A stretch of DNA of 64,000 bases from Aciduliprofundum sp. MAR08-339 (GTDB lineage Archaea > Thermoplasmatota > Thermoplasmata > Thermoplasmatales > Aciduliprofundaceae): contig NC_019942.1 in assembly GCF_000327505.1 (NCBI RefSeq), positions 496,001-560,000 of the forward strand, in the 5' to 3' direction. This document shows, in pieces, positions 1 to 64,000 of this stretch. The notes below the pieces were generated by a model. That model made no database searches, was not told the DNA's origin, and saw only the letters and a program-made list of their open reading frames with translations. The stretch's first letter is position 1. Every line of letters begins with the position of its first letter. The translations under genes were made by a program, and so were the position numbers.

Positions 1-417
1 TATGTTGCCATAAAATACGGGTATCCTGCAGCGTTCAAAGCCTGGAAAATGGGCCTTCTCATAGCCTTTTTCAGCAGTTTCATTGGATTTCTGTTCGCTG
101 CTCCAGGAGCAGTTTACATATACGGATTTCCATCTGTAAAGGAGAATGGAAAAATTTCCGCTGCAGGTCCAACAACAAATCTAATTGCAGGTTTCTCCCT
201 ACTTGCTGGGGCTTTATTAATTCAAAATTCCCTCATAGTGCAGATCCTACTTCAAATAGCGTACCTGAATTTCTTCCTCGCATTCTTCAATCTTCTACCC
301 ATAGGACCCATGGATGGGCTAAAAATATTGAGATGGAATCTCCCTATCTATGCTTTTCTCTTCGTGCTTTCCATTGCAGGAATTGGATTCTTTTATCTTC
401 CATTCTTCATCCACTGA
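1..417 (+). CDS. Site-2 protease (M50) family membrane protein, C-terminal part
   Basis: The gene is cut by the window edge; frame 1 is open from base 1 to the stop at 415-417. The visible 138 residues are strongly hydrophobic, with about four membrane segments. Two features point to the site-2 protease family (intramembrane zinc metalloproteases): an AAGPTTN segment and, later, NLLPIGPMDG, the family's conserved loop whose Asp helps bind zinc. The HExxH motif would lie upstream, outside the window, so catalytic competence cannot be judged. It converges with gcvT 27 nt away. The substrate is unknown. Confidence 0.8.
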   Translation, partial: YVAIKYGYPAAFKAWKMGLLIAFFSSFIGFLFAAPGAVYIYGFPSVKENGKISAAGPTTNLIAGFSLLAGALLIQNSLIVQILLQIAYLNFFLAFFNLLPIGPMDGLKILRWNLPIYAFLFVLSIAGIGFFYLPFFIH

Positions 418-444
418 GGGAGACCCCATGATTTCCTCTGGAGA

Positions 445-1560
445 TTATTTTACCAATTTTGGTTTTCTTATTTCAGCAGGCACCATTCTTCCGCGTATGT
501 TCACCTGTACCTCTGTACCAACCTTTATGTAGGGTCTCTTCACATAGCCAAGACCGATACCAACATTCAGGATCGGTGACATTGTTCCACTTGTGAGGTA
601 TCCTATCTTCTCACCATCCTTGTAGATCTCGTATCCATGCCTGGGGATTCCCCTTCCCCTTAGCAATATACCCCGGAATAGATCGTATTTCTTCTCCGCC
701 TTCATCTTGGCCAGTCTCTCCTTACCTATGAACTCGTGATCCCAATCTATGATCCAAGAGATGCCTGCTTCTAAGGGAGTTCTGGGCTCATGAAGTGGAT
801 GGAAATCCTGACCGCTCAGCAGGAAACCTTTCTCCATACGAAGTGTGTCCCTTGCCCCAAGCCCGCAGGGCTTAATACCATACCCCTCGCCTGCACCAAG
901 TATCTTGTACCATACTTCCTCAGCATTCTCGTTTGGTAAAACAATTTCGAAACCATCTTCGCCCGTATAGCCTGTTCTTGAGATGAAAACCCTTTTTCCC
1001 GCTAACTCGTTCTCTTTAATATCCACACCTTTCAAATCTATGTAGGCCGCCTCAAAAAATCCTATGCTGCCAAGGTCATAATCTGTTAATTTCTGTAGAG
1101 TATTCTGGGCGTTTCTACCTTGGACGGCAATACATGAAAGTTTCTGGGTTAGATTTTTTATCTCGACATCATATCCTCCAGCCATGGAGTATATGAAATG
1201 ATATATCTGCTCTGCTGTGGCTGCATTTGGCACGAGAAGGTAACTATCATCGCCGAGTTTTGTAACTATGGTATCATCTATCAGCACACCCCTATGATTC
1301 ATAAAGGCCGTGTACGAAGCTTTCATAACTTTAACCTTTGAGAAATCTGTTGGAAGTACGTAACTTAGAAACTCTGTGGCATCTGGACCTTCAACAAGTA
1401 TATCTCCCATATGTGATACGTCAAACATCCCAACACTTTCTCGCACGGCTTTATGCTCATCTATAATGCTTGTGTACCACAGGGGCATGTGATATCCCCC
1501 AAACTCGGTCATTTTCGCGCCCATCTTTACATGCACATCATGCAATGCTGTGTATTTCAT
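445..1560 (-). CDS. gcvT: Aminomethyltransferase, glycine cleavage system T protein
   Basis: The 371-residue product transfers the aminomethyl carbon from the lipoyl H-protein to tetrahydrofolate, releasing ammonia, in glycine breakdown. Typical T-protein features are the start MKYTALHDVHVKMGAKM, FGGYHMPLWY, MFDVSHMGD, SRTGYTGEDGFEI, GLGARDTLRMEKG and GYLTSGTMSP near the end. The frame stays open upstream to 1668, but the family N-terminus begins here. GGTGAT lies 4 nt before this ATG; the ATG at 1563 sits only 1 nt from it. H, P and L proteins are not in the window. pdxT lies 70 nt upstream on the same strand; P-protein uses PLP, but that link is only suggestive. Confidence 0.93.
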   Translation of the reverse strand: MKYTALHDVHVKMGAKMTEFGGYHMPLWYTSIIDEHKAVRESVGMFDVSHMGDILVEGPDATEFLSYVLPTDFSKVKVMKASYTAFMNHRGVLIDDTIVTKLGDDSYLLVPNAATAEQIYHFIYSMAGGYDVEIKNLTQKLSCIAVQGRNAQNTLQKLTDYDLGSIGFFEAAYIDLKGVDIKENELAGKRVFISRTGYTGEDGFEIVLPNENAEEVWYKILGAGEGYGIKPCGLGARDTLRMEKGFLLSGQDFHPLHEPRTPLEAGISWIIDWDHEFIGKERLAKMKAEKKYDLFRGILLRGRGIPRHGYEIYKDGEKIGYLTSGTMSPILNVGIGLGYVKRPYIKVGTEVQVNIRGRMVPAEIRKPKLVK

Positions 1561-1630
1561 CATGATCACCAGGGGGATAAAGGTATGAAAAGAGTTAAAA
1601 CTTACCCTCCAGTGGAAATAATGGGGGGAC

Positions 1631-2209
1631 TCAGAGTTCAAAGAACAGTTTGTAAATACGATAATCATCCGTGAGTTCAGGATGGAAAATCAAAGAAATG
1701 AAGCGATTCTGCCTGGCCATTGCTATTTTATCCCCTATCTTTGCGAGTATCTCACAATCTCCCCAGCAACGCTCGATGATCGGGGCACGAATGAACACCG
1801 CATGATAGGAGCCCAGACCCTCAATTTCCAGATCAGTTTCAAAACTCTCCCTCTGCCTACCGAAGAAATTTCTTCTAACTGCAATATCCATAAGGGCAAG
1901 GGTTTTAACACGGGAATCATCAATAACCTCCCTGGCCATAAGAATGGATCCGGCGCAGGTACCTATAACTGCCAGGTTCTCTTTTTCCGTCTTCTTCTTT
2001 ATCTCGTCGTATATACCACTTTGGATCATAAGCCTTGAAATGGTGGTGCTTTCCCCTCCAGGTATGATGAGATAATCCAACCCCGATATCTGCTCCCTTT
2101 TTCTCACATATTCCACACTACCCCTCATATTCAGATAATCAAGTGCTCTCCTAACACTCTCAACATGCTCGCTGAAATCTCCCTGAATTGCAAGCACACC
2201 TACGCGCAT
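1631..2209 (-). CDS. pdxT: Pyridoxal 5'-phosphate synthase glutaminase subunit PdxT
   Basis: A class I glutamine amidotransferase of 192 residues that hydrolyses glutamine and channels ammonia to PdxS for PLP synthesis. It begins MRVGVLAIQGDFSEHV, as PdxT proteins do, then shows GGESTTIS, the nucleophile Cys in GTCAGSILMA, and the His/Glu pair in IFHPELTDD near the C-terminus. The start is supported by a TATA-like TTTTTTATAC about 26 nt upstream, giving a leaderless transcript. The partner pdxS is not in this window, which is unusual because the two are often adjacent. Confidence 0.93.
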   Translation of the reverse strand: MRVGVLAIQGDFSEHVESVRRALDYLNMRGSVEYVRKREQISGLDYLIIPGGESTTISRLMIQSGIYDEIKKKTEKENLAVIGTCAGSILMAREVIDDSRVKTLALMDIAVRRNFFGRQRESFETDLEIEGLGSYHAVFIRAPIIERCWGDCEILAKIGDKIAMARQNRFISLIFHPELTDDYRIYKLFFEL

Positions 2210-2316
2210 AGTGAAGCATGGGAATGGTGTATAAAAAATTTGCAATGGGCACTCTGAAATTCAGAATATCTGCACCCATTATATTTGGCGAGGTATATGG
2301 GTAACTGGTGATCGGT

Positions 2317-2907
2317 ATGGAAGAAATGGTTGAAGCCCTTGAAAGGATAGAGAAGAAATTGATAGCGAGTTCCGATGTTTACGGAGCGTTGAATTACGCA
2401 TCCTGGACAATAATCCTCGGAGTATATCTTGCTTTGTGTACCATAATATATTCCTGTTGCCAAACAACAGGGCATTTTTGGTACATTACAGGCGTATTCT
2501 GGGCGCTGGCGTTTGTGTTCATATTTTACATAAACGCACTTGTGTGGAAGAAGGTGAGACATCTGAGGGAGTATCATAGAAAAGGGATATGGAGCATTAT
2601 GATCCTGGGATGGATTATTGGTGGAATAATATGGACCATTTTACCTGTTCTCTGGAATCCTCAGTCCTCCATACTCGGATTTCTGATATTCATAATTTGT
2701 GGAAATATGGGCATATCAATAGCAATAAGGGATTATCGTCCATTAATGCCCGTGATCACATCCGCTCTGGCCACACTCATGGTAATATGGGGAAACACGG
2801 GTCAGGGATACATGGGCTGGTCTCTCGGAACTGAATTCGTTCTGGTTGGATATGCTCTCTCCACCTTGCTTTATCTCTGGAGCGCTTTCACTCTTGTGGG
2901 TGAATAG
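2317..2907 (+). CDS. Polytopic membrane protein of unknown function
   Basis: A 196-residue protein with a charged N-terminal helix (MEEMVEALERIEKKL) followed by about six hydrophobic segments rich in Trp, Gly and Ile. No family motif is recognised. ATG 2317 is preceded by GGTGATC; a GTG at 2308 is an alternative. The stop overlaps the region of the next gene's start, so it is probably co-transcribed with the winged-helix regulator. In archaea such membrane protein/winged-helix pairs are common and may form a membrane-linked switch, but that is inference. Confidence 0.75.
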   Translation: MEEMVEALERIEKKLIASSDVYGALNYASWTIILGVYLALCTIIYSCCQTTGHFWYITGVFWALAFVFIFYINALVWKKVRHLREYHRKGIWSIMILGWIIGGIIWTILPVLWNPQSSILGFLIFIICGNMGISIAIRDYRPLMPVITSALATLMVIWGNTGQGYMGWSLGTEFVLVGYALSTLLYLWSAFTLVGE

Positions 2908-2909
2908 TG

Positions 2910-3209
2910 ATGCTGAGGGATGTTGCAAGGAAATCGGTGGTGGGAAACCCCATAAGATTATCAATCCTCATTTATCTTTTGCCCCGCAGGAGAGCACTTT
3001 TTAAAGAACTCCTGAACGCTATTGAGATAACTCCCGGGAATCTGGACTCACATCTCAAAACACTTGAGAAGAACGGATTGGTCAGAATCGGGAAGGTTCT
3101 TTTGGACAGACCCAGAACGGCAGTGTGGATAACAGATAGGGGTGTGAAAGAAACGAGGGAATATATAAAATTGCTTAGAGAGCATATGGAGGGAAATGTT
3201 AAATATTAA
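2910..3209 (+). CDS. Winged-helix transcriptional regulator
   Basis: A 99-residue winged-helix protein of the archaeal type resembling HTH_34/ArsR. IRLSILIYLLPRRRALFKELL supplies the first helices, ITPGNLDSHLKTLEKNGLV the recognition helix region, and RPRTAVWITDRGVKETREY the wing and last helix. The start ATG lies 3 nt after the stop of the membrane-protein gene with GGTGA before it, so the two form one operon. No ligand domain is present. DNA target and signal are unknown. Confidence 0.85.
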   Translation: MLRDVARKSVVGNPIRLSILIYLLPRRRALFKELLNAIEITPGNLDSHLKTLEKNGLVRIGKVLLDRPRTAVWITDRGVKETREYIKLLREHMEGNVKY

Positions 3210-3247
3210 AAAGCCGTTAAATACCTGTGGGAAGCGAAGAGGACAAG

Positions 3248-3619
3248 ATGGTCCGCGTGCCCAAGGACATGTATATGGCCATTCATGAGATAATAAAGAA
3301 GTATCCTCACTATGGATGGAAGGGGCCATCCGAATTTGTGAGGGATGCCATAAGGAGGTACGTGAAGGAAATAAGAGAACGTGAAATTATAATGAGAAAG
3401 GCCATGGGCACAATGCCCACAAGGATTGAGTCCATTCTTTCCAATTTTATGGATGAGGATGATGCGAGGCAACTTGCAAATGAAATAGAAAAACTTGAAA
3501 CGCAGGATCCTGAGGAGTATGTGGAAAAGGTTGTTGATATTCTAAAATCGCGTCTGGGCTATACATTGGCAGAACTTCTTGCTCAAACTCTGCTGGAGGG
3601 AGGGGAGAATGAGGATTAG
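3248..3619 (+). CDS. Ribbon-helix-helix (CopG-like) regulatory protein
   Basis: A 123-residue protein. The first 45 residues (MVRVPKDMYMAIHEII, then a GPSEFVRDAIRRYV helix) look like a ribbon-helix-helix DNA-binding domain, the fold of CopG and NikR. The rest is acidic and helical with no known motif. ATG 3248 has AGAGG five bases upstream; the frame also opens with a GTG at 3227. The 3' end overlaps the KaiC gene by 11 nt, so the two are translationally coupled and likely work together. Confidence 0.82.
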   Translation: MVRVPKDMYMAIHEIIKKYPHYGWKGPSEFVRDAIRRYVKEIREREIIMRKAMGTMPTRIESILSNFMDEDDARQLANEIEKLETQDPEEYVEKVVDILKSRLGYTLAELLAQTLLEGGENED

Positions 3620-5006
3620 CACTGGTATTGAAGATCTCGATAATCTCATGGGTGGGGGCTTTATTGAAGGAAGTTTCAATTTAGTTGTAGGCTCTCAGGG
3701 TGCAGGAAAAACGCTCTTTGCTGTGAACTACCTCCTGCATCATGCATTGGAGGGGGATGTGCTCTACGTATCCTTGGAAGAATCTTGGAAGAATATTGTT
3801 AGTAACATGCCAAGGGGTATGAGACATAGGTACGCAAACGTGAGGGAAAATGTGCACTATCTCGATTTTAGTGCCGTAAGACCCGTGCTTGGTAAAAAGG
3901 CACTTGATGTGAAACTTCTTGGGGAGGTCATAACCACAAGTATGAACGTTCATAATGCAAAAATTGTGGCTTTAGACGGGATATCGCCCCTGCTTCCATA
4001 CTACAGAGGTGTGCAGGAACTCCGTGCTGCCATTTTTGAGTTATCCCAGAGAATAAGAAGGATCGGGGGCACCATGCTTTTTACCGCAGAGAGGAACATG
4101 GCCAATACAGGCAGTGTGGAGGAGTATGTGGCAGATAGTGTTATCCTGCTTCGTTACGACGGAACAAAAAGAAGAATTCAGATAATGAAGGTTCGCGGTA
4201 GCGATTTTGTGCGTGGGCTTCACGGATTTGAAATCACGGAGAGGGGGCTGAAGGTGTATCCGAATTTTTTGCCCAAGGAGCGGCAAACAAAGTTTCGGAA
4301 GGTAACCTTTGGAATAAAGGGTATGGAGAGAATTCTTGGAGAGATTTATTCAGGAAGTGTAATTCTCGTAACAGGTCCTCCAGGAACTGGAAAAACGCTT
4401 ATGGCGTATCAGTTTCTAAACGAATCGGCCAGGGAGAATGGGAAATGCGTGTTTGTATCTTTTAAGGACACTGAAAGCATGATTTTGAAACATGCGAGGG
4501 AATTCGGATTTGAACTCTCGGAGTGCAGCATTTTGGAGAAGAACCCTGTAAACGTGGATGCCTATGAGTTCATGTGGGAAATTTACCAGCATTCAAAATC
4601 AGCAACGAGGGTTGTGATAGATGGGATAAACAATGTTGGAGAGAGCGCGGAATCTCAAAAAATAGAGCATGAGATTGTGAAAAACTTCAAGTCTAGGGGA
4701 GTAACCACACTTGTGACCTATACAACCCCTCGCATCATATCCTCCTACAATCTCGGAACCTCAAAGATTTTGTACCTTTCAGATATAATAATTGATCTGC
4801 GCTATGCAGAGATAGGCTCTGAGCTGAGAAAATTCATGGTCGTGGTTAAGAGCATGGGAATGAATTACGAGAAGGGCATAATTGAGTACGATATCGGACC
4901 GAAGGGCATAAAGATTCTGGGGAAGGCAGAGTTGATGGAGGGCGTGATAAGCGGAATTCCGAGACATTTGGAGATGAAGAAGCGCGTTGAGAAGTTTTTC
5001 AAGTAG
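3609..5006 (+). CDS. Two-domain KaiC-like RecA-superfamily ATPase
   Basis: A 465-residue protein with two KaiC-type domains. The first has MGGGFIEGSF leading to Walker A GSQGAGKT at residues 28-35 and a Walker B-like IVALDGISP. The second has Walker A GPPGTGKT at about 256-263 and VVIDGINN as Walker B. Doubled KaiC proteins in archaea act as signalling ATPases rather than clocks; some bind regulators of motility. The start follows GGAGGGAGGGGAGA. It overlaps the ribbon-helix-helix gene, which is probably its partner. The second domain looks divergent beyond Walker B. Confidence 0.88.
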   Translation: MRISTGIEDLDNLMGGGFIEGSFNLVVGSQGAGKTLFAVNYLLHHALEGDVLYVSLEESWKNIVSNMPRGMRHRYANVRENVHYLDFSAVRPVLGKKALDVKLLGEVITTSMNVHNAKIVALDGISPLLPYYRGVQELRAAIFELSQRIRRIGGTMLFTAERNMANTGSVEEYVADSVILLRYDGTKRRIQIMKVRGSDFVRGLHGFEITERGLKVYPNFLPKERQTKFRKVTFGIKGMERILGEIYSGSVILVTGPPGTGKTLMAYQFLNESARENGKCVFVSFKDTESMILKHAREFGFELSECSILEKNPVNVDAYEFMWEIYQHSKSATRVVIDGINNVGESAESQKIEHEIVKNFKSRGVTTLVTYTTPRIISSYNLGTSKILYLSDIIIDLRYAEIGSELRKFMVVVKSMGMNYEKGIIEYDIGPKGIKILGKAELMEGVISGIPRHLEMKKRVEKFFK

Positions 5007-5049
5007 GTCTATACGCTAATTTTTAATATTTATCCGCAATCCTATGCCC

Positions 5050-6336
5050 ATGCTCAGAACACACACACTAAAAGAAGCATCCCAACTTGATGGTGTTGAG
5101 GTCAAGGTCTGCGGTTGGATTCACGATATACGCGTGCTTGGACGTATAGCATTTATAATCCTCCGTGATAGAAGTGGTTTTGCTCAGCTCACACTGATCC
5201 GTGGGATTCTTGGAAAGGAAAAATTTAAGGAGTACACCAAACTCACAAGGGAAACTGTTATATGCGCCCGTGGAAAGGTGCAGCGCACCGACCAGGCAAA
5301 ACTGGGTTTTGAAATCTTGCCAGAGGAGATCGAAGTTTTGAGTGTTGCGGAAACGCCACTCCCTCTTGGTGTTGCTGATAAGGTGTCTGCAGATATGGAA
5401 ACCAGAATAGAGAACAGATTTCTGGATCTGCGTAAGCCAGAGGTTCTCTCCGTATTCAAGGTTAGAAGTGCAATTCTTCAGGGGATACGTGATACCCTCA
5501 TATCCAAGAATTTTCTGGAAGTGCATACTCCAAAAATTGTTGCCACGGCCACAGAGGGGGGCACCGAACTCTTTCCTGTGCGATATTTTGAGAAGGAAGC
5601 ATATCTAAATCAGAGTCCCCAACTTTACAAACAGATTCTGATGGCTGCAGGATTTGACCGCGTTTTTGAAATTGCTCCGGCTTTCAGGGCCGAGGAGCAC
5701 AACACAACAAGACATCTTAACGAGTTCATATCCATAGATGTGGAGATAAGCTTCGCAGACGATGAAGATGCAATGAGAGTTCTGGAGGAAAGCATTGCAA
5801 ATGGTATAAAGTACGCTGTTGAGAATGAGAGAGAGGCTCTGGAACTTCTTGGTATGAAATGGAAAGAGCCAGAGTTACCGTTCAAAAGGATAACATACGA
5901 TGAGGCTCTAAGCATAATCAACAAAAATATGGATATGGAATGGGGTGAGGACTTCTCTACGGAGGCTCTTAAGGTTCTTGGAGAGGAAATAAAGGATTTT
6001 TACTTCATAACCCAATGGCCCCTTGAGATTAAACCCTTCTATGTGATGCCCTACGATGAAAAATATTCGCTTGCCTTTGATTTAATGTACCGTGAGAAGG
6101 AGTTAAGTTCGGGGGCGCAGAGAAATCATAGATACGAGTCTCTCGTGGAAATTATGAAGGGCAAGGGTTTGAACCCAGAAAACTTTGAGTTCTATCTTCG
6201 GGCATTTCGCTATGGCATGCCTCCCCACGCTGGTTGGGGGCTTGGATTGGAGCGCTTGGTGATGATAATAACGGGAGTGAAAAACATAAGGGAATGCGTG
6301 ATATTTCCCAGAGATCGTACCAGGCTCGTGCCATAA
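5050..6336 (+). CDS. aspS: Aspartyl-tRNA synthetase
   Basis: A class II synthetase of 428 residues that charges tRNA-Asp (possibly also tRNA-Asn). An N-terminal OB fold ([18 protein letters not shown], then [10 protein letters not shown]) reads the anticodon. The catalytic core holds [10 protein letters not shown], the motif 2 segment [15 protein letters not shown] and motif 3 [13 protein letters not shown]. The compact form without the bacterial GAD insertion is the archaeal/eukaryotic type. An upstream in-frame ATG lies at 5044; 5050 fits better because archaeal homologues begin close to MxRTH and a TATA-like TTTTAATATT sits about 26 nt ahead. tRNA-Asp itself is 1.7 kb downstream. Confidence 0.95.
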
Positions 6337-6514
6337 TTTTTCCATTTTTTTCGTCTTTTATATCTTTAACAACCAAGAAATTTTTCATCATATCTTATAA
6401 GAAGGCATAAATCTAAGCGAGAGGAGTATACGGGCAAAACACAGGAACTGGAAGAAGTTGGTTGGGCTCCTGGATAAGGAAGTAGAAAAAAATAAATAGA
6501 ATGGAGGTGATATG

Positions 6515-6763
6515 ATGCAGAAGAGAATAATAAAAATAGAAAATCCAAAATTGAAAGCAGTAATGGGCATAATATCTGCCATAGCGGTTGCATTAATAGT
6601 AGAATCGGTAGGATTTGGGCAATATATTGCCACCTACCTTACTGCTCCAGAACCTGCAAGAGAGATATGGAAAATGACTGGTATCATAGTTGGAATAATA
6701 GTTGCGTCTTGGACAGGATTGTTAGCAATTAAAGAGAATAAGGAAAATGGTGATGAAAAATGA
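6515..6763 (+). CDS. Small two-segment membrane protein
   Basis: An 82-residue protein with a basic N-terminus (MQKRIIKIENPKLK), two hydrophobic segments (about 15-40 and 52-70) and a charged tail. A clear GGAGGTGAT precedes tandem ATGs at 6512 and 6515. No family is recognised. It overlaps the next mini-gene by ATGA and lies just before a broken serine recombinase, so it is probably a remnant of the same integrated element. The 178 bases between aspS and this gene hold no supported gene, only a TATA-like TCTTATAAG near 6393. Confidence 0.6.
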   Translation: MQKRIIKIENPKLKAVMGIISAIAVALIVESVGFGQYIATYLTAPEPAREIWKMTGIIVGIIVASWTGLLAIKENKENGDEK

Positions 6764-6831
6764 ATTGGGGATGGGCAATAGTTTCGTTGGTGGCTGTAGG
6801 ATTTACGATACTTATGATTTTGCTTCCATAG
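6760..6831 (+). CDS. Single-span mini membrane protein (23 residues)
   Basis: A 23-codon frame starting MNWGWAIVSLVAVGFTILM, almost wholly one hydrophobic helix. Its ATG overlaps the stop of the preceding gene (ATGA), which argues for coupled translation rather than chance. Function is unknown; small spans like this occur in viral and plasmid operons. Confidence 0.4.
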   Translation: MNWGWAIVSLVAVGFTILMILLP

Positions 6832-6841
6832 TGGTACCTCT

Positions 6842-7093
6842 ATGAGAGCGATCATCTACGCCAGGGTGAGCACGGAGGAGCAGCAGAGGAAGGGATACAG
6901 CATAGATGCGCAGATAGAGGCATGCAGAGCGTATGCGAAGGCAAAGGGCTGGGATGTGGTTTTGGAATTCAAAGAGGCAAAGAGCGGTAAGAGTGCAGAG
7001 AACAGGGAGCAGCTCCAGCGTGCTTTAACTTTTTTAGAGGGGGGTGAGGCGGATATGTTGCCTGTCTGGACTTTCAATCCCAACATGGTCTGA
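6842..7093 (+). pseudogene. Serine recombinase, N-terminal fragment fused into the CRISPR array
   Basis: Residues 1-76 are the start of a serine recombinase catalytic domain: MRAIIYARVSTEEQQRKGYS contains the nucleophile Ser in the family motif YxRVSTxxQ, followed by SIDAQIEACRAYAKAKGW and a segment matching the ALxxLExGEADML part of the fold. Right where family members read VVWKLDR, the sequence switches at base 7071 into the first CRISPR repeat; the frame then reads TFNPNMV and stops at 7091-7093. The catalytic Arg residues, DNA-binding domain and C-terminal half are missing, so it cannot be active. It marks a recombination or deletion joint. Confidence 0.88.
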
Positions 7094-7915
7094 TTCTAAC
7101 ATCCTCAATTCGTTATGAGATAGATTTTACAGATACCACCTTTCAATCCCAACATGGTCTGATTCTAACTTCCTTATCTATTATATCCTCAACTTTAGAC
7201 AATAAATCTTTCAATCCCAACATGGTCCGATTCTAACACTGCTGATGGCGTATTTGGTTTCGCTGGTGTGAGGCTTTCAATCCCAACATGGTCTGATTCT
7301 AACAAGAGAGATTGCAAAAACAAAATAGATCACTAGCTGCCTTTCAATCCCAACATGGTCTGATTCTAACACATGAGAAAACACCCACTTTTTTTATAGG
7401 AAATCACTTTCAATCCCAACATGGTCTGATTCTAACGGCGAAAAGCTGTATAGACACTACATACAAGACGGCGAGACTTTCAATCCCAACATGGTCTGAT
7501 TCTAACATGTGAAACTTTTTATAGCGACAATGCCAGGTATGAACCTTTCAATCCCAACATGGTCTGATTCTAACTTTGATGAGGTCCGGGAGAAGGATAA
7601 AAGGTTCGGATCCCTTTCAATCCCAACATGGTCTGATTCTAACGTTGAGCCTCGCAACCTTGTCCGCCTCCTGGAGCTTCTCTTTCAATCCCAACATGGT
7701 CTGATTCTAACAACATATCCGAAGTTAGGAGGACCCCCCATGCATTGCACTTTCAATCCCAACATGGTCTGATTCTAACAATGAGCAAACCGCGGAGGTC
7801 AAGTGTGTCGGATTATGCTTTCAATCCCAACATGGTCTGATTCTAACTCGATCCAACCAAGCCATTCCGCCTGGAGATATATCTCCTTTCAATCCCAACA
7901 TGGTCTGATTCTAAC
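7071..7915 (-). CRISPR. CRISPR array, 13 repeats and 12 spacers
   Basis: Thirteen copies of a 30-nt repeat (plus strand begins CTTTCAATCC and ends GATTCTAAC) start at 7071, 7140, 7208, 7274, 7341, 7407, 7477, 7545, 7614, 7682, 7750, 7818 and 7886. Spacers are 36-40 nt, mostly 38, and all differ. The complement ends ATTGAAAG, the usual 8-nt crRNA handle of type I and III archaeal repeats, so transcription runs on the minus strand from the AT-rich leader at 7916-8040. The third repeat in plus-strand order carries one substitution (GGTCC for GGTCT), consistent with the old, trailer-side end. No cas gene lies in the window. Confidence 0.98.
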
Positions 7916-8040
7916 CAAGGAATATAATGTATGGGTTATATTTTAAATTTCCTCTGTAGAATTGGATTATATTGTCTCATATATTAAAACGCTCAGATTG
8001 GATTTTGTGACAGATTCCCGGTAAGGGGGTTCATTTATAA
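7916..8040 (-). promoter_or_regulatory. CRISPR leader
   Basis: About 125 AT-rich bases between the last plus-strand repeat and tRNA-Asp. Read on the minus strand they lead into the array and contain TATA-like stretches (TTATAAATG, TTTTAATATATG). No coding frame is convincing. The handle orientation of the repeat and the clean repeat next to it identify this as the leader where new spacers would be added. Confidence 0.75.
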
Positions 8041-8061
8041 AGATCCGTTGCAAAAGGGAAG

Positions 8062-8183
8062 CGCCCCGGCCGGGATTTGAACCCGGGTCGCGGGCTGTCT
8101 GCAAAGCCACCATTTAGGGGTAAAGCACCTTTCTAAGGGGCTTTTCGACAGGCCCGCATGATAGGCCGCTACACTACCGGGGC
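8062..8183 (-). tRNA. tRNA-Asp (GTC) with an intron
   Basis: The minus strand folds as a tRNA: acceptor GCCCCGG/CCGGGGC, discriminator G, T-arm CCCGGGTTCAAATCCCGG, anticodon stem CGGGC/GCCCG. After removing a 49-nt intron (8097-8145) the mature RNA is 73 nt with loop CUGUCGA, anticodon GUC. CCA is not encoded. A run of TATATATA at about 8208-8216 sits upstream and could also serve the divergent lysozyme gene. Confidence 0.96.
8097..8145 (-). other. tRNA-Asp intron with bulge-helix-bulge splice motif
   Basis: The 49-nt intron lies at the canonical 37/38 position. Loop bases CTGT pair with GCAG (one G-U) to give the 4-bp central helix. The 5' bulge is CGA and the 3' bulge ACA, flanked by AAAGCC/GGCTTT inside the intron and the anticodon stem outside. 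This is the classic substrate of the archaeal splicing endonuclease. Confidence 0.88.
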
Positions 8184-8240
8184 AGTAAGGGGCAAAATGA
8201 AAAAGAATATATATACTTTTTCAATACATGCGGGATAGAG

Positions 8241-10016
8241 ATGAAATATAAGTCTGCGTTTATTGCGCTTGTTGGCGTTGCAATTATGTTTGCTACAATA
8301 TTTTACGGGTTAACTTTAGGTCAGCCCAACGCGGTGGATTATAATTATTTGAAACTCAAGGTATCTTCAACCTCTGAAAGGGTATATGGTGTTGATGTGT
8401 CCCACTGGCAGGGAGAGGTTAATTGGCAGGAAGTTTACAACGATGGGTACCGCTTTGCATTTGTGAAAGCCACGCAGGGCACAAGTTATGTTGATAGCGA
8501 ATTTACCACAAATATGAAAAATGGTCACGCAGCGGGTTTGTACATGGGAGCCTATCATTTTGCAGAGCCCAACACTCCCATAGAAAGCGATGCGGACCAG
8601 GAGGCTGATCATTTTGTAAATACAATCTCCCCATATCTGAAGGATGGATATCTTGTACCCGTTCTTGATTTGGAAGACAATAGCAATGATTTGACATGGA
8701 CTCAACTTACGGATTGGGCCAATGCATTCTGTAGCAGGGTTTACAACGAGACCGGAATAAGACCCTTGATATATACCAGTTCTTCCTGGGCAGAGAATCT
8801 GGCACAATCCATAACCCAGTGGGATCTGTGGATTGCAGAGTACACCGGAGATACAAGCGAAGAACCCAATACGGGAGTATGGCCCTCCTGGAGTTTCTGG
8901 CAATATACGGATAGTGGGAGTGTTAATGGAATATCTGGAAACGTGGATGAAGATATTTTCAATGGAAATTTGGAAACTCTTGAGGACGAATATGTTATTC
9001 ACCAAGTGTCACCACAGCCACTTTATGATCATCGGGCCGCCTATGGTTATGCCTATAAGTGGTGGTCCTCGTCAAACCCGCATTATGCATTGTATTCAAA
9101 TTCAAGCGATGAAAGTGCCAATTTTGTATCTCAGGCCCTCATAGCAGGTGGGCTATCTCTCTGGAAGGGTGATGATGGCTCTGGGGGCGGATTGGGTTCC
9201 AGCAGTTATGGAGCACTTCCATCATGTGAGGCACTTCACAAGAATCTGGTTGAATATCAAGATGTGGATTATGCCTATGTAACATCTCAAAATTTCTCTG
9301 TGCCTGAAGATCTGGAGGTTGGAGATGTTGTTATTTTTGGAAATGAGGACGGTGAGCACTGGAGCCATGCGGCAATTGTGGTTTACAGAAGCGGAAATGA
9401 TGTTGGAATAGCCATGCATGATCCAGATGTCTGGAACGCATCTTTATCTTCGTACTTTCCATCAACGTACAGCAGAATTAGCTATTATCACATAGAAGAC
9501 GGAGCGAAGAAATTAATACAGCCCTTCAAGGTCATAGCGTCTGCTTTAAACGTTCGTGTGGGTCCAAGCACATCTTATCAGATTTTGGGTACGATTAAGA
9601 AAGGTCAGGTGTATGTGGCCTACAATTATTATATGGACTCTAGCGGGCGCCGGTGGTGGGAAATCTTCTACGATGACAGGGTGGCATGGTGTGCCTCTTG
9701 GTACACTGAAAATGTATCCTACGGTGTTTTTAGAGTGGATGTTGGTACCTATCTGCATGTGCGCGGGGGGCCAGGAACGGGCTACTCGGTTTTTGGTGAG
9801 GTTTACGATGGAATGCTATTTGCAAGAATCGGCCAGGATTACAATGGAACCGAGGGAATAACGTGGTATGAGTTCTGGTGGTCTTCAACCTCATCCTGGT
9901 GTGCATCCCAGTACACGGAACAGGCATCTGCCCAAGTTCCCGAGTTTCCCACATTTCCCTTTGTGGTTATATTTTTATTTTTAATTTTGCTCTTATTCAG
10001 GAAAAAACTTAGGTAG
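8241..10016 (+). CDS. Secreted GH25 lysozyme with amidase-like, SH3 and C-terminal anchor regions
   Basis: A 591-residue exported muramidase. Residues 1-27 form a signal peptide. Residues 48-245 are a GH25 domain: GVDVSHWQG with Asp52 and VLDLED with Glu145, the family's catalytic acids. About 260-425 resembles Amidase_6 (YDHRAAYGYAYKW, NFVSQALIAGG, HWSHAAIVV), but the usual Cys before NFVSQ is replaced (DESANF). Two bacterial SH3-like repeats (about 430-490 and 497-560) each end in a WCASxYTE motif. The tail PEFPTFP plus a hydrophobic helix and RKKLR looks like an archaeal PEF-type cell-surface anchor. GH25 enzymes cut bacterial peptidoglycan, which archaea lack, so it is probably an antibacterial weapon. 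A GH25 lysozyme gained by transfer is known in Aciduliprofundum boonei. Confidence 0.95.
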   Translation: MKYKSAFIALVGVAIMFATIFYGLTLGQPNAVDYNYLKLKVSSTSERVYGVDVSHWQGEVNWQEVYNDGYRFAFVKATQGTSYVDSEFTTNMKNGHAAGLYMGAYHFAEPNTPIESDADQEADHFVNTISPYLKDGYLVPVLDLEDNSNDLTWTQLTDWANAFCSRVYNETGIRPLIYTSSSWAENLAQSITQWDLWIAEYTGDTSEEPNTGVWPSWSFWQYTDSGSVNGISGNVDEDIFNGNLETLEDEYVIHQVSPQPLYDHRAAYGYAYKWWSSSNPHYALYSNSSDESANFVSQALIAGGLSLWKGDDGSGGGLGSSSYGALPSCEALHKNLVEYQDVDYAYVTSQNFSVPEDLEVGDVVIFGNEDGEHWSHAAIVVYRSGNDVGIAMHDPDVWNASLSSYFPSTYSRISYYHIEDGAKKLIQPFKVIASALNVRVGPSTSYQILGTIKKGQVYVAYNYYMDSSGRRWWEIFYDDRVAWCASWYTENVSYGVFRVDVGTYLHVRGGPGTGYSVFGEVYDGMLFARIGQDYNGTEGITWYEFWWSSTSSWCASQYTEQASAQVPEFPTFPFVVIFLFLILLLFRKKLR

Positions 10017-10054
10017 ACGCAATATTTTTATAATCTCCTCCAATTTCCAATTGA

Positions 10055-10128
10055 GGGCCGGTAGATCAGACCGGAAGATCGCCACATTCGCAATGTGGAG
10101 GCCGCGGGTTCAAATCCCGCCCGGTCCA
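10055..10128 (+). tRNA. tRNA-Ala (CGC)
   Basis: A 74-nt cloverleaf: acceptor GGGCCGG/CCGGTCC (one G-U), D-arm around GATCAGACCGGAAGATC, anticodon stem CCACA/TGTGG with loop TTCGCAA (anticodon CGC), T-arm GCGGGTTCAAATCCCGC, discriminator A. CCA is not encoded. A TATA-like ATTTTTATAAT lies about 26 nt upstream. Confidence 0.96.
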
Positions 10129-10253
10129 CTCATTTCACTCGTGGACACAGGCTTATGTTCTCCTGTCGTCGAACATCCCACCCGGTCCACTCGTTTCACT
10201 CGTGGACACGGGCTAAGTCGAAAATTGTAAATTTTCTCCTCCCACCCGGTCCA
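10120..10253 (+). repeat. Tandem copies of the tRNA-Ala 3' end with hairpins
   Basis: The last bases of tRNA-Ala (CCCGGTCCA) recur at 10181-10189 and 10245-10253, giving units of 61 and 64 bases. Copies at 10120-10148 and 10181-10209 share 28 of 29 bases, and each holds an inverted repeat GTCCAC/GTGGAC around TTTCACTC. The second unit also has a perfect GAAAATT-GTA-AATTTTC palindrome (10220-10236). Such 3'-end duplications are typical traces of integration at a tRNA gene. The 204 bases from 10129 to the antiporter gene contain no coding frame. Confidence 0.85.
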
Positions 10254-10332
10254 TTAAACCCCTTTAAAAAAATTCTTCCTCGGATCTTGCGTGACCCGAA
10301 ATGTTATTATTTGACATGGTTGATATACATTT

Positions 10333-11550
10333 ATGGGGCTGGAGTTTATACTTGTTATACTTGTAATCCTTGCATTTTCAAGAATAGTGGGTGAGTTGTT
10401 TGAGAGGATAACTATTCCTGCGGTTATTGGTGAAGTGCTTGTTGGAATAATTCTCGGGCCCATGGTTTTGAATTGGGCATCTCCAGATATCGGAGAATTT
10501 AGGATTCTTGTGGATATTGGTCTGTTTTTCTTGGTGTTTACCTCCGGACTGGAATTCTCCATTACCCATATAAAAAAGGCCACAAACAAAGCATTACCTA
10601 TCTCCTTTATGGGAAATAACATTGCATTCTTTTCTGGAATTATAATGGCTCTACTGTTGAATTATTCTCTGGAGGTTGGCATCTTCATAGGTGCGGCCTT
10701 TTCACTAACAGCTCTTCCCGTGGCTTTGAGGGTTTTAGGAGACTTGAAAAAGACAAATACGCGGTTTGGAAGGACAGTAATCACCTCGGCAATATACGAT
10801 GATCTTTTCAGTATGTTTCTTCTTGGACTTGTGTTATCCCTTGGCACCAACAACCTGAATGCTTTGAATATTGTTGAAATTGTGCTAAAAATAATCTTAT
10901 TCCTTGCGTTTATATGGATCATAGCTAAAATTTTCCAATGGAGATACGGGTTTTTGGCGAGGTATGTGCAGCATTACATTCGTAAGTTTAGGAGCAGGGA
11001 GGCAGAATTTGCGGTCATCGTGCTTTTTGGAATGGCTCTAGCCATTGCTGCCGAGGCATTAGGTATATCTTTCATCCTTGGAGCTTTTTACGGTGGTGTG
11101 CTTATCGGGGAGCATGTGGTTGGTGAGAGGGTTTACAGAAAAGTTAAAATTACGTTCTCTGCAGTCACATTTGGATTTTTTGCCCCAATATTCTTTGTAT
11201 ACACTGGGATGAATTTTTACATTCTATCAGGTACAAATTTTGTATATTTTGTTGTTATGAGTGTGCTGTTTATCTTGGTGGCTGCTGGCAGCAAAACCCT
11301 TGGTGCATACACAGGGGCTAGATTATCAAATATACCACATAAAAGTGCTCTGGGTATTGGCATTGCCCTCAATTCTCGGGGTCTTATGGAATTGATAATA
11401 GCCACCTATGGACTTGAATTGGGAATAATAAATCATAACATATTTTCGCTTCTGGCTCTGGTTAGCATAGTCACAACGATAACCTCTCCAATAGTTCTCT
11501 CCAGATACCTAAAAAAATATAGGGGTGTGGTGGAAAATTTGAAAAAATAA
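10333..11550 (+). CDS. CPA2-family Na+(K+)/H+ antiporter, membrane subunit
   Basis: A 405-residue protein with about 12 hydrophobic segments, starting MGLEFILVILVILAFSRIVG. Family marks are IPAVIGEVLVGIILGP, LFFLVFTSGLEF, GAAFSLTALPVALRVLG and an ion-site segment AIYDDLFSM. The Asp-Asp pair matches the electrogenic NapA/NhaA group rather than the Asn-Asp of KefC-like members. There is no cytosolic TrkA/RCK domain. It probably exchanges protons for sodium or potassium across the membrane, useful in acidic saline vents. A TATA-like GTTATTATTTG 26 nt upstream suggests a leaderless mRNA. Confidence 0.88.
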   Translation: MGLEFILVILVILAFSRIVGELFERITIPAVIGEVLVGIILGPMVLNWASPDIGEFRILVDIGLFFLVFTSGLEFSITHIKKATNKALPISFMGNNIAFFSGIIMALLLNYSLEVGIFIGAAFSLTALPVALRVLGDLKKTNTRFGRTVITSAIYDDLFSMFLLGLVLSLGTNNLNALNIVEIVLKIILFLAFIWIIAKIFQWRYGFLARYVQHYIRKFRSREAEFAVIVLFGMALAIAAEALGISFILGAFYGGVLIGEHVVGERVYRKVKITFSAVTFGFFAPIFFVYTGMNFYILSGTNFVYFVVMSVLFILVAAGSKTLGAYTGARLSNIPHKSALGIGIALNSRGLMELIIATYGLELGIINHNIFSLLALVSIVTTITSPIVLSRYLKKYRGVVENLKK

Positions 11551-11551
11551 C

Positions 11552-12871
11552 TCAAAGGAACCGCAGGGTGCGATCCATCATGTCATGGGCTATGTTAATT
11601 TCATCCTCTGTGATTATCAACGGTGGACGGAACCTTATTCCGCGAGCCCCGCTTTTTAGAACAAGCAGACCGTTCCTGTATGCATCGCTGAAGAATTTAT
11701 CGCGCATATCTGTTGTGGCGAGATCAAAGGCATCAAATATTCCACGGCCACGCACATTGCTCACCTTATCCGGATACTTCTCCTGCAGCTCGTGGAGCAT
11801 CTTGAGCATCTTCTCGCCCATCTTTGCTGCGTTATCAACAAGACCATCTTCATGGATGATTTCTATTATTCTCTTGGCCTTCACCATATCCACAATGTTT
11901 CCGCCCCATGTGGAGTTTATCCTGCTTGGCACGTGGAAAACGTTATCCTCTATCTCGTCAACCTTTGGGCCTACCATGATTCCGCAGACCTTCATCTTCT
12001 TACCAAAGGCCATGATGTCTGGCTGAACATCAAAGTGCTCATGGGCCCACCATTTGCCAGTGGCACCAACACCAGTTTGTACCTCGTCAACTATGAACAT
12101 TATGTCATTCTCCTTCAAAATCTTCTCAACTGCCTTGAAATACTCCTTTCTGAAATGGTTGTCGCCACCCTCCCCTTGGATGGGCTCAATTATGAAGGCA
12201 GCGATATCCTCCTGATACTTATCGATTGCCTCCTTTATCTCTTCCAGACTCTGATTCTCCAGCTCCTTAACCTTCTCAAGATTCTCCCCTTCCAGAGGGA
12301 AGGTTATTTTGGGATTTGTCACCCTGGGCCATTCAAATTTCGGGAAATACTTGGTTTTGTTTGGATCGAATGTATTCGTAAGAGCGAGGGTGTATCCGCT
12401 TCTGCCATGGAAAGCCTCTTTGAGATGTATGACCTTCAATCTCTGCGTGTTATCCTCTTTTCCATTTGCAAGATTTTTGCGGACGCGCCAGTCAAAGGCA
12501 ACCTTGAGAGCATTCTCAACAGCGAGAGCGCCACCGGATACGAAGAAGAAGTACCTGAAATATGAGGGGGTTGCATATTTGGAAAGCGTATCCACGAATT
12601 CCGCGTACTCAACAGTGTAAATGTCGCTGTTGGTTATCTTGTTTATTGCTGTTCTCTGCAATTTCTTCAGAAATTCCGGGTCAAACATGCCGGGATGGTT
12701 CATTCCCAGCGCGCTGGTGGCGAAGAACCCGAAGAAGTCAAGGTAGTACTTGCTATGCCTCGCATCGTAAAGCCACATGCCATGGCTCTTGTCAATGTCC
12801 AGAACCATATCTAAGCCGTCGGTAAGAATTCTCTCTCCTAAAACCTTGTGAACTTCCTTTGGCGATATCAT
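11552..12871 (-). CDS. lat: L-lysine 6-transaminase
   Basis: A fold type I, class III PLP aminotransferase of 439 residues that moves the epsilon-amino group of lysine to 2-oxoglutarate, giving allysine. It follows the LAT subfamily closely: SPKEVHKVLGERILTDGLD, SALGMNHPG, SGGALAVENALKVAFDW, AFHGRSGYTLALTNT, EPIQGEGGD, DEVQTGVGATGKWW, PDIMAFGKK with the PLP lysine, and VPSRINSTWGGN. A TATA-like CATATATATC 26 nt upstream fits a leaderless start. No dehydrogenase for the aldehyde product lies alongside, so the pathway is not clear from context. Confidence 0.93.
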   Translation of the reverse strand: MISPKEVHKVLGERILTDGLDMVLDIDKSHGMWLYDARHSKYYLDFFGFFATSALGMNHPGMFDPEFLKKLQRTAINKITNSDIYTVEYAEFVDTLSKYATPSYFRYFFFVSGGALAVENALKVAFDWRVRKNLANGKEDNTQRLKVIHLKEAFHGRSGYTLALTNTFDPNKTKYFPKFEWPRVTNPKITFPLEGENLEKVKELENQSLEEIKEAIDKYQEDIAAFIIEPIQGEGGDNHFRKEYFKAVEKILKENDIMFIVDEVQTGVGATGKWWAHEHFDVQPDIMAFGKKMKVCGIMVGPKVDEIEDNVFHVPSRINSTWGGNIVDMVKAKRIIEIIHEDGLVDNAAKMGEKMLKMLHELQEKYPDKVSNVRGRGIFDAFDLATTDMRDKFFSDAYRNGLLVLKSGARGIRFRPPLIITEDEINIAHDMMDRTLRFL

Positions 12872-12989
12872 AATGGGGCATGGTGGTGTGAGATATATAT
12901 GTTTGGTATAGTGTGTGGAGCCACCCGCTTATAATAAAAACAAATCTTCTTTACGGGGGAAGTTGCTTTCTTTTCCAGAAAGAGATTGG

Positions 12990-13061
12990 TGCGGGTGCCG
13001 GGATTCGAACCCGGGTCAGGGGCTTGGGAAGCCTCCGTCCTAACCACTAGACTACACCCGC
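12990..13061 (-). tRNA. tRNA-Gly (CCC)
   Basis: A 72-nt cloverleaf on the minus strand: acceptor GCGGGTG/CACCCGC, D-arm GTCTAGTGGTTAGGAC, anticodon loop TTCCCAA (anticodon CCC), T-arm CCGGGTTCGAATCCCGG, discriminator A. The anticodon stem GAGGC/GCCCC contains one A-C mismatch. A TATA-like TTTAATATCC lies upstream. CCA is not encoded. Confidence 0.94.
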
Positions 13062-13145
13062 CCAAGAGGGTAATATGGAAAAGTGGATATTAAATTAACG
13101 ATGATTGCACGGAAAAGCAATTAAATCTCCACTCCATGCTCCTCT

Positions 13146-14228
13146 GTGGATAAGAGGATATACGCCATACAGGTGGCCACTTACACGGCGCTTATGCTAT
13201 CCATAACATATACCCCCAGTTTGGCAGCCAGGGCAGGGGGCAGCGCCTTTGAAATAGCCTTGATATTCTCGCTTTACAACCTTGCCTATTTTCTTTCCTC
13301 TATGATTTTCGGGCGTCTTGCCGATTTGCACGGGAGAAAGATATTCATCTCTGCAGGATTTCTTGTGGCTTCGCTGGCCTTTGTTTCCCAGTACTTCTAC
13401 TGGAACTATTACTCTCTCCTTATTTTACGAGTGATGGCCGGTTTTTCTGCTGGCATATTTCCGGCAGCCACAATCTCTCTGGCCCATGACATGAGGATAA
13501 AGATGGGCAAACTATCCGCCTTCGGTGCAGCCGGATGGGCCCTTGGCTCTTATCTGGCCGGCATAGTCTCTTTATTTTTTGGGCTTAAGGCAACCTATGT
13601 GTTCTCATCCATTGTTTTCATAATTGCATATTTCATCACTTTGGGTTTGAAGGACTTGGGTGTGCGTGTTGAGAACGTTCCTCGTATACCCTTGGAGGTT
13701 ATAAGGAGAAACTGGCATGTTTACCTCTCATACATATTTCGCCACTCTGCTGCAACCATGATCTGGGCATTCTGGCCACTCTTCGTTGCATCCATAGGCG
13801 GAAATTCATTCTGGCAGGCAGCCACAATGGGTGTAAACTCCACTGCACAGTTCTTCATAATGTATTTTTATGCAGATACAAAAAAGAGCACGCATCTTAT
13901 TCTGTGGGGTCTTGCTCTATCATCCCTGACCTTTCTCCTATATGCCCTGATAACCAACGTCTGGGAGATGCTCCCTGTGCAGGTAATTCTCGCAACATCC
14001 TGGGCATTCCTATATGTGGGCTCTTTGAATTATCTCACATCCCGAAATCCGGAGAAAGCAACGGCCACAGGACTTCTCAACTCATCCATCGGCATATCTG
14101 CCTTTATAGGGCCACTCCTCGGTGGTGCATTTATGAGTTTTGTGGCCAATTACCGGTACCTGATGCTATTCTCCGCAACGGTTTCCCTCTTTGGGGTAAT
14201 AATTTTTAAAATTGGTGAGAGGGGTTAG
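13146..14228 (+). CDS. Major facilitator superfamily transporter
   Basis: A 360-residue membrane protein with about 11-12 hydrophobic segments. The loop after segment 2, FGRLADLHGRKIF, is the MFS signature GRLxDxxGRK; ILRVMAGFSAGIFPAA matches segment 4. A GTG start is used, with a TATA-like ATTAAATC about 26 nt upstream. It is short for the family and the second half is less conserved. Sequence does not reveal the substrate; drug, sugar or metabolite efflux are all possible. Its 3' end overlaps the convergent SDR gene by 4 nt. Confidence 0.85.
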   Translation: MDKRIYAIQVATYTALMLSITYTPSLAARAGGSAFEIALIFSLYNLAYFLSSMIFGRLADLHGRKIFISAGFLVASLAFVSQYFYWNYYSLLILRVMAGFSAGIFPAATISLAHDMRIKMGKLSAFGAAGWALGSYLAGIVSLFFGLKATYVFSSIVFIIAYFITLGLKDLGVRVENVPRIPLEVIRRNWHVYLSYIFRHSAATMIWAFWPLFVASIGGNSFWQAATMGVNSTAQFFIMYFYADTKKSTHLILWGLALSSLTFLLYALITNVWEMLPVQVILATSWAFLYVGSLNYLTSRNPEKATATGLLNSSIGISAFIGPLLGGAFMSFVANYRYLMLFSATVSLFGVIIFKIGERG

Positions 14229-15028
14229 AGCACGAATTTCACCGCCCCACCATCTATCTGTATCGTTGCCCCTGTAATGAATCCTGCACGTTCCGAGGCG
14301 AGAAAAGAGGCAAGATAGGCAACCTCCTCTGGCTCTCCAAACCTTCCCGCGGGGACCTCTTTGATCCATGCGTTCAGTGCCTCCTCGTAGGTGATTCCAC
14401 TTCTCTCTGCTCTGGCCCAGGAGAGTTCCTTCATACGCTCTGTGAAAATAGGGCCCGGGGCTATGTTGTTTATTGTGATCCCATATTTTGCCCACTGGAG
14501 CGCAAGGGTTTTTGCCATCCCAACAACCGCTAGGCGTATTGAGTTTGAGAGAATAAGATTATCTATGGGCTGTTTTACACTCATTGAGGTTATGTTTATT
14601 ATTCTTCCGTACTTCTGCCTCTTCATATAGGGAGCCACCTCTCTTATAAATCGCATCGCACTCATGAATGTGAGGTTGAATGCGTTATACCAGTCATCAT
14701 CGCTAAGATCTTCAAAATACCCTGCAGGCGGACCCCCTGTGTTGTTTACCAAGATATGGACGGTGCCAAATTCTTCCACGGTTTCTCTCACGACCCTTTC
14801 TATATCTTCCCTTTTTCTCACATCTCCGGGGATTGCGAGAACGCGTTTCATAATGCCTCTATCTCCCCCCTGCACAATCTCCGTGGTTATCTCCCTCATT
14901 GCGGTCATCAAATTTTCCTCATTTCTTGATACGAGCACAATTCTTGCTCCATTTTTTGCAAATTCTTTGGCAATTGCCTTACCCATTCCCTTGCTTGAGC
15001 CACAGACTATGGCAACCTTATCTTTCAT
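14225..15028 (-). CDS. Short-chain dehydrogenase-like protein lacking the catalytic Tyr
   Basis: A 267-residue Rossmann protein. The cofactor motif GSSKGMGKAIA lies at residues 10-20 and NNTGG near 95. The catalytic Ser region ITSMSVKQPIDN is present and a Lys follows in VVGMAK, but the Tyr of the YxxxK motif is replaced in LILSNSIRLAVVGMAK. This matches a known group resembling beta-ketoacyl-ACP reductase that departs from the SDR catalytic tetrad. Activity and substrate are therefore uncertain. It is the second gene of an operon, its start overlapping the PHP gene by ATGA. Confidence 0.85.
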   Translation of the reverse strand: MKDKVAIVCGSSKGMGKAIAKEFAKNGARIVLVSRNEENLMTAMREITTEIVQGGDRGIMKRVLAIPGDVRKREDIERVVRETVEEFGTVHILVNNTGGPPAGYFEDLSDDDWYNAFNLTFMSAMRFIREVAPYMKRQKYGRIINITSMSVKQPIDNLILSNSIRLAVVGMAKTLALQWAKYGITINNIAPGPIFTERMKELSWARAERSGITYEEALNAWIKEVPAGRFGEPEEVAYLASFLASERAGFITGATIQIDGGAVKFVL

Positions 15029-15717
15029 TTTACCACCTCACTCAAAAAGAGTTTGAAATTTTCCTCCAAACCATACTCCTGGATGAAGTCCAAAGCATCG
15101 CCCACATCGTTTATTTTTTCCAGATCATCGTGCATATCGTTTCCCACTGAGATGGGTATCTTGTAGTTTTTCATCTCTTCAAATATTGGGTATGCGAGCC
15201 TGTAATAGGTCTCCCCAAGTTTTGTGTAGTTGTAATTTGTGTTCAGTTCCACACCTATGTTATCCGATTCAAGAACCTTCAGAAATGCGCCTATGTCGGT
15301 GGATCCAAAATTTCTGCTCAGATCGTTGTGGGCAAGAATAACGGGAGCATCTATGTCTTTGCGAATGTCCAGAAGCATCCACAGAGGGTAACCTTCCCAG
15401 AGCGAGTCCTGAACGTATTCAAAGAGTACAAGGTCAAAATCCTCAAAATCGGGAAGGGCATCCATATCCGTTCTCGGAGAGAAATCAATTTCTATGCCTA
15501 TGTAAATGTCAATATCCTTCCCATATTTTTTTTGCAAACCACGGATATCCTCAACGTACATTTTCAGATATTTTTTAGGTATGGAATGTGTTTTCTTTGT
15601 GCTGTAGTGGTCGGTGAAGGCTATTTTTTCCATTTTTTTGTTTATGGCCTCTCTGACTATGATCTCTGGCGTGTAGAGGCCGTCGCTCCACGTACTGTGT
15701 ATGTGGAAGTTCATCAT
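15025..15717 (-). CDS. PHP-domain phosphoesterase
   Basis: A 230-residue protein of the PHP metal-dependent phosphoesterase superfamily. The start NFHIHSTWSDG gives the HxH and Asp ligands, then AFTDHYS, GIEIDFSP, ILAHNDLSRNFG and SVGNDMHDDLE complete the metal-binding motifs. It may be a histidinol-phosphatase-like enzyme or a nucleoside phosphate phosphatase; no histidine genes are nearby. TATA-like bases about 26 nt upstream of 15717 favour the first of two tandem ATGs. It is translationally coupled to the SDR gene. Confidence 0.85.
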   Translation of the reverse strand: MMNFHIHSTWSDGLYTPEIIVREAINKKMEKIAFTDHYSTKKTHSIPKKYLKMYVEDIRGLQKKYGKDIDIYIGIEIDFSPRTDMDALPDFEDFDLVLFEYVQDSLWEGYPLWMLLDIRKDIDAPVILAHNDLSRNFGSTDIGAFLKVLESDNIGVELNTNYNYTKLGETYYRLAYPIFEEMKNYKIPISVGNDMHDDLEKINDVGDALDFIQEYGLEENFKLFLSEVVK

Positions 15718-15800
15718 TCAGCCATATATGGGTAAATTGTTAAAATAACTTTTCTATGGGCACAAAATCTTTATACGGGTATAATGCCTTACCTGCAACC

Positions 15801-16322
15801 ATGGAAGGGATTGACTTGAGCAAGTACAGTCTGGAGGATTTAATCCTCTTGGGCATAAAGAGCGAAGAGGTTGCAAAGGAAGTTTATGAGAATGTGGCAA
15901 AGCAGGCAAAGAATCCGTTTCTGAAGAATAAACTCAAAGCTTTGGCGGAGGAGGAAGATAGGCATCGGGCCATACTTGTTGAACTTTACAAGGACCTTTT
16001 CAACGGCAAAGAACCCGAGCCACCGGAGAACCCGGATTTCATACCTGAGTTTCCCGAGATCAGAATATTCAGGGAGATTGGAGAAACCACGGATATTCGC
16101 AAGGTCCTTGAGGGTGCCATGCAGGCAGAGTTAAGTGCCAAGGAGTACTACGAGGGCATAGCCGAAATAGTGAAAGATGCACGCATAAAGAGAATAATGC
16201 GTTACATGGGAAAGATTGAAGAGGGCCACTACAAGATTCTCAAGCAGCAGTACGAGGAAATAGTGGAATTTGAAAGCGTAATGTACGATGAGGAGTTCAT
16301 GCGCTTGGATTCCCGGTTCTGA
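15801..16322 (+). CDS. Rubrerythrin/ferritin-like diiron protein
   Basis: A 173-residue four-helix protein. Paired Glu/His motifs typical of ferritin-like diiron proteins appear in EEVAKEVYENVAKQ, EEEDRHRAIL, MQAELSAKEYYEG and KIEEGHYKIL. There is no C-terminal rubredoxin domain, so this is a rubrerythrin-like or ferritin-like form, probably acting in peroxide removal or iron handling. The upstream in-frame ATG at 15756 is unlikely because the TATA-like TTTATAC at about 15770 lies after it and places the transcript start near 15797. Confidence 0.87.
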   Translation: MEGIDLSKYSLEDLILLGIKSEEVAKEVYENVAKQAKNPFLKNKLKALAEEEDRHRAILVELYKDLFNGKEPEPPENPDFIPEFPEIRIFREIGETTDIRKVLEGAMQAELSAKEYYEGIAEIVKDARIKRIMRYMGKIEEGHYKILKQQYEEIVEFESVMYDEEFMRLDSRF

Positions 16323-17603
16323 TCATTTCTCCACTTCCCACTCCTCCAATTTTATCACGGAGGATAATGTGTTTCCCCTCTTTATTTCCTCTCTTATTCT
16401 GTTTTCATGCTCCATTACATCAATGGCGCGATTCGCAATTTCTACAGCCTCCTCCTTTGGTACCACAACTATGCCACTTTCATCCCCGATTACCCAGTCC
16501 CCTGGGCGAATTCTAATGCCATTGATTGTTAGTTCTACATTGATCTCGCCAAACCCCTTGGGCTCTCCTGCGTTTGGCACTATGTGCCTTGCGAATACGG
16601 GATAATCCATCTTTTTTATTTCATCGACATCCCTTGCCGCACCGAAGATGACCACACCTTCAATACCCTTCACCTTGCAGCTCCAGGTAGCCAGCTCGCC
16701 CCAAACTGCCGTGTTTCCATCTCCCGCATCTATTACTATCACCTCTCCTGGATTCGCGTAATCAATTGCTTCCACTGCCTTTGCCCAGTCTCCATCCATT
16801 GTTTTCACGGTTACAGCGCGACCCACAACCTTGCCCCCTCCCAGCTTGATGAGGTCCCCTATGGCATTCTTGCGATGCATGGCATCGCTCAAATTTGGTG
16901 TGGATACCTTCATAAATGCATCCCTTAACTCCTCCAAGTTGTATTTTTTGTACAACTCACTCTCTATTTTTATTCCCTTGGTTATGGCCTCCTTTATTTT
17001 CCTCGTAGCCTCCTCAACATTAGGGGCCTTTATTATTGCCCCTCCAACTATGATGATCTCCGCTCCATTTTTAACCACATCTGCAGCCGTCTCGCTATTT
17101 ATCCCTCCCGCAGCCGCAACGGGTATGCTCACAGCAGAGGATACTTCCTTCAGGATATCCAGGGGATTCTTGCCGAGCATCTGCTGATCAACACCCACAT
17201 GCACGCATAGATAATTGGCTCCCAATTTCTCAACCTCTCTTGCCCTTTCAACGGGATTGGGATGGTTTATCAAATCAACCATTATACTTGCTCCGTACTT
17301 CCTCGCGGCCTTTATCGCGTCCTCAATGGTTGGATCATCGGCCACGGCCAGAACGGTTATTATGGATGCGCCGCTCTTGGCGGCCATCTCCACCTCAACT
17401 CGACCAACATCCATGGTTTTGAGGTCAGCCACAACGGGTTTTTTGAATCTTCTCTTCAGTTCCCGGACTGCCTGCATACCAGCACTCTTTATCAGAGGTG
17501 TGCCTGCCTCCAGCCAGTCCGCACCGCCCTGCACTGCTTCCTCTGCCGCCTTTAGGGCACGATCAAGGATCATAAAATCCAAAGCTACTTGCAGTATCGG
17601 CAT
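16323..17603 (-). CDS. Bifunctional 3-hexulose-6-phosphate synthase/RraA-like protein
   Basis: A 426-residue fusion. Residues 1-210 are a TIM-barrel of the orotidine decarboxylase/KGPDC type: LQVALDFMILDRAL, ADLKTMDVGRVE, HVGVDQQM and AAGGINSETA. The enzyme joins formaldehyde and ribulose 5-phosphate, or works in reverse to make ribulose 5-phosphate in archaea lacking the oxidative pentose pathway. Residues 220-426 form an RraA/demethylmenaquinone methyltransferase-like fold (TPNLSDAMHRK, GDWAKAVEAIDYANPGEV, GAARDVDEI), whose role here is unknown. A TATA-like element shared with tmk sits 26 nt upstream. The partner isomerase (Phi) is not nearby. Confidence 0.92.
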   Translation of the reverse strand: MPILQVALDFMILDRALKAAEEAVQGGADWLEAGTPLIKSAGMQAVRELKRRFKKPVVADLKTMDVGRVEVEMAAKSGASIITVLAVADDPTIEDAIKAARKYGASIMVDLINHPNPVERAREVEKLGANYLCVHVGVDQQMLGKNPLDILKEVSSAVSIPVAAAGGINSETAADVVKNGAEIIIVGGAIIKAPNVEEATRKIKEAITKGIKIESELYKKYNLEELRDAFMKVSTPNLSDAMHRKNAIGDLIKLGGGKVVGRAVTVKTMDGDWAKAVEAIDYANPGEVIVIDAGDGNTAVWGELATWSCKVKGIEGVVIFGAARDVDEIKKMDYPVFARHIVPNAGEPKGFGEINVELTINGIRIRPGDWVIGDESGIVVVPKEEAVEIANRAIDVMEHENRIREEIKRGNTLSSVIKLEEWEVEK

Positions 17604-17624
17604 AATTCACCAATGCTCTGAAAA

Positions 17625-17634
17625 GTTAAATAAC
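17625..17634. promoter_or_regulatory. Bidirectional TATA element of hps-rraA and tmk
   Basis: GTTAAATAAC is nearly its own reverse complement. Its centre is about 26 nt from ATG 17603 (minus strand) and about 26 nt from ATG 17655 (plus strand), the usual archaeal TATA-to-start distance. No second AT-rich box is seen in the 51-bp gap, so one element seems to serve both leaderless transcripts. Confidence 0.6.
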
Positions 17635-17654
17635 TTGCCCTCCATTATGGAATG

Positions 17655-18263
17655 ATGTTCATAGTTCTTGAAGGTATAGATGGAAGCGGTAAGAGTACAA
17701 TAGCGAAGATGCTTGCTGATTATTTGGGGGAAAGAGGTAAGAAGGTGTATCTCACGGAAGAGCCCACGAAGACTTGGCTTGGAGAGGCGGTTAGAAGGGG
17801 CATAGAGGAGGAGAAGAATCCATACACCCAGGCGCTTCTTTTCTTCGCGGACAGGGCAGAGCATGTGATGGAAATAAAAAGAAAAATTGAAGAGGGATAT
17901 GTTGTCATATCTGACAGGTATGTTTATTCCACCTATGCCTATCAGGGTGCCCAGCTTTATGGGATTTTGAGACTGGAAGATGCCATTGAGTGGTTCAACA
18001 AGGTATACGAGCCCATGCGCCTGGATCCCGATGTGGTCATACTCCTGAAAATAGATCCGGCGAGGGGACTTGGATTTGTAAATACTAGGGATTTCAGGGA
18101 GAAATTTGAGAGGGAGGAATTTTTAAACAGGGTGCAGGAGATATATGATTTGCTGGCGCAAAGCCATGGTTTCTATGTTGTGGATAGCAACAGGCAGATT
18201 GAGAAGGTTTTTGAGGATGTTGTGGGAATTTTGAATCCCCTTATGTTCAAAAATAAAATATAG
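17655..18263 (+). CDS. tmk: Thymidylate kinase
   Basis: A 202-residue P-loop kinase that phosphorylates dTMP to dTDP. It has EGIDGSGKST (Walker A with the dTMP kinase DGSGK form), EEPTKTWLGEAVRR, LLFFADRAEHV and the DRYVYSTYAYQG signature. An ATG at 17652 also exists; 17655 fits the TATA spacing. The next gene, a DNA repair fusion, starts 18 nt downstream but has its own TATA-like AAATAAAATA, so linkage in one transcript is uncertain. Confidence 0.95.
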   Translation: MFIVLEGIDGSGKSTIAKMLADYLGERGKKVYLTEEPTKTWLGEAVRRGIEEEKNPYTQALLFFADRAEHVMEIKRKIEEGYVVISDRYVYSTYAYQGAQLYGILRLEDAIEWFNKVYEPMRLDPDVVILLKIDPARGLGFVNTRDFREKFEREEFLNRVQEIYDLLAQSHGFYVVDSNRQIEKVFEDVVGILNPLMFKNKI

Positions 18264-18281
18264 GGTAAACCAATTACAAGC

Positions 18282-19199
18282 GTGGACCTGTACGGATACT
18301 TCTACAAACTGGTTATGCAAATTCCCCCTGGAAGGGTAAGCACATATGGAGCACTCGCAAGAGCACTGGGAGACATTAGAGCTTCCAGGGCCTGCGGAGT
18401 CATGCTCTCCCAGAACCCGGATCCTCCACGCATCCCATGTCATCGGGTTGTTATGAGCGACGGCTCTTTGGGTGGGTTCACGCACCCGGAGGGTGTGAAA
18501 AGGAAAATGGAACTTTTAAGGGGAGAGGGTGTGAAAATTGAAAATGGAAAAATCAAAAATTTTTCAGAGTTTTTCTTTGATGATTTCAGAACTGATTTCC
18601 CGCTGAAAAAGCTCAGGGAAGAGCAGAAGGCTCTTAGAGAAAAAATAGTAATTGAGGATGATTTCCATTGCGACCTAGTTGGGGGCGTTGACGTATCCTA
18701 CAGCGGAAGATATGCATACGGCGCGTTGGTGATAATGAACGAGAATTTTGAGATTGTGGAGTTGGTGAAGGATAAATTTATCGTGAATTTTCCTTACATA
18801 CCAACCTACCTTGCATTCCGGGAGGGGCCGATAATATCCTCTCTTGTGAAAAGATCCCGCAACAATTTCATACTTATGGTTGATGGCAACGGTATCTTAC
18901 ATCCCTTGGGTATTGGCCTTGCCTCGCATGTGGGAGTTTCAAACAATTTACCAACAATGGGCGTTGCAAAAAATCTCCTACTTGGGAAAGTTGAGGGGGG
19001 CAACATTTTGATTGATGGCAGGATTGTTGGAAAATATTTAAAAAGTGGAATCAAGCGTGGCATATATATTTCTCCCGGACACAGGGTATCATTAAAATCC
19101 TCAGAGTTCATTGTAAAAAAATTCCTGAAGTATAAAAATCCAGAGCCACTTAGAATCGCTCATATGATGGCAAACGAATTCAGGAGGGATAATAAATGA
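18282..19199 (+). CDS. O6-alkylguanine-DNA alkyltransferase/endonuclease V fusion
   Basis: A 305-residue DNA repair fusion. Residues 1-85 are the alkyltransferase active-site domain: IPPGRVSTYGALARALG, then IPCHRVVMSDGSLGGF with acceptor Cys in PCHRV. Residues 100-300 are endonuclease V, which nicks DNA near deaminated bases such as hypoxanthine: VGGVDVSYSGRYAYGALV with the metal-binding Asp, ILMVDGNGILHPLGIGLASH and MGVAKNLLLG. The same fusion has been characterised from Ferroplasma. The alkyltransferase part lacks the usual N-terminal domain. The start is GTG with a TATA-like element about 26 nt upstream. It overlaps the next gene by ATGA. Confidence 0.94.
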   Translation: MDLYGYFYKLVMQIPPGRVSTYGALARALGDIRASRACGVMLSQNPDPPRIPCHRVVMSDGSLGGFTHPEGVKRKMELLRGEGVKIENGKIKNFSEFFFDDFRTDFPLKKLREEQKALREKIVIEDDFHCDLVGGVDVSYSGRYAYGALVIMNENFEIVELVKDKFIVNFPYIPTYLAFREGPIISSLVKRSRNNFILMVDGNGILHPLGIGLASHVGVSNNLPTMGVAKNLLLGKVEGGNILIDGRIVGKYLKSGIKRGIYISPGHRVSLKSSEFIVKKFLKYKNPEPLRIAHMMANEFRRDNK

Positions 19200-19561
19200 G
19201 AGAACTCGCTGCAGGAATGATAAAGGTCAAAAACTCCAAATTTTACGCACACCTCTACGAGATAGATTCCCTTGATGAAGTGGAGGATATTTTGAAGAGG
19301 CACAGAAGAATGTACAAGAAGGCTGTTCACCATTGCTGGGCAGCAGTTTATGAAGGAGAAGAAAGATTCAAGGATGATGGAGAGGTTGGGCATCCTGGCA
19401 AGGTTCTTCTCAGCGTGCTTAAAAAGCACAATGCAAATAGACATGCACTTGTGGTATCCCGAATTTTTGGAGGAACAAAATTGGGTGTTGGTGGTGTGGC
19501 CCGGGCATTTAGGGATGCTGGAGAGAGTGTGATGCAGTACTACGATGAAAAAAAGAAATAG
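19196..19561 (+). CDS. IMPACT/YigZ family protein (UPF0029 domain)
   Basis: A 121-residue protein limited to the N-terminal UPF0029 domain. It shows the family pattern AHHxWAA-type KAVHHCWAAVYEG, FKDDGEVGHPGKVLL, VVSRIFGGTKLGVGGVARAF and a final YDE segment. The bacterial C-terminal domain is missing, as in several archaeal members. In eukaryotes IMPACT modulates GCN2; the role in archaea is not known. Its start overlaps the stop of the AGT-EndoV gene. Confidence 0.9.
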   Translation: MRELAAGMIKVKNSKFYAHLYEIDSLDEVEDILKRHRRMYKKAVHHCWAAVYEGEERFKDDGEVGHPGKVLLSVLKKHNANRHALVVSRIFGGTKLGVGGVARAFRDAGESVMQYYDEKKK

Positions 19562-19581
19562 TATGATGCAGATTTCCCCAC

Positions 19582-20157
19582 ATGGAAAGGAAGTACCTCT
19601 ATTCTGGGCTCATATCTCCAATAATTGGTTTTCTGTTCATAGGCATAGCAATATACCTGAACTCATCGTGGTGGCGCATAACCGATAATGCCATAAGTGA
19701 TCTGGGAAACATATATCATTCCTGGGTCAACTACCCCTGGGTTCTCAGCGCGGGTCTCATAATTGGAGGTCTTGGAATGACCTATTTTTCCTACGGATTG
19801 CAAAAAGAATTTGAGGGTGTTGCAAAGTGGGGAATTTATGTTTATCTCCTTGGAATGATATTTCTCACACTAATAGGTGTTTTTCCCGAGGGCACTCCAC
19901 CCCACTGGTACGTTAGTTGGGCATTTTTCCTCACCGCCTCCTTTGGCATACTGGTTGGAGGTGTGGGATTCCTTCTGAGGTACAGCCGCAAAATGGGTAT
20001 GTTCTCCATAGCCCTGTACGTGATTTCCTGGGTTCTTGCCGTGTGGGTACTGAGAACCTTCAAGGGGGTGGCCATAGCGGAGTTCATGGGTGCAATAACC
20101 CTGTTCATATGGTCTTACACCACCATTTTCTGGAATATGAGAAGAGAAAAATTGTAA
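19582..20157 (+). CDS. DUF998 family membrane protein
   Basis: A 191-residue protein with six hydrophobic segments. The segment WRITDNAISDLGN is the hallmark of DUF998, a family of unknown function found across archaea and bacteria; FPEGTPPHWYVSWAFF follows in the central loop. It sits 20 nt after the IMPACT gene. Nothing in the neighbourhood suggests a role. Confidence 0.85.
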   Translation: MERKYLYSGLISPIIGFLFIGIAIYLNSSWWRITDNAISDLGNIYHSWVNYPWVLSAGLIIGGLGMTYFSYGLQKEFEGVAKWGIYVYLLGMIFLTLIGVFPEGTPPHWYVSWAFFLTASFGILVGGVGFLLRYSRKMGMFSIALYVISWVLAVWVLRTFKGVAIAEFMGAITLFIWSYTTIFWNMRREKL

Positions 20158-20180
20158 ATAGATGCAAGCGATACTCACCC

Positions 20181-21269
20181 ATGCATCAGGACAGGATATT
20201 TGAAAATCTAAAGGAGGAAGTTGATGTTATCGTGATTTATAACAGAGGAGAACCTGTTGTGGATCTGAATTTCTTCTACGTCACAGGACTTGTGGCTGGT
20301 GGAATATTTGAAGGATCCTATGCCATAGTAACTCCGGAAAATGTCAAGGTGCTCACATCACTTCTTGAAGAGACCAGTGCAAAGAAGGGAAAAAACGAAG
20401 TTTATATATTCAGAACAGGAAAGGAGCGAGAAGAACTCCTGCGCAAGATCGTCGGGGATGCAAAGAGAATTGGATTGAATTTCGACACCCTCACCGTTCG
20501 GGATTTTGAAAAGATTAAAGAGGTTCTGGGTGAGAGGGAATACATAAACGTATCCTCTGCCATAATGGATGCCAGAAAGGTAAAGAGTGAGGAAGAGATA
20601 AATATAATGCGCGAGGCTGCCAAGATAGCCAGTGAAGTTGCCGATTCCATACCTGATTTTTTGCATGAGGGTATGCGTGAGTACGAACTTGCTGCTAAAA
20701 TCGTTTATGAGATGTTAAGACGTGGTGCTGAGGACGTTGCCTTTACCACAATAGCTGCGTTTGGAGAGAACGCGGCGGAACCGCACTACACGGCAGGGGC
20801 AAGAAAACTGAAGAGGGGGGATTTCGTGCTTTGTGATTTTGGTGCAAGGTACCACAGATACAACTCGGACATAACCCGTACCTTCGTTTTTGGTAGAGCA
20901 TCCGAGATGCAGAAGGATATATATTACACTGTGCTTGAAGCCCAGAGAATGGGCATTGAGTTAATAAAGGCGGGAGTGAACGGTAAAGAGGTGGATGCCA
21001 AGGTTCACGAGTTCATAGATTCCACAAAGTATAGGGGAAGGATGACCCACTCTACGGGCCATGGTCTGGGCCTTGCCGTCCATGATCATGTGGGGCTTTC
21101 GCGCATGCTGGATGTGCCCCTTAAGGATGGAATGGTTGTGACTGTTGAGCCGGGAATATACATCCCAGGATTTGGTGGGGTACGTATAGAGGATGATGTG
21201 GTTGTTCGCAAGGATGGACACGAGGTTCTCACCTCCGCCAAGAAGGAAGAGTTGATTGAAGTATCCTGA
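20181..21269 (+). CDS. pepQ: Xaa-Pro aminopeptidase/prolidase (M24)
   Basis: A 362-residue pita-bread metallopeptidase that removes residues before proline. Residues 1-130 form the creatinase-like N-terminal domain. The catalytic domain has the five metal ligands in [19 protein letters not shown] (two Asp), [14 protein letters not shown] (His), [13 protein letters not shown] (Glu) and [10 protein letters not shown] (Glu). The frame is open back to 19917 through DUF998, but ATG 20181 lies about 26 nt after a TATA-like ATTGTAAATA. It fits the peptide-degrading lifestyle suggested by the opp operon and M32 carboxypeptidase. Confidence 0.93.
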
Positions 21270-21314
21270 GTTTCTTCGGCGAAACTTATAATACCGAGAG
21301 GGAAATATCAAAAT

Positions 21315-22244
21315 ATGAAATACGTCAGCGAGTTTGAGGATGGGGAGAATGTAAGCACAGTTCTTGTTGTTCGCAAGAAATTCGGGCTTAGAGATTACCG
21401 TTCAAAATTTGGTAAATACTTTGTTCTTGAGGCGGGAGATAAAACGGGAAATGTTCTTATCAAGTACTGGGGAAACGATGATTCATTAACTGAGAGATTG
21501 TACGAGGATATCAAGGAAGGGGATGTTGTTGAAGTTCAGGGGACATATCAGAAGGACACTCAACCCTCCATATCTGTGGATGCCGAATACGATTACATAC
21601 GCAAGATTGATAGTTATGATGTTACGAGATTCGTTCCCGCACTTGACAATGTGGAGGAGATAATGAATGATATATTTGCCTATGTGGATATGGTGGAGAG
21701 CCCACACCTTTCCAGACTTCTGGATTCTTTCTTTTCCGATGAGCAGTTTGTTGAGAAATTTAAAGAGGCTCCCCGGTCCTCCTATGAAATCTACGCTTAC
21801 ATTGGTGGGCTGGCAGAGCACACCCTTAATGTTACGAAAATATGTGAAAGGCTCGCGGATATTTACAAAGTGGATAGAGATTTTATGCTCGCGGCGGCAC
21901 TGCTCCATGATATTGGGAAAATAGAATCCTATGAGATAGACACAACCATAAGACAGAGAGATAGTGCAAAACTTCTGGGCCACACGGTTATCGGGTTTAA
22001 CCTTGTGGAATCTAAAATAAAGGAGATTGTGGATTTTCCAAGAGAGGTGCGGGATAAACTTCTCCATGCCATAATATCTCACCACTCGCCCATTGTGGAC
22101 AACGTGCCCCAGAGAATAAGGACCAAGGAAGCGTACATACTTTTTTATGCGGATATGATTGACCTATCACTCAAGGAATTTGATGGGGGTGATGAAGAGT
22201 GGCAGTACTCCCGCAGAATGGGTCGGGAGATATACACTGGATAG
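21315..22244 (+). CDS. OB-fold/HD-domain 3'-5' exoribonuclease (YhaM-like)
   Basis: A 309-residue protein. Residues 1-105 resemble a nucleic-acid-binding OB fold (FVLEAGDKTGNVLIKYWG, GDVVEVQGTYQ). Residues 150-290 are an HD phosphohydrolase: YIGGLAEHTLNVTKI, AAALLHDIGKIESY with the HD pair, HTVIGFNLVESK, HAIISHHSPI and FYADMIDLSLKEF. This is the arrangement of Bacillus YhaM, a 3'-5' exoribonuclease. A TATA-like ACTTATAATA lies 26 nt upstream. It overlaps the start region of pcc1. Confidence 0.87.
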   Translation: MKYVSEFEDGENVSTVLVVRKKFGLRDYRSKFGKYFVLEAGDKTGNVLIKYWGNDDSLTERLYEDIKEGDVVEVQGTYQKDTQPSISVDAEYDYIRKIDSYDVTRFVPALDNVEEIMNDIFAYVDMVESPHLSRLLDSFFSDEQFVEKFKEAPRSSYEIYAYIGGLAEHTLNVTKICERLADIYKVDRDFMLAAALLHDIGKIESYEIDTTIRQRDSAKLLGHTVIGFNLVESKIKEIVDFPREVRDKLLHAIISHHSPIVDNVPQRIRTKEAYILFYADMIDLSLKEFDGGDEEWQYSRRMGREIYTG

Positions 22245-22459
22245 GCGGAAAAATTCTGATTCAATACGATAGCGATGATATGGCGAGGGCCGTATTTGAG
22301 AGCATAAGAGTTGACAATTATCAGTACGTGCACTGCTCTTTAAATGGAAGTATGATATCCTGCGAAGCCCGATCTACCAGTGCTTCAAAACTTCTTCATA
22401 CACTGGATGATTTGCTTGCATGCATTATCGTCGCCGAGGAGGCCTATCGTACGGTATGA
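22199..22459 (+). CDS. pcc1: KEOPS complex subunit Pcc1
   Basis: A small protein of the Pcc1 family, the dimerisation subunit of KEOPS, which makes t6A on ANN-decoding tRNAs. ILIQYDSDDMARAVFESIRVDN matches the family N-terminus and SASKLLHTLDDLLACIIVAEEAYRTV the C-terminal helix. The only ATG (DDM) is too far inside. A GTG at 22199 gives 86 residues with an odd 18-residue lead within the upstream gene. An ATT at 22253 preceded by GGCGG would fit the family start better. Other KEOPS genes are not in the window. Confidence 0.82.
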   Translation: MAVLPQNGSGDIHWIGGKILIQYDSDDMARAVFESIRVDNYQYVHCSLNGSMISCEARSTSASKLLHTLDDLLACIIVAEEAYRTV

Positions 22460-22613
22460 TCTTCGTGTATATGGGAGGGGCTACCATACCCATATAATTA
22501 TTACTGAGAAAAAACCCACATAGAAATGGATAGAATATGGCAGGATGAATTGATATTGCACAGATTATGCTGATATTTTGTCAAAGATTGCCCTGTGGGA
22601 AATGGGGAATATA

Positions 22614-22952
22614 TTATGGGTTTCGGGATTGCTGTAGTGAGCGGACATATTCAGTAAAACTTAAAAGATTAAAGGGTTTGTAGAAAACCATAAATTGTTT
22701 GCTTTTAAAATCCGGGTCTCCGGTCATTATTATTACTTTTCCTTTCTCTTTAGCAATATTTGCAAGTTCAAGTCCATTTGCGAAAGAAATGTGATAATCT
22801 ATTATGTACACATCGTAATCATTTTTTTGGATTTTACTAAGCCCTTCTTCAAAATTATAGGCTCCATCAACGTCTTCTATCCCGACCCTTTTTAGCGAAA
22901 TTTTAATAAGTTTTACCAATTCTCTACTATCATCAACCACCAGCACTCTCAT
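22614..22952 (-). CDS. Stand-alone response-regulator receiver domain
   Basis: A 112-residue CheY-like receiver with no output domain. It has the acidic pocket DD in LVVDDSREL, the phospho-acceptor Asp in VYIIDYHI, the Thr in IIMTGDP and the Lys in FYKPF. It starts leaderlessly at ATG 22952, about 26 nt from a TATA-like TTTAAATA; the TTG at 22961 is less likely. No histidine kinase is adjacent. It diverges from the secreted-peptide gene across a 155-bp promoter region. The 154 bases after pcc1 (22460-22613) hold only a TATATGGG/CCCATATA inverted repeat near 22468-22496. Confidence 0.9.
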   Translation of the reverse strand: MRVLVVDDSRELVKLIKISLKRVGIEDVDGAYNFEEGLSKIQKNDYDVYIIDYHISFANGLELANIAKEKGKVIIMTGDPDFKSKQFMVFYKPFNLLSFTEYVRSLQQSRNP

Positions 22953-22991
22953 CGGATTCAAAATTTACTTATTTGTATTTAAAGATTGTAG

Positions 22992-23003
22992 TGAGCATGC
23001 TCA
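22992..23003. promoter_or_regulatory. Perfect 12-bp palindrome, candidate operator
   Basis: TGAGCATGCTCA is a perfect inverted repeat in the divergent region between the receiver gene and the peptide gene, with further AGTGA/TCACT symmetry around it. It lies about 40 bp upstream of the receiver start, just behind its TATA element, a position where an archaeal repressor or activator could act. No regulator can be assigned. Confidence 0.45.
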
Positions 23004-23107
23004 TTTCACTCTCACTTTGCTTTGAGTTTTTCCCATTTTGCTGTGAACATTATATAATTAGAGGATGCTCTCAAATCCTTAATATACGAACTGGCCTGAA
23101 AATTAAA

Positions 23108-23338
23108 ATGGTGAGAAAAATGAACTGGAAGATTGTGTTGGGATTGGTGATAGTGGCTGGCCTCATTGGCGTTGGAATGCTCGGCATGCATACCCAGATT
23201 CACACAAACACAACTACCGTAGGAAGTTCAGGTGGAAACCCGGCCCCCAGTGGTCCACATCCAGCAGATAACTATGCTTGGAGTATAGTGTATTCCACGT
23301 CCGAAGGTCCACATCCAGCAGATAACTATGCTTGGTAA
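23108..23338 (+). CDS. Secreted or anchored small peptide with duplicated GPHPADNYAW
   Basis: A 76-residue protein: MVRKMNWK, a hydrophobic segment (VLGLVIVAGLIGVGMLG) acting as signal peptide or anchor, a Thr/Ser/Gly linker, then the decapeptide GPHPADNYAW twice, separated by SIVYSTSE, with the second copy forming the exact C-terminus. A TATA-like TTAATATAC about 26 nt upstream supports this leaderless start. No family is recognised. The layout resembles precursors that carry repeated signal peptides. Its stop codon touches the stop of the convergent STAND/TPR regulator gene with no gap. A structural or adhesive role is possible. Confidence 0.7.
   Translation: MVRKMNWKIVLGLVIVAGLIGVGMLGMHTQIHTNTTTVGSSGGNPAPSGPHPADNYAWSIVYSTSEGPHPADNYAW
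23252..23335 (+). repeat. Two identical 30-nt direct repeats inside the peptide gene
   Basis: Bases 23252-23281 and 23306-23335 are identical, encoding GPHPADNYAW each time with the same codon at every position. The period is 54 nt (18 codons). Identity at silent sites implies a recent duplication, gene conversion, or selection on the nucleic acid itself. Confidence 0.95.
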
Positions 23339-25870
23339 TTAAAGATCTACAATGGCCACAACCTTTTTCTCTCCATTTGCGATTTTCTCATAATCCTCTA
23401 TATACGCATATCCATACTTTCTCAGGTATTTTGCAGCGTCCTTTGATATTTCTATAATTGCTCTTTTGTTTCCAATCTGGGCTGCCAAATTTATGGCCCT
23501 ATCAAAGAATTCCTTTCCTCTCTCTTTATCTCCAAGGTATGCATAGAAAACACCCAATGAATTATATGTGTAAGACAGATTCTCCAAATCATTTAATTTT
23601 TCAAAGATTTTAAGGGCCCTATCGAGATAGACCTTAACTTCAAAGAACTTCTCCTTGTACATATTCCAGTTTGCCATTGAAATGTACGAGTGGGCCAGGG
23701 TCCATTTATCTCCAATTTCTTCTGAAATTTTCATTGTTTTTCTGAAATATTTTTCTGCACGATCATCACAAAGGTTGTAGTAAACAAGCCCTATATTTTT
23801 ATTTACCTTTGCAAGACCGGGAAGATTGCCGCAGGATTCAAAGTATTCTGCCGATTTTTCAAAAAGTATTATGGCATTTTCATAATTTTTATTAAATCCC
23901 TCTATAATCCCAAGACCATTATAGGCGTATCCCAAACTTTCAGTATCAGATTCCTGCTCTGCGAATTTTACCGCCTCAAGCATGTATTCTTTTGCATCTT
24001 CAGTGTTTCCTTTTTTCATATTGATTATTCCAAGAACATAATATGCCTGTGATATGATCTTTTTATTTTCTATTTTTGTTATTTTCTTTAACACCTCTTT
24101 AATAATTTTTGAAGCCTCTGTATATTTTCCCTTTTTACCAAGAATATCTGCGATTTTCACAGATACTTTAGCGTTGAATTCAACATCTCCTTTATGGGAA
24201 AGGGATCTTGCTTTTTTGTAGTTTTCCAAAGCCTCCTCCCACATACCAGCAAAATCATATGTATCTCCAATTATACCGTAAAGTTGCCATTCCTGCTCCT
24301 TTGTGAGATCATCGTATCTGTTTAAAATATACTGGGCAAGTTTTCTTATCTCTCCTCCCCTTTTAAAGAGATATTTTTCGTAATTTTCTTCTAAGAGCAT
24401 TGTTGCTCTCATAGTTTTTCCAGCACGGGCATAATGATAAACGGCCTCGAGAACATCTTTGTCTTCGTAGTACTTTGCTGCCATAATATGATAGGCCTCT
24501 CTCTTTCTCTCTGTCAGATGCTCATATACAAAGTTTCTAATGCTTCTATGAGTTGAAAGAGTCTCATATTCCATTTCAACAAGTATATTTTTGTTTATCA
24601 GAGAATATATTGTTTGATATTCAATGTTGTTTAGGAGAAGCATACTCAGTTTGAATTTCTTTCTTAAAACGGAAATGAAACTCAAAGCTTCAGCCTCTGC
24701 CTTGTCTAAACTTTTAAGAATACCCTCAAATATAAATTTTCTTACCATTCCATAATTACCATTGCTCAATATTTTGAGTATAAGTGGATTTGCTCCATAT
24801 TTTGATAGAACCTCTAAGGCATCATCCTTGGAGAATCCCTTTTGAATGAGCATTTTTAATGCATCTCTCTCATCAATCTCTCCTAATTTTATCTCTTCTA
24901 CATACTCAAGTTTTGATATGGGTACAACATCCTCTATTTTGGTTCCACTCAATATTACTCTAAAATCTTTACTTGAATCCACCATATCTACAATTTTTCT
25001 TATAAAATTCTTTGAGTTCTCGTCACAGTTTTCAACATTATCGAATATAAAAATTTCATTTTTGAGAGATTCCCTGATCAATAGTAATATGTTGTTCCAC
25101 TCATATTTTCTGTCCTCTGAGAATGGCAATTGTTTTAGATATCGCTCCATTTTTGGAGCACCTATTTTCGATAAAAACTTTGATATTTTATGTGCTATAT
25201 TTTCCACTCCACCCCAACTCTCAATTTTTATGAATAACACATCCCTATCTTTAAGGTATTCTTTAACGAATTTTAGTAAAAGTGTGGTTTTACCAATACC
25301 TGAAATCCCGGCCATAAGGAGAATTTTCTTATTGGAATTTATCCAATTTCTCAAAATTTTTAATTCCTCCTCTCTTCCATAGAAATCTCTAAGAATTAAG
25401 TTTTCGTCAATGCTGTGATATGCGCCACCTATTTTTTTATTCAGGTATATTAAATTTAAATTTTTGTTTTTGTCAAGATTTAGGGCACACTGAATAAACG
25501 ATAGATTGTATTTATCACATGCGTCCTTTAAAATCATAGGTTCTCTCTCACCCGACGGTTTTATAACCGTTATTTTAAGTTTTTTTAAGTCCCTTTTTAT
25601 TTTATTTGATTCTTCCATACCTCTTTCTGTAAGAAAATATACTGTTCTTTTATTTCTTAGCCCATTCACATGCAATTTTTTAGATCTTACAAAACCCGAA
25701 ACCATAAGTTTTTTGATCTCCCTTGGAACGTTATTTCTACCTATGCCAATGGCCTTGGCAATACCGTCCTGTGTAACCGATTTTGGAGCGAGAATATCAT
25801 CTATATCTTTTGAATACTGAGATAAATGAAGTAATATTTTCTGCCTATTGTTGAGATACCCCCGCGTCAT
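23339..25870 (-). CDS. Winged-helix/STAND ATPase/TPR regulator
   Basis: An 843-residue MalT/AfsR-style protein. Residues 1-95 form a winged helix (VTQDGIAKAIGIGRNNVPREIKKL recognition region, then a YFLTERG wing). A linker leads to GREEEL and a STAND-type ATPase: Walker A AGISGIGKTT at 187-196, Walker B IFIFDNVEN at 273-281, GANPLIL (GxP) near 359-365. About 460-830 holds repeated TPR-like units (AYNGLGIIEGFNKNYENAIILFEKS, YTYNSLGVFYAYLGDKE). STAND proteins switch on when the repeat domain senses a ligand, so this could be a signal-gated transcription factor. Base composition is visibly more AT-rich than neighbouring metabolic genes. It lies tail to tail with the secreted-peptide gene. Confidence 0.88.
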   Translation of the reverse strand: MTRGYLNNRQKILLHLSQYSKDIDDILAPKSVTQDGIAKAIGIGRNNVPREIKKLMVSGFVRSKKLHVNGLRNKRTVYFLTERGMEESNKIKRDLKKLKITVIKPSGEREPMILKDACDKYNLSFIQCALNLDKNKNLNLIYLNKKIGGAYHSIDENLILRDFYGREEELKILRNWINSNKKILLMAGISGIGKTTLLLKFVKEYLKDRDVLFIKIESWGGVENIAHKISKFLSKIGAPKMERYLKQLPFSEDRKYEWNNILLLIRESLKNEIFIFDNVENCDENSKNFIRKIVDMVDSSKDFRVILSGTKIEDVVPISKLEYVEEIKLGEIDERDALKMLIQKGFSKDDALEVLSKYGANPLILKILSNGNYGMVRKFIFEGILKSLDKAEAEALSFISVLRKKFKLSMLLLNNIEYQTIYSLINKNILVEMEYETLSTHRSIRNFVYEHLTERKREAYHIMAAKYYEDKDVLEAVYHYARAGKTMRATMLLEENYEKYLFKRGGEIRKLAQYILNRYDDLTKEQEWQLYGIIGDTYDFAGMWEEALENYKKARSLSHKGDVEFNAKVSVKIADILGKKGKYTEASKIIKEVLKKITKIENKKIISQAYYVLGIINMKKGNTEDAKEYMLEAVKFAEQESDTESLGYAYNGLGIIEGFNKNYENAIILFEKSAEYFESCGNLPGLAKVNKNIGLVYYNLCDDRAEKYFRKTMKISEEIGDKWTLAHSYISMANWNMYKEKFFEVKVYLDRALKIFEKLNDLENLSYTYNSLGVFYAYLGDKERGKEFFDRAINLAAQIGNKRAIIEISKDAAKYLRKYGYAYIEDYEKIANGEKKVVAIVDL

Positions 25871-25959
25871 TCATTAACAAATAGAATGGAAATAGTATAA
25901 ATTTTTTTTCATGTTTAAACAAGTAAAAATTTAATTACCTTAAAGTTATGTGTTTTTGG

Positions 25960-26343
25960 ATGAGTAACGAAGATTATCCTGCCACAGCATTCGCCCTCAC
26001 ATTGATTGGGGCAATACTCTCTATGATATATGGCTTTGTTTACGTAGTAATTGGTATCTATGTAGTTGTGGGGTTCTCCATGATTGATCCGAGACTTGCT
26101 TGGTATGGAAGTGTGTGTCTCATACAGGCGGTAATAGGGGGCGTACTGGGATTCATCGGAGCCTTCATGATGAAGGATCCGGATAAGGTGCATACTGGTG
26201 GTGTGCTGGCCATAATTTCTGCGTTTCTGAGTGTTATGGGAGTATTGACTTTCTTCCTCCTCCTAATTGGTGGTATACTTGCCCTCACGTGGAAAGGGCC
26301 CGAGAAAAAGGCGGTAATTCTACCGCCCCCTCCACCGGATTAA
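25960..26343 (+). CDS. Four-span membrane protein with Pro-rich tail
   Basis: A 127-residue protein with four hydrophobic segments and a short proline tail (ILPPPPPD). It resembles small DUF4064-like membrane proteins, but no diagnostic motif is certain. ATG 25960 sits about 26 nt after a TATA-like TTTAATTA; an in-frame ATG lies at 25948. A coiled-coil mini-protein follows 14 nt later and is probably co-transcribed. Confidence 0.7.
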   Translation: MSNEDYPATAFALTLIGAILSMIYGFVYVVIGIYVVVGFSMIDPRLAWYGSVCLIQAVIGGVLGFIGAFMMKDPDKVHTGGVLAIISAFLSVMGVLTFFLLLIGGILALTWKGPEKKAVILPPPPPD

Positions 26344-26357
26344 TGGGGTGATACAAT

Positions 26358-26513
26358 ATGGGTGATGAATATATGGAAAGGAAATTGAGAGACTTGGAAG
26401 ATAGAGTGAACAAGATTGAGATTGACCTGCGTGTACTTGAAAAGGATGTGAAGGACATAAAGGATTATTTGAAGCAGCTTTACGGGTACATACAGATGAT
26501 TGCCAATCGCTAA
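26358..26513 (+). CDS. Short coiled-coil protein (51 residues)
   Basis: A 51-codon gene with GGGGTGAT upstream. The product, MGDEYMERKLRDLEDRV onward, is charged and shows heptad spacing of Leu/Ile/Val (LEDRVNKIEIDLRVLEKDV), so it should form a coiled coil; the end (LYGYIQMIANR) is less charged. It probably partners the preceding membrane protein. Function is unknown. Confidence 0.7.
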   Translation: MGDEYMERKLRDLEDRVNKIEIDLRVLEKDVKDIKDYLKQLYGYIQMIANR

Positions 26514-26542
26514 GATTTTATATCCTTTTTCCATCTCTTTTT

Positions 26543-27439
26543 ATGGAACTCATTAGAAAGGGCAAGGTGAAGGAGGTATATGCAATAGACCCTCAAACCC
26601 TTCTATTCGTTTTCACGGACAACATATCCGTATTCGATAAGATAATACCTTCTAAAATTCCACACAAGGGCGAAACTCTTTGCTCCACATCTTCTTTCTG
26701 GTTTGAAAAATTAAGGTATGTTGGAATAAAAAATCATTACCTGTCCTCGCATGGTAGAGAGATGATTGTTCAGAGATTCGAAATTCTGGATAAGCCAACG
26801 AGGGAGGATGTGAATTATCTCATCCCTCTTGAGTTCATAACCAGGTACTATCTGGCAGGCTCACTTTACGATAGGATAAAGAGCGGAAAAATAAATTACA
26901 AGGAACTGGGATTTAAAAACATGCCCGAGTACGGCGCCCCCTTACCAGATCCAATTTTTGAGATAACCACAAAATTTGAGGAGTACGATCGCAAGGTCTC
27001 TGTGCAAGAGGCCATGAAAATTGGGGGACTAAGTAGAGATGAAATTGAGGAGATACATCAAATCATATTGAAAATAGATTCCATGATTGACAGGGAGGTA
27101 AGAAAAAGGGGCCTGATCCACGTGGATGGGAAGAAGGAATTCGCTCTGAACAGCGAAAGGGAAATTTTTGTGGTTGATACCTTTGGCACGATGGATGAGG
27201 ATCGGTGGTGGGATAGGAAAGAGTATGAGAACGGAAATATTGTTCAGTTGAGTAAGGAGTTTGTGAGGCAGTACTACCGGGTTTCAGGATACTATGAGGC
27301 CCTGAAAAAGGCCAGGGAAGAGGGCAGGGAAGAGCCACCGATTCCTCCCTTGCCCCAAGAATTGGTGGAGCGCACATCAAAACTCTACTTGGAAATGCAT
27401 GAGAGAATAACGGGAAGAAAATTAGAACTGGGCCTTTAA
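26543..27439 (+). CDS. purC: Phosphoribosylaminoimidazole-succinocarboxamide synthase
   Basis: SAICAR synthetase of 298 residues, joining aspartate to CAIR with ATP in purine synthesis. It begins with the ATP-binding strand MELIRKGKVKEVYAID, then FTDNISVFDKIIPSKIPHKG, a substrate segment RYYLAGS and DPIFEITTKFEEYD, and FVVDTFGTMDEDRWW. The ATG is 26 nt from a TATA-like TTTTATATCC. No other pur genes are adjacent. The 3' end overlaps the convergent KaiC gene by 18 nt. Confidence 0.94.
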   Translation: MELIRKGKVKEVYAIDPQTLLFVFTDNISVFDKIIPSKIPHKGETLCSTSSFWFEKLRYVGIKNHYLSSHGREMIVQRFEILDKPTREDVNYLIPLEFITRYYLAGSLYDRIKSGKINYKELGFKNMPEYGAPLPDPIFEITTKFEEYDRKVSVQEAMKIGGLSRDEIEEIHQIILKIDSMIDREVRKRGLIHVDGKKEFALNSEREIFVVDTFGTMDEDRWWDRKEYENGNIVQLSKEFVRQYYRVSGYYEALKKAREEGREEPPIPPLPQELVERTSKLYLEMHERITGRKLELGL

Positions 27440-28096
27440 AACGGATATGCCCTTGTTTGTTATTTCAAGGGGGTGTATGGACATGCTGTGGTTTGTACCC
27501 CTCATTTTCAGAATTTGAATGTATCTCTTTATCACGTTATCCTCCGTGCGCATTATCAAACTTATTATTCCATCCGCTGTGTAACCCACATCTTCCGGGT
27601 ACTTCTCCATGGGTTTTACCTCTCCTGTTAGAAGGGTAACACCTGACCAGTTCTTGAGCAAGGTCACCAACTCAAACAGAAACTCTCTGTAATTCTCCAC
27701 AAAGTTTCCCACCACATTTATAGGGTCAATGACTATTCTCTGGGGCACATATTTTGCAATGATTTCATTTATCTTTATTATGAGTTTCATTGTGTCCATT
27801 GTGCCAAGTTCCTTACCTATGTCCTCGTATATTATTGTCTCGTCCTCGATGTACTTTGGATCGAAGAACTCGTATGGGGAGATGAATCTGAGCATCCACT
27901 CGGTTTTCTCGCTGAGCGTGGATATGTACAGCCCTCTCTCGCCCCTCTTTGCTCCTTCCACCAAGAATTGAAATGCAAAGGTTGTTTTTCCGGATCCTGC
28001 TGAACCGGCAACGAGTATCACGGAGGGTGTGGGGAATCCCCCCTCAATCAGTGGATCCAGACCATTTATTCCTGAGGGAGTTCGGCTAATAGCCAT
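27422..28096 (-). CDS. Single-domain KaiC-like ATPase
   Basis: A 224-residue RecA-superfamily ATPase: GINGLDPLIEGGFPTPSVILV, Walker A AGSAGSGKTT, a conserved ISTLSEKTEWMLRF, Walker B RIVIDPINVVGNF and the terminal ITNKGISVL typical of archaeal KaiC proteins. It is the third gene of an operon with a winged-helix regulator and a degenerate relative, overlapping the latter by 11 nt. By analogy with other archaeal KaiC proteins it is probably a regulatory ATPase. Confidence 0.88.
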   Translation of the reverse strand: MAISRTPSGINGLDPLIEGGFPTPSVILVAGSAGSGKTTFAFQFLVEGAKRGERGLYISTLSEKTEWMLRFISPYEFFDPKYIEDETIIYEDIGKELGTMDTMKLIIKINEIIAKYVPQRIVIDPINVVGNFVENYREFLFELVTLLKNWSGVTLLTGEVKPMEKYPEDVGYTADGIISLIMRTEDNVIKRYIQILKMRGTNHSMSIHPLEITNKGISVLKAQF

Positions 28097-28661
28097 TTTT
28101 CATCACCTCTTCAAAATTTATGATCTCATATTGAAAATCATTCAGAGAGTTTATTAAATCCCCCTCCTTGGATGCATCTAGGGAAAGGATAAATGAAGCA
28201 CCCGCCTTTTTTGTTGTATCTGCAAAGTAATGCACAAATTTGAATAGTGAATCCCTTGCCATGTACATTCTGGCTGTGGAGACGTTGTCAATCATAACAA
28301 ACTCGAAGTTCTTTAGATTCACCGAATCCCCACTTATAAATCCCCCGATCAGGTGTCTCTCCTTTCCTGTAATTTTTATAGGGAACTTAATTTTCTTGGT
28401 TTTTGAATAGGCAAGATCCACATAGGTTATGTTTCTCTGATTTATTCCCTGTATTCCCAGAAGGTACGTGAGATAGTGGTGGGGTCTTTCAAGGGTTATA
28501 ACTAGTCCCCTCTTTTTGTCTATATCTGCCAGCGCCTTTATAAGAATGAGATTGCTCTTTGTGAGGTGAAGTGGCTTGACATTAACAATCACAAAACTTT
28601 TTCCCTCCATGAAAGTGGCGAGATGCTCCGAGATAAGAGATTCTTCAAGATTCATTTTCAT
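28086..28661 (-). CDS. KaiC/RecA-like protein without a P-loop
   Basis: A 191-residue protein with an alternating strand/helix pattern like a RecA fold (SFVIVNVKPLHLTKSN, GLVITLERPHHYLTYLLG, FVMIDNVSTARMYMARDS, GASFILSLDAS). The Walker A lysine motif is missing, while a Walker B-like FVMIDNVS remains, so it may be a non-catalytic partner of the KaiC protein encoded next. Its ATG overlaps the stop of the winged-helix gene. Fold assignment is tentative. Confidence 0.6.
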   Translation of the reverse strand: MKMNLEESLISEHLATFMEGKSFVIVNVKPLHLTKSNLILIKALADIDKKRGLVITLERPHHYLTYLLGIQGINQRNITYVDLAYSKTKKIKFPIKITGKERHLIGGFISGDSVNLKNFEFVMIDNVSTARMYMARDSLFKFVHYFADTTKKAGASFILSLDASKEGDLINSLNDFQYEIINFEEVMKNGY

Positions 28662-28996
28662 CCAGCCACAATCTTACCACTGTACTTTTTTATGTTTCCA
28701 TTTGAGAATATGAGTTCAACAATTAGCGTGTTGTCCTCAATGTGTATGTTTGCCCGCTTTATCTTTGAACGATAGTACTTCATCTTCTTACCCTTTGGAG
28801 TGGTTCTCTCCTGAACGTGGATTAGCCCTGCATTTTCAAGCATATGCAGTCTTCTGTAGCAGGCAGCAATCGGCACGTTCAGTTCCTGACTCAGATCTAT
28901 GGCGCTCTTAACATCTCTGGTTGTGGCAGCGAGGATCTTTATTGCATAGCCATCCGTTAAAATTTTAACTATCCTCTCCAGGGGAACACTATCCAT
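28658..28996 (-). CDS. Winged-helix regulator, first gene of KaiC operon
   Basis: A 112-residue ArsR-like winged-helix protein: ILTDGYAIKILAAT, SAIDLSQELNVPIAACYRRL as the helix-turn-helix and GLIHVQERTTPKGKKMKYYRSK as the wing. A C-terminal strand region follows (IHIEDNTLIVELIF). It is clearly paralogous to the regulator at 29599-29940 (IPIAxCYRRL, TxKGKxxxxYxxxIK). It heads an operon whose three genes all overlap. Confidence 0.86.
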   Translation of the reverse strand: MDSVPLERIVKILTDGYAIKILAATTRDVKSAIDLSQELNVPIAACYRRLHMLENAGLIHVQERTTPKGKKMKYYRSKIKRANIHIEDNTLIVELIFSNGNIKKYSGKIVAG

Positions 28997-29122
28997 ATTT
29001 GAACGATGGTGGGGGATTTTAAATAATTTGCATTGTGATTATCTCAAATGAAAATCAATCGCAAAAATCTTTTGAGATTTTCACGGCATATATTTTTTAA
29101 ATAATCCAGCCAAGTTGCAAAT

Positions 29123-29704
29123 ATGAATGTACTATCATACTTCCTCTTGGAAACCTCTGTCGGTAACATAATGTGGCACATTCTCCTTGGATTCTTAGCC
29201 GGTATTATAATCCTGCCAAAGAGGAGGGGCAAGATTTATGGAGCACTCATACTCTCAATCATTATGGAAGCGATCACCGATGGAGCACACCTCGTAAACA
29301 AGGATATAACACACAATATGATATTCTTCCTGCAGATTCCCCTCGCCCTAATTCTCTTTGAATATATCTTTGATGCTAAGGGGAGGCATATGCCTCTGTT
29401 TCTCACCATACTGGGGATAAATCTGACCCACTTCTTCTCGGACGCCGTTCTTGAGGGAGATAGTCTTGCCATATTTTATCCCCTGACACCGCAGTGGTAC
29501 ACATTTAGAACAACGGTTTACGGTATCAACGCAACACTGCTCAGCGCCATTGCCCTATTTGCCATTTTCGGGCTGCTGTACTACATAAGCAGAAAGTACT
29601 ACTCCACTTCCAGTTCCTGCTCATCCCCCCAGCGGAAGGAAATTCGCAGGTACAATTTCCCCTCTTTCATAACTACGGTGGCGTCCTTTATGCGGGCTTT
29701 GTAA
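29123..29704 (+). CDS. YdjM/DUF457-like membrane protein
   Basis: A 193-residue membrane protein with about five hydrophobic segments. His and Asp residues sit in conserved places (MWHILLG, TDGAHLVNKDITHNM, NLTHFFSDAVLEGD), resembling the YdjM family of predicted membrane metal-dependent hydrolases. A TATA-like TTTTTTAAAT lies about 26 nt upstream. The last 106 bases overlap a winged-helix gene on the other strand, and the tail (KEIRRYNFPSFITTVASF) may be constrained by that overlap. Confidence 0.7.
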   Translation: MNVLSYFLLETSVGNIMWHILLGFLAGIIILPKRRGKIYGALILSIIMEAITDGAHLVNKDITHNMIFFLQIPLALILFEYIFDAKGRHMPLFLTILGINLTHFFSDAVLEGDSLAIFYPLTPQWYTFRTTVYGINATLLSAIALFAIFGLLYYISRKYYSTSSSCSSPQRKEIRRYNFPSFITTVASFMRAL

Positions 29705-29940
29705 AGGGTAATCCATTTACCCTTCTGTGTCAATTTTCTTCCCACAGCCTCTATCAGTTTCAGACGCTCAAGTTCTCTAAGCCTTCTGTAACACACTGCT
29801 ATGGGTATGCCCAGCGTATTGCTTAGGGTTATTGCATCCAGAGGCCTGTGCAACGTGGCTCTTAGAATTCTCACAGAGTATGGGTCGGAGAGATGTCGAA
29901 GCACGTCCCAGGCATAGGTGTTATCCTCTACGATTCTCAT
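29599..29940 (-). CDS. Winged-helix regulator, GvpD-like operon
   Basis: A 113-residue winged-helix protein, paralogue of the regulator at 28658-28996. It has LSDPYSVRILRATL, AITLSNTLGIPIAVCYRRLREL and the wing TQKGKWITLYKARIK, ending in an acidic strand. GGGGTG lies directly before ATG 29940, 6 nt after the stop of the upstream ATPase gene, so it closes the operon DUF835 protein, ATPase, regulator. It overlaps the convergent membrane-protein gene by 106 bp. Confidence 0.85.
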   Translation of the reverse strand: MRIVEDNTYAWDVLRHLSDPYSVRILRATLHRPLDAITLSNTLGIPIAVCYRRLRELERLKLIEAVGRKLTQKGKWITLYKARIKDATVVMKEGKLYLRISFRWGDEQELEVE

Positions 29941-29946
29941 CACCCC

Positions 29947-31272
29947 TCACATAAGGGGTACCATCTCAACGAGCAATCTCTTTTTCTCCACCCTTGTGAT
30001 TAGGGCCATCACGGAATTGGAATCCTTGATCACGGGTATACCGTCCATATTCTCCAGGTACACGTTTCTCTCAACGCCCAGATGGGTTGTATCATTTTCC
30101 ACCTTGCTGGGTGTTAGAAGAATGACCCTGTGCTTCATCTTAGTGGTCTCAATTAGGCGGGGCAAATCTGTCAGTTCTCTGTACATACTCTTCAGCGCAT
30201 CAATGCTTATTATTGCCAAAGAGTTACTCCCCACATGATACTCTATGATGTCTGGGGAGAGTTCAATGAGCATGTCTCTGCCTTCAAGAATTATATCTGC
30301 GTTCTCCTTGCCAAATCCTGCGATTTTCACCCTGCCTTTTGTAAACTTATCCGCATGCTTTTTGAGAGTAAATCCTGGATAGGTTATGGGGGGTACAATC
30401 AGGGTGTTCTTGTCATTTTTCTTTACCATTGTGAGAATTAGAAGTTGTATGAGCTCCACGGGGAAATTTGGAGAAATTATGAAATTAAGGGAGGATGATT
30501 TCAGGGAATCCAGGTATTTCTCAAGTTCTGCGCCATCAATACCATCCACGGAATCAAGGGAGAAGTTCTCATAGTTGAGAACTCGAAGATGCCCCCCGTG
30601 AAGGGTGTATATGTATTTTGACCTCTTAATGGGGGAGCCCCGGAGTTTCTTTATGATCATATACCTCTTCCACGATGAATCCCAGGGTTCATGGTGCAAA
30701 CTTATAACCCCATCGCCCAGGTACTCTATGTTCTCGAAGGAGGAACTTTCTAAAACAAATATTATGTTTGCAAATCCCCCCTCCACAAGGTCCTTTTGCA
30801 GGGTGTAAAGAAGTTTCTCTGCAGGCACACCGTACTTCTCGCTCAAGCCATCTATGGAATCCACGCACACTAGGGCCCTCTTTGGATGAATGCTCTCCAC
30901 AAAATCATAGATTTCATCTATTTCGGGCATCATTGAGCCAACTTCTATGAACGCCTCGTTCTCCAGAATTTTAGCCCTTTCCTCAATCATACCTTCTTCT
31001 ATTAAACCTTCCAATTTTGATAGTTCGGCTCTGGAAATTTTCCTCTTCTTTGTTTCAACCTTTTTGTTCAGCACCTCTTTCAGCCATGGGAACTGCATGA
31101 ATAGAACATCATCAGCAACCCGTGAGGATATGTAGTGAATTTCAAAATCTCCTTTAAGCTGGTTCAGAATCTCAAGAGCAAAGGTTGTTTTTCCGCTTCC
31201 CGGCTCACCCTTTATCAGCAAAGAGTGTCCTCCTCCATTTTGAAAGAATCTCACGATCTCCTCGGGGATCAT
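29947..31272 (-). CDS. GvpD-like P-loop ATPase
   Basis: A 441-residue protein: Walker A in LLIKGEPGSGKTTFALEIL (about residues 18-36), Walker B ALVCVDSIDGLSEKYG, then a C-terminal half with repeated strand-helix units. The N-terminal half resembles archaeal GvpD and RAD55/KaiC-like regulators; GvpD controls gas-vesicle genes in haloarchaea. No gas-vesicle genes are here, so it is more likely a regulatory ATPase paired with the adjacent winged-helix protein. It lies 6 nt from each neighbour, in one operon. Confidence 0.82.
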   Translation of the reverse strand: MIPEEIVRFFQNGGGHSLLIKGEPGSGKTTFALEILNQLKGDFEIHYISSRVADDVLFMQFPWLKEVLNKKVETKKRKISRAELSKLEGLIEEGMIEERAKILENEAFIEVGSMMPEIDEIYDFVESIHPKRALVCVDSIDGLSEKYGVPAEKLLYTLQKDLVEGGFANIIFVLESSSFENIEYLGDGVISLHHEPWDSSWKRYMIIKKLRGSPIKRSKYIYTLHGGHLRVLNYENFSLDSVDGIDGAELEKYLDSLKSSSLNFIISPNFPVELIQLLILTMVKKNDKNTLIVPPITYPGFTLKKHADKFTKGRVKIAGFGKENADIILEGRDMLIELSPDIIEYHVGSNSLAIISIDALKSMYRELTDLPRLIETTKMKHRVILLTPSKVENDTTHLGVERNVYLENMDGIPVIKDSNSVMALITRVEKKRLLVEMVPLM

Positions 31273-31278
31273 TTTTAA

Positions 31279-32121
31279 TCACTCTCCTGACCACTCTATT
31301 GCATATCTCCTTAATAAAGAATACTCCTTGTTTGTATAGGCATTATTATCAGTTATGATAATGAGGATTGCATTCTTCTCCATCACATAACTGTTTATGA
31401 GTTCTATGTTTCTGAGCACATTGATGAAATCGTTATATAGGAGGAGATACTCCACGCAGTCCACAAGAACTATGGCATTTTCATTCTCTTCAATGAACCT
31501 TATTATGCTATCCGTCAGAATGGTCAGGTTGTGGGGCTTTATTCTGTCTTTGCCCACGATATCTGTGACCCATACAACCTTAGCACCTCTGATTTTGGGA
31601 GCATTAGCAAGGTTTCTCAGTGCCATGAAGAGATTTATGTTACCTGTCATAAATTTTGGAATGATGTCGTAGATTTTTCTCTCAAACTCTCTTCGCACAA
31701 TGAAGGTCTTTCCCCATTCAAAGCCGTAAGCGTAAATCATGTTTTTTGCAATCCTTTTTAACCTCAACAGTTTACTTACACTTCTCTTATCCCTGTGCGA
31801 GATGAGAATTCCCATAAAAATGGTTTTGAAATTAGCAAGGCTTTCATCAATTATTATAAAATCCCTGTTTGCATACTTTGTTATAAGAGACCTGTTAACG
31901 TGCCTAACCAGGGGTACCACGAACATATCTTCTTCCAGGATTTCAATATTCTCGCTGTGGAGTTCAGTTAGAATTATGGAGGGGTTGTATTTTTTATGAA
32001 GAGAAATTATATCCTTGTAAGGTTTAACATCATAGCATCTGAATTTGAAATCCATATTTTTCAAATGCATGGAGATTTTATTCCGCACATCGGCACTGCT
32101 GTGGAAGCAGAGTAGGTCCAT
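31279..32121 (-). CDS. DUF835-domain signalling protein
   Basis: A 280-residue protein. The N-terminal 95 residues look receiver-like in pattern but without a clear phospho-acceptor. The C-terminal 130 residues match DUF835, common in archaeal signalling proteins: VVWVTDIVGKDRIKPHNLTIL, ENAIVLVDCVEYLLLYNDF and a final IIITDNNAYTNKEYSLL. The frame opens at 32172, but ATG 32121 fits the domain start better. It heads the operon with the GvpD-like ATPase. DUF835 function is not established. Confidence 0.78.
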   Translation of the reverse strand: MDLLCFHSSADVRNKISMHLKNMDFKFRCYDVKPYKDIISLHKKYNPSIILTELHSENIEILEEDMFVVPLVRHVNRSLITKYANRDFIIIDESLANFKTIFMGILISHRDKRSVSKLLRLKRIAKNMIYAYGFEWGKTFIVRREFERKIYDIIPKFMTGNINLFMALRNLANAPKIRGAKVVWVTDIVGKDRIKPHNLTILTDSIIRFIEENENAIVLVDCVEYLLLYNDFINVLRNIELINSYVMEKNAILIIITDNNAYTNKEYSLLRRYAIEWSGE

Positions 32122-32168
32122 ATAAATCCCTATTTCCCTAAACGTATTTAATTTTTTGTACAAGGGAA

Positions 32169-32675
32169 TCAATCAAGCACGACAAATCTCACGGAAGCAT
32201 TGTCCAGATTCAGGAGTGCTATGCTCTTCGTGCCTGTCAAATATCCGCACGCTTCTCCAGGATTTATTATTCTTGTATTTCCTATTTTTCTCAGATCCCT
32301 CCTGTGGGTGTGGCCATAGAGTACAAAATTGTAGTTTCCAGATTTTGCGAAAGAATCAACGATGCTCCTTGTTCTATCAACACTGCCCCACCCGTGCAAA
32401 AGCAGGAATTTCTTTCTCTCAACATCCATCTCAAAAGGAGCCTCTGAAATTACAAAATCCAACTCCCCCGCAACTTTGGAAAGAAGCAACCTCTCCCCAT
32501 CGTTGTTTCCAAAAACCCCGTAGAGTTTTAAACCTTCAAATATTCTTAGGGTGAAAGGTGCCACAAAGTCACCCAGATGGAATACGTAATCCACTTTCTC
32601 CTCCCTGAATATGGTGGCCGCCCTTTTTGCAGACTCAATATTGTCGTGGGTATCGCTTATTATCCCTATCTTCAT
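32169..32675 (-). CDS. YfcE/MJ0936-type phosphodiesterase
   Basis: A 168-residue calcineurin-like phosphoesterase. Metal ligands appear as SDTHDN, HLGDF, GNNDGE, LLHGWG and YGHTHR, the five motifs of this family, followed by NPGEACGY. Family members act on phosphodiesters; the natural substrate is unknown. It lies between the signalling operon and the iron-uptake operon with no clear linkage. Confidence 0.93.
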   Translation of the reverse strand: MKIGIISDTHDNIESAKRAATIFREEKVDYVFHLGDFVAPFTLRIFEGLKLYGVFGNNDGERLLLSKVAGELDFVISEAPFEMDVERKKFLLLHGWGSVDRTRSIVDSFAKSGNYNFVLYGHTHRRDLRKIGNTRIINPGEACGYLTGTKSIALLNLDNASVRFVVLD

Positions 32676-32701
32676 AATCTGAAAAAGGCAAACATGCTTA
32701 A

Positions 32702-32953
32702 TTATTTTATTGCCCTCTTTCCCTTCTCAGTGAGATAATAAATTTTTGGCCCGTGCTTTGAACACACCCTGTAAAGGGCGCAGGTTTTGCACATGAGAAG
32801 CATATCACCGCTGCGCTCCGATGAATGTAGATAACCCATCTTCTCAAGATGTTCAACCATTCCAAGGAGGGCGGAATATTCCATATTGAGTTCCTCTGCA
32901 ATCTCTGCAAGAGTTTTTCCAGAATCTATGCCCCTGAGCACCTCCTTGATCAT
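32702..32953 (-). CDS. FeoC-like winged-helix protein with Cys cluster
   Basis: An 83-residue protein. The first part is a small winged helix (MIKEVLRGIDSGKTLAEIAEELN, SALLGMVEHLEKMGYL). It is followed by MCKTCALYRVC, a C-x2-C-x5-C cluster like that of FeoC, which can bind an iron-sulfur cluster, and a YYLTEKGKRA helix. The frame opens at 33061, but ATG 32953 overlaps the upstream stop by ATGA and has AGGAAAGAG before it. It is the last gene of the feo operon and may sense iron or oxygen. Confidence 0.85.
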   Translation of the reverse strand: MIKEVLRGIDSGKTLAEIAEELNMEYSALLGMVEHLEKMGYLHSSERSGDMLLMCKTCALYRVCSKHGPKIYYLTEKGKRAIK

Positions 32954-33378
32954 GGCTCTTTCCTCCTGAAATGCCACCGCACGAAGAACGGATAAAGCCC
33001 AAGCAGGGCGAGGAAGAACATGTAAACTTCCAGGCGGGGTGGCGTGGAGTATGGTGCGCATGACTCCCCAATGCAGAGTATGTAATAATCAAGAATATTT
33101 GCCAGAACTATGAGTGTTTGGAGCAGACCGATTCCAATGAGAAGTGAAAGGCCAACGATGTAGAAGGAGAGCCCATCGTATAGCATCTTAACCGTGTTCT
33201 TTGCTCCATACAAGATCAGAGTAGAAGCCACAATCAGGGAGAACCCTCCCATGATATCCGAAGGTGCTCTCCATAATTTTAAGCCCACGAATGATAGAAT
33301 TTCAAGAATTCCCAGTACGATCGCTAATATTGAAAGTGCAGAGGAGTATATGACAGATAAAAGTACCTTTGTTTCCAT
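32950..33378 (-). CDS. Membrane protein in the feo operon
   Basis: A 142-residue protein with four hydrophobic segments. The loop before the last segment contains CIGESCAPYSTPP, two Cys that could face outside. No family is recognised. It begins 3 nt after the feoB stop (a TTG at 33384 is an alternative start) and overlaps the FeoC-like gene by ATGA. Its fixed place between feoB and the feoC-like gene suggests a part in iron uptake. Confidence 0.72.
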   Translation of the reverse strand: METKVLLSVIYSSALSILAIVLGILEILSFVGLKLWRAPSDIMGGFSLIVASTLILYGAKNTVKMLYDGLSFYIVGLSLLIGIGLLQTLIVLANILDYYILCIGESCAPYSTPPRLEVYMFFLALLGLYPFFVRWHFRRKEP

Positions 33379-33380
33379 TT

Positions 33381-35375
33381 TCAAGAGCCCACCCCCAGAA
33401 GAGAGCCGATGTTGTAAATAAGGAAGGAGAAAAGCATTGCCAGGGCAAAACCCTCAGCAATCACGAAAAGAACGAATTTTTTGCTTCTCGTTTCGTTGTA
33501 TATTGTGGCAAGTGTGGCAACGCAGGGTGTGTAGAACAGGATGAATGCCAGAAGGGAATAGGCCTGAAGGGGAGTCATGGCTGCCATCATGGCTGCCTTG
33601 GTCTGATATATTGAGTAAAAAGCGGTGATCACAACCTCCTTTGCGAAAAATCCGAAGAACAGTGCTATTATGGCCTCGGGGGTGATGCCAAACGGTGCGC
33701 CCAGGGGACCCATAAATTTTGCAAATTGGCCAATGTAACTTTCAGGTCCCCCAAATTTCACCCCCCATGGCAGTGCGGCCAGGAGCCATATTATCCCTGC
33801 AGCCCCTATTATTATTGTTCCGGCCTTGCGAAGGAAACCCTCACTTTTCTCCCACATGTGAATAAGTATCCCCTTCACTGAGGGTACCCTGTATGGTGGG
33901 AGTTCCATCACGAATGGCTCTGCCCTGCCCTTGAATATCGTTTTGCTGTAAATGTAACCAAGAAGAGCCACAACGACCATGGAGAGCAGGAGGAGGGACC
34001 AGAGCACAAGTGCCTGGTGGCGCTCAAAGAATATGGATGTGAGAAATGCAAAAACCTGTATGCGTGCACCACAGGGAATTAGCGGGTTGAGTGCAATACT
34101 CAACTTTCTTTCCCTCTCATTTTTAAGTGCTCTGGTGCTCATAACGGCTGGCACATTGCAGCCAAAACCCAGCATGAGGGATATGATCCCACGCCCCTCC
34201 ATTCCTATTTTCCTCATAAGTCTGTCCATCAGGAACGCCACCCTTGCAAGATAGCCCGAATCCTCCAAGATGGATAAAATGAGGAACAGGAGCATTATTA
34301 TGGGTGTGAATGTGAGCACCGCGGCAAGGCCCCTGAACATTCCGTAGTTTATGAAGGAGGATGCCCAGGATGGCATGAAGGAAGCCATCCAGTTGTATGA
34401 TATGTCAATGAGTCCGTTTATATGGCCGCTGGCAACATCCTTTCCGTTGAATATGAAGTCAATGGCGTCCTGAAATGGAGCGGCAACTGTGAACACAAAC
34501 TCAAACGAGAGGTAAAGAATCACGAGAAATATGGGTAGCCCGAAGATCCTGTGGGCAACCACGTGGTCAATCATGTCGGTTATGGTCACGCCACCCACAT
34601 TTATGGGAACGGCTACCTCGTGAAACAGACCGTGGGCAAAGGAATACCTGAAGGATGCCATCAAAGTTTCTATGTCATCCCCGTAAATGTCCTCAATTTC
34701 GTGTCTCAAATGCTCTGCAAGGTGCAGGAGATCTCTCCTTCCAAGGCTTGCAATTTTTTTGCGCACCTCCACATCGTTCTCTATCAGTTTTATTGCATGC
34801 CATCTTGGGTTATTCAAATCCAGATCCTTCAATTTTTCCTCCAAGATTCCGATTCTCCGCTCCACATCCTCGGGATAGTAAATTTTTTTCGCAGCAAAAC
34901 TGCCGTGGAGGGCCTGATGCAGAAGTTCTTTAACGCCCTGTCCCTTTATTGCCACGGTGGGTACCACAGGAAGCCCCAGAAGGGACTCTATTTTGTTCAC
35001 ATCCAGTTTGTACTTCCTCTTTGCCTCATCAAACATGTTGAGTGCCACAACGATTCTGTTTGTGAGTTCCATGAGTTCTGTGAGGAGGTAGAAATTTCTC
35101 TCCAGATTGGTGGCATCAATCACGTCTATTACAACATCCGGTTGCTCATCAAGTATGAAATTTCTGGTTATGATTTCTTCAAGGGAGTATGCCGTGAGGG
35201 AATACGTTCCCGGCAGGTCCACAATGGTTATTTTCTCTCCCTCAAATGTCACGGTGCCCTCCTTTTTTTCCACGGTCACTCCCGGCCAGTTGCCTATGTG
35301 CTGATGCGCCCCGGTAATAGCGTTGAACAAACTCGTTTTTCCCGTATTGGGGTTCCCTGCCAGGGCTATGAGCAC
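33381..35375 (-). CDS. feoB: Ferrous iron transporter FeoB
   Basis: A 664-residue GTP-gated Fe(II) permease. The N-terminal G domain shows GNPNTGKTSL (G1), GTVTFEG region, DLPGTYSL (G3) and ALNMFDEA (G4). The membrane part includes the Gate motifs with LMLGFGCNVPAVMSTR and IPCGARIQV, and FFAKEVVITAFY near the end. Length and layout are typical. It follows feoA by 4 nt and is followed by a small membrane protein and a FeoC-like gene. Iron is needed for the ferredoxin-dependent metabolism suggested elsewhere in the window. Confidence 0.96.
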   Translation of the reverse strand: MLIALAGNPNTGKTSLFNAITGAHQHIGNWPGVTVEKKEGTVTFEGEKITIVDLPGTYSLTAYSLEEIITRNFILDEQPDVVIDVIDATNLERNFYLLTELMELTNRIVVALNMFDEAKRKYKLDVNKIESLLGLPVVPTVAIKGQGVKELLHQALHGSFAAKKIYYPEDVERRIGILEEKLKDLDLNNPRWHAIKLIENDVEVRKKIASLGRRDLLHLAEHLRHEIEDIYGDDIETLMASFRYSFAHGLFHEVAVPINVGGVTITDMIDHVVAHRIFGLPIFLVILYLSFEFVFTVAAPFQDAIDFIFNGKDVASGHINGLIDISYNWMASFMPSWASSFINYGMFRGLAAVLTFTPIIMLLFLILSILEDSGYLARVAFLMDRLMRKIGMEGRGIISLMLGFGCNVPAVMSTRALKNERERKLSIALNPLIPCGARIQVFAFLTSIFFERHQALVLWSLLLLSMVVVALLGYIYSKTIFKGRAEPFVMELPPYRVPSVKGILIHMWEKSEGFLRKAGTIIIGAAGIIWLLAALPWGVKFGGPESYIGQFAKFMGPLGAPFGITPEAIIALFFGFFAKEVVITAFYSIYQTKAAMMAAMTPLQAYSLLAFILFYTPCVATLATIYNETRSKKFVLFVIAEGFALAMLFSFLIYNIGSLLGVGS

Positions 35376-35379
35376 AGAA

Positions 35380-35811
35380 TCACCTCACATAAATTCTGTA
35401 CGCCTCTCCCCTCCCAACGTAGAACTCTCCCACATCGGTTCTCACGACCATGGGGCAGCAGGGTTTCAAAATCTCCACCATTTTGCCGGGGGATATTCCA
35501 ATTCTGGCCATGTTCCTTATGAACCCCATGCCTCCATCCAGAGTGACCACTCGCACTCTCTTCCCCATGGGTATAAGATGAAGGGGTACAATTCTATCTA
35601 TCTCTATATAGTCCGCCTCACTCTTCCTCAGGGATACGAAAACGCCCCTAACCTCACATTCAATTGGATCTCCAAAGGGTGAATACCGGGCAACTCTGAT
35701 CACCGTGCCGGGGAGTATGCCCATGGATAGCAGCCTGCGGTGTATTGCACCGTAACCGCCAACCTTGGTAACAACGCCTGTTTCCCCGGGTTTCAGTTCA
35801 CTGAGTTTCAC
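35380..35811 (-). CDS. feoA: Tandem FeoA-domain protein
   Basis: A 143-residue protein with two SH3-like FeoA domains. The first has LKPGETGVVTKVGG, RRLLSMGILPGTVIRVARYSPFGDP; the second has MGKRVRVVTLDGG and NMARIGISPGKMVEIL. Most FeoA proteins are a single 75-80-residue domain, so this is a duplicated form. It heads the feo operon; a TATA-like TTTAAATATG lies 26 nt before the start. FeoA supports FeoB-mediated iron uptake. Confidence 0.9.
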   Translation of the reverse strand: MKLSELKPGETGVVTKVGGYGAIHRRLLSMGILPGTVIRVARYSPFGDPIECEVRGVFVSLRKSEADYIEIDRIVPLHLIPMGKRVRVVTLDGGMGFIRNMARIGISPGKMVEILKPCCPMVVRTDVGEFYVGRGEAYRIYVR

Positions 35812-35879
35812 GGGTTAAGGATAGGGAGAACATATTTAAACTTAATTAAACAGATTCGGGTAATCAAAAATAAAAGGGA

Positions 35880-36992
35880 TCAGAGAGATTCAAACCTATC
35901 CTGCAGTTTCTTCAGCACCTTTGGAAGCGTAGTGTACTCCATGTCCTCCAGAGGGAGGCGATGTGGCTCAAATGGGCCGTGGCGGCGCATATAATCCGCT
36001 ATGTATTCAGCAGTTTCCCTGGCACGATCGAAGGCGGGGTCGTCAAATAGATCCACGGGACCCACAAGTTTTCCATTGGCTACCTGGAATCCGAGGGCCG
36101 CCACTCTCGGCGGACCATCAAATCTGGTGCAGTGTGCCTGCTTTATGCTCACAGGCATCAGTGGACCGTTATGTGAGCCGCGCATCCATCCTGATACAAG
36201 GTGGGGGAATGCGAATGGCTCTAGGACCTCACCCAGAGCTGGGCACCCGCTCTGCGCTCGTACAAGTGCGACGGGATCATCCTTACCCACGTACTCTCCT
36301 GCAATCTGGTACAGTTTCTCCGTGCTAACCACGGCCACAACCTCACCCTTTACCTTGGGATTGGTCTCTGTAGCATAAACTCTTTTGATGACATACCTGC
36401 TCTTGGCTCCAATCAATGCGAGAAGGTCATACATCTCCGCGGGGGTGTGAAGCAGGACCTTCTTGTGCTCCATTATGTCCCAGACTTCAAAGGTAAAGCC
36501 ATCGTGCATACTGGGATCTATCACGAGCCCGGCGGTGTTGAAAGGATCTCCAAATATGCGATATATGGGCAGGTTAAACGCTCCCGGCTCCGTTTTATCC
36601 ATCATAAATGCCACTATGGGTTCGCTCTTCCTCTCTGTTATCTCCATCTCCGCTATTCCCGGCCCCATGCCGCGTATGTTTCCGCTGAACGCGTCCTTGA
36701 GCAGATCCTGGCCTGCACCGTATAGTTTGAGTTCCTTGGCAACGGCCGTTGCCTTCTCAAAAGTGTTCCAGGCGAGTTTGTGAATCTCCTCACTATCCAC
36801 ACCCTTGCGATGTGTCATTATGAGCTGGAGATCATCTCCCACACCTGTTACATGGAAATCCTCCAGTATGTGTTCATCCTTTGCCTTCTGCAAGGTCTCC
36901 TTTGCCGTCTCAATCAGATCCGGATGCACCGTGGAATGTCCGGGCCAGCCCCCGACATCCGCCTTTATCAAACTAATTGTTATCTTGCTCAT
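35880..36992 (-). CDS. fbp: Fructose-1,6-bisphosphate aldolase/phosphatase (archaeal type)
   Basis: A 370-residue bifunctional gluconeogenic enzyme that condenses triose phosphates and then dephosphorylates the product. It begins ISLIKADVGGWPGHS and has GVGDDLQLIMTH, LKDAFSGNIRGMGPGIAEME, DKTEPGAFNLPIYRIF and GSHNGPLMPVS, all features of the type V (COG1980) family. It is metal dependent and heat stable in known members. GGTGAT lies before the start. It heads away from the gap gene across a 586-bp gap that carries mobile-element scars. Confidence 0.95.
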   Translation of the reverse strand: MSKITISLIKADVGGWPGHSTVHPDLIETAKETLQKAKDEHILEDFHVTGVGDDLQLIMTHRKGVDSEEIHKLAWNTFEKATAVAKELKLYGAGQDLLKDAFSGNIRGMGPGIAEMEITERKSEPIVAFMMDKTEPGAFNLPIYRIFGDPFNTAGLVIDPSMHDGFTFEVWDIMEHKKVLLHTPAEMYDLLALIGAKSRYVIKRVYATETNPKVKGEVVAVVSTEKLYQIAGEYVGKDDPVALVRAQSGCPALGEVLEPFAFPHLVSGWMRGSHNGPLMPVSIKQAHCTRFDGPPRVAALGFQVANGKLVGPVDLFDDPAFDRARETAEYIADYMRRHGPFEPHRLPLEDMEYTTLPKVLKKLQDRFESL

Positions 36993-37100
36993 CTTATCAC
37001 CGTGCCTAAATCATCGCAACGGATTTAAAATTTGCGAATTTGGAATCTTTTATGTCTCGGGCCAGGGTTCTAATCCTGTCTTGGTGATTTTATTTCACTT

Positions 37101-37198
37101 AACGTTTCAGCGGCTATGCGAAGTTCGCCCGAAGGGCGAATTTGGGCAAACAAAGTTTGCCGTATAGCCGCGTGTTTCCTGAAGTTTCGGCGAGCGTT
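37101..37198. repeat. Nested palindromic element
   Basis: An outer stem CGGCTATGCG (37111-37120) pairs with CGTATAGCCG (37161-37170), one mismatch-like G-U. Inside are two perfect hairpins: TTCGCCC-GA-AGGGCGAA type (37124-37140) and GGCAAAC-AAA-GTTTGCC (37145-37161). AACG/CGTT may add a distal stem. The fold would be a three-way junction. Similar short palindromes continue at 37332-37352 (GCCGAA/TTCGGC) and 37368-37384. The rest of 36993-37484 is very AT-rich and holds no supported gene. Confidence 0.7.
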
Positions 37199-37367
37199 AT
37201 ATTTGATTACTTTTTTGTTTGTTAATTTTTTTGATATTTCTGCCTGTTCAAATAACTCCGTTATTTCTCTGTTTTCATTTTTTATTTTGTTGGTTGCTAA
37301 TATTTTTTCTTCTTTATTTTCTTTTGAGCGAGCCGAAATTTGGGCGTTCGGCCACGGAAACTCCAAA

Positions 37368-37384
37368 TATACGAAATTCGTATA
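37368..37384. other. 17-bp perfect palindrome
   Basis: TATACGAA-A-TTCGTATA is a perfect inverted repeat with a single central base, in the noncoding stretch between fbp and gap. It could be a recombinase core site or a regulator target; its place near an integrase tail favours the former, without proof. Confidence 0.5.
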
Positions 37385-37484
37385 ACCCTCCTTATAGGTG
37401 TTATTCGGAAGTTTTATTGCGTTACAATGCATCAACGAAAATATTAACCTATGAGATAAAAATCTTACTCCGAAGAAAAGGTAT

Positions 37485-37547
37485 GAACCGATTACGAAAA
37501 CAACGCAGATTTACACCCATGTGGCAAATGGGGAGATAAACATTTAA
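37485..37547 (+). pseudogene. C-terminal remnant of a tyrosine recombinase (integrase)
   Basis: One frame reads YEPITKTTQIYTHVANGEI and stops at 37545-37547. TTQIYTHV is the hallmark of the active-site tyrosine region in XerC/D-like integrases. The upstream Arg, Lys and HxxR residues are missing; the frame is closed by a stop at 37452-37454. The fragment ends 31 nt before the bacterial-type gap gene. Confidence 0.75.
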
Positions 37548-37560
37548 TACCCCGAGATGA

Positions 37561-38577
<1,017 letters not shown>

Positions 38578-38616
38578 AAAGATTAATAAACCAATATGCA
38601 TAGGATATTGAAGGTG

Positions 38617-39588
38617 ATGGATTTGACAAAAAAGAAGGAAGAGAAAGAAGAGTTCACCCTGGAGGATTTGCCCGGTGTGGGGCCAACCACGGCCGAGAAG
38701 CTGCGTGATGCCGGTTATACCGATTTAATTGAACTGGCAGTGGCATCTCCGAAGGACCTTGCTGATGTTGCCGGTATAGGAGAAGGCGTGGCTCAGAAGA
38801 TAATTCTCGCCGCCAGGAAGTACGCCAATGTTGGAGGCTTTGAGACGGGTGATGTTATTTACGAGCGCAGAAAGAATGTTACAAAACTCACAACGGGCTC
38901 TCCCGAATTTGACAGGCTACTTGGTGGTGGTCTTGAAACCCAGGCCATAACAGAGTTCTTCGGCGAGTTCGGCTCGGGCAAGACTCAGATCATGCATCAA
39001 CTTGCCGTCAACGTTCAGTTACCCGCTGACAAGGGCGGTCTGGAGGGGCATGCCATATATATTGACACGGAAAACACTTTCAGGCCTGAAAGAATAAAGC
39101 AGATGGCAGAGGCTCTTGGACTTGATCCCATTGATTCACTCAAGAAGATACATGTGGCAAGGGCATTCAATTCAAATCACCAGATTCTCCTTGTGGATAA
39201 GGCCATGGAACTGGCAAAGGAGTATCCCGTCCGGCTTCTCATTGTGGATTCTCTGACAGCCCATTTCAGAGCGGAGTATGTTGGTAGGGGTTCTCTGGCA
39301 GAGAGACAGCAGTTGCTCAATAAGCATATGCATGATCTTCTGAAATTTGCAGATCTCAACAACGCCGTTGTGGCCGTGACAAATCAGGTGGCTGCCAATC
39401 CGGGTATGATGTTTGGAGATCCGACCCAGCCCATTGGAGGCCATATTGTTGGGCACACAGCCACTTACCGGATATACCTTCGTAAGAGCAGGGGCAACAA
39501 GAGGGTTGCAAGGCTCATAGACTCTCCCGCGTTACCCGATGGAGAGGTTGTCATAAAAATAGTTGAGGAGGGAATAAGGGACGCTTAA
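38617..39588 (+). CDS. radA: DNA repair and recombination protein RadA
   Basis: The archaeal RecA/Rad51 recombinase, 323 residues. An N-terminal helix-hairpin-helix domain ([34 protein letters not shown]) is followed by the ATPase: Walker [23 protein letters not shown], Walker [13 protein letters not shown], and [12 protein letters not shown]. An upstream ATG lies at 38596, but the TATA-like TTAATAAAC (38582-38590) places the transcript start near 38613, so ATG 38617 is chosen. It overlaps convergent cysS by 4 nt. Confidence 0.95.
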
Positions 39589-40961
39589 ATGAGGTACCAT
39601 CTGGTACCTTCTTTTGTATCCTCTATTTTTATTCCCATTTTTTCCAGTTGCTCCCGGATGTAATCTGCAATGTCGTAGTTCTTTCTCCTGCGTTCCTCAT
39701 TCCTTACTTCAAGGAGCAGCCCTATGAGTTTTTCCTCCTTATCTCCTCCCGTACCCCTCGGCAGCAGATCAAATATATAATCCATCTCCCCAAGGAATTC
39801 AAGGGCCGCTCTTGCATCAGGACCATGGAGATCCTTTGCGTAGTTCACGAAGTTCAGGTACTCGGCCAGGGCCTCTCTGGTGTTGAAATCATCGCTCAGG
39901 GCCGAAATTATGCTTCTCTTCGCATTCCTTATTCTCATTTTCGTCTGCTCTGATGCATCTCCCCCACTGGCCGATTTTTTAAGTATTTGGTATGTGCTCC
40001 ATATTTTTTCAAGAAGAGGAATGGTATCTGTGATATTCTTCTCGCTGAAATCGTAGGGTTTGCGATAATGGGAGTTCAGGTACATGAGGCGCAGCACCTC
40101 CGGCGGGTACTTCTTGAGAAAATCACGAATTAGGAACACGTTGCCTATGCTCTTGCTCATTTTTTCCTTCTCAAATCTAACCAGGCCAACATGCATCCAA
40201 TACCTTGCAAAGGGCTTACCTGTTGCAGCCTCGCTCTGGGCAATCTCATTCTCATGGTGGGGAAAAATCAAATCTGCACCGCCGCCATGGATATCCAGGG
40301 TTGAACCGAGATAGGTCATGCTCATTGCACTGCACTCTATATGCCATCCAGGGCGCCCTGGACCCCAGGGAGAGGGCCAGTGGGGCTCTCCGGGCTTTGC
40401 CGCTTTCCAGAGTGCAAAATCAAGGGGGTTGCGTTTTTTATCGCTCACCTCAACCCTTGCGCCTGCTAGCATATCCTCCATTTTTCTGTGTGACAATTTG
40501 CCATAATTCTTGAATTTTTCAACAGAGAAATACACATCTCCACCACTCTCATAGGCGTATCCCTTCTCAATCAGGGTTTTTACGAGGTTTATAATCTCTT
40601 CCATGTGCCTCGTGGCCTTGGGTATAATGTTTGGACGGCGCACTCTTAAAGAGTCCATGTCTTTTAGGTACTCCTGCGCGTAGTAATGGGCCATCTCTAT
40701 GGGATCCTTGCCCAGTTCATTTGCCTTGTTTATTATCTTGTCATCAACATCGGTGATGTTGGATATGAGGATAACATCGTAGCCCATGTATTCCAAGAAT
40801 CTCCTGAGGACATCGAACATAATTGCGGGCCTGGCGTGGCCTATATGTGCATAATCGTAGGTTGTTGGTCCGCAAACGTAAATGCCCACCCTTCCCGGAT
40901 GAAAGGGCTCAAACTTCCTTCTCTCGCCGCTGAGCGTATCGTAGATGTAAATATCCCCCAT
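39585..40961 (-). CDS. cysS: Cysteinyl-tRNA synthetase
   Basis: A class I synthetase of 458 residues. It has [20 protein letters not shown] (HIGH motif), [24 protein letters not shown] with zinc ligands, [21 protein letters not shown], the KMSKSIGN signature and a helical C-terminal anticodon domain. A TATA-like TTTTATACC lies 26 nt upstream. Its presence shows direct charging of Cys-tRNA rather than sole reliance on the SepRS route. Confidence 0.96.
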
Positions 40962-41096
40962 AATTTGGCATGTTTGTGTGGTATAAAATAATTAAGCTAT
41001 CTGAGAACCCTGCAAAGAAATTTTATAAGCACAAAACCTTTTATTTAAGCCTTGAATGTGGATTACTTCTAAACAAAGAAAATGGAGAAAAAGGGC

Positions 41097-42977
41097 CTAA
41101 TGGCCCACGCCAATTTCTTCCGCTATATCCTCAAGATCCAGCGAGACCAGTTTGGCCTTGGTTGGCACTCCGTCCTCGCTCCAACCCCTTGCCTGGTAGT
41201 ACTCGTCCAGCATATGCTCAAGTTCCTTGGGTTTAACATAGGAGCCCGCACTCTTGCCCTTTGGTATGGGCTCATGCATTATGCGCCATGGTAGGGTATC
41301 ATCCTTGCGGTCAAATCCCTCTCGGACATTGAAGGCACGGGCAACGTTGTATATGCGTTCTCCAATGACCATGAGTCCTGCGTTGCTCATTTCAAATCCC
41401 GTTACAGCATGAATCAATTCAGGGAACCCTTCAAGGAAGTACATGTGCCTTGAGAACTTGCATACACCAAGGGCATCGTACACCTGCATAAGATCCTCGT
41501 GGGTTTTCACCTCAAATCCCTTGTTCTCGGCACTCAATCTATCTATGCCATCAAATTTCCACCATCTGCCCACCAGTTCCGTGCCATACACACCGGCGGT
41601 AAGATGGCATGCACCACGATAGGATACGGCCATTGCAAGGGCCATTCCCTTTATGCCGCGGACATCGTATGCTGGCAATTCTTGGCCCTTTACATGTATG
41701 GCAAATTTATCACTTCCCTTTCCCAATCTTTCGGCGGCTCTCTTGCTTCCATCGGCCAGTAATTTGCCCAGATTTCCCTCACGGTAGGCCATTTTGCGAA
41801 GTGCTTCAGCGGCGGCCTCAACATTCCCAAATCTCAAATCCAAGCCATCAGTGTCTTCTTTTGTGAGCAATCCACGCTCGTAGGCCTCCATGGCCCAGCC
41901 GATGGTCACTCCGGCTGATATTGTATCCAGCCCGTATAGATCGCAGAGAAGATTCAGGTAGGCCACAGCCTCAGGGTCATCAATTTCAAGTTCTCCACCC
42001 AGGGAGTAAAGGGTCTCGTATTCAGGTCCATCCGTTTCCACTCCTGGCTTGTACTTTGTCAGTTTGAACACCTGGGAGCATGGCTTGGTACAGTTTGGAC
42101 ATGGATTTCTACCGCTTCTGAACTTTGGAACCCAGTAATATGGGTCTATGCCCAGCAACTCCCCCTCCTTGGCCCTGTCGTAGAAACTCTGGAAGTATCC
42201 CCACTGCCAGTTCCTTGTTGGGAATGTGCCACGCTCAAGATTCATCCATCTCAAAAATTCTCCGCTTCCGTAGCCCATATCGTCCTTGGTGGCCGGGTGA
42301 TCCTTTATTATCTTGGCCCATTTGGCTATGAGTTTTCTCAATTTTGCAGCATCGTATGGCTCGGGCTTCTTGGTGCCCTTTACCACTATACCCTTCAACT
42401 TCTTTGAGCCAAAAACCGCGCCTATACCGTTCCTGGCTGCCTGCCTCTCCTCAAAGTCTATGCCACTTATCCTGCTTAGGTTCTCGCCCGCAGGCCCTAT
42501 AACGGCGGTGCTCACCTTTCCGTACTTCTTCTTCAATTTTTCCTGCGTTTCCCTTGTATCCATACCCCAGAGGTCTTTGGCGGGCTCTATGCTCACATTC
42601 TCATCCTCAATTCTTATTATCACAGGCTCATCGCTCTTTCCCTCAATTATGAGCATCTCGTAGCCCGCCTTTTTGAGTTCCACACCCATCGGTGCTCCAA
42701 CAACTGTGCGTCCGAATCCGCCAGTAAGCGGGGACTTGGAAGTGAGAGAGGTCTTGGATGCTGTTGGCACGCCAAAGGGAGTTAATAGGCCCGGGGCGAT
42801 GAATATCTTGTTTTCCTCACCCAGGGGATCTGCGCCCTTTGGAACCTCCTTGTAGAGATAATAGGCGGCAATTCCAAGTCCACCCAAAAATTTCCTTGCA
42901 ATCTCGGGAGGCAATTCCTCAGTTTTCGCACTCTTATCATTGAGATTTACCCTCAAAATTCTACCGTAACCGTTCAT
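41097..42977 (-). CDS. aor: Tungsten-containing aldehyde:ferredoxin oxidoreductase
   Basis: A 626-residue tungstopterin enzyme that oxidises aldehydes to acids with ferredoxin. It begins MNGYGRILRVNL, the standard AOR start, and has CPNCTKPC plus a later Cys in ALGVCKFSR for the 4Fe-4S cluster, ERGTFPTRNWQ, and LYGLDTISAG with the pterin-binding DxxGLD. GGTGAT lies before ATG 42977; the frame opens at 42998. It would detoxify or use aldehydes from amino-acid fermentation. The 119 bases between it and cysS hold a plus-strand TATA-like box near 41014 with no gene to serve. Confidence 0.94.
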   Translation of the reverse strand: MNGYGRILRVNLNDKSAKTEELPPEIARKFLGGLGIAAYYLYKEVPKGADPLGEENKIFIAPGLLTPFGVPTASKTSLTSKSPLTGGFGRTVVGAPMGVELKKAGYEMLIIEGKSDEPVIIRIEDENVSIEPAKDLWGMDTRETQEKLKKKYGKVSTAVIGPAGENLSRISGIDFEERQAARNGIGAVFGSKKLKGIVVKGTKKPEPYDAAKLRKLIAKWAKIIKDHPATKDDMGYGSGEFLRWMNLERGTFPTRNWQWGYFQSFYDRAKEGELLGIDPYYWVPKFRSGRNPCPNCTKPCSQVFKLTKYKPGVETDGPEYETLYSLGGELEIDDPEAVAYLNLLCDLYGLDTISAGVTIGWAMEAYERGLLTKEDTDGLDLRFGNVEAAAEALRKMAYREGNLGKLLADGSKRAAERLGKGSDKFAIHVKGQELPAYDVRGIKGMALAMAVSYRGACHLTAGVYGTELVGRWWKFDGIDRLSAENKGFEVKTHEDLMQVYDALGVCKFSRHMYFLEGFPELIHAVTGFEMSNAGLMVIGERIYNVARAFNVREGFDRKDDTLPWRIMHEPIPKGKSAGSYVKPKELEHMLDEYYQARGWSEDGVPTKAKLVSLDLEDIAEEIGVGH

Positions 42978-43028
42978 TTTATCACCGAAAATAGGCATGG
43001 AAAGAGGAAATAAAAGGTTTCGTTATGC

Positions 43029-44153
43029 TCATCTGAACTTTTCGAGCACCGAGTCAAATATTTCCATACCCCTTCTTATATCTTCCTCGCTTGCCGCGTA
43101 GGAGAAGCGAATGTGCTGTGTGCCAATCTTTCCGAATGCGTTTCCAGGGGTGCACAGCACACCTCTTTTCACAACCTCTTTCACTATCTCCACCGGGTCG
43201 GCGTTAAGTTCTATCCTGGGGAATATGTAAAATGCTCCCCGTGGGAAATTGGGTTTCACACCATCCATCTTTCTGAGCAAATCGTATATAAGATCCCTTC
43301 TTCTTCTGAATTTCTCAACCATCATATCTGAGTAGTACTTGCTCTTTCTGATTGCGGTTAGGGCCGCGTACTCAATTGGGCTCTGTGGACATGCCACGGA
43401 GTAGTAGTGTATCTTTCCGATCTGCTCCACATACTCCTTGGGAGCGATCAGGTATCCAAGGCGCCATCCGGTCATGGCGAACTCTTTTGAGAATGAGTTT
43501 ACAAAAATGAGTTTGTCGTATCTTCCCAGGAAGGTTCTGGGTGCACCCTCGTAGATTATGTTAAAGTAAACCTCATCGGAAATTATTATCAAATCGTTAT
43601 CCTCTGCAATATCTACCACCATTTTTATGTGCTCCTCGTCAATTATTCCTCCCGTTGGGTTGTTTGGATAGTTCAGAATTATGGCCTTCGTTTTCTTCGT
43701 TATCCTCTCCTGCAGGTCCTCCTGCGTGGGCATAAAATCGTTTTCCTGCAGAATTGGATAGGCCACAGGTTTTCCTCCGGCAATTATGGTATGAGGCTTG
43801 TAGAGCACGAAGCCCGGATCCGGATAAAGAACCTCGTCGCCGGGGTCTATGAGGGAGAGCATGGTTGCCAGCATACCTTCCGTGGCTCCCACAGTTATTA
43901 GGACATTCTCGGCGGTTATATCTGCATATTTTGAAAATTTCTCCGCTATAGCCTCTCTAAGTTCCGGAAATCCCTTTGAGGGACCATATTTGTTGTAACC
44001 TCTCTCCACCGCTTCCCTTATGGCATCAAGAGCTTCGGGGGGTGGCTGAAAGTCGGGCTCTCCGAGACCAAGATTGATGACCTCTCCCTGGGCCATATCA
44101 AAAATCTTTCTTATCCCAGAGAGTTCAATGCCCATAACTCTGTTTGAGAACAT
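43029..44153 (-). CDS. Class I/II PLP aminotransferase
   Basis: A 374-residue fold type I aminotransferase. Features are INLGLGEPDFQPP, YGPSKGFPELREAIA, NYPNNPTGG, ISDEVYFNI, SFSKEFAMTGWRLGY with the PLP lysine, and the substrate-binding Arg in IRFSYAAS. This is the archaeal aspartate/aromatic/branched-chain group; substrate cannot be fixed from sequence. It is divergent from the carboxypeptidase gene. A role in amino-acid catabolism feeding the nearby aldehyde oxidoreductase is plausible. Confidence 0.9.
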   Translation of the reverse strand: MFSNRVMGIELSGIRKIFDMAQGEVINLGLGEPDFQPPPEALDAIREAVERGYNKYGPSKGFPELREAIAEKFSKYADITAENVLITVGATEGMLATMLSLIDPGDEVLYPDPGFVLYKPHTIIAGGKPVAYPILQENDFMPTQEDLQERITKKTKAIILNYPNNPTGGIIDEEHIKMVVDIAEDNDLIIISDEVYFNIIYEGAPRTFLGRYDKLIFVNSFSKEFAMTGWRLGYLIAPKEYVEQIGKIHYYSVACPQSPIEYAALTAIRKSKYYSDMMVEKFRRRRDLIYDLLRKMDGVKPNFPRGAFYIFPRIELNADPVEIVKEVVKRGVLCTPGNAFGKIGTQHIRFSYAASEEDIRRGMEIFDSVLEKFR

Positions 44154-44252
44154 AGGTGCGAAAAGGAATTAAAGGAATTAAATATTTCCATTGCTAAATA
44201 ATAGCACGATTAAGTTTATCTAATGGAATGTCATGCTTGCATGGTGATTCAA

Positions 44253-45743
44253 ATGGTGTTTGAGAATGAGGTAATAAAGGAAATTCTTGAAAAGTACAGG
44301 AGAATATGGGCCATTGGCCATGCATCCTCGGTGCTTGGCTGGGATATGGAGGTTAACATGCCCAAGGAAGGGATTGTGGAAAGGAGTGTTGCTGAGGGAG
44401 AACTTGCCATACTGTCCCAGGAGTTTCTTCTCAAACCAGAATTTGTGGAACTTGTGAACCGTGCAGACTCCGTTGAGGGACTAAACGAGTACGAAAGAGG
44501 AGTCGTCAGGGTGCTGAAGAGAAGAATAAAGATTGAAAGTTCATTCCCTCCAGAGTTTGTCAAGGAATTGAGTGAGACAACAAGCAGAGCCACTGCCGTG
44601 TGGAAGGAGGCTAGGGAGAAGAACGATTATGATAAATTTGCACCCTGGCTCGATAAAATAATGGATCTTGGAAAGAGGGCGGCCGATTATCTTGGTTATG
44701 AGAGGTATCCCTATGATGCCCTGCTGGATCTCTTTGAGGAGGGTCTGACCACAGAGGATGTTGAGAGGATGTTTGATGTGGTTGAAAGGAGACTCAAACC
44801 CATTCTTGAGAGAATTTTGAGTGAGGGAAAGGTTCCAAGGGAGCATCCACTTGAGAAGTTGAAGTATGAGCGTGCCAGTATGGAGAGTGTGAACAGGGAA
44901 ATTTTGAAGATGTTTGGATTTCCTCTGGGTGTACGTTCCCGCATAGATGTTTCTGCGCATCCATTTACCACGGAGTTCGGTCTGAAGGATGTGAGAATAA
45001 CCACAAGGTATGAGGGAGTTGATTTTCGTCGCACGATCCTGAGCACGGTGCACGAGTTTGGCCACGCCCTTTACGAATTGCAGCAGGATGAGCGATTCAT
45101 GTTCACACCCATAATAGGGGGTGTGTCCCTTGGCATTCACGAATCCCAATCCCGGTTCTGGGAAAACATCGTTGGAAGGAGCATGGAGTTTGCTGAGTTG
45201 ATTTACCCTGTTCTGAATGAAAATGTGTCGGGTATAGGAGATTACACCCCAGAGGACATTTACTGGTATATGAACATAGTGCGTCTCGATTACATAAGAA
45301 CGGAGGCGGATGTTGTGACCTACAATTTCCACATACTGCTTCGCTTCAAACTGGAGAAAATAATGATCAATGAGGGCATAGATGCAAAGGATCTACCTGA
45401 ACTATGGAATGATGAGATGGAGAATCTTCTGGGAATAAGACCAAAGAACTATGCTGAGGGTATACTCCAGGATATACACTGGGCCCACGGCACAATAGGT
45501 TATTTCCCCACATACTCAATAGGTACAATGCTGGCGGCCCAGATTGCAGAGCACATGAGAAGGGATGTAAATATAGAGGATTCAATAAAGAATGGTGAGT
45601 TCCAGCCCATAAAGGACTGGCTCAGGGAGAAGGTTCACAGGTACGGCTCAATTTATCCGCCAAAGGAACTTTTGAGGAGAGGTCTCGGGGAGGATTTCAA
45701 TCCGGAGTACTTCATAAGGTACGTTGAATCAAAGTACCTTTGA
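44253..45743 (+). CDS. M32 metallocarboxypeptidase
   Basis: A 496-residue zinc or cobalt carboxypeptidase of family M32 (Thermococcus/Thermus carboxypeptidase type). The metal motif HEFGHALYE is in STVHEFGHALYELQQ, then GIHESQSRFWENIVGRS with the third ligand Glu, and ADVVTYNFHILLRFKLE. The frame opens at 44223, but GGTGAT lies 4 nt before ATG 44253 and the resulting length is typical. It trims C-terminal residues from peptides taken up or released inside the cell. Confidence 0.92.
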   Translation: MVFENEVIKEILEKYRRIWAIGHASSVLGWDMEVNMPKEGIVERSVAEGELAILSQEFLLKPEFVELVNRADSVEGLNEYERGVVRVLKRRIKIESSFPPEFVKELSETTSRATAVWKEAREKNDYDKFAPWLDKIMDLGKRAADYLGYERYPYDALLDLFEEGLTTEDVERMFDVVERRLKPILERILSEGKVPREHPLEKLKYERASMESVNREILKMFGFPLGVRSRIDVSAHPFTTEFGLKDVRITTRYEGVDFRRTILSTVHEFGHALYELQQDERFMFTPIIGGVSLGIHESQSRFWENIVGRSMEFAELIYPVLNENVSGIGDYTPEDIYWYMNIVRLDYIRTEADVVTYNFHILLRFKLEKIMINEGIDAKDLPELWNDEMENLLGIRPKNYAEGILQDIHWAHGTIGYFPTYSIGTMLAAQIAEHMRRDVNIEDSIKNGEFQPIKDWLREKVHRYGSIYPPKELLRRGLGEDFNPEYFIRYVESKYL

Positions 45744-45800
45744 TTTTTGCGAAAAATTATATACCTCCTCTTTCATACCTTTTTTAAGGAGGCTTAGAAA

Positions 45801-46628
45801 ATGGGTTTGCTTGCTTTCATAGGTATACCGATAGTGGAGGATATAATTGCCTTTTTCATAACCCTCGTGGCAATTTTTGCACTCATAGGCATAAACGACA
45901 AACTTAGAAATTCGGGGAAATTGAGCATCAACGTATCCAGAAAGGTTATACACACATTCGCAGCACCGATTTATGTGTTCTTCTTTCCCTTTTACTCTAG
46001 CTCATGGTACTCTCCAATCATTGCGTCCATAGTGCCCCTCATTTTCGCTTTGAAATTTTTAACAATTGGGCTGGGAATATCAAGGGATGAGGCCTTTGTC
46101 AACACTATGTCCCGTTCTGGAGATCCCAAGGAGTTGCTCAGAGGGACATTCTACTACACCCTGATAATGATTTTCGTCTCCATCTTCTGGTGGACACATC
46201 CTCTTGCCCTCATATCCTTCTCTATCCTTGCCTTCGGCGATGGTTTTGCAGATATTGTTGGAAGGAATTACGGGAAGAGAAAGTTGAAGGTGCCCGCAGG
46301 AACGAAGACAATCGAGGGTTCCCTGCTTGGAATGTTCCTTATAGGGTTTACCCTAACCCTGCTCATGATTTTCCTTTACGGGTTGATGGGTGTGGGTGTT
46401 TACTCCTCTGGGAATCTCGTCTACACGTACAGCATTGGAACTGTGGCCCAGTGGTTTGTGCCCATTTTGATTCTATCCATAGTTGCCTCTGTTGTTGAAT
46501 TATTCAGCCCCCATGATGTGGATAATATAATCATACCCGCATCTGTGATTGTGATGGGTATAATCTTGATCGCTCTGGGTCTCTGGCCGGGTATACACAC
46601 CTTCTGGGAACCATTCTGGGGATTGTGA
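45801..46628 (+). CDS. Polyprenol/phytol kinase-like membrane protein (CTP-dependent family)
   Basis: A 275-residue membrane protein with about seven hydrophobic segments, related to dolichol kinase, phytol kinase and CDP-diglyceride synthases. Motifs are SRKVIHTFAAP, ILAFGDGFADIVGRNYGKRK and PAGTKTIEGSLLG, and a final SPHDVDNIIIP. These fit the phosphorylation of an isoprenoid alcohol. AAGGAGG precedes the start. Its stop overlaps the start of the isopentenyl phosphate kinase gene, suggesting a shared isoprenoid pathway. Confidence 0.83.
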   Translation: MGLLAFIGIPIVEDIIAFFITLVAIFALIGINDKLRNSGKLSINVSRKVIHTFAAPIYVFFFPFYSSSWYSPIIASIVPLIFALKFLTIGLGISRDEAFVNTMSRSGDPKELLRGTFYYTLIMIFVSIFWWTHPLALISFSILAFGDGFADIVGRNYGKRKLKVPAGTKTIEGSLLGMFLIGFTLTLLMIFLYGLMGVGVYSSGNLVYTYSIGTVAQWFVPILILSIVASVVELFSPHDVDNIIIPASVIVMGIILIALGLWPGIHTFWEPFWGL

Positions 46629-47440
46629 TGCCCACCCTCCCTCTTCCAGGTCTCACTGTGATAAAACTCGGCGGCTCGGTACTCACAGATAAGTCCCGAC
46701 CATATTCTTTGATGGAAGAGAGAATTAGGGAAATTGGGAAGGAACTTGGAGAGGTTTTTGAGAGGATGATAATAGTGCATGGTGTGGGCTCTTTAGGTCA
46801 TCCTCCGGTTAAGGAGTACCACCTTTACAGGGGTTACGAAAGTGGGGAGGATCTGGTAAATCTTGCCCATACCCAGTCCCTCGTTTTTATTTTGAGAACC
46901 AGACTGGCAGATGCACTTAGGAACCAGGGCATACCGGCCATGATATTCCTTCCCAGCAGCGTTATTGTTGCTGAAAATGAAAAAATAAAGGAATTTTACA
47001 GCGAATCCATTGAGAAATTTTTGGATCTTGGTATGGTTCCCCTCATCGGAGGGGATATGGTCTACGACGAGGTCAGAGGTTTCTCTGTTTGTTCGGGAGA
47101 CACCATCGCTCTGCATCTGGCAGCACGGTTAAATGCAAAACGCCTGATCTTTGTCTCCGATGTGAATGGAATTTACACGGAGGATCCGAAGACCAACGAG
47201 AATGCCCGATTGATAAGGGAGATAAGTTTAGATGATATACAGAACAGAGCCCAAGTATCCGGTTCTGCTGGGATAGATGTAACCTCGGGTATGAAGGGTA
47301 AAATTGAAAAACTGAAGAGTTATGCGCATCTCCTAAAAGATACGGAGATAGTATTTCTATCAATGATGAATTACGGAAATTTAATAGGATATGCGCTTGG
47401 TGAGAGTGCAGAATTTACAAGGGTGAAAATAAAAAAATAG
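46628..47440 (+). CDS. Isopentenyl phosphate kinase
   Basis: A 270-residue amino-acid-kinase-fold enzyme that phosphorylates isopentenyl phosphate to IPP in the archaeal mevalonate pathway. It has VIKLGGSVLTDK, IIVHGVGSLGHP with the His characteristic of IPK, LIGGDMVYDE, FVSDVNGIYTEDP and DVTSGMKGKIEKL. ATG 46628 overlaps the previous stop (TGATG). Coupling with a polyprenol-kinase-like gene could mean that it also acts on longer isoprenyl phosphates. Confidence 0.9.
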   Translation: MPTLPLPGLTVIKLGGSVLTDKSRPYSLMEERIREIGKELGEVFERMIIVHGVGSLGHPPVKEYHLYRGYESGEDLVNLAHTQSLVFILRTRLADALRNQGIPAMIFLPSSVIVAENEKIKEFYSESIEKFLDLGMVPLIGGDMVYDEVRGFSVCSGDTIALHLAARLNAKRLIFVSDVNGIYTEDPKTNENARLIREISLDDIQNRAQVSGSAGIDVTSGMKGKIEKLKSYAHLLKDTEIVFLSMMNYGNLIGYALGESAEFTRVKIKK

Positions 47441-47456
47441 AGGGTGTTTAAAATAT

Positions 47457-47726
47457 TTAGAGGTACTTTATCTTGCTGGATGCCCTGAACACAAATTTCT
47501 TCTTCTCAGGAACGTTAATAACTTCCTTTGTGCGCGGATTTCTTGCCTTCCTTGCCTTCTGTACACGGCGCTCAAATATCCCAAATCCCACGAGATTTAC
47601 CTTGTTTCCATTGTTTACCTGCTCGACGACCTCATCAACAAAGGCCCTTATCACTGCTCTTGCCTGCTTCTGGCTCACTCCAGTCTTCTTGGCAACAGTT
47701 TTTGCCAACTCGCTAATTCCTACCAT
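47457..47726 (-). CDS. HU-family DNA-binding protein (HTa-like)
   Basis: An 89-residue HU/IHF fold protein: MVGISELAKTVAKKTGVSQKQ, NLVGFGIFERRVQKARKARNPRT and a C-terminal VFRASSKIKYL. The arm contains RNPRTKEVINVP, with the intercalating Pro. HU is bacterial; within archaea the order Thermoplasmatales uses such a protein (HTa) to coat the chromosome instead of histones. GGGGTGAC precedes the start and a TATA-like ATTTATAC lies upstream. Confidence 0.94.
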   Translation of the reverse strand: MVGISELAKTVAKKTGVSQKQARAVIRAFVDEVVEQVNNGNKVNLVGFGIFERRVQKARKARNPRTKEVINVPEKKKFVFRASSKIKYL

Positions 47727-47894
47727 TTTTAGTCACCCCAATGAAGGTATTGCCATTCTTGTATAAATATTTTTTTGTTAGAATTACATTGAGAAGCCGT
47801 GTAGCACGCTTTTATAAATTTATTTACATTTAATAGGTTTTCCACAAATGCCGTAAATGGCAAAGTTTTTTAATGTTGTGTGCGTAGAGATTGT

Positions 47895-48197
47895 GTGAAT
47901 CAAAGGAAAAAATACATGCAGCGAATTGCAAGGGAAAGAATAAAAATTCTTTACGAACTGGCACAGAATGAGGCCATGAATGGTGATGAAGAACTTGCCA
48001 GAAGGTATGTGGATCATATTTTGAATTTATCTCGTAAGTACAATGTGCGCCTTCCAGGGTATATGAAAATGAGGATTTGCAAAAAATGCCACAGTTTTCT
48101 GCTACCCGGAAAAACGGCGCAGGTCAGACTTAAAAAGGGAAAGGTTGTGATAAAATGTCTCAAATGCGGAACGTACAAAAGATATCCATATAGATGA
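47895..48197 (+). CDS. rnp4: RNase P protein subunit 4 (Rpp21)
   Basis: A 100-residue zinc-ribbon protein of archaeal RNase P. Helical N-terminus (RIARERIKILYELAQNEA) is followed by CKKCHSF and CLKCGTYKRYPY, the two zinc-binding Cys pairs. The frame opens at GTG 47880; GTG 47895 is preferred because a TATA-like TTTTTTAAT lies about 26 nt ahead. RNase P RNA is in the same window at 62243-62631. Confidence 0.88.
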   Translation: MNQRKKYMQRIARERIKILYELAQNEAMNGDEELARRYVDHILNLSRKYNVRLPGYMKMRICKKCHSFLLPGKTAQVRLKKGKVVIKCLKCGTYKRYPYR

Positions 48198-48431
48198 TCA
48201 TTCAGATATCGTTTCCAGCTGGAACAGAACGTTGTATCCCCTGAGCGTTTCGTGCACTTTATCGGCGAACCAGATTGCGTCCTTCACCGTTGCCCCATTG
48301 TCCCACTCGTATACCATATCGTATGTACCTGTTATCGGCTTGAATCCAAGAGACTGCAGTCTGCTCATGATCTCGCTGGGGTTTGCTCCTTCGCTGTTGA
48401 AGGTTATCTTCAGGTAAGTTTTCATTCCCAT
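48198..48431 (-). CDS. Small conserved-looking protein, possible ACT-like fold
   Basis: A 77-residue protein starting MGMKTYLKITFNSEG. Strand-helix-strand spacing (TYLKITFN, ANPSEIMSRLQSLGF, MVYEWDNG, VKDAIWFADKVHETL, NVLFQLETI) suggests a ferredoxin-like or ACT-like fold. No family is recognised. A TATA-like TTAATAAATA lies about 26 nt upstream of 48431. It is tail to tail with rnp4, with no gap. Confidence 0.65.
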   Translation of the reverse strand: MGMKTYLKITFNSEGANPSEIMSRLQSLGFKPITGTYDMVYEWDNGATVKDAIWFADKVHETLRGYNVLFQLETISE

Positions 48432-48520
48432 AACGTGGGGGAATTGCATAATCAATATTTATTAATTTTCCCTCGGATATCAGGGATAAAATCTAAATCA
48501 TTGATGATTATATACTCCCA

Positions 48521-49459
48521 ATGGTTTCATCGTTTCATCTCAAGAACCGCCTGATTCTGTTCATCCTTATGGTTATAATCACAATACTGCTGGGAAGTTT
48601 GGGCTATGTGCTCATTAAGGTTTTTGTGGAGCATCAGAGTGCAAGCCTCACCAATGCCATATACTTCAGCGTTGTCACTATATCCACCCTGGGCCATTAT
48701 CCTGCAGGTGTTGACCTGCAAAGCGAGGTGGGTAAGTGGTTCACCATAATTTACCTGATCTTCGGGCTTGGCGTGATTTTCGGGGGTATTCAGGCTCTTC
48801 TTGGTCCTTGGATAGAGTTGAAGGTAAGGAGCGCGGTTCATGGTGAGAAACTGCCTGTTCCTGAAGATGCCCATGTTATAATTGCAGGATACAATGATGT
48901 GGCGGATATAATAGTGGAGGAACTGGATTTGCTGGGCATACCATTCGTGATTGTGGATGAAAATGCTCCTTCAACTTACCCTGCTGTGATTGGCAAACCC
49001 ACGGAAATGGAAAATCTCATGAAAGCCAACATAAGCAGAGCCAGAGCCCTCCTCGCAATAGGGAGCAGCGAGATTAATGCTGTGACCACACTCACTGCTA
49101 GAAATATGAATGAGAGGTTGAACATAATAGCCCTTGCCGAAAACTCCGGTGTAGGGGATATACTGAAAAAGAGTGGGGCAAATTTTGTGATAAGAAAGGA
49201 CGAAATAATAAGTTCCGTTATATCTCACTGGGTAAATGAGGACCTGACCCATAAATTTACTGGGGAGATATTCCAGGACACTCATATTTTGGAAAAAAGG
49301 ATTGAAAGTGAAACCACTGTGATGGAAATGGGTAAGAGGATGAAGAATGCCATCATAATAGGGGTTTATAGGGGTGGTGAGTTGTTCGTAAATCCCGCCC
49401 CCCAGTTCATTCTGCACCCTGGTGATGTGGTTATACTTTTGAAGGGGGTGTCTGGATGA
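48521..49459 (+). CDS. Two-span potassium-channel-like protein with RCK domain
   Basis: A 312-residue MthK-like protein. Two membrane segments flank a pore loop, SVVTISTLGHYPAG, aligned with the TVGYGD selectivity filter of K+ channels but reading TLGHYP. An RCK/TrkA-N domain follows (VIIAGYNDVADIIVEELDL) and a TrkA-C domain ends the protein (NAIIIGVYRGGELFVNP). The GxGxxG nucleotide motif is changed to GYND. It overlaps a second RCK gene by ATGA. Ion choice cannot be assumed to be potassium. Confidence 0.85.
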   Translation: MVSSFHLKNRLILFILMVIITILLGSLGYVLIKVFVEHQSASLTNAIYFSVVTISTLGHYPAGVDLQSEVGKWFTIIYLIFGLGVIFGGIQALLGPWIELKVRSAVHGEKLPVPEDAHVIIAGYNDVADIIVEELDLLGIPFVIVDENAPSTYPAVIGKPTEMENLMKANISRARALLAIGSSEINAVTTLTARNMNERLNIIALAENSGVGDILKKSGANFVIRKDEIISSVISHWVNEDLTHKFTGEIFQDTHILEKRIESETTVMEMGKRMKNAIIIGVYRGGELFVNPAPQFILHPGDVVILLKGVSG

Positions 49460-50076
49460 TACTATGTGGTTACAACGATTTAACCAGGCGACTTGGGGGC
49501 ACGATTATAGATGTGAAGGCCGAGGGAGAGGGGGCAATAAAGGGAGACCCATCCAGGGAAGAGGTTCTTTTGAAGGCTGGAATAGAGAGGGAAAGGGTGC
49601 TCATTGCCGCCACCGAAAGCGATGAGAAAAACATATACATAACGCTGCTTGCAAAGAAACTCAATCCGGGAATAAAGGTAGCGGTCATCGTCAGTAAGGC
49701 TGAGAATGTCAGAAAGGCCTATCAGGCAGGTGCTGATTATGCTGTACTTGAGAGTGAGATCGTTGGCAGGGAGATTTTGAGATTCCTTCTCGCCCCTCGT
49801 GTGGCCTCTTTCATAGATAGAATAATGATCTCTGGAGATCTGAGTATTGTTGGATTGAATTTGCCCGATAGGTACTCCGGCAAGAAAATAAAAGACACTG
49901 ATATACGCAGGAAGATTGGAATTATTGTGGGCATAAAGAGAGGGGATAAATTTATAAAGAAACCGGGTCCAAACGAGGTGCTGAGAAAGGGTGATGTGCT
50001 CATATTCATCCTTCAGGGAAAAGAAATAAATAAAATAAAGGGAATAATGGGACAATGGATTTTACCCAAGGACTAG
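49456..50076 (+). CDS. Separate RCK/TrkA-domain protein
   Basis: A 206-residue protein with a shortened TrkA-N fold (MILCGYNDLTRRL, IKGDPSREEVLLKAGIERERVLIAATES) and a TrkA-C domain (LSIVGLNLPDRYSGKK, VLIFILQGKEINK). It lacks a full Rossmann start but keeps the GYND motif seen in its upstream partner. The ATGA overlap indicates that the two assemble as the paired RCK ring of one channel. Confidence 0.85.
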   Translation: MILCGYNDLTRRLGGTIIDVKAEGEGAIKGDPSREEVLLKAGIERERVLIAATESDEKNIYITLLAKKLNPGIKVAVIVSKAENVRKAYQAGADYAVLESEIVGREILRFLLAPRVASFIDRIMISGDLSIVGLNLPDRYSGKKIKDTDIRRKIGIIVGIKRGDKFIKKPGPNEVLRKGDVLIFILQGKEINKIKGIMGQWILPKD

Positions 50077-50831
50077 TGGAAACTGCCTACAAGGCGTACG
50101 AGAAGAAACTTTTGAAGATTGTGAAGGAGGGAAAGATTCCAGGGCATGTGGGTATAATTATGGATGGAAATCGTCGGTTTGCAAAGGAGCTGGGTATGAA
50201 ACCCTCGGATGGGCATATGAAGGGTCGCGATAAATTGGAGGAGGTAATTGACTGGTGCAGGGAAGTTGGCATAAAAATACTCACCGTTTATGCCTTCTCC
50301 ACAGAGAATTTCAGCAGAAGCCGTGAGGAAGTGCTTGAATTGATGCGCCTTTTTGTTGAGAATCTGAAGAGGGCGGCTGATGACGAGCGGGTGCATGAAA
50401 ACGGGATAAGGATAAGGGTCATTGGGCAGAGGGAGATCCTTCCAGAGGATCTTCAAAGGGCCATAGATTACGCAGAGGAGAGAACGAAAAATTATGATAA
50501 GTTCTTTTTCAACATAGCCATTGCCTACGGTGGAAGGGAGGAAATAGTGAAGGCCATAAAGGAGATTGCCCAGGAGGTAAAGGAGGGCAAACTTAAAATT
50601 GAGGATATTGACGAAAACGAGGTCAGAAAGCACCTGTACACTGCAGAACTACCGGATCCTGACCTGATACTTCGCACATCTGGCGAGGAGAGAATAAGCA
50701 ATTTTCTACTTTGGCAGAGCGCCTACAGTGAGTTTTACTTCGCTGACATATACTGGCCCACGTTTCGTAAGATTGACTTTCTCAGGGCTATAAGGGACTA
50801 CCAGTTGAGGCAGAGGCGGTTTGGAAGGTGA
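50055..50831 (+). CDS. uppS: cis-Polyprenyl diphosphate synthase (UppS family)
   Basis: A 258-residue Z-prenyltransferase making the long polyprenyl carrier lipid for glycosylation. Motifs are HVGIIMDGNRRFAKELG (catalytic Asp), GHMKGRDKLEEV, YAFSTENFSRS, IAYGGREEI and DLILRTSGEERISNFLLWQSAY. Archaeal members make polyprenyl rather than undecaprenyl products. It overlaps the RCK gene by 22 nt and is followed 4 nt later by a riboflavin-pathway reductase. Confidence 0.94.
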   Translation: MDFTQGLVETAYKAYEKKLLKIVKEGKIPGHVGIIMDGNRRFAKELGMKPSDGHMKGRDKLEEVIDWCREVGIKILTVYAFSTENFSRSREEVLELMRLFVENLKRAADDERVHENGIRIRVIGQREILPEDLQRAIDYAEERTKNYDKFFFNIAIAYGGREEIVKAIKEIAQEVKEGKLKIEDIDENEVRKHLYTAELPDPDLILRTSGEERISNFLLWQSAYSEFYFADIYWPTFRKIDFLRAIRDYQLRQRRFGR

Positions 50832-50835
50832 GATT

Positions 50836-51480
50836 ATGCGTCCCAGAGTAATTGTAAATGCAGCCATGAGTGTTGATGGCAAGATAGCCCTTGTTGGGGG
50901 AAGGAGAATAAAGATAAGCGATGAGGAAGATTTCAGACGAGTTCATCATCTTCGTGCCTCTGTGGATGCCATTCTCGTGGGAATAAACACGATAATCAAA
51001 GATGACCCAAAACTCACAGTCAAGGAGAAATTTGTGCCAGATGCTAAAAATCCCGTGCGCATTGTTCTTGATTCAAAGTTGCGTATTCCTGAGAATGCGA
51101 GGGTTTTAAATGATATGGCACCCACAATAATCGCCACCACAAAGGATGCACCACCAAGAGATTTGAACGCCGAGATAATAAGATGTGGATACAATCTTGT
51201 GGATCTGCATTGCCTCATGGAGGAACTCTGGAAAAGGGAAATAGGGAGTGTGATGGTTGAGGGAGGAAGCACGGTGATTTCCTCATTTCTGAGAGAGGGG
51301 CTTGTTGATGAACTCAACGTATTTGTCGGCTCCATGATCATAGGAGGAGACGCACCCACCCTTGTCTCAGGAAAGGGTGCCAGGTTTGCAGAGGAAACAA
51401 TTAAATTGAAACTGCTGGAATGCAAACCCCTTGGATATGGGGTTCTCTTGCGTTATGGTGTGAATTATGAAAGTGGATAG
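50836..51480 (+). CDS. 2,5-diamino-6-ribosylamino-pyrimidinone 5'-phosphate reductase
   Basis: A 214-residue RibD C-terminal-like reductase of riboflavin/F420 synthesis. It has VIVNAAMSVDGKIAL, DAILVGINTIIKDDPKLT, RIVLDSKLRIP, VEGGSTVISSFL and VFVGSMIIGGDAPTL. Archaea use a stand-alone reductase acting on the ribosylamino substrate. GGTGAG precedes ATG 50836; a TTG at 50821 is weaker. It overlaps the next gene by 14 nt. Confidence 0.9.
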   Translation: MRPRVIVNAAMSVDGKIALVGGRRIKISDEEDFRRVHHLRASVDAILVGINTIIKDDPKLTVKEKFVPDAKNPVRIVLDSKLRIPENARVLNDMAPTIIATTKDAPPRDLNAEIIRCGYNLVDLHCLMEELWKREIGSVMVEGGSTVISSFLREGLVDELNVFVGSMIIGGDAPTLVSGKGARFAEETIKLKLLECKPLGYGVLLRYGVNYESG

Positions 51481-52153
51481 AGATCGTGCCATCTATCTTG
51501 AAGATATAAATTCCCTGGTCATTGCGGATCTTCACATAGGCTACGAGGATGAACTTCGTGAGAGGGGAATAATCGTGCCCTCAATCTGGAGGAGTATGAA
51601 AAGAAGAATAATTACCTTGATGGAGCGCTATGGTGCGGAGCAACTAATAATATTGGGTGATGTGAAACACAGTATTTTACGCACTCCTCGGGAATTGAGT
51701 ATGTTTTTTCAGGATCTTCCATACGCTATAACGGCGGTTAAGGGCAATCATGATGGGGGCATAGAGGATATGGTTGATTTTGAAATTAAACCTGCAACGG
51801 GATTTCGTATGGGTAAATACGGATTCATACATGGACACTCTTGGCCAGGAGAGGGTGTTATGACAGCAGACATCCTCTTCATGGGACATATTCATCCGGA
51901 GATGGAATTTTTTGATTCTGTAAGCAAATCCACCAAGATGCCATGCCTGTTGCGTGGAAATTTAAGTGATAGGGGCGTGGAAAAATATGGGAAGAATGTA
52001 AAAATAGTTGTGCTTCCAGCCTTCAACCCACTTGTGGGTGCTGCTATCGGTAAACCTATTGGGCCACTTTTTAGAAATAAATTGGTTGGTGAAATGGAGG
52101 TATATCTTCTCAATGGCACATATCTGGGAAAATACAATATGAATCAACCTTGA
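51467..52153 (+). CDS. Calcineurin-like metallophosphoesterase
   Basis: A 228-residue phosphoesterase. Motifs are VIADLHIGYEDE, ILGDVKHSI, AVKGNHDGG, FIHGHSWPG and MGHIHPEM, the archaeal MJ0037-like group. Substrate unknown. It is coupled to the riboflavin reductase by overlap. Its 3' end overlaps the convergent amidotransferase gene by 44 nt. Confidence 0.88.
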   Translation: MKVDRDRAIYLEDINSLVIADLHIGYEDELRERGIIVPSIWRSMKRRIITLMERYGAEQLIILGDVKHSILRTPRELSMFFQDLPYAITAVKGNHDGGIEDMVDFEIKPATGFRMGKYGFIHGHSWPGEGVMTADILFMGHIHPEMEFFDSVSKSTKMPCLLRGNLSDRGVEKYGKNVKIVVLPAFNPLVGAAIGKPIGPLFRNKLVGEMEVYLLNGTYLGKYNMNQP

Positions 52154-52772
52154 GATCTTTTGAGATTATTAGCATCTCTCCGTTTCTCATCTTTCTAAAT
52201 CCGGCACCCATCTCCTCGGTAGAAATTACAATTTCACTTGAATTTTCCTTTATGAATATGGAGTAATAACTCTCCGCTTTTATGGCCAACCTGAATATGT
52301 AAAGATCTCCACCCCTATACATCACAAAATTCAGAGATGTGAATTCTTCATTTTCCACTATGCTTTTTAGCCCTTCCTCAATTTCATGGTCAAGCAGGGT
52401 GAGGAAGAAACTCTCTGTGTCTGTATCTCCTACAGCTCTCGGATGTTTATGGATATGAAGCGTTCCATTGTGCATGAATACAGCACCCCCGCGTATGAAA
52501 GGGTGAACGTTATCAATTTCCACAGGAGCCCCCGTTTTTCCCCTTTTTCTTGCGTGAAAAAATGCAACATGCCCCTTCGGTAAAGCATCTTTGAAATTCC
52601 ATGCGGGCAGTGTTGTTCTGTAATAATGTTCTCCATTTTTTGAGAGTATCCAGTATCCGAAACCATCTCTGTGGGGTGCCCTCTTTCCCTCAAGGGCCTG
52701 TTTTTTCAGGAAATTAAAATATTCACGTAAATTGATATCCTCACTGGAGAGTACAGCCACGAATCTACACAT
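52110..52772 (-). CDS. Class II glutamine amidotransferase (YafJ-like)
   Basis: A 220-residue Ntn hydrolase domain. After Met removal Cys2 is the nucleophile (MCRFVAVLSS), with APHRDGFGYWI, ARKRGKTGAPVEIDNVHPF and FMHNGTLH completing the glutamine site. No synthetase domain is attached, so the acceptor is unknown. Its start overlaps the stop of the RNase PH gene by 8 nt. Confidence 0.88.
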   Translation of the reverse strand: MCRFVAVLSSEDINLREYFNFLKKQALEGKRAPHRDGFGYWILSKNGEHYYRTTLPAWNFKDALPKGHVAFFHARKRGKTGAPVEIDNVHPFIRGGAVFMHNGTLHIHKHPRAVGDTDTESFFLTLLDHEIEEGLKSIVENEEFTSLNFVMYRGGDLYIFRLAIKAESYYSIFIKENSSEIVISTEEMGAGFRKMRNGEMLIISKDLKVDSYCIFPDMCH

Positions 52773-53469
52773 TAAGGGCCTCCTCTTGCTTCTTGAATAG
52801 TTCTTTTATGCCCTTCTCTGCCAGATCCAGAAGAACGTTTAGCTCATCTCTGCTGAGTGCCCTTCTCTCAGATGTGCCCTGAATTTCTATGTATTTTCCA
52901 TCCTCGTTCATTGCCACATTGAGATCCACATCGGCCTTTGAATCCTCCTCGTAGGCAAGGTCCAGCATGGGCTTTCCTTCCACAATACCAGCGCTTATGG
53001 CAGCTACCTTGTGAATTATCGGATTTTCTGCGATCTTTCCCTCCATCATCAGCCTTCTCACGGCCAGGGAGAGCGCAACAAATCCACAGGTTATGCTTGC
53101 AGTTCTTGTACCTCCATCTGCCTGTATCACATCGCAATCGATCCATATGGTTCTTGGACCGAGTTTGGTTAGGTCAACGGCTGCACGGAGGGTTCTTCCT
53201 ATTATCCTCTCTATTTCTTTACTGCGCCCATTAACGTGGCCCCTATCTCGAAATATTCGCGTATCCGAGGAGCCAGGGAGCATGGAGTATTCGGCTGTGA
53301 GCCATCCTGAGTTCTGGGCCTTTAACCAATCGGGTACGCTCTCAATGACCTGTGCAGAGCAAAGAACAACGGTATCCCCCTGTCTTATGAGTGCAGAGCC
53401 GTATGGTTTTTTCTGAAAATTTGGCACAATTTCAACGGGTCTTATCTCATCAAATTTCCTGGTTCTCAT
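52765..53469 (-). CDS. rph: RNase PH, bacterial type
   Basis: A 234-residue phosphorolytic 3'-5' exoribonuclease that trims tRNA 3' ends. It follows bacterial RNase PH rather than exosome Rrp41: KGQGxGWLTAEYSMLPGS-type LKAQNSGWLTAEYSMLPGS, RSKEIERIIGRTLRAAVDL, DCDVIQADGGTRTASIT and LDLAEKGIKELFKKQ at the C-terminus. The frame opens at 53691, but MRTRKFDEIRPV at 53469 is the family start. It is coupled to an amidotransferase gene. Confidence 0.92.
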   Translation of the reverse strand: MRTRKFDEIRPVEIVPNFQKKPYGSALIRQGDTVVLCSAQVIESVPDWLKAQNSGWLTAEYSMLPGSSDTRIFRDRGHVNGRSKEIERIIGRTLRAAVDLTKLGPRTIWIDCDVIQADGGTRTASITCGFVALSLAVRRLMMEGKIAENPIIHKVAAISAGIVEGKPMLDLAYEEDSKADVDLNVAMNEDGKYIEIQGTSERRALSRDELNVLLDLAEKGIKELFKKQEEALNV

Positions 53470-53533
53470 CCCATGCACATGGGAATGGAGATAAATAATT
53501 TTTTGATGGCAAATATTAAATAAGAGCAAAATT

Positions 53534-53923
53534 ATGAACATTGTGATGAAGGGCGTTGAGAAGGTGGGAGAATCGCTCAATATGGCCATAGTTTTATCCA
53601 TATTTGTGGCAGGCATAAATGCGCTGTGGGGCATACTCCTGCTACCCTGGGGGCTCGTTGGCATAATTTTTGCATTTTTGGATATTTTCATAGCTTTTCT
53701 TTCAAAGAGTACCAGGGATTCTTATATGCAGGGCAACTATGTTAAAACTAGAGATGATTTGAAAATACTATGGCCATTGGGAATATTCTTCGGACTGGTA
53801 TTTCTGGGAGTTTATTTTTACCTTATCTATCTCTCTGTGGATAATCTCGTGGTGAGAAGCCATCTTATACGGGATGTTGAAGAGCTGCCCATGTTCGCAT
53901 CTCCAAAAATTCCACAAAAATAA
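53534..53923 (+). CDS. Two- to three-span membrane protein
   Basis: A 129-residue protein with hydrophobic segments at about 17-38, 40-58 and 80-103 and a charged tail. No family is recognised. ATG 53546 is an alternative because a TATA-like TATTAAATA lies 26 nt before it. It converges on oppF, 11 nt away. Confidence 0.65.
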   Translation: MNIVMKGVEKVGESLNMAIVLSIFVAGINALWGILLLPWGLVGIIFAFLDIFIAFLSKSTRDSYMQGNYVKTRDDLKILWPLGIFFGLVFLGVYFYLIYLSVDNLVVRSHLIRDVEELPMFASPKIPQK

Positions 53924-53934
53924 AAAATTGAAGG

Positions 53935-54918
53935 TTATTTCACAAGATGACAGGCAACGAAGTGCTCTGGCTCCACCTCCACAAGTTCGGGCTCTTTTCT
54001 ATGGCATATCTCCATGGCAAATGGACATCTTGGATGAAATCTGCATCCAGGTGGGACATCTATTGCATTTGGGATCTCTCCCTTTATTTTTACCTTCTTC
54101 TCTCTCTTTCTTCTTGCTATTGAAGGTACGGCCTCCATAAGAGCCTTTGTATATGGGTGCTGTGGGTTGTTGAGTATGTCTTTAACTCTCCCAATTTCAA
54201 CGATTTTTCCGAGGTACATCACCGCGAGCCTGTCTGAAATGAGTTTTCCTATATCTATGTCGTGGGTTATGAAGAGCATGCTAAGGTTGTACTCTCTCTT
54301 GAAGTCGTTAAGCAGTTCTAGTATTGATGCTCTCATAGATGCGTCTATCATCGAAACGGCCTCATCGGCAACCACAAATTTTGGTTTGAGAACCATGGCC
54401 CTTGCTATCACGACTCTCTGTCTCTGTCCGCCGCTTAGGTGGTGTGGATATCTGTTGTAGAATTCTTCTTCCGGAGTTAGTCCTACCCTCTTTAACATTT
54501 TTAGAGCTATCTCCTTTGCCTCCTCCTTGTCTGCCAAATTGTGAATTAGAAGAGGATGAGATATTGCTTCTCCAATTTTCATCTTTGGACTTAAACTTGC
54601 ATAGGGGTCCTGAAAGATTATCTGCATCTCCTTGCGTATTGGTCTCAACTCTTTTTCTGGAATGTTTGTTATATCTCTTCCCTCAAATATTATCTTTCCA
54701 TCCGTTGGCTCGATAAGTCGTAATATTGTTCTTCCCGCAGTGGTTTTGCCACATCCGCTCTCTCCAATGAGACTCAGTGTCTCTCCCCTTTTTATTTTGA
54801 AGGATATTCCATCAACCGCTTTTACATATTTTTGGGGAGATTTTTTGATTATCTCAATGAAACTTCTCCTGACCGGAAAGTACTTTTTGAGATCCCTAAC
54901 CTCTAATATATAATCCAT
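53935..54918 (-). CDS. oppF: Oligopeptide ABC transporter ATPase OppF
   Basis: A 327-residue ATPase. Walker A GESGCGKTT, signature LSGGQRQRVVIARAM, Walker B FVVADEAVS and switch His in ITHDIDI are visible; the usual ADEPVS reads ADEAVS. The C-terminal CRFHPRCPFAMEIC is the oligopeptide-transporter Cys motif, which can bind an iron-sulfur cluster. GGTGAT precedes ATG 54918. It is the last gene of the opp operon. Confidence 0.94.
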   Translation of the reverse strand: MDYILEVRDLKKYFPVRRSFIEIIKKSPQKYVKAVDGISFKIKRGETLSLIGESGCGKTTAGRTILRLIEPTDGKIIFEGRDITNIPEKELRPIRKEMQIIFQDPYASLSPKMKIGEAISHPLLIHNLADKEEAKEIALKMLKRVGLTPEEEFYNRYPHHLSGGQRQRVVIARAMVLKPKFVVADEAVSMIDASMRASILELLNDFKREYNLSMLFITHDIDIGKLISDRLAVMYLGKIVEIGRVKDILNNPQHPYTKALMEAVPSIARRKREKKVKIKGEIPNAIDVPPGCRFHPRCPFAMEICHRKEPELVEVEPEHFVACHLVK

Positions 54919-54919
54919 T

Positions 54920-55891
54920 TCAATCACCATACAGATGACAGGCAACAAAATGGCCGGGTTCAACTTCCTTCATTGTGGGTTCCCTTGAATCGCAGAGCCC
55001 TTTTAGATTTTCATCATCCTTGAAAACATGGCATCTTGGATAGAACCTGCATCCTGCAGGAGGATCCCTAAGATCCGGAGGATATCCAGGTATGGATGTA
55101 ATTTGTTTATCAACCCATAGATCCGGCGTACTCTGAAATAGTGCAGCGGTGTAGGGGTGCTTGGGATTATCTATTATTTGGTCCACAAATCCAAATTCTA
55201 CGAGTTTTCCTGCGTACATTATTCCTATTTTTGAACTTCTCTCGGCGGCTAGGGATATATCGTGGGTTATGAAGAACACGCTTGTCCCTTCTTTTCTCAG
55301 ATCTTCCAGCAAATCCATTATTGAATCCTGCACTATCACGTCAAGGGCAGTTGTGGGTTCGTCTGCAATTATAAGCTTTGAATGAAAAGCCATTGCCATA
55401 GAGATTATTATTCTCTGCCGCTGTCCACCACTTAACTGGTGGGGGTAATAATCTATTCTGTCCTCTGGAATGTTAACGCTTCTTAGAAGTTTTTTAACCC
55501 TTTCCATAGCCTCATTCTTTTCAACACCATGTTCAATCATAACCTCTGCAATTTGCTCTCCAATTTTTCTCAGGGGGTCAAGACTGGTCATTGGGTCTTG
55601 AAATATCATACTTATATCCTTTCCCCTTATGCTTCGGAGTTCTTCAGGAGACATTTTCAGTATATTCTTTCCATTGAATATGATCTCTCCGTTGACTATT
55701 TTTCCAGGATTGGGAACGAGGTTTACAAGTGCATGGGCCACCGTAGATTTTCCGCTTCCGCTCTCCCCCACAAAGGTTACCCAGTCTCCTCGCTCTATTT
55801 TAAAGGACACATTTTCAACGGCCCTAACTGTCCCGGCTATTGTAAAGTAATAAACGCTCAAGTTTCTTACATCCATAACCACGCTCTCCAT
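54920..55891 (-). CDS. oppD: Oligopeptide ABC transporter ATPase OppD
   Basis: A 323-residue ATPase with Walker A GESGSGKST, signature LSGGQRQRIIISMAM, Walker B IIADEPTTALD, ITHDISLA and the C-terminal CRFYPRC motif. GAGGTGATAAC precedes ATG 55891. It pairs with OppF to drive peptide import; one base separates the two genes. Confidence 0.95.
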   Translation of the reverse strand: MESVVMDVRNLSVYYFTIAGTVRAVENVSFKIERGDWVTFVGESGSGKSTVAHALVNLVPNPGKIVNGEIIFNGKNILKMSPEELRSIRGKDISMIFQDPMTSLDPLRKIGEQIAEVMIEHGVEKNEAMERVKKLLRSVNIPEDRIDYYPHQLSGGQRQRIIISMAMAFHSKLIIADEPTTALDVIVQDSIMDLLEDLRKEGTSVFFITHDISLAAERSSKIGIMYAGKLVEFGFVDQIIDNPKHPYTAALFQSTPDLWVDKQITSIPGYPPDLRDPPAGCRFYPRCHVFKDDENLKGLCDSREPTMKEVEPGHFVACHLYGD

Positions 55892-55895
55892 GTTA

Positions 55896-56756
55896 TCACC
55901 TCGTTCCAAGGGAAGTTCTCTCACTTAATGCCTCCCCTATTAGTGCAAAAGCCATGGCAAAAAGCATGATCATAAGGCCTGGAAACACCACGAGCCACCA
56001 GTAACCATCTAGGAGAAATGGCTGTCCCACCTTCAGATCGTAACCCCAATCTGGGGTGGGTGGTGTAACAGAGAGACCCAGAAAACTCAAACCAGCTTCA
56101 GTAAGAATTGCATCAGCAACGCTTAGGGAAAACACCACAAGGATTGTGGGTACCAGATTTGGGAGTATGTATCGGAACATTATGTCTCTGTTTCTTGCTC
56201 CCACAGCTTTTGCCCCCTCCACAAACAGTTGCTCTCTGAAACTCAGGGTTTGTCCACGAACCATGCGGAAATATGTAGGAACGTATACGAAGGATATGGC
56301 AATTGCTGTGTTCATAGGACTTGGACCCAAGGCTACGGATATTACAATGGCCAATATTATGGCCGGGAAGGCGTAAATACTATCCATTATTATGCTCAGT
56401 GTCCTATCCATTTTCCCTCGATAGTAACCTGATATGAGTCCAAGGGGTATACCTATGCTCATAGAGAGCATTGTTGCTATCGCCACAACATAGATCATTA
56501 TTCTTGCTCCCCATACAATTCTTGAGAACATGTCCTGGCCTATCCTGTTTGTACCCATAGGATGTTTCCATGATGGTGGTGCAAAGGTATCGTTTGTTGA
56601 TTCTGTAGGACTGTATGGTGAGATGAACGGTGCGAATATAGCCATAAAAATGATCACTAGAACTATGGTAAGACCGGTTAAAAGAAGCCCTCTTCCAGGT
56701 ACCTTCTTCAAGAGAGATTTGAACGCCACATTGAATATTTTATCTGCCAACTCCAT
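55896..56756 (-). CDS. oppC: Oligopeptide ABC transporter permease OppC
   Basis: A 286-residue permease with about six membrane segments. It has the N-terminal HPMGTNRIGQDMFSRIVWG typical of OppC/DppC and the EAA-loop EGAKAVGARNRDIMFRYILPN that contacts the ATPases. It lies 4 nt before oppD and 10 nt after oppB. Confidence 0.94.
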   Translation of the reverse strand: MELADKIFNVAFKSLLKKVPGRGLLLTGLTIVLVIIFMAIFAPFISPYSPTESTNDTFAPPSWKHPMGTNRIGQDMFSRIVWGARIMIYVVAIATMLSMSIGIPLGLISGYYRGKMDRTLSIIMDSIYAFPAIILAIVISVALGPSPMNTAIAISFVYVPTYFRMVRGQTLSFREQLFVEGAKAVGARNRDIMFRYILPNLVPTILVVFSLSVADAILTEAGLSFLGLSVTPPTPDWGYDLKVGQPFLLDGYWWLVVFPGLMIMLFAMAFALIGEALSERTSLGTR

Positions 56757-56766
56757 ACTATCACCT

Positions 56767-57789
56767 TTAATATTTCACCCTGGGATCTAGAAGCGCATAC
56801 ACGATGTCTACTATCAAGCTTATCACGCCGATGAATATTGCAATAAAAATCACGGTGCCTTGTATCGATGTATAATCCCTATAACTTATCCTATCCATAA
56901 GAAATGTACCCATCCCTGGCCAGCTGAATGTTGTTTCTGTTAGTACTGCTCCACCCAGGAGTATGGCGAACTGAAGACCCATTAGGGTGATGACAGGGAT
57001 AAAAGCATTTTTAAGAGCGTACCAAAGCACCTTTCCTCCTCTAACGCCACGGGCATGATAGGAACGTATAAAGTCCATGCTGAGAACTTCTACCATGTTA
57101 TTTCTCACGAGGCGTGTGTAGGCCCCACTTAAAACTATTCCTAAGGTGAGTGCTGGAAGGATAAGATGTTTTATTGAACTGACCAAAGCCGGCCAGTTTC
57201 CTGTAAGAATACTATCAAGCACGTAGAGGCCTGTTATTGTGTGAATTTGCATACCTGGCGCTATTCTGCCAGAGGTGGGAAGGATGTGCAGGTACACGCC
57301 GAAAAAATACTGGAGCATCATGCCAAACCAAGGAATGAAGAGAGTATATACGAATATGCTATAAAGACGCATTGCAGTATCCACCTTTGTTCCCTTCATT
57401 CTAGCCCCTATAACTCCAGTTATTATCCCCAGAAGTACGCTTATTCCAAACCCCCAGATGGTCAGTTCAAGAGTTGCAGGAAATCTCTGGGCTATGAATG
57501 AGGTAACAGATTTCCCACTGGGGGATGCCAAGGTAACTCCAAAATTACCTGTGAAAACCTTTGTCAAATAATCAAAATACTGATACCACAGGGGTTTATC
57601 CAATCCTGCCATTTGTCTCAGATGCTCCAGCTGCGCAGGAGGTATATTTTTTGTACCGACAACTGCAAGTATGGGATCTCCCGGAAGAATTCTCAGAAAG
57701 AAGAACACCACGGTGTAGAGAATGAGAATCATTGGAATAATCAGAAGCGCTCTAATGACAATGTACCTACCGAGACCTCTTGATGCCAT
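56767..57789 (-). CDS. oppB: Oligopeptide ABC transporter permease OppB
   Basis: A 340-residue permease starting MASRGLGRYIVIRALLIIP. LPGDPILAVVG and YHARGVRGGKVLWYALKNAF (EAA loop) are family marks, and the end LLDPRVKY matches OppB/DppB. The frame opens at 57846, but the first segment and AAGGGTGG support 57789. Confidence 0.94.
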   Translation of the reverse strand: MASRGLGRYIVIRALLIIPMILILYTVVFFFLRILPGDPILAVVGTKNIPPAQLEHLRQMAGLDKPLWYQYFDYLTKVFTGNFGVTLASPSGKSVTSFIAQRFPATLELTIWGFGISVLLGIITGVIGARMKGTKVDTAMRLYSIFVYTLFIPWFGMMLQYFFGVYLHILPTSGRIAPGMQIHTITGLYVLDSILTGNWPALVSSIKHLILPALTLGIVLSGAYTRLVRNNMVEVLSMDFIRSYHARGVRGGKVLWYALKNAFIPVITLMGLQFAILLGGAVLTETTFSWPGMGTFLMDRISYRDYTSIQGTVIFIAIFIGVISLIVDIVYALLDPRVKY

Positions 57790-57847
57790 ACAGAACCACC
57801 CTTTTGAGTAAGTAATAAATAAAAATAAAAAAAGTTTTTGATACAAC

Positions 57848-59425
57848 TCACTTGAAGTATAGCAGGTTGTAGTGGAAAATCATATCTGGACCTATGATTA
57901 TTCCACCTATGTCCTTGTCTGCTACGACGTACAGTTTACCCTGTATGAAAGGAATGTATGGTACATCTTGGGCAAGAATCTCCTGTGCTTTTATGTATAG
58001 TTTCTCTCTCTGGGTCTTGTTTGTGAGTTGCTGTGCCTCAGAAAGTATCTGGTTCATCTCGCTGTTGTTGTATCCAGTTCCGGCCCACCCGTTGGCATTG
58101 TCCACAGAGGATAGGAACGGTGTGGTGTAGTCATCAGGATCCAGATAATCCGGATACCAGCCGAACATATAAACTTCCATCTGCTTCTGTCTTGCGTACT
58201 GTAGGTAGGTTTGCCACTCTGCACTCTTTATTGTGACCTCAACCATTCCCGTAGCTTCCCACTGTTGCTTAAGAAGCTGGGCAATATCTGCCTCGGTATC
58301 TCCATAGTGGGAGGGTGTGTACCATAGATTTATTTTTAACTTATTTGTGGTGCTGTAACCCGCTTCTTCTAAAAGTTTTTTAGCTGCATTTAGATTGGGA
58401 GATGCTCCGTATTTCTCCTTAAACACGTCCTTGTGGGACCACATACCAATTGGTATAAGCGTGTAAAGTGGCTCCACTGTGTTGTGGAAGACCCTTTCTG
58501 CGATCTGCTGTCTGTCAATTGCGTAGGCAAGTGCCTGTCTTACGCGAACATCACTTGTTGGGCCCTTCACGGTGTTGAAGCATATGTACCTGATGTATGA
58601 ACTGGGTATTTCAACCACATTGTATGACCCGCTCTTCTTCAGATTCTCAATATCTGTTGGTCTTAGGGTTCTCCATGCGATGTTTATCTCCCCGTTCTGG
58701 AGAGCCAACCTCATTGTGGTTGCATCCTTGTAGAATTTAATCACTATCTTCTCAATCTTGGGCTTTGGCCCGTAATAATTGGGGTTCGCCTGCAAATCCA
58801 GTTCCTGATCCCTGACCCATTTGGTTATATAGTATGGGCCCCAACCACCGGCAGTTTGATCACTCTGAATGTGGTTCGGATCGTATGCTCTGCTTACGGG
58901 GAAGTACGGTGGATCAGTTAGCAGTGCTAGGAAATAGGCAGTTGGATGTTTGAGAGTGAATACAACAGTGTAATCGTCGGTGGCCGTTACTTTCTTCACG
59001 AAGGATGTTACGAGCCAGGCGGGATCTCCGTTTATTCTCATAACCCTCTCAATGCTCCAAACAACATCTTGGGCTTTCAGAACAGTTCCATTGTGGTTTT
59101 TCACGTCCTTCCTCAGGTGGAAGGTCCATATGGTGGCATTTGCATTAACATTCCAGCTTTGGGCCATTGCCGGGATAATGTCTGCCGTTCCTGGTTTATA
59201 GGTTACAAGACCACCCATTATATTGTTCAGCACTTCCCACGTGTAGAAGTCGTAGGCATTGGAGGTGTCAAGATCTGAGATTTTATCTGTGACACCTATG
59301 ACCAGCATCTTTTTCTGGGGGGGTGTTGGCTGGTTACTGGAAGGCTGCATGGCGTAGTACACTGCAATCCCTGCAATTATTAGAATCACTACAATTATTA
59401 TTGCTATTATTCCACCCTTTTGCAT
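57848..59425 (-). CDS. oppA: Oligopeptide-binding protein OppA
   Basis: A 525-residue extracellular solute-binding protein (family 5). An N-terminal membrane helix (about residues 4-25) anchors it; a Pro/Gln linker leads to the binding domain with VTDKISDLDTSNAYD, WTFHLRKDVKNHNG, and DVRVRQALAYAIDRQQI. No lipobox Cys is visible, so anchoring is by the helix, common in archaea. First gene of the opp operon. Confidence 0.94.
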   Translation of the reverse strand: MQKGGIIAIIIVVILIIAGIAVYYAMQPSSNQPTPPQKKMLVIGVTDKISDLDTSNAYDFYTWEVLNNIMGGLVTYKPGTADIIPAMAQSWNVNANATIWTFHLRKDVKNHNGTVLKAQDVVWSIERVMRINGDPAWLVTSFVKKVTATDDYTVVFTLKHPTAYFLALLTDPPYFPVSRAYDPNHIQSDQTAGGWGPYYITKWVRDQELDLQANPNYYGPKPKIEKIVIKFYKDATTMRLALQNGEINIAWRTLRPTDIENLKKSGSYNVVEIPSSYIRYICFNTVKGPTSDVRVRQALAYAIDRQQIAERVFHNTVEPLYTLIPIGMWSHKDVFKEKYGASPNLNAAKKLLEEAGYSTTNKLKINLWYTPSHYGDTEADIAQLLKQQWEATGMVEVTIKSAEWQTYLQYARQKQMEVYMFGWYPDYLDPDDYTTPFLSSVDNANGWAGTGYNNSEMNQILSEAQQLTNKTQREKLYIKAQEILAQDVPYIPFIQGKLYVVADKDIGGIIIGPDMIFHYNLLYFK

Positions 59426-59572
59426 ATCTGCTCACCTAGGTGAATAAAACGTAAAGATTGTATTTAAAGTTTGCCACGCCTTATCACGTCAAATAAACAA
59501 AAGTTTTATATAGAAGTGCTGTATATGAGAAATTAGTAATCAACTAAAGGTTGATAACTGGAGGTGATGAAG

Positions 59573-59989
59573 ATGATATTCGGAGACAGGGTATTCAAGG
59601 AGATGTACGACATAATGACTGAGATGGAGAGGGAACTCAACGCAATGCGCAAGGAGTACGCTCAGGACTACAAGATGCCTCTGATGGATATGTACGAAAC
59701 GGATGACGAACTCGTGGTCATAATGGAACTTCCAGGGGTCAGGAAGGAGGATATAAATCTCAATGTCTCACCCACCAGTGTTGAGGTCAGCGCAGAGCTC
59801 ACAGAGGAGTCAGAGGAGCAGGTTAAGAAGTACCACAAGAAGGAGAGGGTTATAAGGAGGTACTACAGGAACATAACCCTGCCGATGAAGGTATCCACCG
59901 AAAACGTGAGGGCAAAGTACGAAAACGGAATGCTGGTCATCCGCTTCAAAAAGGAGGCCGGCGAGAAGAGGAGGGTGGAAATACAATAA
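59573..59989 (+). CDS. hsp20: Small heat-shock protein Hsp20
   Basis: A 138-residue alpha-crystallin chaperone: MYETDDELVVIMELPGVRKEDI opens the domain and ENGMLVIRFKK closes it. It prevents aggregation of unfolded proteins. GGAGGTG lies 6 nt before ATG 59573, and a TATA-like TTTTATATA near 59503 gives a short leader. VAT follows 30 nt downstream, so both could be induced together under heat. Confidence 0.94.
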   Translation: MIFGDRVFKEMYDIMTEMERELNAMRKEYAQDYKMPLMDMYETDDELVVIMELPGVRKEDINLNVSPTSVEVSAELTEESEEQVKKYHKKERVIRRYYRNITLPMKVSTENVRAKYENGMLVIRFKKEAGEKRRVEIQ

Positions 59990-60019
59990 AATTTCCACTC
60001 TTTTTTGGAGGTGATTTAA

Positions 60020-62206
<2,187 letters not shown>

Positions 62207-62242
62207 GAGAAAATTTTTTAAACCTGCCACCTTCTCTTTTAT

Positions 62243-62631
62243 GGGGCCAAGAGCCAGAGGGCGGCCACGGGAAAGGGGAACCTTGGGTGCCCCTTCCTGA
62301 GGAAAGTCCCCCCTCCATCGGGCAGCCGGCCCCGTGCAAGCGGGGATCCCGAGAGGGACGGCAACGGAGCAGAAACGACACAGCCCGCGGGGCAGGATGA
62401 TTCCCTGCGGATGACGTTCCCGCGGGATTTGATGAAACGGCCGACCCCGGCGGAGCAAGTTCAAACCGTCCTGGTGAGTTGCCCGACGAAGGACAGGTAG
62501 GACGCACAGTCGGATGCCGCCAGGGAGATACCGGTGGTTCCCAGTTCAATCTTACCAAGGGGAAGAGGGTTGAGGGAGAAACCGCAGGTGTCTCCCCAAC
62601 AGAAGGGGGCTTACTCCTGGCACTTGGCCCC
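62243..62631 (+). ncRNA. rnpB: RNase P RNA
   Basis: The catalytic RNA that matures tRNA 5' ends. The ends pair: GGGGCCAAG-AGCCAG with CCTGGC-A-CTTGGCCCC. Universal core segments are seen: GAGGAAAGTCCCCCC near 62299, GCAGGATGATTCCC, GACGAAGGACAGGTAGGA and ACAGAAGGGGGCTTACTCC near the 3' end. A TATA-like TTTTTTAAA lies about 26 nt upstream of 62243. Length of about 390 nt fits archaeal type A RNA. Confidence 0.96.
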
Positions 62632-63995
62632 TACTTTGGCTCTTCCTTCAAGATATTTGCAATTTTTTCTATTTCCTTTTTGATTATCTCTTGCATATCT
62701 TTGCTCTCCATATCTTCTGAGGCGAAAATCATATTTTGGACAGGATTTCTCAAAGCATCCAGCATATTGTTCAGGAATTCAAATCTCTTCTCTTCTTTGA
62801 TCTGGAGAATTTTCCTCTCCGTTATATCTATTAAACTTACTATCTTACCATGGCCATAATTTATGGATTTTGACAGCACCCACCTGATATGGCCACTTTT
62901 TGTTTTTATCTCTATCTCTCCCCCTCTTATGAGTTTTCTGAATATTTTTGTGGAGTTTATCTCCTGAAAACTGTAACCCAGAATTTTCAGGGCTTCCGGA
63001 TTGGCGTAAATGCATTTATCCTCTTTTATGTACAGCAGGCCAATTGGCATGTTTTCCATAAGTGTATTGGAGAGTTTTTGAAGGTTCTCAATTCTTCTGC
63101 CCTGCTCTCTGACCCTTCTCCTTTCCCTAACATATCTAACACCCATGTAACCAATGGCGCTCAGCGAGATTCCAAGGATCAGAGCCAAGCCGTAGATGTA
63201 GAGTGGAATGCCTGTGGATGTTTGAGGATTGAACCATTTGTTGTAAATTTCCGTGTACTCTCCGGAGTCCTTTATTTTGTTTATTGCCATATTCAGATCA
63301 TTCACGAGCCATGGCTCACTTTTTTTCACGGCGATTGCCAGAGGCATGGAAAAGGCCTGAATGTTTGTGAGAACAACATTTTTTAGATTCATCTTTGAAA
63401 TGTAATATGTGCATGTGTGAATCTCATATAAAAACAGATCCACGCTATTGCTGTTGACGAGTTCCAGTCCTTCCTGAGGTGTGTTAACCTCAACGATGTA
63501 GAGGTTTCTGTGTGTTTTGTTCATCCATTCCAAGGCGAAATTCTCTGTTATATCATTTTTCACAACGGCAATTGTGTGATTGGCAATGTCATTTATACTT
63601 TGTATTGGGGCCATGGTTGCACGCTGGAAGAAATTGAAGTATATGTGCTGATAAATCTGCGTGAACAAGAAGGTTCTGTTTCTCTCCTTTGTTGGCACCA
63701 TCGCCATCAGGGCATCTATTTGCCCCATCTTGAGTTTGTATATCAAAGAGTTCCAGGTGCCAGGTATGAACTCAAAGGTGATATTTGTGTATTTTTCCAT
63801 GGCCTTTAGCATATCTATGTTGAACCCTGTGGGCTCGTTGTTTACCATGTAGGAGTAGGGTGGAATGTTTATATCAACCCCTATTTTAATGGCTCTTCCG
63901 GATTTCTGAGGAATGGAGAATGCCATTCCTGAGTAATACAGTGCGGAAACAAGAAATATCGCGAGAACAATCAATGCTGTTGAACGCCCCTTCAT
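62631..63995 (-). CDS. Receptor with extracellular binding domain and PAS domain, no kinase
   Basis: A 454-residue protein. A signal/anchor helix is followed by an extracellular family 3 solute-binding domain (about 35-265: IKIGVDINIPPYSYM, GFNIDMLKAMEKY, IDALMAMVPTKERN). A membrane helix, then a coiled coil (REQGRRIENLQKLSNTLM) and a PAS domain (about 310-395, ending IVSLIDITERK). The last 55 residues resemble a HisKA dimer helix (FLNNMLDALRNPVQNM), but the phospho-acceptor His is missing and no ATPase domain follows. It probably signals through partners. Its stop overlaps the end of rnpB by one base. Confidence 0.85.
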   Translation of the reverse strand: MKGRSTALIVLAIFLVSALYYSGMAFSIPQKSGRAIKIGVDINIPPYSYMVNNEPTGFNIDMLKAMEKYTNITFEFIPGTWNSLIYKLKMGQIDALMAMVPTKERNRTFLFTQIYQHIYFNFFQRATMAPIQSINDIANHTIAVVKNDITENFALEWMNKTHRNLYIVEVNTPQEGLELVNSNSVDLFLYEIHTCTYYISKMNLKNVVLTNIQAFSMPLAIAVKKSEPWLVNDLNMAINKIKDSGEYTEIYNKWFNPQTSTGIPLYIYGLALILGISLSAIGYMGVRYVRERRRVREQGRRIENLQKLSNTLMENMPIGLLYIKEDKCIYANPEALKILGYSFQEINSTKIFRKLIRGGEIEIKTKSGHIRWVLSKSINYGHGKIVSLIDITERKILQIKEEKRFEFLNNMLDALRNPVQNMIFASEDMESKDMQEIIKKEIEKIANILKEEPK

Positions 63996-64000
63996 TTCAA

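Follow-up and report, generated by a model that had tools for sequence, protein, structure and literature searches.

What does a short archaeal gene do when its product ends in two identical decapeptides and it meets, stop codon to stop codon, the gene of a large STAND-TPR regulator? The question is raised by a window of 64,000 nucleotides from Aciduliprofundum sp. MAR08-339, in which the initial annotation had recognized a possible peptide-signalling locus consisting of a 76-residue exported peptide, an 843-residue winged-helix/STAND/TPR protein and a lone CheY-like receiver. The peptide ORF is present where it had been placed; its length had to be corrected. Since a GGTG-type Shine-Dalgarno site lies directly 5′ of the second in-frame ATG, at the motif M-[NK]-x-K, in all 14 orthologues (TGGTG at 23109..23113, + strand, in the window, with GGTG there in 14/14 genomes), the start most likely falls at 23120 and yields a precursor of 72 residues (23120..23338, + strand) rather than the 76 obtained from the alternative start at 23108. 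A candidate TATA element, TTAATATA, can be read from the sequence at 23079..23086 on the same strand. From N- to C-terminus the precursor comprises a basic N-terminus, a hydrophobic segment, a linker and two copies of GPHPADNYAW (23252..23281 and 23306..23335, + strand), the second being the very C-terminus, and the same layout is found in the orthologues of 13 other genomes. The copies lie 18 residues apart, as had been reported, and are identical at 30/30 bases; in the whole 1,437,090-bp genome the degenerate decapeptide pattern occurs only at these two places. Another own-genome match, GPHPSDQTPLLW at G000:741145, was discarded, as its host ORF looks like chance. The ORF ends with TGG TAA, the TAA occupying 23336–23338, and the stop codon of the regulator begins on the opposite strand at 23339, which confirms the tail-to-tail arrangement with zero gap. 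The basic N-terminus and hydrophobic segment, read from the sequence of this precursor family and of the methanogen precursors described below, make it very probable that the product is exported.

Identity of the two copies even at silent sites would fit a chance tandem duplication within a small functionless gene. A protein search for homologues in 61 genomes gave matches in the genus and the family, whose loci and regulator neighbours were then read; the regulator led to relatives that belong to Aciduliprofundum and DHVE2. The peptide is kept in 14/18 Aciduliprofundaceae genomes, and in 12 of the 15 loci that could be assessed by contig extent it adjoins the regulator in convergent orientation. 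The remaining three (G004, G010, G012) possess the regulator with no adjacent peptide, and none was found elsewhere in these 93–99% complete genomes; an absent or unlinked peptide in relatives with the same regulator had been named as evidence against signalling, and on this point the record is thus mixed.

The C-terminal copies change from genome to genome. Besides GPHPADNYAW, single genomes encode twice GPHPSEPGSW, GPHPTDPSNW or GPHPPGDTPW, others carry unequal pairs (GPHPTDPDIW/DAW, GPHPPIPDVW/PYPDAW and GPHPPVDADNW/GPHPPLGDMDW), and PHPPIVDDPW/PHPPIIDDPW is shared by two genomes. Genus g4 has DPPLDYDYA, DPPLDYDYW or GPPLDYDFV in two copies each, its fourth gene being broken by a contig end, and G005 has four GPKxPxDxWxW-like units in a precursor of 118 residues. 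Copy identity is 0.93 within a genome vs 0.50 between genomes, a difference that 0/20,000 permutations reach. Among codons that differ between copies 31/41 are silent, vs 23% expected (P ~2e-12), and in five genomes protein-identical copies show 1–6 base differences, every one of them silent. Because protein-identical copies so often carry silent differences, their identity is attributed to selection, which appears to keep the copies alike while the sequence drifts between lineages; such a pattern would follow if a single partner had to accommodate both copies. The recurrence of the twin architecture in 14 genomes with different sequences likewise places it beyond chance. Maintenance across genera with silent copy differences, a ribosome-binding site, an operator and linkage to the regulator refutes the idea of a functionless duplication, and it is practically certain that the locus represents a real conserved module.

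The regulator itself (843 aa, 23339..25870, − strand) is of the kind that had been proposed, according to Pfam, alignment, an AlphaFold2 model (mean pLDDT 86.8, pTM 0.65) and a match to PDB entry 6MFV. It consists of an N-terminal winged helix with the recognition helix GRNNVPRE, a STAND NTPase, a helical/arm region and about 8–9 TPRs (residues ~486–818); Pfam returns an AAA/STAND-like NTPase followed by TPRs (TPR_12, E 6.6e-24). In the NOD, the Walker A motif GISGIGKTT and the motif IFIFDNVE are found, with the arm and the TPR sensor behind them, and alignment and model suggest that the winged helix is a DNA-binding effector domain. The top PDB match by both sequence (E 3.7e-36) and fold is 6MFV, which is PH0952 of Pyrococcus horikoshii; TM-scores against the whole of 6MFV are as low as 0.32/0.39, which would be in keeping with a different domain arrangement. 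Further fold matches include peptide-binding TPR proteins, LGN and the Rap protein of phage phi3T with its pheromone. Region-wise identity did not set the TPR regions apart from the rest of the protein and revealed no fast-evolving peptide-binding zone. When only highly similar matches are counted, the regulator occurs once per genome and exclusively in the family (17/117 genomes of the order); a profile of its N-terminal half matches 184/390 Thermoplasmatota genomes or, with a more stringent threshold, 80/399 genomes of the class.

Since profiles of the family peptides, run against the whole class, returned only leader-like matches outside the family, recurrence was sought through the regulator instead, by scanning its neighbourhoods in Thermoplasmatota genomes for short ORFs with internal repeats. 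The outcome of this search, of a kind suggested in the initial annotation for archaeal genomes at large, was unexpected and takes the signalling idea further than had been proposed. Genomes of families f24, f32, f33 and f34 carry a small ORF convergent with the regulator, mostly at 9–82 nt from the stop codon of the latter, that codes for a hydrophobic leader and, after it, 1–12 octapeptides. A leader with 1–12 identical octapeptides was found in 19/20 assessable Methanomassiliicoccales loci whose regulator has the GRNN helix, and the twentieth (G301) has a 9-mer array with no clear leader. The octapeptides are unrelated in sequence to the GPHP...W peptides, yet they occupy the same convergent position. 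SIPFLDPH occurs twice in G151, G278 and G179 and once in G263; (A/S)IPFIDPH six times in G299, SIPLLDPH four times in G325 and IPMLDPH twice in G284. IIPGIDPH is repeated 12 times in G275, five in G281 and six in each of G355 and G405, TIPLIDPH six times in G403, NIPGIDPI five times in G399 and IIPGTDPH seven times in G337, while G257, G303 and G389 hold four copies of IPG(N/D)DPH and G323 five of VIPGNSPH. A frame change breaks the IIPGTDPH array of G251, and in G275 a transposase-like gene lies between the array and the regulator. Silent changes make up 259/263 of those in the methanogen arrays, a figure that is biased upward, as matching copies alone were counted. All 12 of the array-bearing genomes tested encode McrA, which within this class we take as a mark of Methanomassiliicoccales. 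Twin motifs beside the regulator were also seen in two more lineages, G127 (GIGMRDGPDGW) and G169 (YDLRGEQIDPD).

Small exported products of lineage-specific sequence with a regulator of their own could also be expected from an archaeocin locus, in which the repeats would be a toxin against relatives and the regulator would govern its production. However, no conserved immunity or dedicated exporter gene was seen in the neighbourhoods, the peptides are short, rich in Pro/Asp and devoid of cysteines or amphipathic character, and copies kept strictly identical are characteristic of ligands, hence an antimicrobial role is considered very improbable and a ligand role is preferred.

Is there a further link between peptide and regulator? 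In the window a perfect palindrome, TGAGCATGCTCA (22992..23003), lies upstream of the receiver TATA and 117–128 nt before the peptide start; a second operator-like site, GAGGATGCTC (23061..23070), for which the evidence is weaker, is directly upstream of the peptide TATA. The first site is present in all 14 peptide-bearing family genomes, as the variant GAGCATACTCA in G001–G003, and in 12/14 it stands 124–127 nt before the peptide start, beside the receiver TATA; a weaker, degenerate GAGnATnCTC is found at −57 to −59 in most of them. No operator was found at the regulator loci of G004, G010 and G012, the three genomes devoid of the peptide. At the methanogen loci AGCATGCT occurs in 14/14 cases both at the peptide promoter and 73–109 nt before the regulator match, the latter site being common to the divergent DUF835 gene, and loci added later repeat this two-site pattern. 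About 35 other regulator loci gave one with a site in the equivalent zones, and among other loci added later G169 (helix SRQN) has both sites and G207 and G214 one each. The family sites examined are intergenic only at the peptide locus, further sites in 16 other family regions fetched being all inside ORFs, and extra TTGAGCATGCTM matches in 14 genomes are nearly all coding, with one intergenic exception in G325; with the extra family sites and most of the extra methanogen ones examined lying within ORFs, no wider regulon is seen. All regulators of the set, from the family and from the methanogens alike, have the GRNN recognition helix, and it is missing from all others that were aligned. Because the operator-bearing clades alone have GRNN among the aligned regulators, we infer that the regulator binds the palindrome, and its action there is very likely. 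The position of the operator upstream of BRE/TATA would suit activation.

A common operator means co-regulation, and co-regulation fits an output of the regulator as well as its ligand. The precursor could accordingly be a surface-anchored or secreted multivalent protein, engaged in adhesion, the S-layer or partner binding, whose synthesis is controlled by a regulator sensing something else: the hydrophobic N-terminal segment could serve as an anchor and the identical copies could act in multivalent binding uncleaved. Relatives of the regulator with no GRNN helix also point this way, as G148, G129, G139 and G123 have at the same place a single-copy, non-repeated small secreted protein, whose domain we read as TSP3, and genomes that we presume to be Poseidoniales-like have a protein, pilin-like in our reading, beside the regulator. 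For this reason the ancestral partner may have been a whole secreted protein, not a short peptide. However, several methanogen precursors amount to little beyond leader and octapeptides (55 aa), the single copy in G263 indicates that multivalency is not needed, the gene adjoins a TPR sensor almost always, and operator sites off the locus are almost all coding. The output explanation is therefore regarded as unlikely, and a short repeat peptide acting as ligand of the TPR sensor as probable.

The third component that had been pointed out, the CheY-like protein divergent from the peptide, is indeed a receiver (22614..22952, − strand; Response_reg E 5.5e-12), with a likely ATG at 22952 in place of the TTG at 22961 given by the ORF list. 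In family loci of sufficient length it is divergent from the peptide; behind it, genus g4 and G017 have a PAS-domain protein, which is a histidine kinase wherever it is complete. One could thus suppose that receiver and PAS kinases are the true peptide sensor-response pair and that the STAND regulator only controls expression. However, the Methanomassiliicoccales loci showed DUF835 as the divergent partner and no receiver, so that the receiver does not belong to the core of the locus; many genomes have no kinase there, and the kinases listed are of PAS/GAF type with no clear extracellular peptide-binding domain. Sensing by the receiver pair is accordingly held to be highly improbable, and the STAND regulator is retained as the candidate receptor.

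At the level of sequence, conservation of the module, selection on repeat identity, conservation of the operator and its link with the GRNN helix are established, and an autoregulated, quorum-sensing-like peptide-pheromone circuit of Thermoplasmatota is proposed as their best explanation, with a probability of roughly 70%. Linkage, matched copies under purifying selection, unrelated repeats in methanogens and the operator speak strongly for the original signalling proposal, which is upheld in large part, and the three of 15 regulators with no peptide speak against it. In the proposed circuit the precursor would be exported by its N-terminal hydrophobic signal and trimmed extracellularly into multiple units of a single short linear peptide, which for the window would be GPHPADNYAW or part of it. 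This peptide would re-enter the cytoplasm, probably by an Opp-type importer, for which one of three SBP_bac_5 systems could serve (the genome encodes three such oligopeptide-binding proteins, one within the window at 58094–59179). It would then bind the TPR sensor of the adjacently encoded STAND regulator and release the autoinhibition of the latter, upon which the regulator would multimerise with ATP and its winged helix would act at TGAGCATGCTCA, presumably raising transcription of the peptide gene and of partner genes, i.e., the receiver at the window locus and the regulator and DUF835 genes in Methanomassiliicoccales. The outcome would be a positive feedback loop. That the signal passes between cells and reports density is the interpretation towards which we lean.

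Firmicutes are well known to communicate by peptides; for archaea, as the initial annotation had supposed, no report of a peptide pheromone was found in the open-access literature searched. Dozens of concrete precursor/receptor/operator triples can now be tested, some of them in methanogens of an order with gut members. An archaeal class of STAND-TPR regulators also gains a candidate inducer, and synthetic versions of such short peptides could be put to use for reading or switching gene expression in archaea.

How does the locus compare with known systems? Several identical peptide copies split by spacers in one exported precursor are familiar from the yeast alpha-factor, whose receptor is, unlike here, a surface GPCR and with which there is no homology. 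Among STAND regulators, MalT has maltotriose as its inducer. Its homologue PH0952 comprises an ArsR-like DNA-binding domain, NOD, arm and TPR sensor and is known in a doubly autoinhibited form (PMC6468293). The regulator described here has the same domain order, with a NOD bearing Walker A and B motifs, an arm/TPR sensor behind it and a predicted DNA-binding effector domain at the N-terminus; for this class the literature searched describes no peptide inducer encoded by an adjacent gene. Reported archaeal signals are small molecules, and the disk-forming signal of Haloferax volcanii resists proteinase K (PMC12240190). The quorum sensing of H. volcanii and of Methanosaeta harundinacea (carboxy-AHL) is alike in being cell-cell signalling, but it uses small molecules, with no pair of peptide gene and receptor.

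The nearest parallel had been drawn with RRNPP proteins, and five published criteria (PMC10075063) were applied to the window locus. The 72-residue precursor falls within the 10–100 aa of RRNPP propeptides (a few relatives are longer, as in G005), the receptor contains TPRs (TPR_12, model) and the genes are adjacent, with gap 0 in the window and convergent neighbours in relatives. With respect to export by SEC and maturation, the precursor shows a basic N-terminus and a hydrophobic segment, which may serve this purpose. However, the receptor has 843 residues, and ~840–930 in relatives, vs 250–500, and in place of an HTH-TPR or TPR-only architecture free of a STAND NTPase it has an AAA/STAND NTPase between winged helix and TPRs. 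Since its receptor is too long and is a STAND protein, the locus is not classed as RRNPPA, and the parallel appears to hold in function only, the receptor being a STAND ATPase of PH0952/MalT type. Like the RRNPPA systems of Firmicutes (Rap-Phr, NprR-NprX, PlcR-PapR, AimR-AimP), it has a small precursor, predicted to be exported, with a C-terminal or repeated signal, and an adjacent TPR receptor predicted to regulate transcription. There, too, a precursor can hold as many as six identical copies, and receptors with no propeptide are known (PMC9765709, PMC10075063). Unlike them, the archaeal loci are convergent, have their own palindromic operator and encode a receptor of 843–930 aa with winged helix and STAND ATPase. 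Aciduliprofundaceae and Methanomassiliicoccales may well possess the first archaeal peptide-pheromone system, with STAND ATPase receptors, lineage-specific repeats in variable copies (1–12), a common operator and an origin separate from RRNPPA.

In Methanomassiliicoccales, mcrA and the peptide/regulator locus are carried on one contig, about 20–45 kb apart, as was seen in genomes G251, G275, G281, G301, G303, G323, G151, G179, G257 and G325, a conserved synteny indicative of vertical inheritance. In G275, an IS110-like transposase gene (locus region L171, 1951–2946) lies between the 12-copy peptide gene and the regulator, despite which both operators are still present. The IIPGTDPH array of G251 (L161, 5671–6141) is spread over two frames, reflecting a frameshift, a sequencing error or a decaying gene. 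At nine Methanomassiliicoccales loci (L235, L241, L247, L250, L251, L256, L258, L259 and L262) the regulator gene has a divergent neighbour encoding a DUF835 protein of ~185–200 aa, and one operator serves both; the DUF835 protein is possibly a partner in the proposed peptide-pheromone circuit.

A candidate peptide importer is an oligopeptide-binding (SBP_bac_5) protein, encoded at 58094–59179 of the window (minus strand) by one of three such genes in this genome. The same genome encodes a 362-aa paralogue (G000:C1:275940-277037; L047) that has the winged helix and NTPase of the regulator and no TPRs, and that occurs in further genomes of the family too. In G008 and G016, the surroundings of the locus include a gene for a second STAND-TPR protein, of 1011 aa (L016, 3543–6578; L017, 4525–7560).

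Related wHTH-STAND-TPR regulators are convergent with other genes. At L174, L179, L194 and L276 this is a secreted protein of 86–90 aa that we read as TSP3/EF-hand-like, in which repeats are absent (gap of 12 in L174 and L179). In Poseidoniales-like genomes (families f49/f57; L184–L187, L191) it is an archaeal pilin-like protein of ~156 aa, at a gap of about 0–32, which suggests that the sensed partner differs there.
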